From: Clostridiaceae bacterium
GTDB taxonomy: Bacteria > Bacillota > Clostridia > DSM-8532
Assembly: GCA_012728095.1 (NCBI GenBank)
Contig: JAAYFU010000049.1
Coordinates: 1-35,985 of the forward strand
DNA: 35,985 nt
Direction: 5' to 3'
Below are positions 1 through 35,985 of this stretch, one piece after another. The notes under the pieces are model-generated. The model worked only from the letters and a program-made list of their open reading frames with translations, was not told the origin of the DNA and did no database searches. Position numbers and translations under genes: made by a program. Each line of letters opens with the position of its first letter. Position 1 is the stretch's first letter.

Positions 1-1959
1 AATATCACTGCAAACGGTGGTAATGATGCTAACGATATCGGGAATGGCAGCAAGAGTTATAGCTACAACATAAAAATTACAGGCGGAAATATTTATGCTT
101 CCAGTATAGGTGCTACACCAACAAATGACGCCGATGTACCGGTCAACGTCTACAGGGCAACCTTTACAATACCCGATGATACTGCAGGCGGAGTAGAACT
201 TGATGATATAAGAATTTATAAAGACGGGACTCCTTACAACTATGGTATGAAGGATACAAAAAGTATCTTAATAGACGGAGCAGGCAAGCTTTTCGTTTAC
301 CTTCCCACCGGTACTTATAGTTTAAATTATTCGGATAAAGTCTACACAGCTGTGGTAGACACATCTGGCAATACCCAGTTCACCGTTGCAAAAAATGAAG
401 TCACCAACAGCGGGGGCTCGGCAGAAGTCACCTACACGGGAACAGACTTTGATCTTGATGAAATCGACGGCTTGTTTACGGTGGATTCCAATGCAGGGGT
501 ACCCACATACAGCATTGAAACAGGAGGAACAGGTACGGGATCCATCAGCGGTACTACCCTGACCGTAACAAAAGCGGGAACATTCAATATCGGGCTTGTA
601 ACTGCAGAGACCGAAGAATATGCGGCAGGCTCGAAGGTTACCGCAACGCTGACGGTGAATAAGGGAACACAATCTGCTCCAATGGGTCTTGGCAAATCCG
701 ATGTGACCGCCAACGGCGGCAGCGACGGCAAAATCACAGGTTTGGCTCCAAATACCGGCTATGAATACAAGAAAGACAGCGGTTCTTATGTGGCGGCAAC
801 ATCAAACGCATCCGGCGAGATCACAGGCCTTTCGGCAGGTTCATATGCAGTAAGGCTTCCGGAAACCGATTTGTATAACGCTAGCCCTGACAGCACGGCG
901 GTTGTCATCAGTCAGCCCGGCAATGGCGGCTCCGGCAGTTCAGGCGGTTCAGGCGGCAGCACAAATACTCCCCCAACACCTCCTCCGGCTATTACCGTAA
1001 CCGAGGTTCAAAGTGAGCTTTTCACCAATACTGAAGATATCATAGTTGAAGCAGACGTAACTGCTGCCTTTGGCCAGCCGGTCGAAGTCAAGATAACAGA
1101 TAAAGAAGAATCACAAAATGAGATATTCCAGCTTACAGGCGCAGATGATGAGGTTTACCCCTTTGACATCAGCCTGTATTCCAGGACAAGCGGCGAAAAA
1201 GTGCAGCCTAAGGAAGGCTACAGCGTTAAGATAACCCTTCCTATACCTGAAAAATTGCTTGTTGTCAGGGATAAAGTCAAGGTTGTGTATGTCAGAGACG
1301 GCAAACTGGAAGTCTTATCATCACAAGTTGTTGAAAAAGACGGCAAATGGTACATAACATTTGAAGCAGTCCATTTCAGTCCATATGCTCTGATAGTAAG
1401 CAAAGAACCTGCCGACACCTGGACAAATCCCTTCAGTGATGTGAAGGAAGGAAGCTGGTATTATTCCGCCGTACAGTATGTCGCACAAAACGGTCTGATG
1501 TTTGGAACCGGCAATGATACCTTCTCGCCCCAACTCGCTACTAATAGAGGCATGATTGCTACTATTCTGTACAGGCTGAGCGGTTCACCTGAAACACTGG
1601 AAAGCACCTTCAGGGATGTTATTCCGGGAGCATACTATGCAAAAGCGGTGGCATGGGCAGAAAAACAAGGTATTATTTCAGGGTATGGCAATGGTATGTT
1701 TGGCCCTGAGGACAGCATAACCCGTGAACAGATGGCTGCGATGCTCTGGAGATATGCAGGCTCTCCTTCAGCAGACACTTCAGTTCTCAATAGTTTCAAC
1801 GATGCGGGTGAAATTTCCGATTATGCGAAACAAGCCTTGGCCTGGGCGTACACCGAAGGCATCATGGCAGGAAAAGGTAACGGAATACTTGATCTCAAAG
1901 GCTATGCAACCCGGGTTGAAGCGGCGGTGATCCTTACAAATTATCTGAAAACAAAGTAA
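1..1959 (+). CDS. S-layer homology (SLH) domain surface protein, 5' truncated by window edge
   Basis: The reading frame is open from base 1, so the true start lies outside the window; 652 codons are visible. The first ~300 residues are Thr/Gly/Ser-rich and beta-strand-like, as in Ig-like or adhesin stalk repeats. A Gly/Ser linker and a Pro-rich stretch (nt ~918-990) follow, then another beta-rich domain. Three SLH repeats close the protein (nt ~1426-1590, ~1609-1770, ~1795-1956), with the typical F-x-D-V start, A-v-x-W/Y-A core and the ITREQ or TRVEA ending. SLH triplets bind pyruvylated secondary cell wall polymer, so the protein is expected on the cell surface with its N-terminal part displayed outward. 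The substrate or function of the displayed part cannot be read. A terminator follows directly, so it ends its transcript. The SLH assignment is secure; the rest is descriptive. Confidence 0.9.
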   Translation, partial: NITANGGNDANDIGNGSKSYSYNIKITGGNIYASSIGATPTNDADVPVNVYRATFTIPDDTAGGVELDDIRIYKDGTPYNYGMKDTKSILIDGAGKLFVYLPTGTYSLNYSDKVYTAVVDTSGNTQFTVAKNEVTNSGGSAEVTYTGTDFDLDEIDGLFTVDSNAGVPTYSIETGGTGTGSISGTTLTVTKAGTFNIGLVTAETEEYAAGSKVTATLTVNKGTQSAPMGLGKSDVTANGGSDGKITGLAPNTGYEYKKDSGSYVAATSNASGEITGLSAGSYAVRLPETDLYNASPDSTAVVISQPGNGGSGSSGGSGGSTNTPPTPPPAITVTEVQSELFTNTEDIIVEADVTAAFGQPVEVKITDKEESQNEIFQLTGADDEVYPFDISLYSRTSGEKVQPKEGYSVKITLPIPEKLLVVRDKVKVVYVRDGKLEVLSSQVVEKDGKWYITFEAVHFSPYALIVSKEPADTWTNPFSDVKEGSWYYSAVQYVAQNGLMFGTGNDTFSPQLATNRGMIATILYRLSGSPETLESTFRDVIPGAYYAKAVAWAEKQGIISGYGNGMFGPEDSITREQMAAMLWRYAGSPSADTSVLNSFNDAGEISDYAKQALAWAYTEGIMAGKGNGILDLKGYATRVEAAVILTNYLKTK

Positions 1960-1977
1960 ATATTAAACATAATAAAA

Positions 1978-2013
1978 TAAAACGGGCAGGGTGAAAGATC
2001 CCTGCCTGTTTTA
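1978..2013. terminator. bidirectional rho-independent terminator
   Basis: A 12-bp stem (AAACGGGCAGGG pairing with CCCTGCCTGTTT, one G-U pair) has a loop of about 8 nt. It is flanked by T-rich DNA on the right and A-rich DNA on the left, so it can stop both the SLH gene (+) and the fab cluster after fabF (-). Confidence 0.85.
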
Positions 2014-2057
2014 TACATTTTCGAATACTATTATGCTGCTGCTTTTTACTTCTTATA

Positions 2058-3293
2058 CTATTTAAACTTCTTAAACACTAATGCACTGTTATGCCCGCCA
2101 AAACCTAAAGAGTTGGAAATCGCATATTCTATATCTTTTGAGCGCCCTACATTGGGTACATAGTCCAAATCGCATTCGGGATCCGGCTCCTTAAGGTTAA
2201 TGGTTGGAGGAAGGAAGCTGTCCATTATTGCCAAAATGCTAATAATTGCCTCAATCCCTCCTGCTGCCCCTAAAAGGTGACCGGTCATTGATTTTGTAGC
2301 GCTGACAGGTATATTTTTGGCATTATCTCCAAATACCTTCTTGATACTTTTGGTTTCCAAAGGATCGTTCAGTGGGGTACTTGTTCCGTGGGCATTTACA
2401 TAACCAATCATATCGGGAGTGATACCTGCGTCTTCAATTGCGAGCTGCAGGCATTTTACGCCGGCATCGCCTTCAGGATCGGGAGCCGTAATATGATAAG
2501 CGTCACTGGTAGCGCCAAATCCCACAATTTCAGCCAGAATCTCCGCACCTCTGTTCACCGCGTGTTCATACTCTTCGAGGATAAGAATACCGGCGCCCTC
2601 ACCCATAACAAATCCATCGCGGTTTTTATCGAAAGGTCTGCATGCAGTAGCAGGATCCGGATTTTCTGACATTGCCTTCATAGCGCAAAAACCTGAAAAT
2701 GCCAGAGGAGTTATGGAAGCTTCAGAGCCGCCCGTAATCATTACATCCGCATAACCGCCCTGGATTACTCTCATGGCATCGCCAATTGAATTATTGGCGC
2801 TGGCGCATGCCGTAACAACACAAGCATTGTAACCCTTTATTCCATACTTTATTGCCACCTGGCCGGAAGCCATATTTGCGATCATCATGGGCACAAAAAA
2901 CGGGCTCACTCTTTTGGGACCTTTTTCAAACAAGGTTCTGCAATTGACTTCCAGGGTATCCATTCCGCCTACGCCGGAACCTATTATCACACCTGCGCGG
3001 TACGGGTCCATTTTGGAAAAATCCAGTCCGGCCATTTCAACAGCTTCCTGGGTTGCCACTACGGCATATTGTGTAAAAAGATCCATGCGCTTGGCTTCTT
3101 TTTTATCAATATAAAGGGATACGTCAAAATCATCTATTTGAGCCCCCACTTTTGTTGAAAAATCACTGGTATCAAATTTTGTTATGGTCTTAATACCGCT
3201 TTTTCCTTCCTTGATATTATTCCAGAAGGTCTTCACGCCGATCCCGAGGGAATGAACAACGCCAAAACCTGTTATTACTACTCTTCTTTTCAT
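2058..3293 (-). CDS. fabF: beta-ketoacyl-ACP synthase II
   Basis: This enzyme condenses malonyl-ACP with acyl-ACP in fatty-acid elongation (type II FAS, cytosol). Thiolase-fold features are clear: nucleophile C164 in the TACAS motif, H303 in NAHGTSTP, K335 and H340 in [14 protein letters not shown] (numbering from the first of two adjacent Met codons, at 3296). The length of 411-412 aa is normal. An AGGAGGT site lies just upstream; I take the second Met (MKRRVVITG, family-like, spacing 7), though the first is nearly as good. It is the last gene of the fapR-plsX-fab cluster and is separated from acpP by a hairpin terminator, so its level may be set separately. Confidence 0.97.
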
Positions 3294-3377
3294 CATTTTG
3301 ACCTCCTGATAAGAAAAAGATAACTATATATAAATTAAATAAAAACAATCATCTGCCCTGTTTTTAACCATATAATA

Positions 3378-3410
3378 TAAAAAGCCCCCACAATAAATTG
3401 TTGGGACTTT
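3378..3410 (-). terminator. terminator-like hairpin between acpP and fabF
   Basis: Read on the minus strand, a 12-position stem (AGTCCCAACAAT against ATTGTGGGGGCT, one mismatch and one wobble) runs directly into TTTTT. It lies about 20 nt after the acpP stop and about 80 nt before fabF, so it should end many acpP transcripts and attenuate fabF. Confidence 0.75.
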
Positions 3411-3430
3411 CTATAATTAAGAATTAATTT

Positions 3431-3658
3431 TTATTGATGAGCCTTAATATATTCAACAGCATCACCAACAGTTGTTATCTTTTCCGCTTCCTTGTCTGGT
3501 ATTTCCAAATCGAATTCTTCCTCAATAGCCATAATAAGTTCAACTATATCGAGAGAATCGGCACCAAGATCATCAATAAAAGAAGATTCCATTTTAACAT
3601 CTTCTTCATCAACACCCAATTGCTCTACGATGATATCCCTAACCTTCTCAAATACCAT
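3431..3658 (-). CDS. acpP: acyl carrier protein
   Basis: This is a 75-residue acidic four-helix carrier. The phosphopantetheine attachment serine lies in the canonical GADSLD motif (S35 from this start). It carries growing acyl chains between FabD, FabG, FabH and FabF, all encoded beside it. A GTG three codons upstream (3667) is in frame but lies inside the Shine-Dalgarno-like AAGGGGGTG. The ATG at 3658 is 7 nt from that site and gives the standard N-terminus [17 protein letters not shown], so it is preferred. fabG ends 72 nt upstream; a terminator-like hairpin follows. Confidence 0.97.
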
Positions 3659-3730
3659 ACCATTCACCCCCTTCCAGACAGGATTGTTAATACCAACTTA
3701 TCAATATTATTGCGTTCAAATGAAATAATA

Positions 3731-4468
3731 TTACATATATAACCCACCGTCAATATTTATTACCTGTCCCGTAATATATCGAGCACTGTCGGAAGCAAGA
3801 AAAACTACCAAATCAGCAACTTCGGAAGGTGTCCCATACCTGCCGAGAGGTATACTTTTAAGGTAGCTCTCCTTAATTTCCGCAGAAAGTGAGTCCGTCA
3901 TCCGTGTCTCTATAAAACCAGGCGCGACAGCATTGCAGGTTATACCGCGCGCTGCAAATTCCCTTGCAACAGACTTGGTGAAACCTATCAATCCTGCCTT
4001 TGATGCAGCGTAGTTAGCCTGCCCTGCGTTTCCCATGAGGCCAACAACAGAAGTAATATTAATTATGCTGCCGCTTCGTTTTTTCATCATTATCCGAACA
4101 GCTGCTTTAGTACAGAGATAAGCACTCTTTAAATTTACATTGATTACTCTGTCCCAATCCTCTTCTTCCATACGTATTAAAAGTTTGTCACATGTGACAC
4201 CTGCGTTATTTACCAATATATCCAAACTTCCGAATGTCTCGACAGTTTTATCTATAAGACTCTGTGCCACAGCCGGTAAGCTTACATCACCACAATAACC
4301 GGCTACCGAATAACCTTTTTCCTTAAGAACGTCAACAGCGGCATATACGCTGTCACTTGTCCCTGAAAGCATCACATTGGCTCCCAGCGATGCAAATCGC
4401 ACGGCAATTTCATTTCCTATTCCGCGTGTCGATCCGGTTACTATTACAGTCTTTCCTTTAAAATTCAT
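3731..4468 (-). CDS. fabG: 3-oxoacyl-ACP reductase
   Basis: This short-chain dehydrogenase reduces 3-ketoacyl-ACP with NADPH, the first reduction of the elongation cycle. The Rossmann loop TGSTRGIG is at residues 11-18 and NNAG at 87-90. The catalytic residues N112, S140, Y153 and K157 are all present (YAASK). The length of 245 aa is typical. The start is ATG, preceded by a GAAAGGAAAG ribosome site. It lies between fabD and acpP in the standard Firmicute order. SDR proteins are hard to tell apart by sequence, but the operon context makes FabG secure. Confidence 0.96.
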   Translation of the reverse strand: MNFKGKTVIVTGSTRGIGNEIAVRFASLGANVMLSGTSDSVYAAVDVLKEKGYSVAGYCGDVSLPAVAQSLIDKTVETFGSLDILVNNAGVTCDKLLIRMEEEDWDRVINVNLKSAYLCTKAAVRIMMKKRSGSIINITSVVGLMGNAGQANYAASKAGLIGFTKSVAREFAARGITCNAVAPGFIETRMTDSLSAEIKESYLKSIPLGRYGTPSEVADLVVFLASDSARYITGQVINIDGGLYM

Positions 4469-4512
4469 TATCCGGTCTTTCCTTTCATTGGGATTAAATT
4501 CCTTGATTGTTC

Positions 4513-5451
4513 TTACTGTCCTTTCAATACGGCAAGGGTATTGTCCAAAGAAGCTTTATCTTCAACATTCAAAACGCGAACCCCTTTATCAATCTTTTTA
4601 ATGAAGCCGCTTAGAACTTTGCCCGGCCCTATTTCTATAAATGTGTCAGCGCCGTTTTCTATTAGGGTCCTGACGCAGTCCTCCCATAAAACCGAGCTGC
4701 TGACCTGTCTGACAAGAAGGTCTTTTATTTCAGTTTCCGATTCAATGATTTTACCTGTCACATTGGTAACAACCGGAATACTCATCTTATCAATTACTAT
4801 ATTTTCAAGTTCCCTGGACAGCTTTTCCCCGGCAGGCTTCAATAAACTGCAATGGAAAGGAGCGCTGACATTCAACAGCATAGCTCTTTTCGCGCCTTTT
4901 TCCGTTGCAATTTTTATAGCTTCATTAACGGCCTCAACTTTTCCGGCAATCACTATTTGCCCGGGGCAATTAAAGTTTGCCGGTTCGACAACTCCCTTTT
5001 CAGAAGCCATTTTGCATGTTTCGATCACATCCTCGCGGGAAAGGCCAAGGACGGCAGCCATGGAGCCTTCTCCCAACGGTACGGCTTCCTGCATATATTT
5101 ACCGCGTTTTCTGACAAGTCTTACTGCGTCTTTGAAGTCAATGGAACCGGATATCACATGTGCAGCATATTCGCCCAGGCTTAAGCCGCCGGTGAAGTCG
5201 GCTCTTATTCCCGCCTCAATAAGAGGCTGGGTGCATGCAATACTGGCTGCCAATATTGCCGGCTGAGTATTCTCAGTGATCATGAGGGTTTCTTCATCAC
5301 TTTCAAAAAGCAAATTTCTTATATCAAAGCCTAAGGCTTCTGTTGCATCATCCAAAACTTTACCGGCGGCCTTGGAAATCTCTGAAATCTCTTTGGCCAT
5401 ACCAATGTATTGGGCACCCTGCCCGGGAAACACAAAAGCGATCTTACTCAT
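4513..5451 (-). CDS. fabD: malonyl-CoA:ACP acyltransferase
   Basis: FabD transfers malonyl from CoA to ACP, making the extender for FabH and FabF. The N-terminal FPGQGAQ motif, nucleophile S91 in GLSLGEY, an arginine near residues 115-117 for the malonyl carboxylate, and H200 in APFHCSLL are all present. Length is 312 aa, normal for the family. GLSLGE in place of the proteobacterial GHSLGE is a common Firmicute variant, not a defect. The ribosome site GGAGGA precedes the ATG. The 200 nt separating it from fabH carry a short repeat element, not a visible gene. Confidence 0.96.
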   Translation of the reverse strand: MSKIAFVFPGQGAQYIGMAKEISEISKAAGKVLDDATEALGFDIRNLLFESDEETLMITENTQPAILAASIACTQPLIEAGIRADFTGGLSLGEYAAHVISGSIDFKDAVRLVRKRGKYMQEAVPLGEGSMAAVLGLSREDVIETCKMASEKGVVEPANFNCPGQIVIAGKVEAVNEAIKIATEKGAKRAMLLNVSAPFHCSLLKPAGEKLSRELENIVIDKMSIPVVTNVTGKIIESETEIKDLLVRQVSSSVLWEDCVRTLIENGADTFIEIGPGKVLSGFIKKIDKGVRVLNVEDKASLDNTLAVLKGQ

Positions 5452-5597
5452 GTATATTTCCTCCGTTTATAACCGCGGGTTTGTTTCTTGCGGTCAATTT
5501 ATTTCCCATGTCCCACGTCTCAAAGCCGATCTATCATTTTTAATTGTCACCCTGATCAAGCAATTGCGGAGCTATTGTATTTTTATATCAGCCTGTA

Positions 5598-5623
5598 AGA
5601 TTCTTCGCTTCGCTCAGAATGAC
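5598..5623. repeat. 26-bp hairpin repeat, copy 1 (GCGAAGC core)
   Basis: On the plus strand it starts AGATTCTTCGC and ends CTCAGAATGAC. On the minus strand ATTCT pairs with AGAAT, tandem G-A mismatches follow, then GC-GAA-GC forms the tip. Two further copies lie at 12556-12591 and 12605-12630. It sits in the fabH-fabD gap, inside otherwise unassigned sequence (5452-5655). Confidence 0.8.
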
Positions 5624-5655
5624 ATAAAGAATCAATTCCGGCATTAAACTTAAAT

Positions 5656-6651
5656 TTACATTGACCATGTCAACAGGGCTGAACCATAGGTAAGGCCTCC
5701 GCCAAAAGCTACTATAATTATTTTGTCGCCTTTTTTAAGCAAGCCTTTATTGGATGCCTCATCCAGGCAAACCGGAATACTGGCGCTGGATATATTCCCT
5801 GTGTATTCCAGGTTGCTGTATATTTTGTCCATCGAAATATCCAGTCTTTTTGCCGCATTCTGCAGTATCCTCATATTGGCCTGATGCGGGAAAATGTACT
5901 TTATTCCTTCCATTTCAACGCCGGCATTATTAAGCACATTTTTTGTTGCCTCCGCCATTATCCTGGATGCAAAAGTAAAGACCTCGCTGCCATCCATCCA
6001 TATGACCTGTTTTTTCCCCTCGTTCCGGTTTTGGATATCAGTATCCGAAGCGTATAAAAGCGGTATGGTAAGTACATCCCCGTTTTCTCCCGCAGCCCCG
6101 AGAATGGCCGCATCAATTCCGGTTCCATCGTCAACTCTGCTTAACACCACTGCGCCTGCACCGTCGCCAAAAAGCACACAGGTCTTTCTGTCGGTAAAAT
6201 CGGTCACTCTGCTCATGGCCTCGGCAGAAACAATGAGGATATTTTTATATGTGCCGTTTTCAATAAACTGTCTTCCGATCTGTAATGCATAAACAAAGCC
6301 TGTACAGGCAGCATTGACATCAAATGCCGCAGCATTTTTTGCCCCTGTTTTCCCCTGCACCATGCACGCCAGAGAAGGGCTGAGGTAGTCAGGGCTACAT
6401 GTCGATGCAATAATCAATTCTATGTCCAATGGACTAAGACCGGCATCGTTTATTGCCTTAACAGATGCTTCGACGGCAATATCGGCAAGAGGAGCAAAGT
6501 CTTCAAGTATACGTCTTTCCCGAATACCGGTCCTTTTGACGATCCATTCGTCACTGGTTTCCACAATGCTTTCCAGTTGACTGTTAGTAAGCTTTTTTTC
6601 AGGCAAAAAACTTCCTGTTCCTGTTATTCCGGCTCTATAAGGCTTCATCAT
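5656..6651 (-). CDS. fabH: beta-ketoacyl-ACP synthase III
   Basis: FabH starts fatty-acid synthesis by condensing acyl-CoA (acetyl- or branched-chain) with malonyl-ACP. The catalytic triad is C116 in NAACTGF, H256 in FPHQAN and N286 in GNISSAS. A TTG at 6663 is also in frame, but the ATG at 6651 (or 6648) gives the family start MKPYRAGITGTGSFLPEK and has GGTGG 5 nt upstream, so 331 aa is preferred. The start is inside the end of plsX (17-nt overlap), implying translational coupling. Primer preference for straight or branched chains cannot be read from the sequence. Confidence 0.96.
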   Translation of the reverse strand: MMKPYRAGITGTGSFLPEKKLTNSQLESIVETSDEWIVKRTGIRERRILEDFAPLADIAVEASVKAINDAGLSPLDIELIIASTCSPDYLSPSLACMVQGKTGAKNAAAFDVNAACTGFVYALQIGRQFIENGTYKNILIVSAEAMSRVTDFTDRKTCVLFGDGAGAVVLSRVDDGTGIDAAILGAAGENGDVLTIPLLYASDTDIQNRNEGKKQVIWMDGSEVFTFASRIMAEATKNVLNNAGVEMEGIKYIFPHQANMRILQNAAKRLDISMDKIYSNLEYTGNISSASIPVCLDEASNKGLLKKGDKIIIVAFGGGLTYGSALLTWSM

Positions 6652-7654
6652 ACAAGCCACCAACTTCCATGCTTGAAAAAATAACTTTCATCTTGTTCAA
6701 TACTGACGTACAGGCAGAACTGCAAGCCTTTAATATGGTGTTCTTTATAGCTTTAGCGCTGGAGTTTCCGTGACATTTATATATCATGCCATTAACGCCC
6801 AGTATAGGTGTGCCTCCGAATTCTTCAGGATCAATTTCCTTTTTCAGCTTCTTCAGTTCATGCTTTATAAGAAGATAACTTATTCTTCCGTATATGCTCC
6901 CTGAATACATCTTTTTTAAGTAATCCATGAAATATTTGCCCGTTCCTTCCATAATCTTAAGCATGGCATTCCCGGTAAATCCATCACATACTGCTATATC
7001 AACTTTTCCTTCAGTAATGTCACGACCTTCGACATTTCCTATAAAATTAATGTTTGCTTTCTGAAGCTCCACAAAGGCCTGTTTAAGAGCTTCATTCCCT
7101 TTTCCTTCTTCGGTTCCGACATTGACCAGACCTACCCTTGGTTCCTGGATACCAAACATATTTCTCATGTACTCAGTTCCCATAATGGCAAACTGCACAT
7201 AATTTATGGTTTTAATCTGGGTGTTCATTCCTGCGTCAATAATCATAGTCTGGCCCTTTATTGACGGAACAACCGGAGCTAAAGCCGGCCTCACAACTCC
7301 TTTCATCCTGCCGGCAATCAAAAGCGATCCTGCCAAAAGAGCCCCTGTACTTCCGGCTGAAATAAAAGCCTGTGCCGATTGATCCTTGATTTTCTTCATA
7401 CCTGTTACAATGGCGGAATTCCTCTTTTTCCTGACTGCCTCGGTAGGCTTATCGGAATTTGTGATCTCGTCAAAAGTTTCAGTTATGATTATCCTTTTAT
7501 TTTTTATGTTTTCAGGCCCCAGGCATTCCTCTATTTTCGCCCGATCTCCCAAAAGCTCGATTTCAAAGCCTTCAGTTTTCAATGCCTCAAGGCAACCTTT
7601 AACTATTTCATGAGGAGCGTTGTCTCCTCCCATTGCATCAACTACAATCCTCAA
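6635..7654 (-). CDS. plsX: phosphate acyltransferase
   Basis: PlsX converts acyl-ACP to acyl-phosphate for PlsY, the first committed step of phosphatidic-acid synthesis in Firmicutes; it is a peripheral membrane enzyme. The N-terminal VVDAMGGDNAP motif, the SAGSTGALLAGS segment and the CDGFTGNAMLK motif are characteristic. Length is 339 aa. The start codon is TTG, with AAGGAG 8 nt upstream; no better ATG exists before the conserved DAMGGDN. The gene follows fapR by 50 nt and overlaps fabH, the usual fapR-plsX-fab arrangement. Confidence 0.96.
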   Translation of the reverse strand: MRIVVDAMGGDNAPHEIVKGCLEALKTEGFEIELLGDRAKIEECLGPENIKNKRIIITETFDEITNSDKPTEAVRKKRNSAIVTGMKKIKDQSAQAFISAGSTGALLAGSLLIAGRMKGVVRPALAPVVPSIKGQTMIIDAGMNTQIKTINYVQFAIMGTEYMRNMFGIQEPRVGLVNVGTEEGKGNEALKQAFVELQKANINFIGNVEGRDITEGKVDIAVCDGFTGNAMLKIMEGTGKYFMDYLKKMYSGSIYGRISYLLIKHELKKLKKEIDPEEFGGTPILGVNGMIYKCHGNSSAKAIKNTILKACSSACTSVLNKMKVIFSSMEVGGLYDEAL

Positions 7655-7704
7655 CAGCTCAGCTCCTTAATGAAAAAATAGGAATTATTTGTTTTAGCTA
7701 TATG

Positions 7705-8274
7705 TCAATTCTTCGGCATTTCCACCAATAAAAACTTTCCTCTGAATACCTCTACCTGCTTATTATAAATCATTACCCACACTATATATCTCCCCTGGGG
7801 ACGTTTCTGCTTGATGGTTACCCTTGCAACCAGCCTGCTTCCTGCATAAACAGGCCGTTTATACTTGATATTCGCAATCCCCACCAATGCCACGTCGGCA
7901 TCAATTACAGCTATTGCAATTGACTCGGCCATGGAATATATATAATGTCCTCGGACTATTTTTGATTGTGAGAATACCATTTGATCAGTGGTATCTAAAA
8001 TAGATATCGCGCTTTCGCCCAAATTTAACTCTACAATTTCTCCTATGACTTCCTCCGCATTAAGGGTTCGAAGTTTATCGTAGTTTTTGGAAGCCATTTC
8101 ACGAATACGTTGCCTTAATTCCGGAACACCCAACTCCAGTCTGTCCAGTCTGACAGTTGGAACGCTTACCTCCAAAAGTTCCGCCAGTTCCTCATCGGTG
8201 AGGAATGGGTCATTCCTGAGCAATTCGGTAAGTTTTTGCTGTCTTACTTTCTTTGCATTGGAATCTCTGCTCAA
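7705..8274 (-). CDS. fapR: FapR, malonyl-CoA-responsive lipid synthesis repressor
   Basis: This 189-residue DNA-binding protein represses fatty-acid and phospholipid genes and is released by malonyl-CoA. An N-terminal DeoR-like helix-turn-helix (about residues 24-45, DEELAELLEVSVPTVRLDRLELG) is followed by a linker helix and a hotdog effector domain (about 75-189, with SMAESIAIAVIDADVALVGIANIKY). The start is TTG: GGGGAG is 6 nt upstream and no Met occurs until residue 61. A FapR-type operator lies between the promoter and the start codon, so it should repress itself and the plsX-fab genes behind it. Confidence 0.95.
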   Translation of the reverse strand: MSRDSNAKKVRQQKLTELLRNDPFLTDEELAELLEVSVPTVRLDRLELGVPELRQRIREMASKNYDKLRTLNAEEVIGEIVELNLGESAISILDTTDQMVFSQSKIVRGHYIYSMAESIAIAVIDADVALVGIANIKYKRPVYAGSRLVARVTIKQKRPQGRYIVWVMIYNKQVEVFRGKFLLVEMPKN

Positions 8275-8291
8275 AGCGATCTCCCCATTTA

Positions 8292-8307
8292 ATTAGTACC
8301 TAGTAAT
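8292..8307. promoter_or_regulatory. FapR operator
   Basis: The 16-bp inverted repeat ATTAGTACCTAGTAAT (half-sites ATTAGTA/TAGTAAT) closely resembles the TTAGTAC-type sites bound by Bacillus FapR. It lies about +7 to +22 relative to the predicted fapR start of transcription, a position that blocks initiation. Confidence 0.8.
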
Positions 8308-8320
8308 ATGGTCAGTTAAT

Positions 8321-8349
8321 AGTATATTATATTTTTCTATTGTATGCAA
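8321..8349 (-). promoter_or_regulatory. fapR-plsX-fab promoter
   Basis: -35 TTGCAT (8344-8349) and -10 TATACT (8321-8326) are spaced by 17 nt, upstream of the FapR operator and the fapR TTG start. Confidence 0.65.
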
Positions 8350-8402
8350 TACTGAGAATTTCTATATCAAAATTTTTACGATCCCCTCCACTCTCAAGAT
8401 CT

Positions 8403-8439
8403 TAAAAAACAGCGCTGATTATTTAAATCAGCGCTGTTT
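8403..8439 (-). terminator. terminator after the Flp-type pilin gene
   Basis: A perfect 14-bp stem, AAACAGCGCTGATT with its complement, is followed on the minus strand by TTTTTT. It lies 31 nt past the stop of the small pilin gene and separates it from fapR. Confidence 0.88.
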
Positions 8440-8469
8440 ATGTATACTCAATATCATATTATATTGTAT

Positions 8470-8676
8470 CTAATTTCCCGTAACATTTTTCATTCCTGCC
8501 GGCGACCAGTCCACCTGTGTATCCTCAAACAACGACTTCATAATGCCGTTTGCAAATTTCCCTATCTGTTCTCTGAATATTATTGCCAGCCCCACCATAA
8601 TAGCAAGAATTATAACAATTTCGACCGTATTTATACCCCTTTTGCTTTTTAAAAAGCATTTAAATCTATTCCACAT
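8470..8676 (-). CDS. small Flp1-like type IV pilin
   Basis: This 68-residue protein has the layout of a Flp/Tad pilin: a basic leader ending K-R-G (residues 12-14), then a hydrophobic helix (about 19-35). If a prepilin peptidase cuts after G14, the mature chain begins INTVE with Glu at position 5, the rule for type IV pilins. An ideal GGAGGT ribosome site precedes the ATG. It has its own strong promoter and terminator, so it is a single-gene unit. No tad assembly genes (ATPase, TadB/C, prepilin peptidase) are in the window; they would have to be elsewhere. The family resemblance is good; surface pilus function is inferred. Confidence 0.8.
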   Translation of the reverse strand: MWNRFKCFLKSKRGINTVEIVIILAIMVGLAIIFREQIGKFANGIMKSLFEDTQVDWSPAGMKNVTGN

Positions 8677-8724
8677 GGCAAACCTCCGGAAAAATATAAT
8701 AATATATTACAAATTTATACATTT

Positions 8725-8753
8725 ATTTTATTATTTTGTTCCGAAGGTGTCAA
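8725..8753 (-). promoter_or_regulatory. promoter of the Flp-type pilin gene
   Basis: Consensus -35 TTGACA (8748-8753), 17-nt spacer, -10 TAAAAT (8725-8730), about 50 nt before the pilin start. Confidence 0.75.
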
Positions 8754-8778
8754 CTATCAATATTTCTATTAATTCCTA

Positions 8779-9393
8779 TCATTCCTTCTTCATTTCCCGA
8801 ATCACCTTGTCAACTATTTCGTACGAGAATCCCCTGTGCAGCAAAAAACGACAGACTTTTTGTTCTATTTTTTTGTCATTTAAATCATACTTCCCGAATT
8901 TTCTTTTTCCTTCCCTCAATGCAACCTCGTAATCATCTATTTCAAATTCCGACAAAGCCTTTTCTATTATCTCCTTGTCCACACCCTTATTTTTTAGCTC
9001 GTAAGCGAGAGTCTTTTTTGACAATGCTTTTGTCCTTACGCGCTCGGATAAATATTTCAAGGCAAAACGAGTATCATCCAAATATCCTATTGCCTTAAGC
9101 TCATTGACCGCTTTTTGTGCAACGCTCCTATCGAAACCTGCATCTATCAGCTTATTAAGGATTTCGTATTCACTTCTGTCCTTGAAAGTCAGATACCTGA
9201 CCGCTCTTTCCCTGGCAGCTCCAACTAATATTTTATCGCGAATAACAGATAACTGTTCTTCGCTTATTATCATATCCTTATATAATTTATTACTGATATA
9301 ATCCTGTTCAGGAATTGAAAAACAGTAATTATCATCTATAAAAACTCTTACCATGCCTTTTTCTCTGTTTTTCTCCACTGCCGTTATGGTCAT
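8779..9393 (-). CDS. recX: RecX, regulator of RecA
   Basis: RecX binds RecA filaments and modulates recombinase activity. The protein of about 204-206 residues shows the repeated three-helix modules of the family: REKGMVRVF at the N-terminus, then ERAVRYLTFKDRSEYEILNKL, GYLDDTRFALKYL and the Lys-rich C-terminal RKFGKYDLNDKKIEQKVCRFL segment. Two Met codons are possible (9399 and 9393); AGGTG is 7 nt from the second, which is preferred. It lies behind recA but is separated from it by a strong terminator and has its own extended -10, so the two are not simply co-transcribed. Confidence 0.93.
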   Translation of the reverse strand: MTITAVEKNREKGMVRVFIDDNYCFSIPEQDYISNKLYKDMIISEEQLSVIRDKILVGAARERAVRYLTFKDRSEYEILNKLIDAGFDRSVAQKAVNELKAIGYLDDTRFALKYLSERVRTKALSKKTLAYELKNKGVDKEIIEKALSEFEIDDYEVALREGKRKFGKYDLNDKKIEQKVCRFLLHRGFSYEIVDKVIREMKKE

Positions 9394-9441
9394 ACGCATT
9401 CACCTTTCATATAGATTTAATATATCTTAAATATCGTAATA

Positions 9442-9450
9442 ATTATATCA
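9442..9450 (-). promoter_or_regulatory. recX promoter (extended -10)
   Basis: TG-A-TATAAT on the minus strand, about 50 nt before recX. No good -35 is seen at 16-18 nt, which fits an extended -10 promoter. Confidence 0.55.
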
Positions 9451-9570
9451 TAAGTTAAATCATAGCAATTTATCGCTGTGAAACGTTGTCCTGTCGAATA
9501 AAAAAGTCAGCAATGCTTGAAGTATGTAGAAAAATGGTTGTAAAAAATAGGCGGATGGCAGCTATTTCAA

Positions 9571-9607
9571 CAAAAACTGGCAGACAATCGTTCGGATTGT
9601 CTGCCAG
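9571..9607 (-). terminator. recA terminator
   Basis: A perfect 13-bp stem (CTGGCAGACAATC with its complement) has a 5-nt loop and is followed by TTTTTG on the minus strand. It is 73 nt past the recA stop and isolates recA from recX. Confidence 0.9.
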
Positions 9608-9679
9608 GAACATAAAGCTATTTTATTTACTTTATTTACTCTGTTCTTCTCAGAATAAACTCATAATCACAAATAATTA

Positions 9680-10705
9680 TTAGTCGTCTTCAATAGTATG
9701 GGGTTCAACGCTGCTTAAAAAAGCTTTATCATATTCGGCTTTAATTTTTCCCTCTATTTCTTTTGTAATCTCAGGATTTTCCTTCAGGAACTTCTTGACA
9801 TTTTCACGTCCCTGCCCGATTCTCTGATCTTTATAGGAATACCATGCGCCGCTCTTTTTTATAATATCGAGGGTAACGGCCATGTCAAGAATACAGCCTT
9901 CCTTTGATATACCCTGACCGTATATAATATCGAATTCAGCTTCTTTAAACGGTGGAGCCACTTTATTCTTAACAACCTTTACTTTGGTTCTGCTGCCTAT
10001 TAATTCGCTGCCTTCTTTAAGAGTTTCAGTACGCCTAACATCCAGGCGCACCGAAGCATAGAATTTCAAAGCTCGGCCTCCGGGAGTTATCTCAGGATTT
10101 CCGAACATGACTCCCACTTTTTCACGTAACTGATTAATAAAAATGGCGACTGTTTTAGACTTGCTGATAACTCCTGACAACTTCCTCATTGCCTGAGACA
10201 TCAGCCTGGCCTGAAGCGCCATATGGGAATCTCCCATTTCGCCGTCTATCTCCGCTTTCGGAACAAGAGCCGCCACAGAGTCCACAACAATAACATCAAT
10301 GGCGCCGCTTCTGACAAGAGCTTCCGCTATTTCAAGGGCCTGCTCTCCCGTATCCGGCTGAGAAACTATCAAATTATCGATATCCACACCCAGATTCTTC
10401 GCATATACCGGGTCCAGCGCGTGTTCGGCATCAATAAATGCTGCCTCGCCGCCGGCTTTCTGAGCTTCGGCAATAATGTGAAGGGCAACTGTGGTTTTAC
10501 CTGACGATTCAGGACCGAAAATTTCTATAATTCTACCCCGAGGCATGCCGCCTACTCCCAATGCGATATCAAGTGTAAGAGCCCCGGTGGGAATAGCGTC
10601 AACACTGACATGGGGCACTTCCCCCAGTTTCATTACCGCACCCTTGCCAAACTGTTTTTCAATCTGGCTCATGACCATTTCCAATGCTTTTTTCTTTTCT
10701 TCCAT
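9680..10705 (-). CDS. recA: RecA recombinase
   Basis: RecA forms ATP-dependent filaments on single-stranded DNA, promotes strand exchange and triggers LexA self-cleavage. Walker A GPESSGKT is at residues 64-71 from this start, with the Walker [12 protein letters not shown]1/L2 loop region ([31 protein letters not shown]) and an acidic C-terminal tail. An ATG 36 nt upstream (10741) is in frame but lies inside the LexA box at the predicted transcription start, so it would be nearly leaderless. The ATG at 10705 gives [22 protein letters not shown], which aligns with other RecA N-termini (341 aa). Its Shine-Dalgarno AAAGGAGGG is 18 nt away, bridged by a small hairpin. Confidence 0.98.
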
Positions 10706-10710
10706 AATAC

Positions 10711-10732
10711 GCCTTGCGGCTGACCCTCCTTT
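10711..10732 (-). promoter_or_regulatory. recA ribosome site with spacer hairpin
   Basis: On the minus strand AAAGGAGGG (10724-10732) is followed by TCA, then GCC-GCAA-GGC (10711-10720), then GTATT and the ATG. The C(GCAA)G tetraloop hairpin removes 10 nt and leaves an effective spacing of 8 nt. Confidence 0.5.
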
Positions 10733-10734
10733 GC

Positions 10735-10748
10735 CGAACATTTGTTCT
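10735..10748. promoter_or_regulatory. LexA (SOS) box of recA
   Basis: CGAACATTTGTTCT matches the Gram-positive LexA consensus CGAAC-N4-GTTCG at all but the last base. It spans about -5 to +9 relative to the predicted recA transcription start, so bound LexA would block the promoter. Confidence 0.85.
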
Positions 10749-10749
10749 T

Positions 10750-10778
10750 ATTATATGATAAAGCACTTGATATGTCAA
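10750..10778 (-). promoter_or_regulatory. recA promoter, full consensus
   Basis: TTGACA (10773-10778), 17-nt spacer, TATAAT (10750-10755): all twelve consensus bases match. It is followed immediately by the LexA box. A 16-bp inverted repeat (ACTTGA-4-TCAAGT, 10765-10780) overlaps the -35. Confidence 0.9.
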
Positions 10779-10829
10779 GTATTATTATTGCAATATTATT
10801 CAAATATTTACATTTTTATATAGCCGCAA

Positions 10830-12416
10830 TTATCTTTTGGCAAGCTTCAGCCGCGATAAAACCAAATTATTGATATATCTTATCTCCGGTGTTTTCAGCT
10901 TTAATAATATAAACCAGAACAGGCCCAGGCCTCCGGCTGCGGGAACACAAAGCGCCAATATTTGACTCAGCTTGGAATTAATATCTGGCCGTACCAGAAA
11001 TTTAAGCCCAAATGTAATCAATCCGGCCGGGATGGCTGCCAACACGGCTTTTACAATATAGCCGAAGTTATCGGTGATCACATCTATGCCGGTCTTTCTT
11101 CTGAATGCCAGGAGATAAATCATCATATTAAAAAATGCGCTGATGGAATATGCAAGAGCTGTACCTGCAATACCTATGTCCGTGAACCTGTTAAAACCGG
11201 CATTCAGGACATATAAGATAACTATCCCGAATATGCCGCCGAACAACGGAGTTTTACTGTCATGAACAGAATAGAAAGCACGGGTCATCATGGCAATGGT
11301 GGACGAAAACACAAGTGTTGTCGAATAAGCCAGAAGGCAAAGTCCGCCATAGAAAACATCATACTCAGTGCCCGAGTCGCCCCATTTAAATAAGGCTCTC
11401 ATAATGTCATCACTTAAAATCATCATTATTACGGAAGTAATCAAAGACAGAAGATAGACTGTCCTGAGCCCATTATAAAGTACTCTCTTGAAATCATCAG
11501 GTTTCTCTTTTGCATATTGTTCCGACAAAGTAGGAAGAAGCGCGATTCCTATGCTCTGGGCAAATATCCCAAGAGGCAGCTGCCATGTTCGGTTTGCGTT
11601 ATTTAAAATAGTAACCATGCCGGATTCATAAAAAGTTGCATAGCTTCTCGATATAATCAAGTTTATCTCAATAATTGTCGAAGAGATAAGGGATGGAACA
11701 GCCTGACGCATCAACTTATTGAAGGCATTGCTTTTAATATACAGTTTTGGCCGGTAGTATACAAAATGCCTGAATGCTCCGGAGAATTGGATGAGGAAGA
11801 ACACTCCGCCTCCTGCCACAACACCCCAGGCTGTCGATTCGGCACTCCTGGCACCAAAAACTGCAATGCTGATAATAGTGCAAATATTGTATATTACAGG
11901 CCCAAACGCAGCTATGGCAAACCGCTTGTACGAGTTTAAAATACCGTTCATCTGGCCTGCCATCATCATAAAGGGAGCGTTTAGAAGAAGTATCCTGGTA
12001 AGTTTAATAAGCAATTCCTTATCTCCCGTCGTCCCTTCCCTGTATCCGGATGCCAGAATGCTCAAAAAACTATCGGTAAAAACAAAAAACACTATTTCCA
12101 AAACTACCATTAAAATAACCGACAGATTCATGAAGGTACTGACGGCTTTCCATCCGGTTCTTTCTTTACCCTTTGTCAGATATGTGGAAAGAATGGGAAT
12201 GAACGCCGCGGCTATCGCTCCTCCGGCCAGAAGATCATAGATAAGATCAGGCAGGGTAAATGCAAGAATAAATTCATCGGAATACCCCATGGGCTTCATT
12301 TGTGTAGTTATAAGAACATTTCTTAAAAAACCGGTTATACGACTTAACAATGTTCCGAACATTACCACGGTTGCCGCACCGGTTAGTTTTTGTGACTGCT
12401 CCTGGATGTTTTCCAT
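10830..12416 (-). CDS. murJ: MurJ-type lipid II flippase
   Basis: MurJ (MviN) is a MOP-superfamily membrane protein that flips lipid II across the membrane for peptidoglycan synthesis. The 528-residue chain has the alternating hydrophobic segments expected for about 14 helices. Its signature N-terminus is GTLLSRITGFLRN, followed by AFTLPDLIYDLLAGGAIAAAFIPIL and an internal RQAVPSLISSTI segment. Arginine-rich cavity positions near the N-terminus are present. GGGAGA lies before the ATG. It lies between cinA and recA on the same strand but is flanked by recA's own promoter and by repeat DNA, so it may be a single-gene unit. Confidence 0.93.
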   Translation of the reverse strand: MENIQEQSQKLTGAATVVMFGTLLSRITGFLRNVLITTQMKPMGYSDEFILAFTLPDLIYDLLAGGAIAAAFIPILSTYLTKGKERTGWKAVSTFMNLSVILMVVLEIVFFVFTDSFLSILASGYREGTTGDKELLIKLTRILLLNAPFMMMAGQMNGILNSYKRFAIAAFGPVIYNICTIISIAVFGARSAESTAWGVVAGGGVFFLIQFSGAFRHFVYYRPKLYIKSNAFNKLMRQAVPSLISSTIIEINLIISRSYATFYESGMVTILNNANRTWQLPLGIFAQSIGIALLPTLSEQYAKEKPDDFKRVLYNGLRTVYLLSLITSVIMMILSDDIMRALFKWGDSGTEYDVFYGGLCLLAYSTTLVFSSTIAMMTRAFYSVHDSKTPLFGGIFGIVILYVLNAGFNRFTDIGIAGTALAYSISAFFNMMIYLLAFRRKTGIDVITDNFGYIVKAVLAAIPAGLITFGLKFLVRPDINSKLSQILALCVPAAGGLGLFWFILLKLKTPEIRYINNLVLSRLKLAKR

Positions 12417-12555
12417 TTTAATCTCCCGTAAGTACGTATATTACATTAATTTATATAAATCAAGATGCTTTAGCCGCATTAACCTATTTTATCAGACTTA
12501 TCGGACGGTATGTCCGTCACGAGTTCAGAAGTAAATCTTAATATGTTCACAAATA

Positions 12556-12591
12556 AGATTCTTCGCTGCACTTCGTTCCGCTCAGAATGAC
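12556..12591. repeat. hairpin repeat, copy 2 (10-nt insertion at the tip)
   Basis: Same outer arms as the copy at 5598 (AGATTCTTCGC and CGCTCAGAATGAC), but 10 extra bases lie at the tip. The pairing ATTCT/AGAAT is preserved and only the loop is longer. Confidence 0.78.
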
Positions 12592-12604
12592 GATGCTAAC
12601 AAAA

Positions 12605-12630
12605 AGATTCTTCGCTTCGCTCAGGATGAC
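12605..12630. repeat. hairpin repeat, copy 3
   Basis: Differs from the 5598 copy by a single base (CAGGATGAC in place of CAGAATGAC), and lies 13 bp after copy 2 in the same orientation, in the gap between cinA and murJ (12417-12689). No gene is seen in that gap. Confidence 0.8.
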
Positions 12631-12649
12631 ATTTAATGGGTTGCTTCCC

Positions 12650-12698
12650 ACTTCCAACTTCTAACCTCTAACTTCCAACTTCCAATTCCTCACTTCAG
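12650..12698. repeat. degenerate 7-bp tandem repeat
   Basis: Seven units of the type ACTTCCA/ACTTCTA/ACCTCTA run head to tail (TGGAAGT on the minus strand). The array runs into the last codons and stop of cinA. Confidence 0.7.
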
Positions 12699-13928
12699 TC
12701 CAAGGATCTTCTTTCTGAGCATGTTTAGCGCATTCAGGCATGCCATATGCCTTACTCTTTCCCTGTCTCCGTTCTGCTTAAATATGGCTGCTTCAATATC
12801 CCCATCCAGCATAACGGCGATCCATACGGTTCCTGCAGGTTTTTCAGGTGTGCCGCCGTCAGGTCCCGCTATGCCCGTAATGGCTATACCCGCACGGGTA
12901 GCCGTCTTTTTTACCAGTCCCTTTACCATTTCCACAGCCGTTTCTTTGCTGACAGCTCCGAATTTACTGATAGTATCGGGCGAAACGCCCAGAACATCAG
13001 TTTTTAATTGATTTGAATAGGTTATGAATCCATTTGTGAATACCTTCGATACCCCGGGCACGTTCACCAGCTTTGATGCCAGCATTCCTCCCGTGCAGGA
13101 CTCTGCAGTGGAAATACTGATATTTTTCTCAATCAACAACTGTACAACCGTTTCTTCCAGGGTTTCCCCGTTACAGGCATAAAGATTGGAGCCCAGGCGC
13201 TTCTTGATCTTTTCTATTACAGGGTCAATCATTTTCATGGCTTCGTCATAATCCCTGCTTCTTGCAGTAACCCTTATCACCACTTCCCCCATATTTACAT
13301 ACGGCGCAATGGTGGGATTTGACTGGTTTTCAATCAGGTCCAGTATTTTCATTTCCATCTCGGATTCCCCGATGCCGAACACCTTCAGCATTCTTGAGCC
13401 GATAACCTGGCCTGTTTTCTTTTCAAAATACGGGCTGACGGTTTCTTCGAACATCGGAATCATCTCTTTTGGAGGGCCGGGCAGCATTATGACGGTTTTC
13501 CCGTCTTTTTCGATTATGAATCCCGGAGCTGTTCCGTTATGATTCGGAATTAATATGCAGCCTTCGGGAATATCAGCCTGTTTTATATTATTAGCCATCA
13601 TCTTGCGGTCGACCCTTTCAAAGAAGCATTTGATATTCCGGAAGGTTTCTTCGTGCCTGACAAGCTTTATGCCCATAATCTCCGCCACGGTTTCCTTGGT
13701 TATGTCGTCCCTGGTAGGGCCGAGCCCCCCGGTTGTAATAACAACGTCGCAACGGTTTAACGCTAATCTCAGACATTCTTTGAGACGAGCGGGATTATCC
13801 CCCACCACGCTGTGATAATATACATTCACGCCCAGGTCGTTAAGTCTTTTTGTAATATATTGGGCATTGGTATTCACTATTTGCCCCATTAACAATTCGG
13901 TGCCAACGGCCAGTATTTCGGCTACCAT
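12690..13928 (-). CDS. cinA: CinA: competence/damage-inducible protein, NMN amidase type
   Basis: This two-domain enzyme has an N-terminal molybdopterin-binding-like (MoCF) domain (about residues 1-170) with AEILAVGTELLMGQIVNTN and TTGGLGPTRDD. Its C-terminal CinA/PncC domain (about 250-412) has STAESCTGGMLASKL and GIAGPDGGTPEKPAGTVWIA, as in nicotinamide-mononucleotide amidases of pyridine nucleotide salvage. An upstream TTG (13955) is in frame but overlaps engB. The ATG at 13928 has GGTGAGG 5 nt upstream and gives the family start MVAEILAVGTE (412 aa). It lies 7 nt after engB, so it is co-transcribed. NAD salvage fits the nadK at the head of the same cluster. Confidence 0.94.
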   Translation of the reverse strand: MVAEILAVGTELLMGQIVNTNAQYITKRLNDLGVNVYYHSVVGDNPARLKECLRLALNRCDVVITTGGLGPTRDDITKETVAEIMGIKLVRHEETFRNIKCFFERVDRKMMANNIKQADIPEGCILIPNHNGTAPGFIIEKDGKTVIMLPGPPKEMIPMFEETVSPYFEKKTGQVIGSRMLKVFGIGESEMEMKILDLIENQSNPTIAPYVNMGEVVIRVTARSRDYDEAMKMIDPVIEKIKKRLGSNLYACNGETLEETVVQLLIEKNISISTAESCTGGMLASKLVNVPGVSKVFTNGFITYSNQLKTDVLGVSPDTISKFGAVSKETAVEMVKGLVKKTATRAGIAITGIAGPDGGTPEKPAGTVWIAVMLDGDIEAAIFKQNGDRERVRHMACLNALNMLRKKILGLK

Positions 13929-13935
13929 ACATGCC

Positions 13936-14520
13936 TCACCCCAATACTGTCTCAATTTTAGACCATATTTCGTCTATTCCGATTCTCTTGACCGAAGAAA
14001 AAGCAATAATTTCGTGTTCATTATCCAAATCCAGTACGGCTTTTACCTTGTCCATATGCTTCTTATAGGCTGACCTGCTTATCTTATCAGCCTTTGTTGC
14101 AATAATGGCATAATCCCTGCCGGATTCTAATATATAATTGAACATCATAACATCATCCGGAGTTGGTTCATGCCGTATATCCACCAAAAGCAGTATCATC
14201 TTTAAGTTTTCTCTTGAATTCAAATATGTTTCAACAAGCTGACCCCAGGATTCTCTTTCCTGCCTGGAAACCTTCGCATAGCCGTATCCCGGTAAATCCA
14301 CCAGGGTTATGCTGTCGTTGACATTATAAAAGTTTATAATCCGTGTCATCCCGGGGGTATTTCCTGTTCTCGCAAGTGCTTTCCTGTTGACAAGAGAATT
14401 GATAAGCGATGATTTACCCACGTTGGAACGTCCCGCCAACGCAATCTCAGGCCAACCCGTATCAGGGTACTGGTCAGGGTTCACTGCTGATGTAATAAAC
14501 TCGGCTTTCTTGATTACCAT
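13936..14520 (-). CDS. engB: EngB/YsxC ribosome-biogenesis GTPase
   Basis: This 194-residue TRAFAC GTPase assists assembly of the large ribosomal subunit. All G motifs are visible: G1 GRSNVGKSS (residues 30-38), G2 GNTPGMTR, G3 DLPGYG, G4 TKAD and G5 SSVK. An in-frame TTG at 14532 overlaps the ribosome site; the ATG at 14520 with GGAG 6 nt upstream is preferred. It begins 13 nt after recN ends and cinA starts just behind it, a tight operon. Confidence 0.95.
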   Translation of the reverse strand: MVIKKAEFITSAVNPDQYPDTGWPEIALAGRSNVGKSSLINSLVNRKALARTGNTPGMTRIINFYNVNDSITLVDLPGYGYAKVSRQERESWGQLVETYLNSRENLKMILLLVDIRHEPTPDDVMMFNYILESGRDYAIIATKADKISRSAYKKHMDKVKAVLDLDNEHEIIAFSSVKRIGIDEIWSKIETVLG

Positions 14521-14533
14521 GTTCCACTCCAAT

Positions 14534-16225
14534 CTATCCCTGTACTAACAGTTCACGCGCAAGCTTTTTCGCAGCTTCGGTAGCATGCTCGCCGCTCAGC
14601 AGCCTTATTATCTCATTCTCCCTGTCGGCTCCTTCAAGCTTTTTCACCAGGGTAAGAGTGCGTCCGCTCTTTTCTTCTTTTTCAATAAGGTAATGCGTAT
14701 TTGCCTGACTGGCTATTTGGGCATGGTGAGTGATACATATCACCTGGTGGCCTTTTGCCACTGTCTTAAGTTTTTCTCCAAGCTTTGAAGCAGCTTTCCC
14801 GCTTACGCCCGTGTCAATCTCATCGAACACCAGTGTCGGTATGGCGTCAATATCAGCCAAAATGGTTTTTATAGCCAGCATGACCCTGGACATTTCTCCG
14901 CCGGACGCGATTTTGGACAAAGGTTTTAACGGTTCTCCCATATTAGGGGAGAACAGGAACTCGACCTTATCGGTTCCATTTTCAGTAAAACCTTCCTCAG
15001 GGCATGATACAACAGATACTTCGAATTGGGTCCTGGGCATTTCAAGATCCTTCAGTTCGTTCAGAATACCGTCTTCCAGCTTTTTGGCGGCATCCTTTCT
15101 TAATTTATTCATTATTTCACAGTGTTTATGTAGTTTTTTTTCAACCTCTTCAATCTCTTTTTTAAACTGAACAATCAGTTCTTCACTTCGTTCAATCTCA
15201 TCAAGCCGTTTTTTGGCATCTTTACAATACTTCAGAATATCTTCCATCGTCTCGCCGTATTTACGCTTCAGCCCCTGGATAAGGCTTATCCGTTCCTCTA
15301 TATGTTTATGAAGCTGCGGATCGTATTCGGTTCGGTCTCTTATTATCCGTATCTCCCGGGTTATATCACTCAGCTTTTCATTAATATCTTCAAGGGCATC
15401 CCCGATATTCTTATATTCGGGGTTAAGATCCTCTATTTTTCTGATTGCCTCCAACGAAAGGCCTATCTTATCAAGAGCGCTTTCATTTTCTCCGTCGTCG
15501 CCATAAAGCCATGTATAGGCATTTGAAAATGCTGAAATTATATCTTCCGCATGAGCAAGTATTCTACTCTTGTTATCAAGTTCAATATCCTCGCCGATAT
15601 ATAATCTTGCGGCTTCAATCTCGTCTATCTGGTACCTCAACATATCCAGCGTGCGTTCCCGCTCCTTATCGTTTCCGGCAAGGGCCTTAAGCTTTCCTTT
15701 TAAGGAATTCAGTTCCCGCAGCAGGGCCCGGTATTCTGCCTTTTCAGCCGCAAGCTTTTCGCCGGCAAAAGAGTCCAATAGTTCAATATGTGTTTCGGCT
15801 CTCAATAAAGACTGGTTGTCATGCTGGCCGTGTATGTCCACCAGCCTTTGGCCGATTTCCTTCAGCATGCCCACGGTAACCATCGTACCGTTAACGCGGC
15901 AAATGTTTTTCCCCGATTCGGTAAAGGTACGTGAAATCAATATGCTTTTGTCTTCCTGGGGTTCTATTCCCATAGAATCCAGGAGCTCATCAAGTTTGTT
16001 GCTTTTGTCCGAAGCATAGGAAAAAAGCCCCTGAACAAATGCTTTTTCAGCCCCGGAACGAATAAGTTCCCGCGAAACCCTTGAGCCCAGCAAGGCATTT
16101 AACGAATCAATAATAATGGATTTACCCGCTCCGGTTTCCCCGGTAAGTACGGTAAATCCCTCCTGCATGGGAATCGTAATCTTTTCAATTATGGCTACGT
16201 TTTCTACTTCAAGTTGGACCAGCAT
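14534..16225 (-). CDS. recN: RecN, SMC-like DNA repair ATPase
   Basis: RecN acts early in double-strand-break repair, tethering DNA ends. The 563 residues show the split ABC ATPase: Walker A GETGAGKS (29-36), then a long charged coiled-coil middle (about 150-390), then the ABC signature ASGGEMSRVMLA and Walker B TLVFDEIDTGVSG, with the GHQVICITHHAQIA switch. The ATG follows the argR stop by 6 nt. The nearest purine-rich site (GGTGAGGGGAG, inside the end of argR) is further away than usual. Its neighbours nadK, argR and recN in this order are common in Firmicutes. No LexA box is seen upstream. Confidence 0.96.
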   Translation of the reverse strand: MLVQLEVENVAIIEKITIPMQEGFTVLTGETGAGKSIIIDSLNALLGSRVSRELIRSGAEKAFVQGLFSYASDKSNKLDELLDSMGIEPQEDKSILISRTFTESGKNICRVNGTMVTVGMLKEIGQRLVDIHGQHDNQSLLRAETHIELLDSFAGEKLAAEKAEYRALLRELNSLKGKLKALAGNDKERERTLDMLRYQIDEIEAARLYIGEDIELDNKSRILAHAEDIISAFSNAYTWLYGDDGENESALDKIGLSLEAIRKIEDLNPEYKNIGDALEDINEKLSDITREIRIIRDRTEYDPQLHKHIEERISLIQGLKRKYGETMEDILKYCKDAKKRLDEIERSEELIVQFKKEIEEVEKKLHKHCEIMNKLRKDAAKKLEDGILNELKDLEMPRTQFEVSVVSCPEEGFTENGTDKVEFLFSPNMGEPLKPLSKIASGGEMSRVMLAIKTILADIDAIPTLVFDEIDTGVSGKAASKLGEKLKTVAKGHQVICITHHAQIASQANTHYLIEKEEKSGRTLTLVKKLEGADRENEIIRLLSGEHATEAAKKLARELLVQG

Positions 16226-16231
16226 CTTATT

Positions 16232-16690
16232 CTAAGACACTCCCCTCACCATGCGTGTAAATTTATCCATTAGGTCTTCCGCTATCTTTTCAGCCCGGCA
16301 TATCACCAACATCGTATCGTCCCCCGCTATGGTACCAACAATATCGTTCCAACCCAGTGAATCTATTGTTGCGGCTACAGCCTGTGCCATTCCGGGAAGG
16401 GTTTTGATGACGAGGATATTATTTGCATAGTCGCAGGAAACGAATGCTTCCTTGATAATTACCAGCAACCTGTCATTCATATTGGATGAATCAGAATTCA
16501 TGGCTGAGTAGCGGTATCTCCCGTTAGGCGTAAGAACTTTTACAAGTCTGAGTTCCTTAATATCCCTGGATATTGTTGCCTGGGTTACATCCATTCCCGC
16601 TTCCCTTAACTTTTCTGCCAGTTCATCCTGTGTCTCGATCTCATGATTCTCGATTATTTCCAATATCTTGGCGTGACGGCTATACTTCAT
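16232..16690 (-). CDS. argR: arginine repressor
   Basis: ArgR is a hexameric regulator that binds ARG boxes with arginine as co-repressor. The winged helix occupies about residues 1-70, with QATISRDIKELRLVKV as the recognition helix. The C-terminal oligomerisation/arginine-binding domain carries GTIAGDDTMLVI. Length 152 aa is standard. An excellent GGAGGG ribosome site lies in the 34-nt gap after nadK. An ARG-box-like palindrome overlies the promoter of this operon, suggesting autoregulation. Confidence 0.96.
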   Translation of the reverse strand: MKYSRHAKILEIIENHEIETQDELAEKLREAGMDVTQATISRDIKELRLVKVLTPNGRYRYSAMNSDSSNMNDRLLVIIKEAFVSCDYANNILVIKTLPGMAQAVAATIDSLGWNDIVGTIAGDDTMLVICRAEKIAEDLMDKFTRMVRGVS

Positions 16691-16724
16691 GATTTCCCTC
16701 CATAAAACCTTTTTCTGATTTTAT

Positions 16725-17573
16725 TTATGTGTTACGGATCTTTGCTCTTAATACGTCATAAAAGTTCACATTCTTAACCGTCGCAAAAAGGGCATTGTCC
16801 TTCGATGCTTTAACCGAAACAACGTCATCGGGTTCTATGGGAAACCCCTCCTGGCCGTCCAGGGTGAGTATTGCGTCTACCTCTTTACTGCCGGCTATAC
16901 TGATAGTGACGGTCTTTGTATCCGCTATTATAAAAGACCGGGAATATAAGATATGAGGACAAATGGGAGAAACAAGCAGCAGCCTCATATCAGGTGCTAC
17001 AATGGGTCCTCCGGCCGACAGGGAATATCCGGTTGAGCCTGTAGGTGTTGATACAATGACTCCGTCGCTCGCATATGAATCTACGAATTCGCCGTCCATC
17101 ATTACTTTCAGCCTGATAATGCGGGAAAGAGCCATTCTTGAGACAACCGCATCATTTATTGCAATATTTTTATAAATACTCCTGCCATTTCGGATAACTT
17201 CCACATCCAAGACCATTCGCGGCTGAACCTGATACTCTCCTGCAACAATTTTGTCTATGGCCGTCTCTATTTCACCGGTTTCCACCTCGGCCAGAAAACC
17301 TACCGTTCCCTTATTGACTCCCAGTACGGGCTTTTTATAAGGAAACGCTCCCCGGGCAACTGCTAAGAAAGTACCGTCACCGCCGACACAAATTATAAGA
17401 TCAGAGTCCCTATAAACTGAATCTGTTTCAGTTACATCAATATTAAGACCGGCTTTAACATCCGGTTCTACTATTACCTCCAATCCCTTTTCCAAAAGCT
17501 TTTCCGCTATCAGATTTGTGTCTCTGAAGTTAATATCCTTATTCTTTCCGACAACTATACCAATTTTTTTCAA
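16725..17573 (-). CDS. nadK: NAD kinase
   Basis: NAD kinase phosphorylates NAD to NADP, supplying the NADPH pool used by FabG and other reductases. Motifs are GGDGT (64-68, with the catalytic Asp), GVNKGTVGFLAEVE, and TPTGSTGYSLSAGGPI. Two non-ATG starts are possible: GTG at 17585, which lies inside the GGGTGG ribosome site, and TTG at 17573, 8 nt from that site and giving the family-like MKKIGIVVGKNKD. I prefer TTG (282 aa). It is the first gene of the nadK-argR-recN-engB-cinA cluster. Confidence 0.95.
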   Translation of the reverse strand: MKKIGIVVGKNKDINFRDTNLIAEKLLEKGLEVIVEPDVKAGLNIDVTETDSVYRDSDLIICVGGDGTFLAVARGAFPYKKPVLGVNKGTVGFLAEVETGEIETAIDKIVAGEYQVQPRMVLDVEVIRNGRSIYKNIAINDAVVSRMALSRIIRLKVMMDGEFVDSYASDGVIVSTPTGSTGYSLSAGGPIVAPDMRLLLVSPICPHILYSRSFIIADTKTVTISIAGSKEVDAILTLDGQEGFPIEPDDVVSVKASKDNALFATVKNVNFYDVLRAKIRNT

Positions 17574-17608
17574 ATATATTTCCACCCGATAAACTATTTA
17601 TACTAAAT

Positions 17609-17638
17609 ATTATACATGTACATTGCATATTAATACAA
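17609..17638 (-). promoter_or_regulatory. nadK-argR-recN operon promoter with ARG-box-like palindrome
   Basis: -35 TTGTAT (17633-17638) and -10 TATAAT (17609-17614) have an 18-nt spacer. TGCATATTAATACA (17624-17637, plus strand) fits the ArgR pattern TG-N-AT-W4-AT-N-CA exactly and overlaps the -35. Confidence 0.6.
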
Positions 17639-17674
17639 GCACAACCCGGAACATGACCGTACAGGAATAAAAAT

Positions 17675-18556
17675 TCATAAATGAAACTTCTTCAGCAAAT
17701 AAGCTTTAAGTTCGGGATTGTATTCAACAATAAACAGGAATATGGCACTCGGAATAAAAACGGCAGCCGGTATGGGGGACCAGGTTACCGTAAATGATTT
17801 CTTTACATACAAATTACACACTATGTCGATACCAATCATTAAAACAGAAAGGGCAAATGTCGCCGTACCTGTTATTAGAAGCGGCTTGTTCTTCGATGTT
17901 TTTATTGACAACACAATAACCGTCAAGGCAAATCCGGTAAGTATTAATATCGGCAACCCGACAGGATAAAACCAGTCTTCTCCGCCTGTGAATTTATCAA
18001 GGGCATACAGGAAAGCGGCGGTCCCTGAAAACCAAGCGATTATTACAAGGTAAATTCTCTTCCAGGTAAACAGGAAAGGGGCCGCAATATATATCCATAG
18101 CAGAAGCAAAGCCAGCGCAGGATATTGGGACCATTGAGGAAAAGACCCCGAATAAAGATCCAGGGACATGAGAAATACTGCTATGGACAGTATATCCATC
18201 GTAATGACCTGAAATGGTGTATGGCCTTTCAGCAATGAGGGATATGCGATAAGTATCCACAAGAGAACAAGGGATGTAATGGGATAAAATGACCATGTTA
18301 TGGTGCGGTTAGCCGTAAAGTCTATAATCAGCGTTATAAGAAGGGGAACCAGGATAATAAAAGTGGCAAGAAAAACAAAAGCCCGGCTTGGAGCAAGATT
18401 CATCCTTGGACGCACATTGCGCGGTATGCGATCTGAAAATGGCCGCATTCCTTCATCAATACCTTCCTCATCAGGCAAAATAACCTCAGTATTGCAAAGC
18501 GGACAATATTTCAAGCCTTTCTGCAATTCCACACCGCAGCGGACACAATATGCCAT
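17675..18556 (-). CDS. DUF6320-like membrane protein with N-terminal zinc ribbon
   Basis: The 293-residue protein begins with a rubredoxin-like zinc ribbon (C4, C7, C18, C21: CVRC...CPLC). A charged linker follows, then eight hydrophobic segments (roughly residues 59-290), with short loops and an F-x-V-I-T-M-D motif in the third. The layout resembles the DUF6320 family, whose biochemical role I do not know. Its ATG overlaps the stop of the upstream acyltransferase (TGATG), so translation is coupled and the two products probably act together at the membrane. A role in modifying or exporting an acylated product is possible but is inference only. Confidence 0.75.
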   Translation of the reverse strand: MAYCVRCGVELQKGLKYCPLCNTEVILPDEEGIDEGMRPFSDRIPRNVRPRMNLAPSRAFVFLATFIILVPLLITLIIDFTANRTITWSFYPITSLVLLWILIAYPSLLKGHTPFQVITMDILSIAVFLMSLDLYSGSFPQWSQYPALALLLLWIYIAAPFLFTWKRIYLVIIAWFSGTAAFLYALDKFTGGEDWFYPVGLPILILTGFALTVIVLSIKTSKNKPLLITGTATFALSVLMIGIDIVCNLYVKKSFTVTWSPIPAAVFIPSAIFLFIVEYNPELKAYLLKKFHL

Positions 18557-19899
18557 CAGTTATCCCTCCTATGCTTTAAACTTAAAGGTTCTTTTTTTAT
18601 TTCCTCGTTAACTTCAATCTTAACAGGAATACCCATTTTAATAAGCCTTGTGAAAAACAGGCGTTCCACGCTTTTATCCCGTATGTTGCCGGCAAAATTG
18701 ATTACCAGCTTGTCATTGTACCCGCAAACGCCGCATCCCGTTTTATTGATCGGATTTGTTCCCAAGATAAAGTCGACCCGTTCAACCTCTTTGGCCATTC
18801 CTTCAGGAAGCTTTATCAGGCCTAAATTCGACAGGGTACCCGAACAGAGATTTTCTCCCATGCGGGTGTATAAAAACGGCATTAAAAGCTTCTTAAAAGC
18901 CAGCGGTATTACCCTGACAATCCAGTTTCGCTGCCCTCCGACATTCCTGGCAAGCGATTTGCTTATCGCTTTTTCATTGGTCTGGGTAATAAGCGTTTCC
19001 TTAACTATTTGCAGGATTTCTTCAAAACTGTATTTGCCGAGCCTCGGATCAATCTCCGGCATTACAAACAAGGAAAAGTTCCTTAAGGTTTTGCTGGGAT
19101 AGATCCCCCTCATGTTAACAGGCACCTGCAAAGCTATCGGCTTTTTTTTATGGTTTTGCGCAACCAGGTTGTCCTGTATTTCCTGCAGCGCATCGATATA
19201 AACAGCCGCAAGAAAAGCCGTTAATGAGACATTTCTGCTCTTTGCCTCTTTTATTATGGCGTCCATCGGTATAATACCCGTGGTAATCATGATTGCTCCC
19301 GGACGAAGCAACTTTCCTTTTATGTGAAAAGCTTTATTTCCTTTATCCGGGAGGGGCAAAGAATTTTTGTAGAAACGATTGTATGCGTCTTCGGCCGCTT
19401 CCTCAAGAAGCGCGCCCACCGGAATATCGCCGGGATCGCCAAGCTCCTTTCCTTTTCTCTTTAAATATTCATAGACCAATGCTTTTAAAAATGTCATTCC
19501 TCCGGTACCGTCGGTAAGCACGTGACAGAATTCAACCGCTATACGGGACTGCCAATATCGAACCCTGAACAAAAAACGTGTTCCCAGATTAGGATGCAGC
19601 CTGCCCAATGGGTAACGGACGTCTCTTTCTATCCGTTGCAGCGCTGGGTTATGTTCAAGATAATACCAAAAGAAACCTTTTTTTAAACGCACACGATAAA
19701 AAGGAAACCACTTGATTACCTCTTCCAGTGATGCCTGCAATATCTTTGGGTCCACCTTTTCCTTCAGAGTCATGGAAAGCCTAAACATTGTAGTTATACG
19801 GTCGGATTGTATGGATGGGTATATTAAGGCCGCATTGTCCAAACGGTACCAATCCTGCTTGCCAGTACTGATATTATTATTTTTTGAACTTTCGGCCAT
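18556..19899 (-). CDS. condensation-fold acyltransferase (alcohol acetyltransferase-like)
   Basis: This 447-residue protein has the HxxxDG motif of the chloramphenicol-acetyltransferase/condensation/wax-ester-synthase superfamily at H126-D130-G131 (FCHVLTDGTGG). A second structural motif (TLSNLGLIKLP) lies near residue 350. The N-terminal FRLSMTLKEKVDPKILQASLEEVIKWFPFYRVRL segment is the donor-side half of the two-lobed fold. It should join an acyl group to an alcohol or amine; the substrates are unknown. AAAGGATG precedes the ATG, and a promoter (CTGACA-18-TATTAT) lies upstream. It is the first gene of a two-gene unit with the membrane protein that follows. Confidence 0.78.
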   Translation of the reverse strand: MAESSKNNNISTGKQDWYRLDNAALIYPSIQSDRITTMFRLSMTLKEKVDPKILQASLEEVIKWFPFYRVRLKKGFFWYYLEHNPALQRIERDVRYPLGRLHPNLGTRFLFRVRYWQSRIAVEFCHVLTDGTGGMTFLKALVYEYLKRKGKELGDPGDIPVGALLEEAAEDAYNRFYKNSLPLPDKGNKAFHIKGKLLRPGAIMITTGIIPMDAIIKEAKSRNVSLTAFLAAVYIDALQEIQDNLVAQNHKKKPIALQVPVNMRGIYPSKTLRNFSLFVMPEIDPRLGKYSFEEILQIVKETLITQTNEKAISKSLARNVGGQRNWIVRVIPLAFKKLLMPFLYTRMGENLCSGTLSNLGLIKLPEGMAKEVERVDFILGTNPINKTGCGVCGYNDKLVINFAGNIRDKSVERLFFTRLIKMGIPVKIEVNEEIKKEPLSLKHRRDN

Positions 19900-19935
19900 T
19901 AAGTCACATCCTTTGATTAAAGTTTTTATAATTAG

Positions 19936-19965
19936 ATAATACTACCTTTTTTTCATAAATGTCAG
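19936..19965 (-). promoter_or_regulatory. promoter of the acyltransferase-membrane protein pair
   Basis: -35 CTGACA (19960-19965), 18-nt spacer, -10 TATTAT (19936-19941), 37 nt before the acyltransferase ATG. Confidence 0.6.
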
Positions 19966-20044
19966 GCTTTATTATTTACATTTATCCACAGGTCGCCGTC
20001 GCTAAACCAGATATTAAATATTTTCCGCATATTCACCATAAATT

Positions 20045-20053
20045 TGATATAAT
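20045..20053 (+). promoter_or_regulatory. galE promoter (extended -10)
   Basis: TG-A-TATAAT lies 52 nt before the galE ATG; no convincing -35 at the usual distance. Confidence 0.5.
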
Positions 20054-20105
20054 TAAAAAATAATACGTGGTGTTTCTTTTTATTAATAAATACAGGAGAG
20101 GTTTT

Positions 20106-21119
20106 ATGGCTATTTTGGTTACCGGCGGAGCCGGATACATCGGCAGCCATACATGCGTGGAACTCTTAAATGCCGGCTATGAAATAATCGTGGTTGACAA
20201 TCTTAGTAACTCTTCCGAAAAAGCTCTTGAAAGAGTCCGGGAGATAACCGGAAAGAAACTGACTTTTTACAAGGCCGACTTATTGGATAAAGAAGCCCTT
20301 GACAATATTTTCAAGAAGGAAAAGATTGACTCCGTCATTCATTTTGCCGGTCTTAAAGCAGTGGGCGAATCGGTTTCAATGCCCCTGAAATATTATCATA
20401 ACAATATCACCGGAACAATTACTCTGTGTGAGGTAATGCAAAAGCACGGCGTCAAGGATATAGTCTACAGTTCATCGGCAACAGTGTACGGAAATCCTGA
20501 AACCGTCCCCATCAGGGAAGATTTCCCTCTGGCGGCCACCAATCCCTATGGCAGGACAAAACTGGTTATTGAAAATCTTCTAAAAGACCTTCATGTGTCC
20601 GATAATTGCTGGAACATTGTTATACTTCGCTATTTCAATCCCATAGGGGCTCATGAAAGCGGAAAAATAGGCGAGGATCCCAAGAATATACCCAATAATC
20701 TTATGCCTTACATTACCCAGGTGGCTGTAGGCAAACTTGAGTATTTAGGCGTATTCGGCAACGATTACGATACCCCCGACGGAACCGGTGTTCGTGATTA
20801 TATCCATGTAACGGATCTTGCGTTGGGACATTTAAAAGCTCTTGAAAAGCTTAAAGAAAAGCCCGGGGTATCAATTTATAATCTGGGCACGGGAAAAGGC
20901 TTCAGCGTCCTGGAAATGGTCAAGAACTTCGAGAAGGTAAGCGGCAGGACCATCAAGTATAGAATACTTCCCAGGAGACCGGGAGATATTGCCATCTGTT
21001 TTGCTGACCCGTCAAAAGCCAAAAAGGAGCTTGGCTGGGAAGCGACAAGGGATATCAATAAGATGTGCGAAGATGCATGGAGATGGCAGAAAAACAACCC
21101 TAATGGCTATAATGATTAG
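20106..21119 (+). CDS. galE: UDP-glucose 4-epimerase
   Basis: GalE interconverts UDP-glucose and UDP-galactose using bound NAD, feeding wall or exopolysaccharide synthesis. It is an extended SDR enzyme of 337 residues. It has GGAGYIGSH (7-15), the catalytic serines S123/S124, Y148 and K152 (NPYGRTK), and the C-terminal [15 protein letters not shown] region. A frame-extending ATG at 20067 exists, but GGAGAGG lies just before the ATG at 20106, which gives the canonical [16 protein letters not shown]. Its end overlaps the end of rng on the other strand by 20 bp, with no terminator between them. Confidence 0.95.
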
Positions 21120-22311
21120 ACAAGGGCAGATTAACCTTTTTTCTTGTTATTTCTATAAGTCCCAGATTAGTCATGCCGACAACCACCGTTGGTATTCTGT
21201 CGGCTTTGACGGCTTCCCGAAGGTGTTGCAGAAGCTGTTGTCGATGTTCCTTTTTTTGCATATCGATAAAATCAACTATTATGATACCGCTTAGGTTTCT
21301 TAACCGGATTTGACGGACCAGAGCATTTGCAGCCTCTATATTTATTTTAAAGACCGTTTCCTCCATATCGGTACTCCCGACAAATTTACCGCTGTTTACA
21401 TCCACAACCGTCATTGCTTCAGTATAGTCGAAAACCAGATATGATCCGTTCTTAAGCCATACTTTTCTTGAAAGAGCCTCTTTAAGAGCGCTTTGAACAT
21501 TATAATATTCGAACATGTCATAACCTTTATTATAGTATTCAACTCTCTCCTTCAGGCCTGATGTTTCATCCCCCAGCATAGAAAGTATTTTTTTGCAGGT
21601 TTCCTTATCGTTTACGATAAAACGGTTGCTTGAGGCTAGATGTTCCCTGACGGCAAGTTCCACAAGGCTTTGCTGTCCGTAAAGAAGACTTGGTGAATTG
21701 ACCTTTTTTTCCTGTTCCCGGATGCTTTCCCAAAGCGATGAGAGGGTTTTGATCTCTTCAATCAATAAATTCTCATTAACATTCTCAGAAGCGGTTCTTA
21801 CAATTATTCCGCAGTTTTCGGGCTTGACCGACTCGACCAGTTGTCTTAATCGTCGGCGTTCTTCCTGATTCTCGATCTTTTTTGAGATCCCTATCGTGCT
21901 GCCATATGGGAAAAAAACCGTGAAACTTCCGGGAATAGAGATAAAGGTGGTGATCCTCGGGCCTTTTTCGCCCATGGCATCCTTTATGACCTGCACAATT
22001 ATTTCCTGCCCCTGCTTTAAAATCTCTGAAATATCCGGAAGATTACCTGAATGAATTGTCTCTGTATCATCTTCGTCAAATTTTTCATGCAAAACGTCTT
22101 TGGCGTAAAGATAAGCATTTCTTTTAAGGCCGATATCAACAAAAGCTGACTGCATTCCCGGAAGGACGCGCATAACCTTACCCTTGTAGATGTTTCCCAC
22201 AAGACTTTTCTCCTGGTTCTTTTCTATCTGTATTTCGGATACCACACCGTCTTCAAGTATGGCCAGGCGGGTTTCACTGACGCCTATGTCAACAAGAACA
22301 TCCTTAATCAT
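21100..22311 (-). CDS. rng: RNase E/G family endoribonuclease, C-terminally short
   Basis: Ribonuclease E/G cleaves single-stranded A/U-rich RNA and matures or degrades transcripts. The 403 residues contain the S1 domain (about 36-115: [24 protein letters not shown]), the 5'-sensor region (IVRTASE) and the DNase-I-like catalytic domain, with metal-binding D304 ([10 protein letters not shown]) and D347 (IIIVDFIDM). It stops directly after [10 protein letters not shown]. The Cys-Pro-x-Cys zinc-link and small dimerisation domain that normally follow are missing. The sequence that would encode them is the end of galE. Its start overlaps the DUF2344 gene by 8 nt, so it belongs to that operon. Confidence 0.9.
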
Positions 22312-23005
22312 TCGCTACCTCAAAAGGGTTTTTCCACTCATTAAACGCTGATGCATAAAGTGCTTTGCGATGCATTGAAAGAATATCAATTTCAAGCTTT
22401 GTTTCCTGGATGAAGGCCTGCATGAAAAGATCGGCTCTTAAATTATTTTCGGCTCCGGCGCTTAAAAACGCTTTAATCATGAATCTGTCTTCAGCTGTTT
22501 TTTCGGCAGACACAGAGTAGATCAACGGTCTTATATTAACTGGCCTGTAACCTTTCTTGGTCTTTTTTTCAATCGTTATATCTTCCCTTGAAAGAAAATC
22601 ATATACCATTGAATGAATTTCAAAAAGGCTTTTGGGCTCTTTGACCTCAAACACTATTTCGTACCTGGCGGCGGTGATTTGGTTCATGATATTGTCCTTT
22701 GTGTTCCGGGGTACCGCTTCCTCCACCTTTAATCCTTCCGGCAATCCTTCATTCATCCTGGCAATAAACTCACAAGGTTCCATATCCTCGGACAATTCTA
22801 TATCAGCATACTCGGATTCACTGGTAAGGCCTATTGACATAGGCAACCCGAAAACCAGCTTTTGCCTGGGATTAAACCCCTGAGTATAGGCTGCCGGGAT
22901 CCCTGCCCGTTTGACAGCACGCTCAAATACTCTCAAAATATCCAAATGTGCAATATATTTTAACTTTTCTCCCCTGGAAAACCTAAACCTCAGTATTTTC
23001 GCCAT
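22304..23005 (-). CDS. TIGR03936/DUF2344 radical-SAM-linked protein
   Basis: This 233-residue protein resembles the family always found beside, or fused to, the TIGR03960 radical SAM proteins. It starts RFRFSRGEKLKYIAHLDILRVFERAVKRAGIPAAYTQGFNPRQKLVFGLPMSIG, the family hallmark. Its function is not established; a tRNA or RNA-modification role has been suggested by context only. It overlaps the upstream radical SAM gene by 23 nt and the downstream rng by 8 nt, so the three are co-translated. The ATG is at 23005. Confidence 0.9.
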   Translation of the reverse strand: MAKILRFRFSRGEKLKYIAHLDILRVFERAVKRAGIPAAYTQGFNPRQKLVFGLPMSIGLTSESEYADIELSEDMEPCEFIARMNEGLPEGLKVEEAVPRNTKDNIMNQITAARYEIVFEVKEPKSLFEIHSMVYDFLSREDITIEKKTKKGYRPVNIRPLIYSVSAEKTAEDRFMIKAFLSAGAENNLRADLFMQAFIQETKLEIDILSMHRKALYASAFNEWKNPFEVAND

Positions 23006-24866
23006 AAATCAAACCCCGCTTTGTCTTGGCGCAGATGCCTGTTTTGTAAACCTGGGCGCCGCATGCTGAACAGCCTGCCGCGCAGTTTCTTGTCAAATCG
23101 CCTTCGTAGGCCTTTTGATTCTCTTTTATCAGGAATTCCTTGGAAATTCCCATATCAATATGATCCCAGGGCAAAACTTCCGAATACTCCCTTTTCCTGT
23201 TGGCATAAAACTTAGGGTCCAGATTGCACTCAGAAAAGGCTTTCATCCATTTGTCAAAGGAAAAGAATTCATCCCAGCCATCAAACTTGCAGCCTTTTGA
23301 CCAAGCGGTATAAATAACCTTTCCCAGTCTTCTGTCCCCCCTGGCAAGCACGGCTTCAATAAAACTTATCCTGGCGTCATGATAATTATACTTGATATTT
23401 CTCGTCCGCTTTCTAATAAGGTCTTTTAAATGATATTGCTTTTTCATCAAAACTTCTATTTCATCCATGGGCTCCCATTGGAAAGGAGTAAACGGCTTTG
23501 GAACAAAACAGGCTGTACTTAAGGTAATATTAAGAAATTTGTCCCGTCCTGAAATATCCCTGCATGATTCAATAAGGTTTATTGAAAGTTCTGAGATACC
23601 CTCAACATCCTCCATAGTTTCAGTAGGCAGGCCAATCATGAAATACAGCTTGACCTGGTTCCAACCGCCGCTGACTGCGAGCCTGACCGAGGAAACAAGA
23701 TCCTCGTTGGTTATTCCCTTGTTAATAACATCCCTGAGCCTTTGCGTACCGGCTTCAGGCGCAAAAGTCAGTCCGCTTTTACGCACCTTGGATACCCTAT
23801 CCATTAAACCGAGAGAGAAATTGTCCACTCTCAAAGACGGCAGAGACAGGCTAATGTTTTCCTTCTCTGTAAACTCTATAAGGTTATTGCACAGGTCAGG
23901 AAGTGCCGAATAGTCACTGGTACTTAAAGATACCAGTGATATTTCATCATACCCTGTGCTTTGAACAGATTTTTTGGCAATTTCACAGAGTTTCTCGTAA
24001 CTTCTTTCCCTGACCGGACGATAAATAAATCCTGCCTGACAGAAACGGCAGCCGCGGATACAGCCCCTGAAAACTTCAAGCATGATCCTGTCATGAACGG
24101 TTCCTATATATGGAACAATAATGTCTTCCGGAAAATCCACCGAATCCATGTCTTTTATAATACGTCTTTTCACACTATCCGGAACATCCGGTGTATTAGG
24201 AGCAATACTCTTTACAGTCCCGTCCTCATTATAAATAACATCATAAAAGGACGGAACATAAACCCCTTCGATACATGAAACCCTCTTTAAAAACTCAGTC
24301 CGGCTTTCTTTCGCTTCTTTCCAGCTTATATATTCATCAACAATTTCATTGATTACTTCTTCACCTTCACCGATGACAAAAAAGTCGAAAAAATCGGCCA
24401 AAGGTTCAGGATTGCAGGCACAGGGTCCTCCTGCGATAACAAAAGGCATTCCTTCGGTACGATCCCTGGCGAATATCGGTATCCGCCCCAAATCAAGCAT
24501 ATTGAGAACATTCGTATAGCTCATTTCATACTGGAGAGTGAAACCCACAATATCAAATTCCGATAACGGAGTATAGGTTTCAAGGGTATACAGGGGCAGA
24601 TCATTTTCCCTCATCAACCTCTCCATGTCAACCCATGGTGCGAAGGCTCTCTCACAATAGACTTCATCTCTTTTGTTCAGGATATGATAAAGGATCTTCA
24701 TTCCCAAGTGAGACATGCCTATCTCGTAATCATCCGGAAAGCAAAAGGCAAAACGCATCTTAACTTTATCAAGGGGCTTTCTTACCATATTCCATTCGTT
24801 TCCGGTATACTTTGCCGGTTTTTCAACTTTTAATAGTATCCTGTCATCTATTTTTAACTGCATCAT
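22983..24866 (-). CDS. TIGR03960-type B12-binding radical SAM protein
   Basis: This protein of about 627 residues belongs to the radical SAM superfamily. The cluster-binding cysteines are C269, C273 and C276 (CIRGCRFC), followed by SLSTSDYSALPDL and the YFMIGLPTETMEDVEG strand. A B12-binding-like domain precedes it (about residues 30-180), and a C-terminal Cys-rich tail (CAAGCSACG) could bind another metal centre. The substrate is unknown. A TTG at 24881 is in frame, but the tandem ATGs at 24866/24863 give the family start MQLKIDDRILLKVEKPAKY. The strong GGGAGGT site lies 27 nt upstream, separated from the ATG by an 18-nt palindrome and a tiny open frame. Confidence 0.92.
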   Translation of the reverse strand: MMQLKIDDRILLKVEKPAKYTGNEWNMVRKPLDKVKMRFAFCFPDDYEIGMSHLGMKILYHILNKRDEVYCERAFAPWVDMERLMRENDLPLYTLETYTPLSEFDIVGFTLQYEMSYTNVLNMLDLGRIPIFARDRTEGMPFVIAGGPCACNPEPLADFFDFFVIGEGEEVINEIVDEYISWKEAKESRTEFLKRVSCIEGVYVPSFYDVIYNEDGTVKSIAPNTPDVPDSVKRRIIKDMDSVDFPEDIIVPYIGTVHDRIMLEVFRGCIRGCRFCQAGFIYRPVRERSYEKLCEIAKKSVQSTGYDEISLVSLSTSDYSALPDLCNNLIEFTEKENISLSLPSLRVDNFSLGLMDRVSKVRKSGLTFAPEAGTQRLRDVINKGITNEDLVSSVRLAVSGGWNQVKLYFMIGLPTETMEDVEGISELSINLIESCRDISGRDKFLNITLSTACFVPKPFTPFQWEPMDEIEVLMKKQYHLKDLIRKRTRNIKYNYHDARISFIEAVLARGDRRLGKVIYTAWSKGCKFDGWDEFFSFDKWMKAFSECNLDPKFYANRKREYSEVLPWDHIDMGISKEFLIKENQKAYEGDLTRNCAAGCSACGAQVYKTGICAKTKRGLIYGENTEV

Positions 24867-24868
24867 TG

Positions 24869-24900
24869 TTAAAGGATGCAATAATGCATCCTGACCTCCC
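24869..24900 (-). promoter_or_regulatory. leader of the radical SAM gene: ribosome site, hairpin and 6-codon frame
   Basis: GGGAGGT (24894-24900) is followed by CA, the palindrome GGATGCATTATTGCATCC (24874-24891, 7-bp arms), then TTTAACA and the ATG. Inside the palindrome an ATG at 24889, 4 nt from the ribosome site, opens a six-codon frame (MHYCIL) ending at TAA 24869, two bases before the main ATG. Confidence 0.6.
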
Positions 24901-24944
24901 GGAATAATTAGTTTACTTATATATTAACCATTTAATCATATTAC

Positions 24945-24973
24945 ATCATATCCTATGAAATATAAAAAGGCAA
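24945..24973 (-). promoter_or_regulatory. promoter of the radical SAM-DUF2344-rng operon
   Basis: -35 TTGCCT (24968-24973), 17-nt spacer, -10 TATGAT (24945-24950). Confidence 0.55.
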
Positions 24974-25093
24974 GTTATGGATATTACATCAAAAAATTAC
25001 ATAATATTCCTTTTGTAATCAAGCAATAATCCTATTTCCCCGCATTTCCCATCCCAAAAACCGTTAATAAAACACGCTGTTAACCAATACATG

Positions 25094-25122
25094 TTGAAAA
25101 AAATTCCGCTACTAAATATAAT
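25094..25122 (+). promoter_or_regulatory. promoter of the orphan histidine kinase
   Basis: -35 TTGAAA (25094-25099), 17-nt spacer, -10 TATAAT (25117-25122), 70 nt before the preferred ATG. Confidence 0.7.
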
Positions 25123-25192
25123 TAGTTGGTAAACAAAACATTTTGGTAAATAACCGGAAATGAATCGTTTGATAGATTGGAGCAGGATAATC

Positions 25193-26083
25193 ATGGGGGA
25201 TATAAAGTATTTATACGAAAGCGAGAATAATTCACATAGTGGCTATCAGCATGTATTATTGAGGGAGCCAATATTCAAATTATCGAATACTTCCGGTCCT
25301 TCTAAAGAAATGCTCTACAATAATATTTATCATGAACTTCGTACTCCTTTAAATGTGGTGTTGGGTTCTATCCAGCTGTTCGAAATGATGGATGACGATC
25401 TTTTCCAGGAATACAATCGCAACAAGTTCAGAGCATACAATAATCTGATGAAGAAGAACTGTTTTCGTCTGTTAAGAGCTATCAACAATCTGATTGATTC
25501 TTCAAAGCTTGATTCAGGAAATCTTAATCTTTACCTGACAAACCATAATATTGTAGGAACCCTGGAAGACATTGTTAACAGCGCGAAGCCTTATGCTGAG
25601 GACAAGGGTTTAAAAATATCTCTGAAAACAAAATATAAAGAGATAGTAACCGCTTTTGACCAGGAAAAATTAACCCGTGCTATTCTAAACCTAATATCCA
25701 ATGCCATCAAGTTTACTCAGAAAGGTCGTATATGCGTAGAAATCAAGAAAAAAGAAAACAGTATTTACATATCTATAAGGGATACAGGTATCGGTATACC
25801 GGAAGATAAAATCGACAGCATTTTTGATCCTTTCATACAGGTAGACAGCTCTTTATCACGAAAATATGAAGGAAGCGGCCTGGGTCTTTCAATTGCAAAA
25901 TCAATAGTTGATCTTCATAATGGGCATATAAGTGTTAAAAGCCGTGTAGGAAAAGGTTCGACATTTACCATAGAGCTGCCGATCAGACTGGTTAAAGAAA
26001 ATGAAGCTCAGCCCTTTTTAGGAAGAGAATTTTTTCCTTACCACGGAGAAAACATAAAAGTAGAGCTGTCAGATATTATATGA
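25193..26083 (+). CDS. soluble sensor histidine kinase, orphan
   Basis: This 296-residue kinase has a HisKA dimerisation domain with phospho-acceptor H47 (IYHELRTPLN) and a HATPase domain: N box N170 (NLISNAIKF), G1 box around D197 (DTGIGIPE), F box FDPF (211-214) and G2 box GSGLGL (227-232). All catalytic elements look intact. No membrane segment and no PAS or GAF domain is present, since only ~40 residues precede the H box, so it is cytosolic and may take its signal from a partner. No response regulator lies nearby. The ATG at 25193 follows GGAGCAGG; an earlier in-frame ATG at 25160 has a poorer ribosome site. Confidence 0.9.
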   Translation: MGDIKYLYESENNSHSGYQHVLLREPIFKLSNTSGPSKEMLYNNIYHELRTPLNVVLGSIQLFEMMDDDLFQEYNRNKFRAYNNLMKKNCFRLLRAINNLIDSSKLDSGNLNLYLTNHNIVGTLEDIVNSAKPYAEDKGLKISLKTKYKEIVTAFDQEKLTRAILNLISNAIKFTQKGRICVEIKKKENSIYISIRDTGIGIPEDKIDSIFDPFIQVDSSLSRKYEGSGLGLSIAKSIVDLHNGHISVKSRVGKGSTFTIELPIRLVKENEAQPFLGREFFPYHGENIKVELSDII

Positions 26084-26095
26084 ATCACTGGTAAT

Positions 26096-26134
26096 GCAAA
26101 AAAGCAACCATCATTCCGATAGTTGCTTTTTTGC
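26096..26134. terminator. bidirectional terminator
   Basis: A perfect 13-bp stem (GCAAAAAAGCAAC with its complement) has a 13-nt loop. The A- and T-runs inside the arms serve both strands. It lies between the convergent ends of the histidine kinase and serC. Confidence 0.85.
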
Positions 26135-26152
26135 ATTATTCTTTTAAATCAA

Positions 26153-27238
26153 TTAGGAGTTCTTTAATTCAAATTCTTTCATAAACTCGACCAAAGCCTT
26201 TACACCCTCAATAGGCATTGCATTGTAGATACTTGCCCTCATTCCGCCTACTGTCCTGTAACCCTTAATATTTACAATTCCTCTCTCAGCGGCCTCCTTA
26301 ATAAATTTCTTATCCAATTCTTCACTGCCGGTTACAAAGTTTACGTTCATGATGGAGCGATCATACCTCTCAACAGTTCCTTTGAACAGTTTTGAATTGT
26401 CAATGAAGTCATAGAGAAGCTGCGCCTTTTCCTCGTTAATTTTCTGCAATGCTTCAACACCGCCGTTTTTCTTGACCCATTCAAACACTAAGCCGCAGAT
26501 ATAGATGCTGTAGCAAGGAGGTGTATTATACAAGGAACCATTATCGGCATGAGTTTTGTACTTGAGCATGGTTGGAATCTGGGGATCGACTTCTTTAACA
26601 AGATCCTCGCGGATAATAACAATTGTCACTCCTGCAGGTCCCATATTTTTTTGTGCCCCTGCATATATTACGCCAAACTTGGAAACATCATAAACTTCGG
26701 ATAAGATATTGGAAGACATATCCGCAACAAGAGGAACATTATCCAGGCAAACTATATCCTTTTGTCTTATCCTGGTGCCATAAACAGTATTATTGGTGGT
26801 TATATGGAAATAATCGGCATCACTTGACAGGCTTGATTCATCATATTTGGGGACATAACTGAATGTTTTGTCTTCTGAAGATGCAACAATATTGACGTCA
26901 ACATACTTTTTGGCTTCCTGGCACGCTTTCTTTGCCCAATTACCGGTTATCAAATAATCGGCTTTTCCGTTGTTTTTTAAATTTAACGGGATCATGGAAA
27001 ACTGCAAATGTGCGCCTCCCTGTAAAAACAACACCTTGTAGTTATCCGGAATGTGCATTATATCCCGAAGGGTGCTTTCTGCTTTCTTCTGTATTTCTTC
27101 ATACCAGGAAGATCTGTGACTCATCTCCATAACCGACATACCGGAACCTTTATAATCCAGTAACTCTGCTGCGGCCTGTTTTAATACTTCTTCGGGTAAC
27201 ATACCTGGACCTGCTGAAAAATTATACACTCTTGCCAT
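26153..27238 (-). CDS. serC: phosphoserine aminotransferase
   Basis: SerC converts 3-phosphohydroxypyruvate and glutamate to phosphoserine in serine biosynthesis, using PLP. The 361 residues begin with VYNFSAGPGMLPEEVL and contain LFLQGGAHLQF. The PLP lysine is K197 (YAGAQKNMGPAG), and D173 (VADMSS) contacts the cofactor. GGAGTG lies 8 nt before the ATG. No serA is adjacent; the gene seems to be transcribed alone. Confidence 0.96.
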   Translation of the reverse strand: MARVYNFSAGPGMLPEEVLKQAAAELLDYKGSGMSVMEMSHRSSWYEEIQKKAESTLRDIMHIPDNYKVLFLQGGAHLQFSMIPLNLKNNGKADYLITGNWAKKACQEAKKYVDVNIVASSEDKTFSYVPKYDESSLSSDADYFHITTNNTVYGTRIRQKDIVCLDNVPLVADMSSNILSEVYDVSKFGVIYAGAQKNMGPAGVTIVIIREDLVKEVDPQIPTMLKYKTHADNGSLYNTPPCYSIYICGLVFEWVKKNGGVEALQKINEEKAQLLYDFIDNSKLFKGTVERYDRSIMNVNFVTGSEELDKKFIKEAAERGIVNIKGYRTVGGMRASIYNAMPIEGVKALVEFMKEFELKNS

Positions 27239-27577
27239 AAAGGGTTCACTCCATTCCTAATCTAATAACTTAACAGAATTTGTTATTATTTTAACACTTG
27301 GTTTTGGAAAAGTCTAGGTAAGGATGTAATATTCTTATTAATTTTAATCATTTATATGTCAGTTTGTTAACTTGGTGTTTTTCATAATACTCAAATATCC
27401 CTGATGGGCACAGCCGTCCTTCTTTATAAAAAGGGCATGGATAGAACTATAATGATTCATCCATACTCTTTGAACATTTATTCATGACAGTCTGTAATTA
27501 CTTTAAATTCCTTTGACCCTTCAGCCTGGCTGAGATCTCATTTTTAGTTCTTAAGCTGACAAATTCTTCTCTTATGA
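27239..27577. other. intergenic region between ald and serC
   Basis: This 339-nt gap has no supported gene. It holds a likely serC promoter on the minus strand: TGT-TAAAAT (-10 at 27288-27293) with -35 TAGACT (27311-27316), 17-nt spacer. There is also a possible weak ald terminator: GCATGGAT/ATCCATAC stem at 27435-27466, followed on the minus strand by CC-TTTTTAT. No T-box or riboswitch pattern was recognised. The remainder is A/T-rich. Confidence 0.45.
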
Positions 27578-28693
27578 TCACAGAATCTCCTGTGGAAGTG
27601 TATAATCAAGTCCCTGCGCTTCGGCAACACCGTGGCACGTAATATGTCCTTTATATGTGTTAAGGCCCATCAGCAGTGCGTAATCCTTCATCATAGCTTC
27701 TCTTATTCCCAAATCGGCCATCTTCAGAATATATGGCAATGTCATACCTGTAAGAGCGTAGGTAGATGTTTTAGGTACGGCACCTGGGATATTTGCAACC
27801 GCATAATGAATTACTCCGTGCTTTACAAAAACCGGGTTCTCATGTGTAGTGGCATGTTGGATTGTTTCTACCGAGCCGCCCTGATCGATAGCCACATCAA
27901 CTATTACAGAGCCCGGTTTCATGGATTTTACCATTTCTTCGGTAATAACTTTTGGTGCACGGCCTCCGGGTATCAATACCGTGCTTATTACGAGGTCTGC
28001 CCTTTTCAGAACCTTACTCAGATTATATTCATTGCTGTACATGGTGGAAACCCGGCCTGCAAAGGTTTCATCAATATAGTTCAGCCTGTCTTTGCGTACA
28101 TCCAGAACTATCACATGAGCGCCCAAACCTGCCGCCATTCTGGCTGCATTGGCTCCGACAATGCCGCCCCCCACAATTACCACATTAGCTCCCGGGACTC
28201 CCGGTACACCTCCGAGCAAGGTTCCAAGGCCGCCGTTATTTTTTTGCAGCAAGTTAGCTCCGATTTGAACAGACATGCGTCCTGCGACTTCGCTCATAGG
28301 GGCAAGCAAAGGAAGATAACCGTTTTGCAGTTGTACCGTTTCATAGGCGATTCCTGTGATTTCTTTTTCCAGAAGTATTTTAGTCAGTTTCACATTCGGA
28401 GCAAGATGCAAATAAGTAAAAATAGCCAAGCCAGGCTTTAATAGATCATATTCTTCTTCCACCGGCTCTTTTACCTTTACTATCAAATCTGCTTTCTGAT
28501 AAATTTCCGCGGATGATTCAATTATTCTTGCGCCGGCATTTATATACGATTCATCGCTTATACCGCTCCCGACGCCGGCGTCTTTTTCAATAAGAACCTC
28601 ATGATTCGCTTTTTTTAAAGCTAAAACTCCAGCAGGAGTAAGCCCTACTCTGAATTCATTATTTTTTATCTCTTTTGGTACACCGATAATCAT
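27578..28693 (-). CDS. ald: alanine dehydrogenase
   Basis: Ald deaminates L-alanine to pyruvate and ammonia with NAD, or the reverse. The 371 residues include the N-terminal MIIGVPKEIKNNEFRV, active-site K75 (VKVKEP) and H96 (YLHLAPN), the Rossmann motif VVIVGGGIVGANAA, and catalytic D270 (VAIDQGG). The gene has ATG and a GAGG ribosome site. It is divergent from the alpha-2-macroglobulin gene, and an A/T-rich region with direct repeats separates them. Transport or regulation by alanine cannot be deduced. Confidence 0.96.
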   Translation of the reverse strand: MIIGVPKEIKNNEFRVGLTPAGVLALKKANHEVLIEKDAGVGSGISDESYINAGARIIESSAEIYQKADLIVKVKEPVEEEYDLLKPGLAIFTYLHLAPNVKLTKILLEKEITGIAYETVQLQNGYLPLLAPMSEVAGRMSVQIGANLLQKNNGGLGTLLGGVPGVPGANVVIVGGGIVGANAARMAAGLGAHVIVLDVRKDRLNYIDETFAGRVSTMYSNEYNLSKVLKRADLVISTVLIPGGRAPKVITEEMVKSMKPGSVIVDVAIDQGGSVETIQHATTHENPVFVKHGVIHYAVANIPGAVPKTSTYALTGMTLPYILKMADLGIREAMMKDYALLMGLNTYKGHITCHGVAEAQGLDYTLPQEIL

Positions 28694-28758
28694 AAGCTAA
28701 CCTCGCAATTCTGTTTTTTAAAATAAATTTAATACTCTCTAAAAAATTTGTCCAGCAT

Positions 28759-28795
28759 TTTATATAAATCTTACCAGTGCTTTATATAAATCTTA
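28759..28795. repeat. two 15-bp direct repeats with 22-bp period
   Basis: TTTATATAAATCTTA occurs at 28759-28773 and 28781-28795. The period of 22 bp is about two turns of the helix. A TATAAT (28796-28801) for the plus-strand gene abuts the second copy. The site lies between the divergent ald and alpha-2-macroglobulin genes, where a regulator could bind. Confidence 0.6.
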
Positions 28796-28891
28796 TATAA
28801 TAATTGTATGGAATAACAAACCATTCTTCGTACCGGCGCGTCTAATAATAGTGTGAATGCTCTTTTTTAATATAATGAGGAGGTATATGGT

Positions 28892-31800
28892 ATGTGGAAA
28901 AGAATTACGGCTATTATCCTGATTTTTGTCCTTTGTGTTTCGGTAATGTGGTTCGCTAACCCACTTGCGCCTATAACAAAGGTTTCTGCCGACACTTATA
29001 AAAGCGGTTTTTTAATTGTTCCTGAAAAAGAAGACGCTTCTGGGGTTTTACTTGACAGCGGCTTTATAATAAGCTCCCAATCCGAGCTAACTATAGATTA
29101 CATACAAGAAAACGTGTCTATTCGAAGCGGTGAAATGTTTACCGTTGAACCCGCCGCTGAAGGCAAATTTATTTTAAAGCCGACGGAACCGTTGGAACAG
29201 AACAGGGTATATTTTATTGATGTATTAACTAAAACCGGAGATACTGTCAGCTTTGCGTTTCAGACAAAGCGGGACTTTAAGCTTCTCGGCAGCCTTCCTG
29301 CCAACATGTCTTCCAATGTTCCGGTAGATACAGGCATTGAACTTTATTTTTCCTATCCCGATGTTGAAAATATCTCCGATTATTTTGAAATTAGTCCCAA
29401 GGTTGACGGTCGCTTTGAGAACAATGGATATACGATAGTCTTTATCCCGAAGGAACTCAAACCGGGTACTATTTACACGGTTACTGTAAAAAAAGGTCTG
29501 ACCGCTGCCGATAAAACTGTTTCCCTGGCTGAAGACTATACCTTCTCATTTGAGACTGCTCCCGATGAAAAAGTAACCGCCGATCCATACAAGGGCACTC
29601 TTTATATAAGCGGAAGTTGGTTTGAATTCAGCACAACCGAAACTCCGGCCGTCGGTTTTGATCTATATCTCAGGGAAAGAATCGATTCGGCTGATGTTAT
29701 CCTGGATCTTTACCGTTTTAATACCCTTGACGACTTTATCAAGGCCATAAGGAAAAAGGAAGAAACACCCTATTGGGCTTATTATGCTTTAAGCAAAAGC
29801 AAAATAGACACTTCCGGGCTTGAGCATGTGCTGCAATTCAAACAGAGCTTTAATCTCCAAAGATGGCAGCAAAAGTACATGATGTTCCCCAGACCACTGG
29901 AGCACGGATATTACCTGGTGGAGTTATCAACCGAAGACCTCTCTGCACAGGCATTTTTACAAATATCGGACATAGCCGCATACTCTATTTCCGATAAAGG
30001 CTATACTCTCTTCTGGCTGAATGATTTAGTGACTAAGACGCCGGTTAAAGGCGCCGAGATTTTTGATTTCGAGCTGGGTAAAGGGTTTTTGTCTGATTCC
30101 TCGGGACTTGTGAAGATTCCAAACTTCAAAGACAATAAAGAACATAAAGGTGCAACCCTGAAATTATACAGGATAACTACAATTGACGGAAAAGTAAGCA
30201 TTCTTAATGCAGGTTATCCTTATTATGATACATATGTTGACAGCACAAGCCTTAACTGGCGTTATATCCAGACCGACCGTACCCTTTACAAACCCAGCGA
30301 CACAGTGGAATTCTGGGGTTTTGTAAGAAGCCGTATTGATAACACATACCCTGAAGAGATCACGGTTGAGCTTGCCAGTGGCAGTTACTACTATCCGATG
30401 AGATCGGGAATTATGTCGTGGTTCTTCCCTTTCCTGTCCAATCCGTTGGAAAGACTGAAACTGAAAACTGACGGCGGATTTTTCGAGGGAAGCTTAAAAC
30501 TCCCGCAGTTGGATCCCGGTTCATATACCATTACCGTAAAGGACGGCGACAAGATACTTTCAAGCAGCTATTTCAGGGTTGAAAACTATATAAAGCCGCA
30601 TTACAAACTTGAAATAACCTCTGATAAAAAAGCCTTATTCGTAGGCGAGGACATCACCTTTACCATAAAAGCCTCCTTCTTTGACGGTACTCCCGTTTCA
30701 AACGTTCCTTTAAATTATTACATCAACCACTATAACAGCTATATTGACGGCAATGGAGTAACCGATAAAAATGGCATACTGGAGATTAAATACACGCCAA
30801 AGTATTATGAAAATATGCAGGGGGAAACTTATGCCGACATAAATGTCAGCGCTCATTTCCCTGAAACCGGAGATATTTCCGAATACTATAGTTTCAGAGT
30901 ATTTGCCAACGATATATATGTTCAGTCAAAAGGCGAGATCAAAAACAATAAAGGGTCTATAGAACTTACTGTCAACAAGGTTGTCCTGGATACCTTAAAC
31001 GATGATGACTATACCAACGACAATTTTATAGGCAAGGCAGTTGCGGGACAGAGACTCACACTGAACCTGGTTCATATAACATGGGAAAAGATTGAGACCG
31101 GCGAGGAGTACGATACAATCAACAAAGTTGTCAGAAAAACCTATGAATACCGTGAGAAGAAAACCCCGGCAGGTTCTGCGACTTTAATAACTGACGGCAA
31201 TGGAACAGCCCACTATGATTTTTCAGTCAAATCGGGCGATGAAGGTTATTATTTGGCCGAAGTCACTACTCGGGACGGCAATAACCGGACTGTAAAAAAC
31301 AACATTTGGATATACAACAGTACCGGTTACAGGGGATATCCTTCCGATTATGAATACTTTATGCTTAAGGCTGATAAAAAATCATATAAAGCCGGAGAAA
31401 CAATCAATACCCAAATAATAAACAATAAAGAAGAGCCTTTGAAGGATATGCCGACACTCTTTGTAGAAGCAAGGAACGGCATTCAGAACTACCAGGTAAC
31501 CGGTAAGACCGCTTTAAGCATGGCCTTCCCTGAGAATTATGCCCCCAACTTCTACCTGTACGGGATAGCCTTTAACGGAAAGTCATATATAATAACCAGC
31601 ACATCCATAACTTATGACTATACTGAGAAGAAAATCGATCTTAAGATCAAGACCGATAAGGAAGCTTACAGACCCGGAGACAATATGACAATCACCATTG
31701 AGGCTGCAGATATTAACGGAAAGCCCGTACCTGCGAAAGTCAATATTTCACTGGTTGATGAAGCATTATTAAAGCTCAGCGATCAGTATATCGATCCCCT

Positions 31801-33877
31801 GGTACAGCTTTACAGCTGGATTGGTGATGGAATCATCCGTTCGACAAGCAACCGTGATGATTGGAGCAACCCGGTATATGGCGCCAGAGCCGGATCAGCT
31901 GGTATGGCGGTTGCAGAGGAACAAAAAGCAGTTGCTGATGCTCCTGTCCCTGCTCCTTCGGCAGCTCCTGCCGACGCCTTGAATGAAGGAAGCGGCGTTT
32001 CGGTCCGCTCAGAGTTTAAGGATACCGCATTATTCAAGACAATAACGCTGGGACCTGACGGAATTGGCTCCTATACCTTCAAACTGCCTGACAATATTAC
32101 ATCCTTCAGTCTGGCAGCCGCCGCCGTGTCTTCTGATTTATACGCAGGTTCAGAGATACAGTCTGCAAGGGTTACAATGCCCTTCTTTATAAATGATGCG
32201 TTAAGCCTTGATTATCTCGTGGGAGATAAGCCTTATGTAGGATTAACAGCATATGGGGACGGGCTCGGCGAGAATGAAAATGTAACTTTCGAGCTTACAA
32301 TAAAGGAATTGCCCAATTATAAACAGACTGCCAGGGCCAGGGCATTTGAAAGAGTCAATCTTCCTCTGCCGGCCCTTAAAGAAGGAACCTATACCATAGT
32401 AATGACCGCCAGGTCCGAATCGGGCATAGCCGACGCATTAAGCCGCACAATCACCGTCCATAACTCCTACAGAACCATTGAGGCTGTAAAGCAGAATAAA
32501 GCGACGGTCGGTATGAAGTTGGCAGGCGGCAAGAGCGGAATTACCACATTGATTTTTACCGATTCCGGAAGAGGAAGCCTGATTAACGCTCTCCACAGTC
32601 TCGCATGGGAATACGGAAAGCGCCTTGATCAAAAGCTTGTATCAAATTACGCAAGGTCCCTTTTGAAAGAGTTGATAAAGAACGACGCATATTATATTGA
32701 GCCGGTTGAGGTTAACCCCGCCGAATACAGGAATAATGACGGCGGCTACGGAATACTTCCCTACGCCGGAAGCGACATGAATTTTACGGCTCTTATAACC
32801 CCGTTATTGAAGGAAACAACTGATACGGAGTCATTAAAGATGTATTTCTATAACGCGGTAATGACCGAAAAAGCCGTTCAGGCTGCCGCGCTGTTCGCGC
32901 TGGCCGAACTGGGAGAGCCGGTACTATTGGATCTCAACAGGGCGGCACAGGTGGAAAACTTAAGCCTTGACGAATACATCTATTTGGGAATGGCATATGA
33001 AGCTCTCGGCGATCTTGCAAAGGCAAATGAGATTTATATGAAGCGGATTGCTCCCGAACTTGAGCGGAAGGATCCGTATATCCGGGTAAAGATAAAGAGA
33101 AACGACACCGATACATCATACAGGCAAACCGCTATGGTGGCCGCTTATGCCGCAAGGATAGGCAGCCCAGACGCTTCCAGGCTCTTTGCATACGTTCAGA
33201 ACAATTATTCAAGGACCCAGTATGTCGGAGTCGAAAAAGTTTTGTACCTGGCTGAAATGGTTAATACTCTTCCTGATACAAAAGCGTCCTTCTCATATAC
33301 CATGGGCGGGAAAACGTACGATGTCGAGCTTTCTGACGGTTACTGCGAGATTGTCAGGATTCCTTCGATCAATATTAATACAATGGAAATTACGAAAGTG
33401 ACCGGTGATGTATCCGTACTGTCACTTTATACCGACTCTTTTGCCGAAAACGTGAAGAATGATTCAGGAATTACCATAACCCGCAAATACTATGACGCTG
33501 CTACCGGTGAAGAAAAAACAACCTTTGCAGCGGGTGATCTGGTGAAGGTGGAAATCACCTATACCATTGACAAGACTGCAATAGACAACACATATGAAAT
33601 CAGCGATTACGCGCCGGCAGGATTAAAGCCGCTGGCTAATCCATGGAACTATGGTGTAAGAGATACATTGGGTTGCTGGTACCGGCAATTTGACGGTCAG
33701 AAGGTAACTTTTGTTGTCGGCAAGTACGATGAAAAGAATCCGCCATTGCCTCTTGTCTATTACGCAAGAGTGTCAAGCCCCGGAGAGTATAAAGCGGAAG
33801 GTACAATTGCTCAGGGCTCAATGGTGAAATCAAGTATTGTAACCATTAAAGATACAAAAATAGTTATAAAACCGTGA
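28892..33877 (+). CDS. secreted alpha-2-macroglobulin-like protein without thioester
   Basis: The 1661 residues begin with a signal peptide (KRITAIILIFVLCVSVMWF, no lipobox). SbsA-type Ig-like domains follow (about 40-240). The macroglobulin MG2 domain has TDRTLYKPSDTVEFWGFVRSR (about 457-560), with further MG domains to about 1000. A low-complexity Ala/Pro stretch (1006-1032) sits where bait regions lie, just before the A2M/MG7 domain (about 1035-1130, DTALFKTITLGPDGIG). A helical domain (about 1230-1500) and an MG10-like C-terminus follow. At the thioester position the chain reads YGKRLDQ (1241-1247), with no Cys, so no thioester can form. A GAGGAGGT ribosome site precedes the ATG. Protease trapping or an envelope scaffold role is inference. 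Confidence 0.85.
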   Translation: MWKRITAIILIFVLCVSVMWFANPLAPITKVSADTYKSGFLIVPEKEDASGVLLDSGFIISSQSELTIDYIQENVSIRSGEMFTVEPAAEGKFILKPTEPLEQNRVYFIDVLTKTGDTVSFAFQTKRDFKLLGSLPANMSSNVPVDTGIELYFSYPDVENISDYFEISPKVDGRFENNGYTIVFIPKELKPGTIYTVTVKKGLTAADKTVSLAEDYTFSFETAPDEKVTADPYKGTLYISGSWFEFSTTETPAVGFDLYLRERIDSADVILDLYRFNTLDDFIKAIRKKEETPYWAYYALSKSKIDTSGLEHVLQFKQSFNLQRWQQKYMMFPRPLEHGYYLVELSTEDLSAQAFLQISDIAAYSISDKGYTLFWLNDLVTKTPVKGAEIFDFELGKGFLSDSSGLVKIPNFKDNKEHKGATLKLYRITTIDGKVSILNAGYPYYDTYVDSTSLNWRYIQTDRTLYKPSDTVEFWGFVRSRIDNTYPEEITVELASGSYYYPMRSGIMSWFFPFLSNPLERLKLKTDGGFFEGSLKLPQLDPGSYTITVKDGDKILSSSYFRVENYIKPHYKLEITSDKKALFVGEDITFTIKASFFDGTPVSNVPLNYYINHYNSYIDGNGVTDKNGILEIKYTPKYYENMQGETYADINVSAHFPETGDISEYYSFRVFANDIYVQSKGEIKNNKGSIELTVNKVVLDTLNDDDYTNDNFIGKAVAGQRLTLNLVHITWEKIETGEEYDTINKVVRKTYEYREKKTPAGSATLITDGNGTAHYDFSVKSGDEGYYLAEVTTRDGNNRTVKNNIWIYNSTGYRGYPSDYEYFMLKADKKSYKAGETINTQIINNKEEPLKDMPTLFVEARNGIQNYQVTGKTALSMAFPENYAPNFYLYGIAFNGKSYIITSTSITYDYTEKKIDLKIKTDKEAYRPGDNMTITIEAADINGKPVPAKVNISLVDEALLKLSDQYIDPLVQLYSWIGDGIIRSTSNRDDWSNPVYGARAGSAGMAVAEEQKAVADAPVPAPSAAPADALNEGSGVSVRSEFKDTALFKTITLGPDGIGSYTFKLPDNITSFSLAAAAVSSDLYAGSEIQSARVTMPFFINDALSLDYLVGDKPYVGLTAYGDGLGENENVTFELTIKELPNYKQTARARAFERVNLPLPALKEGTYTIVMTARSESGIADALSRTITVHNSYRTIEAVKQNKATVGMKLAGGKSGITTLIFTDSGRGSLINALHSLAWEYGKRLDQKLVSNYARSLLKELIKNDAYYIEPVEVNPAEYRNNDGGYGILPYAGSDMNFTALITPLLKETTDTESLKMYFYNAVMTEKAVQAAALFALAELGEPVLLDLNRAAQVENLSLDEYIYLGMAYEALGDLAKANEIYMKRIAPELERKDPYIRVKIKRNDTDTSYRQTAMVAAYAARIGSPDASRLFAYVQNNYSRTQYVGVEKVLYLAEMVNTLPDTKASFSYTMGGKTYDVELSDGYCEIVRIPSININTMEITKVTGDVSVLSLYTDSFAENVKNDSGITITRKYYDAATGEEKTTFAAGDLVKVEITYTIDKTAIDNTYEISDYAPAGLKPLANPWNYGVRDTLGCWYRQFDGQKVTFVVGKYDEKNPPLPLVYYARVSSPGEYKAEGTIAQGSMVKSSIVTIKDTKIVIKP

Positions 33878-33976
33878 ACTTCGCCGGTCTAAACAGAAAA
33901 TGCTCCATAGTATGGCGGCATCACATTCAAGGCTACAATAATTAAAGCATTATGATTTAAATCCTTCCTCAACCAA

Positions 33977-34011
33977 CAAGACCCTAAAGGCTGTATGCCT
34001 TTAGTGTCTTG
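33977..34011. terminator. stem-loop between convergent genes
   Basis: CAAGAC-CTAAAGGC pairs with GCCTTTAG-GTCTTG (one C-T mismatch, 5-nt loop). It lies between the convergent alpha-2-macroglobulin and reductase genes. The T-run is weak on both sides, so terminator strength is uncertain. Confidence 0.6.
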
Positions 34012-34065
34012 TATTAAATACCATAGGAATCATCCCTGAGAAAATATTGTCAAATTATGGAATTA

Positions 34066-35091
34066 TCAGACTTTTACCAGGCCGGCAAGTATTCTTTTGT
34101 AATCTTCATAATTCTTCTTTAGAAGTTCCGGTGTTTCCAGTCCATATGGGCATTTAGATTTACATTTTCCACATTCTATACATTCCTGTATTTTCATCAT
34201 CATTTTTTGTGATTCGGGCGTCAGCCATTTCTGGGACGGAGAACGTCTGATAAAAAGGGACATCCTCGCACACGTATTTATTTCGATTTCTTTAGGGCAT
34301 GGCATACAATAGCCGCAGCCCCTGCAGAAATCTCCGGACAGCTCTTTTTTGTCATTTTCAATAATTTCTTTCATTTTATCGGTTAACTGCGGAGGGTTGT
34401 TTATATAGCTTAAGAATTCATCCAGTTCTTTTTCCCGTTGAATCCCCCATATGGGAAGCACATTGTCGTACTGGGTCATAAAAGCATATGCTGCCGCCGA
34501 ATTAATAATCAGCCCTCCGGCTAATGCCTTCATTGCTATGAAACCCATATTCTTTTCCTTACATTTCTCTACTAATTCGGTTTCCTCTTCTGAAGAAAGA
34601 TAACTGAAAGGATACTGCAGGGTATCATACAGTCCCGAGTCAACACACTCGCGAGCTATGTGCAGCCTATGGTTTGTAAGCCCGATGTACCTGATCTTTC
34701 CCAACCTTTTTGCTTCAAGCATGCACTCGTACATTCCTGTTCCGTCTCCCGGCTTATAACAGACTTTTGGATTATGAAACTGGTAGATATCAATGTAATC
34801 TGTCTTAAGCAATGATAAGGATTTATCTAAATCCTTCCAGAAACTTTCCGGTGTATCAGCCATTGTTTTAGATGAAATAAAAATCTTGTCACGCAACCCC
34901 TCAAAAGCTTGTCCTAGCTTTTCCTCACTGTCTGTGTAAAAGCGGGCGGTATCAAAAAAATTAATGCCCCCTTCGTATGCTTTTCGTAAGATTTTTATGG
35001 CGGTTTCAATGTCAGTCCGTTGTATCGGCAACGCGCCAAATCCATTACGATCAGTTGTAATTCCGGTCCTTCCCAATGTTATCTGCGGCAC
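34066..35091 (-). CDS. aldo/keto reductase with C-terminal iron-sulfur domain
   Basis: The 341-residue fusion has an aldo/keto reductase barrel (about 1-245), with catalytic D47, Y52, K75 and H106 (FFDTARFY, SSK, FHN). A ferredoxin-like tail (about 250-341) follows. The tail carries C256, C259, C262, C265 (CRGCGYCMPCP), plus C274, and a second set C304, C307, C310, C314 (CIECGKCKSKCP), enough for two [4Fe-4S] clusters. Such proteins occur in anaerobes; the electron partner and substrate are not known. The start is GTG with GGGGGG 8 nt upstream. It is divergent from a WYL regulator, which may control it. Confidence 0.92.
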   Translation of the reverse strand: MPQITLGRTGITTDRNGFGALPIQRTDIETAIKILRKAYEGGINFFDTARFYTDSEEKLGQAFEGLRDKIFISSKTMADTPESFWKDLDKSLSLLKTDYIDIYQFHNPKVCYKPGDGTGMYECMLEAKRLGKIRYIGLTNHRLHIARECVDSGLYDTLQYPFSYLSSEEETELVEKCKEKNMGFIAMKALAGGLIINSAAAYAFMTQYDNVLPIWGIQREKELDEFLSYINNPPQLTDKMKEIIENDKKELSGDFCRGCGYCMPCPKEIEINTCARMSLFIRRSPSQKWLTPESQKMMMKIQECIECGKCKSKCPYGLETPELLKKNYEDYKRILAGLVKV

Positions 35092-35204
35092 TTAAATAGC
35101 CCCCCCTGTTATTAAATCTATATATTTTTGTTTCTATCCTGATCTAATTATACATTCATATAAAAAATCGACATATAGGACCATTTGCTGATGTTCCCTC
35201 TTCT

Positions 35205-35232
35205 TTGTTTATGCAACTTTATATGGTAAAAT
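35205..35232 (+). promoter_or_regulatory. promoter of the WYL regulator
   Basis: -35 TTGTTT (35205-35210), 16-nt spacer, -10 TAAAAT (35227-35232) preceded by TG-G (extended -10). Confidence 0.5.
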
Positions 35233-35264
35233 ATGTGCAATGTTATTGGCGGGGTGCTTTTATT

Positions 35265-35985
35265 ATGAAGTTGGACAGGCTTGTATCAATTATTGTGATC
35301 CTGTTAAGGAAAGAAAAAGTACAGGCAAAGGAGCTGGCTCAACTGTTTGAGGTTTCGGTAAGAACAATTTACAGGGACATAGAAGCTATAAATCTTGCCG
35401 GCATTCCCATAGTCACATATCAGGGCTCAAAGGGAGGAATCTCCATAGCGGAAGGTTACCGCCTTGATAAAAGCGTCCTCACCGAAGATGAAATGTCGGC
35501 CGTTGTTTCTGCATTAAAGGGAATATCCGCCACAATGCCTGATACAAGGTATGATATTATTATGGAAAAGATCCGAAACTTGATTCCTGAAAAACAGTCG
35601 GAAAGTATTGAGCCAAAGATTAAACAACTCATAATTGATTTTTTCCCGTGGGGTTCGACCAAATCGCTCAGAGAAAGCGTTTCGGTCATAAATAAAGCGA
35701 TTGGACATCGTAATCTTGTACAATTCAATTATATAGACTTTAGCGCCAATAAAACTTTTCGTATCGTCGAGCCGTACTCCCTGATTCTTAAAGGCCAAAG
35801 CTGGTATTTGTATGCCTGGTGCCAAATGAGACAGGATTTCAGACTTTTTAAGCTATCAAGAATGAGAGAACTTACGATTCTTGAACAGAGATTTGAAGCA
35901 AGGGAAACGAAGGACAGTCTTCCGGATCTCGACACTGAATGGCAACACTCAGGCAAAACAGTCAATTTACAGCTATTGTTTGAAA
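35265..35985 (+). CDS. YafY-type transcriptional regulator (HTH + WYL), 3' truncated
   Basis: The frame opens at an ATG after GGCGGGGTG and runs to the window edge with no stop (240 codons). The N-terminus is a DeoR/HTH_11 winged helix: ELAQLFEVSVRTIYRDIEAINLAGIPI (about residues 27-53). A linker leads to the WYL domain (about 140-225), with IVEPYSLILKGQSWYLYAWC containing the W-Y-L signature and RLFKLSRM. WYL regulators sense ligands, often nucleotides or nucleic acid. It is divergent from the iron-sulfur aldo/keto reductase. The C-terminal part is not visible. Confidence 0.9.
   Translation, partial: MKLDRLVSIIVILLRKEKVQAKELAQLFEVSVRTIYRDIEAINLAGIPIVTYQGSKGGISIAEGYRLDKSVLTEDEMSAVVSALKGISATMPDTRYDIIMEKIRNLIPEKQSESIEPKIKQLIIDFFPWGSTKSLRESVSVINKAIGHRNLVQFNYIDFSANKTFRIVEPYSLILKGQSWYLYAWCQMRQDFRLFKLSRMRELTILEQRFEARETKDSLPDLDTEWQHSGKTVNLQLLFE

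Follow-up and report, generated by a model that had tools for sequence, protein, structure and literature searches.

An obvious question raised by this locus is how ribosomes could reach the start codon of a gene whose Shine–Dalgarno (SD) sequence lies 27 nucleotides (nt) upstream of it. The gene is the first of an operon on the minus strand of the 35,985-nt stretch of clostridial DNA analysed here (the window), and its leader can be read directly as GGGAGGT (24900-24894), CA, the palindrome GGATGCATTATTGCATCC (24891-24874), TTTAACA and the ATGATG that begins at 24866. The features concerned are these:

22983 to 24866, minus strand: B12-binding radical SAM gene of family TIGR03960 (966.6 bits, cut-off 462.3), start ATGATG at 24866
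22304 to 23005, minus strand: TIGR03936/DUF2344 gene, second in the operon (family match)
21100 to 22311, minus strand: Rne/Rng family ribonuclease gene, third in the operon (family match)
24945 to 24973, minus strand: promoter-like TTGCCT-17-TATGAT, with 9 of 12 consensus matches
24894 to 24900, minus strand: Shine–Dalgarno sequence GGGAGGT, read directly; its GGAGG is unchanged in 15 carriers of the layout
24873 to 24892, minus strand: predicted hairpin of 7 bp plus an outer A–U pair, loop TTAT, from folding, from RNAalifold on 15 leaders (same helix) and from pair counts
24869 to 24889, minus strand: mini frame ATG CAT TAT TGC ATC CTT TAA, within and after the hairpin, for which a role is possible and not needed

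The palindrome is a perfect 18-nt hairpin with 7-bp arms and the loop TTAT, and an extra A–U pair (24892 with 24873) extends its stem to 8 bp, with a calculated stability of -11.6 kcal/mol. A sequence-only reading of this DNA had given the coordinates, the 27-nt gap and the 7-bp arms with their 4-nt loop, all of which are as read on the minus strand; it had also pointed out the mini frame, which does read MHYCIL from its ATG at 24889 and whose stop codon is separated by 2 nt from the ATG of the gene. By an open reading frame (ORF) scan the gene is without a near SD, the only distance on offer being the 27 nt. With the hairpin folded, the effective spacing would be 8 nt if all pairs form and 10 nt with the core alone; among the GGAGG sites of this genome, 59 of 61 are at 4-11 nt and 7 nt is the commonest distance, in a scan limited to 16 nt upstream of the start.

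A hairpin-bridged (‘split’) ribosome binding site is probably the right explanation of this leader. The hairpin would fold in the leader mRNA and loop out 18-20 nt, thereby bringing GGAGG to about 8-10 nt from the ATG of the gene and hiding the ATG that is located in its own left arm. A 30S subunit would then pair with the SD across the hairpin and start at ATGATG, and opening of the stem would be expected to lower translation.

The palindrome between SD and start is not due to chance. None of 200 dinucleotide shuffles of the 20-nt hairpin piece folds as well (z -4.06), and a hairpin as strong arises in only 3 of 50,000 shuffled versions of the 28-nt gap; longer stretches of the leader are not unusual in their overall structure (z -1.75 for 71 nt, -1.68 for 75 nt and -0.32 for 131 nt). 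The ORF scan covered 223 mechanically defined ORFs of at least 100 amino acids in the window and 12 further segments of its genome (235,603 bases), with a near SD-like word at some start in 174 of them. This gene is the only one that combines a distant SD, the lack of a near one and an intervening hairpin of -5 kcal/mol or stronger; the three other ORFs with a hairpin of this kind each possess a near SD as well. The motif GGATGCN(3-8)GCATCC occurs at one further site in the genome, with no SD-like word ahead of it by eye.

How widely is this arrangement found? The TIGR03960 gene is present in 31 of 33 genomes of the order, and leaders were compared for 33 genes, i.e. 30 from the family, one from another family of the order and two from the class. 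The sequence of GGAGG, hairpin and start is kept in 15 of these 33 leaders: in 8 of 12 from the window's genus, in all five from a second genus, which includes Thermoclostridium caenicola (L016/L044, leader carried), and in both from a third. The carrier proteins are down to about 62% identical across the three genera. All 15 carriers fall within one clade of 19 rows in the protein tree (support 100/98), on which the hairpin label needs three changes; one gain and two losses suffice. The clade rows without the layout are L006, L018 and L014, where none of the SD-like words sought occurs in the last 45 nt, and L011, which has GGAGG 24 nt from the start and only weak stems (-3.6 or -2.7 kcal/mol). 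Relatives that lack the palindrome and keep the spacing had been named in advance as evidence against a bridge; L011 is at most the one such case. In 11 of the 14 rows outside the clade an SD-like word lies 2-6 nt from the start, and in the other three (L020, L022, L027) none of those sought was seen.

A wider contig scan of 35 loci, many of them already in the set and one (L069) without the N-terminus, gave no GGAGG–hairpin–start leader outside the clade by eye. A covariance model (R1) was built from the 15 leaders and thus matches them by construction; against 34 relatives, its matches at E <1e-4 were all this leader, in 10 genomes, and none of five weaker matches inspected (L087, L088, L089, L090, L092) resembles such a leader. 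Among 391 genomes of the class, searched under stricter filters that lose weak matches, 13 had a match at E 0.01 or better; 11 of these are the leader of this gene within the family, and no further gene leader was found at that threshold. The remaining two are not SD–hairpin–start leaders by eye, one match lying inside a coding frame (L083) and the other being a palindrome without SD (L084). In L050 the gene is preceded at about 40 nt by a strong G+C-rich hairpin with no GGAGG ahead of it; this was not counted and is perhaps the terminator of an upstream gene. In L006 and L018, GTCATyCTGAG-like words, perhaps a dispersed repeat, occur within 120 nt before the gene in place of promoter-like site, SD and hairpin.

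Comparison of these leaders indicates that the stem is under selection, and that it is so as RNA. Counted on the tree of the 15 carriers, the five SD sites have not changed at all and the 12 core sites of the stem have changed five times, each time so that the pair is kept. Changes number 4-5 at each loop-end site, 3-7 at each of the ten positions preceding the SD and, on average, 5.48 at the gene's 87 fourfold sites, none of which is below two; the first six sites after the stem have 1-3 changes each, so the linker is conserved too. The core changes include A to G in L010 and L035 and C to T in L008, and L035 has a compensatory exchange of G–C for A–U, with both arms changed. At the ends of the stem the innermost pair varies among rows (A–U, G–C, C–G or U–G, and unpaired in others), as does the outermost (G–U, A–U or G–C, and unpaired in one row). 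Altogether 91.9% of cells pair, compared with 42-51% when partners are slid, with L016, misaligned by one column, counted as broken. The covariation score is equalled by 6 of 500 shuffles and the number of cells changed on both sides by 10 of 500; two other measures, pairs changed on both sides (97/500) and further pair types (226/500), are not above shuffles. RNAalifold on the 15 leaders returns the same helix. Covariation of the arms in relatives had been suggested as a check when the palindrome was first noticed, and its outcome is favourable: 15 of 19 rows in the clade carry the hairpin, and all five core changes keep pairs.

Conservation of the core sequence goes beyond what pairing by itself would demand. 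An inverted repeat that lies 25-50 nt downstream of a promoter-like site and has strongly conserved half sites is what an operator for a transcription factor would look like, i.e. a palindrome acting in DNA with no role in RNA. We regard this as extremely improbable. The half sites of a usual DNA operator are at a fixed distance, whereas the two core hexamers stand 5-7 nt apart, depending on the carrier; moreover, the single-sided changes are those that leave G–U pairs in RNA, the palindrome sits between SD and start with the effective spacing constant, and the genome holds no second SD-less copy of note.

This effective spacing is 10-13 nt for the core only, and 5-12 nt with all pairs, across the 15 carriers. 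Furthermore, in 7 of 16 leaders with a distant SD an in-frame stop codon lies 0-3 nt before the start position, and no earlier in-frame start is thus possible in those leaders. Translation from the TTG at 24881, which had been put forward as a finding that would speak against the bridge, is therefore unlikely. In L008 the ATG of the stem is in frame with the gene with no stop between them, which would allow a protein with eight additional residues. An exact 14-base pattern for the anti-SD end of 16S rRNA had no match in 15 assemblies, so the case for SD use is built on how many genes have a near SD. Taken together, conserved layout, pair-keeping changes, constant effective spacing and in-frame stops make a hairpin-bridged site well supported, and the bridge proposed in the sequence-only reading is sustained by conservation, pair-keeping changes and constant effective spacing across three genera.

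The mini frame offers another way of bringing ribosomes to the gene. Initiation would take place at the left-arm ATG, and after translating the mini frame the ribosomes would terminate next to the start of the gene and reinitiate there, with the hairpin being secondary or only setting the balance. The start codon of the mini frame is indeed found 5-6 nt after GGAGG in 14 of the 16 distant-SD leaders, in L010 as GTG, and the mini-frame stop falls at -3 to +4 nt relative to the start of the gene in 12 of these 14, with 5.4 expected for random loops, a closure window that was set after seeing the data. Counted by lineage, the same closure is found in 7 of 9 cases against 3.7 expected (P 0.022), and with one row fewer in 6 of 8 (P 0.036). 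On the other hand, the start codon is absent in L035 and L011, the mini frame is in frame with and fused to the gene in L008 and extends 16 nt into it in L009, the peptides are unlike one another, and L035 retains the stem though its mini-frame ATG is lost. With the start codon gone in L035 and fusion in L008, the mini frame is not essential, and such coupling as the main route seems quite unlikely. It is conceivable, if on the unlikely side, that a start site with two routes is under selection, in which the folded leader bridges the SD to the gene while the open one lets the SD drive the mini frame of the stem, which ends at the gene start and hands ribosomes on, so that the ratio of routes sets or regulates expression of the radical SAM/DUF2344/RNase E/G operon. 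A leader-peptide attenuator was considered and set aside: the peptides are unlike, the start codon is missing in 2 of 16 leaders, and no terminator-like site was found on the minus strand of 24700-25250.

Another alternative is that the hairpin is a regulatory RNA element, serving as a temperature switch or as the target of a regulator, for instance in feedback by the RNase E/G family enzyme encoded third in the operon. E. coli RNase E feeds back on its own leader, and the stem sequence is conserved beyond mere pairing. We nevertheless hold a regulatory RNA of this sort to be very improbable. In silico, the stem pairs of the window keep a mean probability of 0.97-0.98 from 37 to 60 °C (0.98 at 55 °C, 0.97 at 60 °C), which speaks against a temperature switch; at 60 °C the weaker stems of L008, L010 and L007 are at 0.73, 0.65 and 0.73. 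In addition, SD and start are outside the stem, whereas an RNA thermometer would hold one of them in a stem that melts near growth temperature, and Rfam covariance models gave no match up to E 1 in the 701 bases of 24600-25300. Feedback by the RNase finds no echo in the operon: the DUF2344 and RNase genes are downstream in 31 of 33 rows, hairpin or none, and were not seen in L018 and L035, where contigs end within the radical SAM gene. With operon content the same with and without it, the hairpin does not track the RNase gene. The suggested response to temperature is accordingly unsupported, and the switch between two alternative leader states proposed at the outset is likewise not supported, given a stem at 0.97 at 60 °C and the missing mini-frame start in L035 and L011, while a role for the mini frame is possible.

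The region upstream gives some indication of how the layout may have arisen. A pair of the form TTG-17-TATnAT lies 56-90 nt before the start in all 15 carriers (in L009 as the second-ranked pair). The search that gave the promoter-like site of the window found 4 such sites on both strands of 24700-25250, with 3.2 expected. Such a pair is also present in five hairpin-free relatives (L019, L020, L022, L024, L027), and was not seen at the usual distance in L006, L018, L014 and L011. The third genus has its promoter-like pair 56-57 nt from the start and the five hairpin-free relatives have theirs at 37-43 nt, a difference of 13-20 nt that is near the length of a hairpin (22 nt in L025 and L035 when every pair is counted). 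We infer a single event in the clade's ancestor, by which a short palindrome came to lie between SD and start; it would then have been trapped there, since its opening would make the spacing overlong and expose a decoy start. The pair is still farther from the start in the two remaining clade genera (61-90 nt), and this history thus fits only part of the data. Between serC and the operon, a sensor histidine kinase gene is encoded on the plus strand (25160-26083); a similar one lies upstream in L003, L004, L007 and L008 only, of 33 loci and within the flanks examined.

Several points count against a bridged site, which we still consider the probable reading of these leaders. Besides the weak stems of L011, the closure of the mini frame, the conserved linker, a core sequence retained beyond the needs of pairing and the two covariation measures at shuffle level, the 15 carrier leaders are related and come from one family, and two share an identical stem and loop. 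The SD itself is also predicted to pair: in silico at 37 °C upstream bases partly occupy that of the window (mean unpaired 0.69), and the corresponding values are 0.02 in L005 and 0.03 in L007.

If the bridge operates as proposed, this would be a cellular case of a bridged ribosome binding site, held by selection across three genera, the bridged sites found in the literature being those of phage T4. The 15 natural variants differ in loops, stem strengths and effective spacings, and this series makes it directly testable how a 30S subunit reads the SD across the hairpin; the same holds for the proposed history of a palindrome that arrived between SD and start and became fixed there. On the practical side, a gene finder could misplace the start of such a gene, here at the TTG at 24881 or at the ATG of the stem.

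A search of the open-licence literature for hairpins bridging SD and start turned up the T4 cases and E. coli thrS only, and other bacterial cases may be in print; no paper on TIGR03960 or TIGR03936 was found there. In thrS the structure is upstream of the SD, unlike in the leader of the window. The ribosome site of thrS is likewise interrupted by RNA structure, which is treated there, unlike here, in terms of structured standby modules of the 5' untranslated region (PMC3936740). Passages of four further papers contained no other bridged case (PMC5434544, PMC4631060, PMC9239205, PMC4611024).

Close parallels are offered by two phage genes (PMC3014915). In T4 gene 38, which had been cited as a precedent from the beginning, an SD–AUG spacing of 22 nt is cut to 5 nt by structure, again located between SD and AUG, but in a phage gene (PMC3014915). 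In T4 gene 25 the spacing of 27 nt is cut to 11 nt by an intervening structure, which was confirmed by DMS probing, and destabilizing mutations lower initiation in both genes (PMC3014915). The likeness to the leader described here would be one of arrangement, and no homology or common origin with either T4 site is claimed. Compared with T4 gene 25, the present case concerns the first gene of a bacterial operon and has a start codon inside the stem, and its bridge is proposed from sequence and comparison. Like the layout described here, the split site of gene 25 and its T-even relatives is shared by close relatives and missing from distant ones (PMC3014915).
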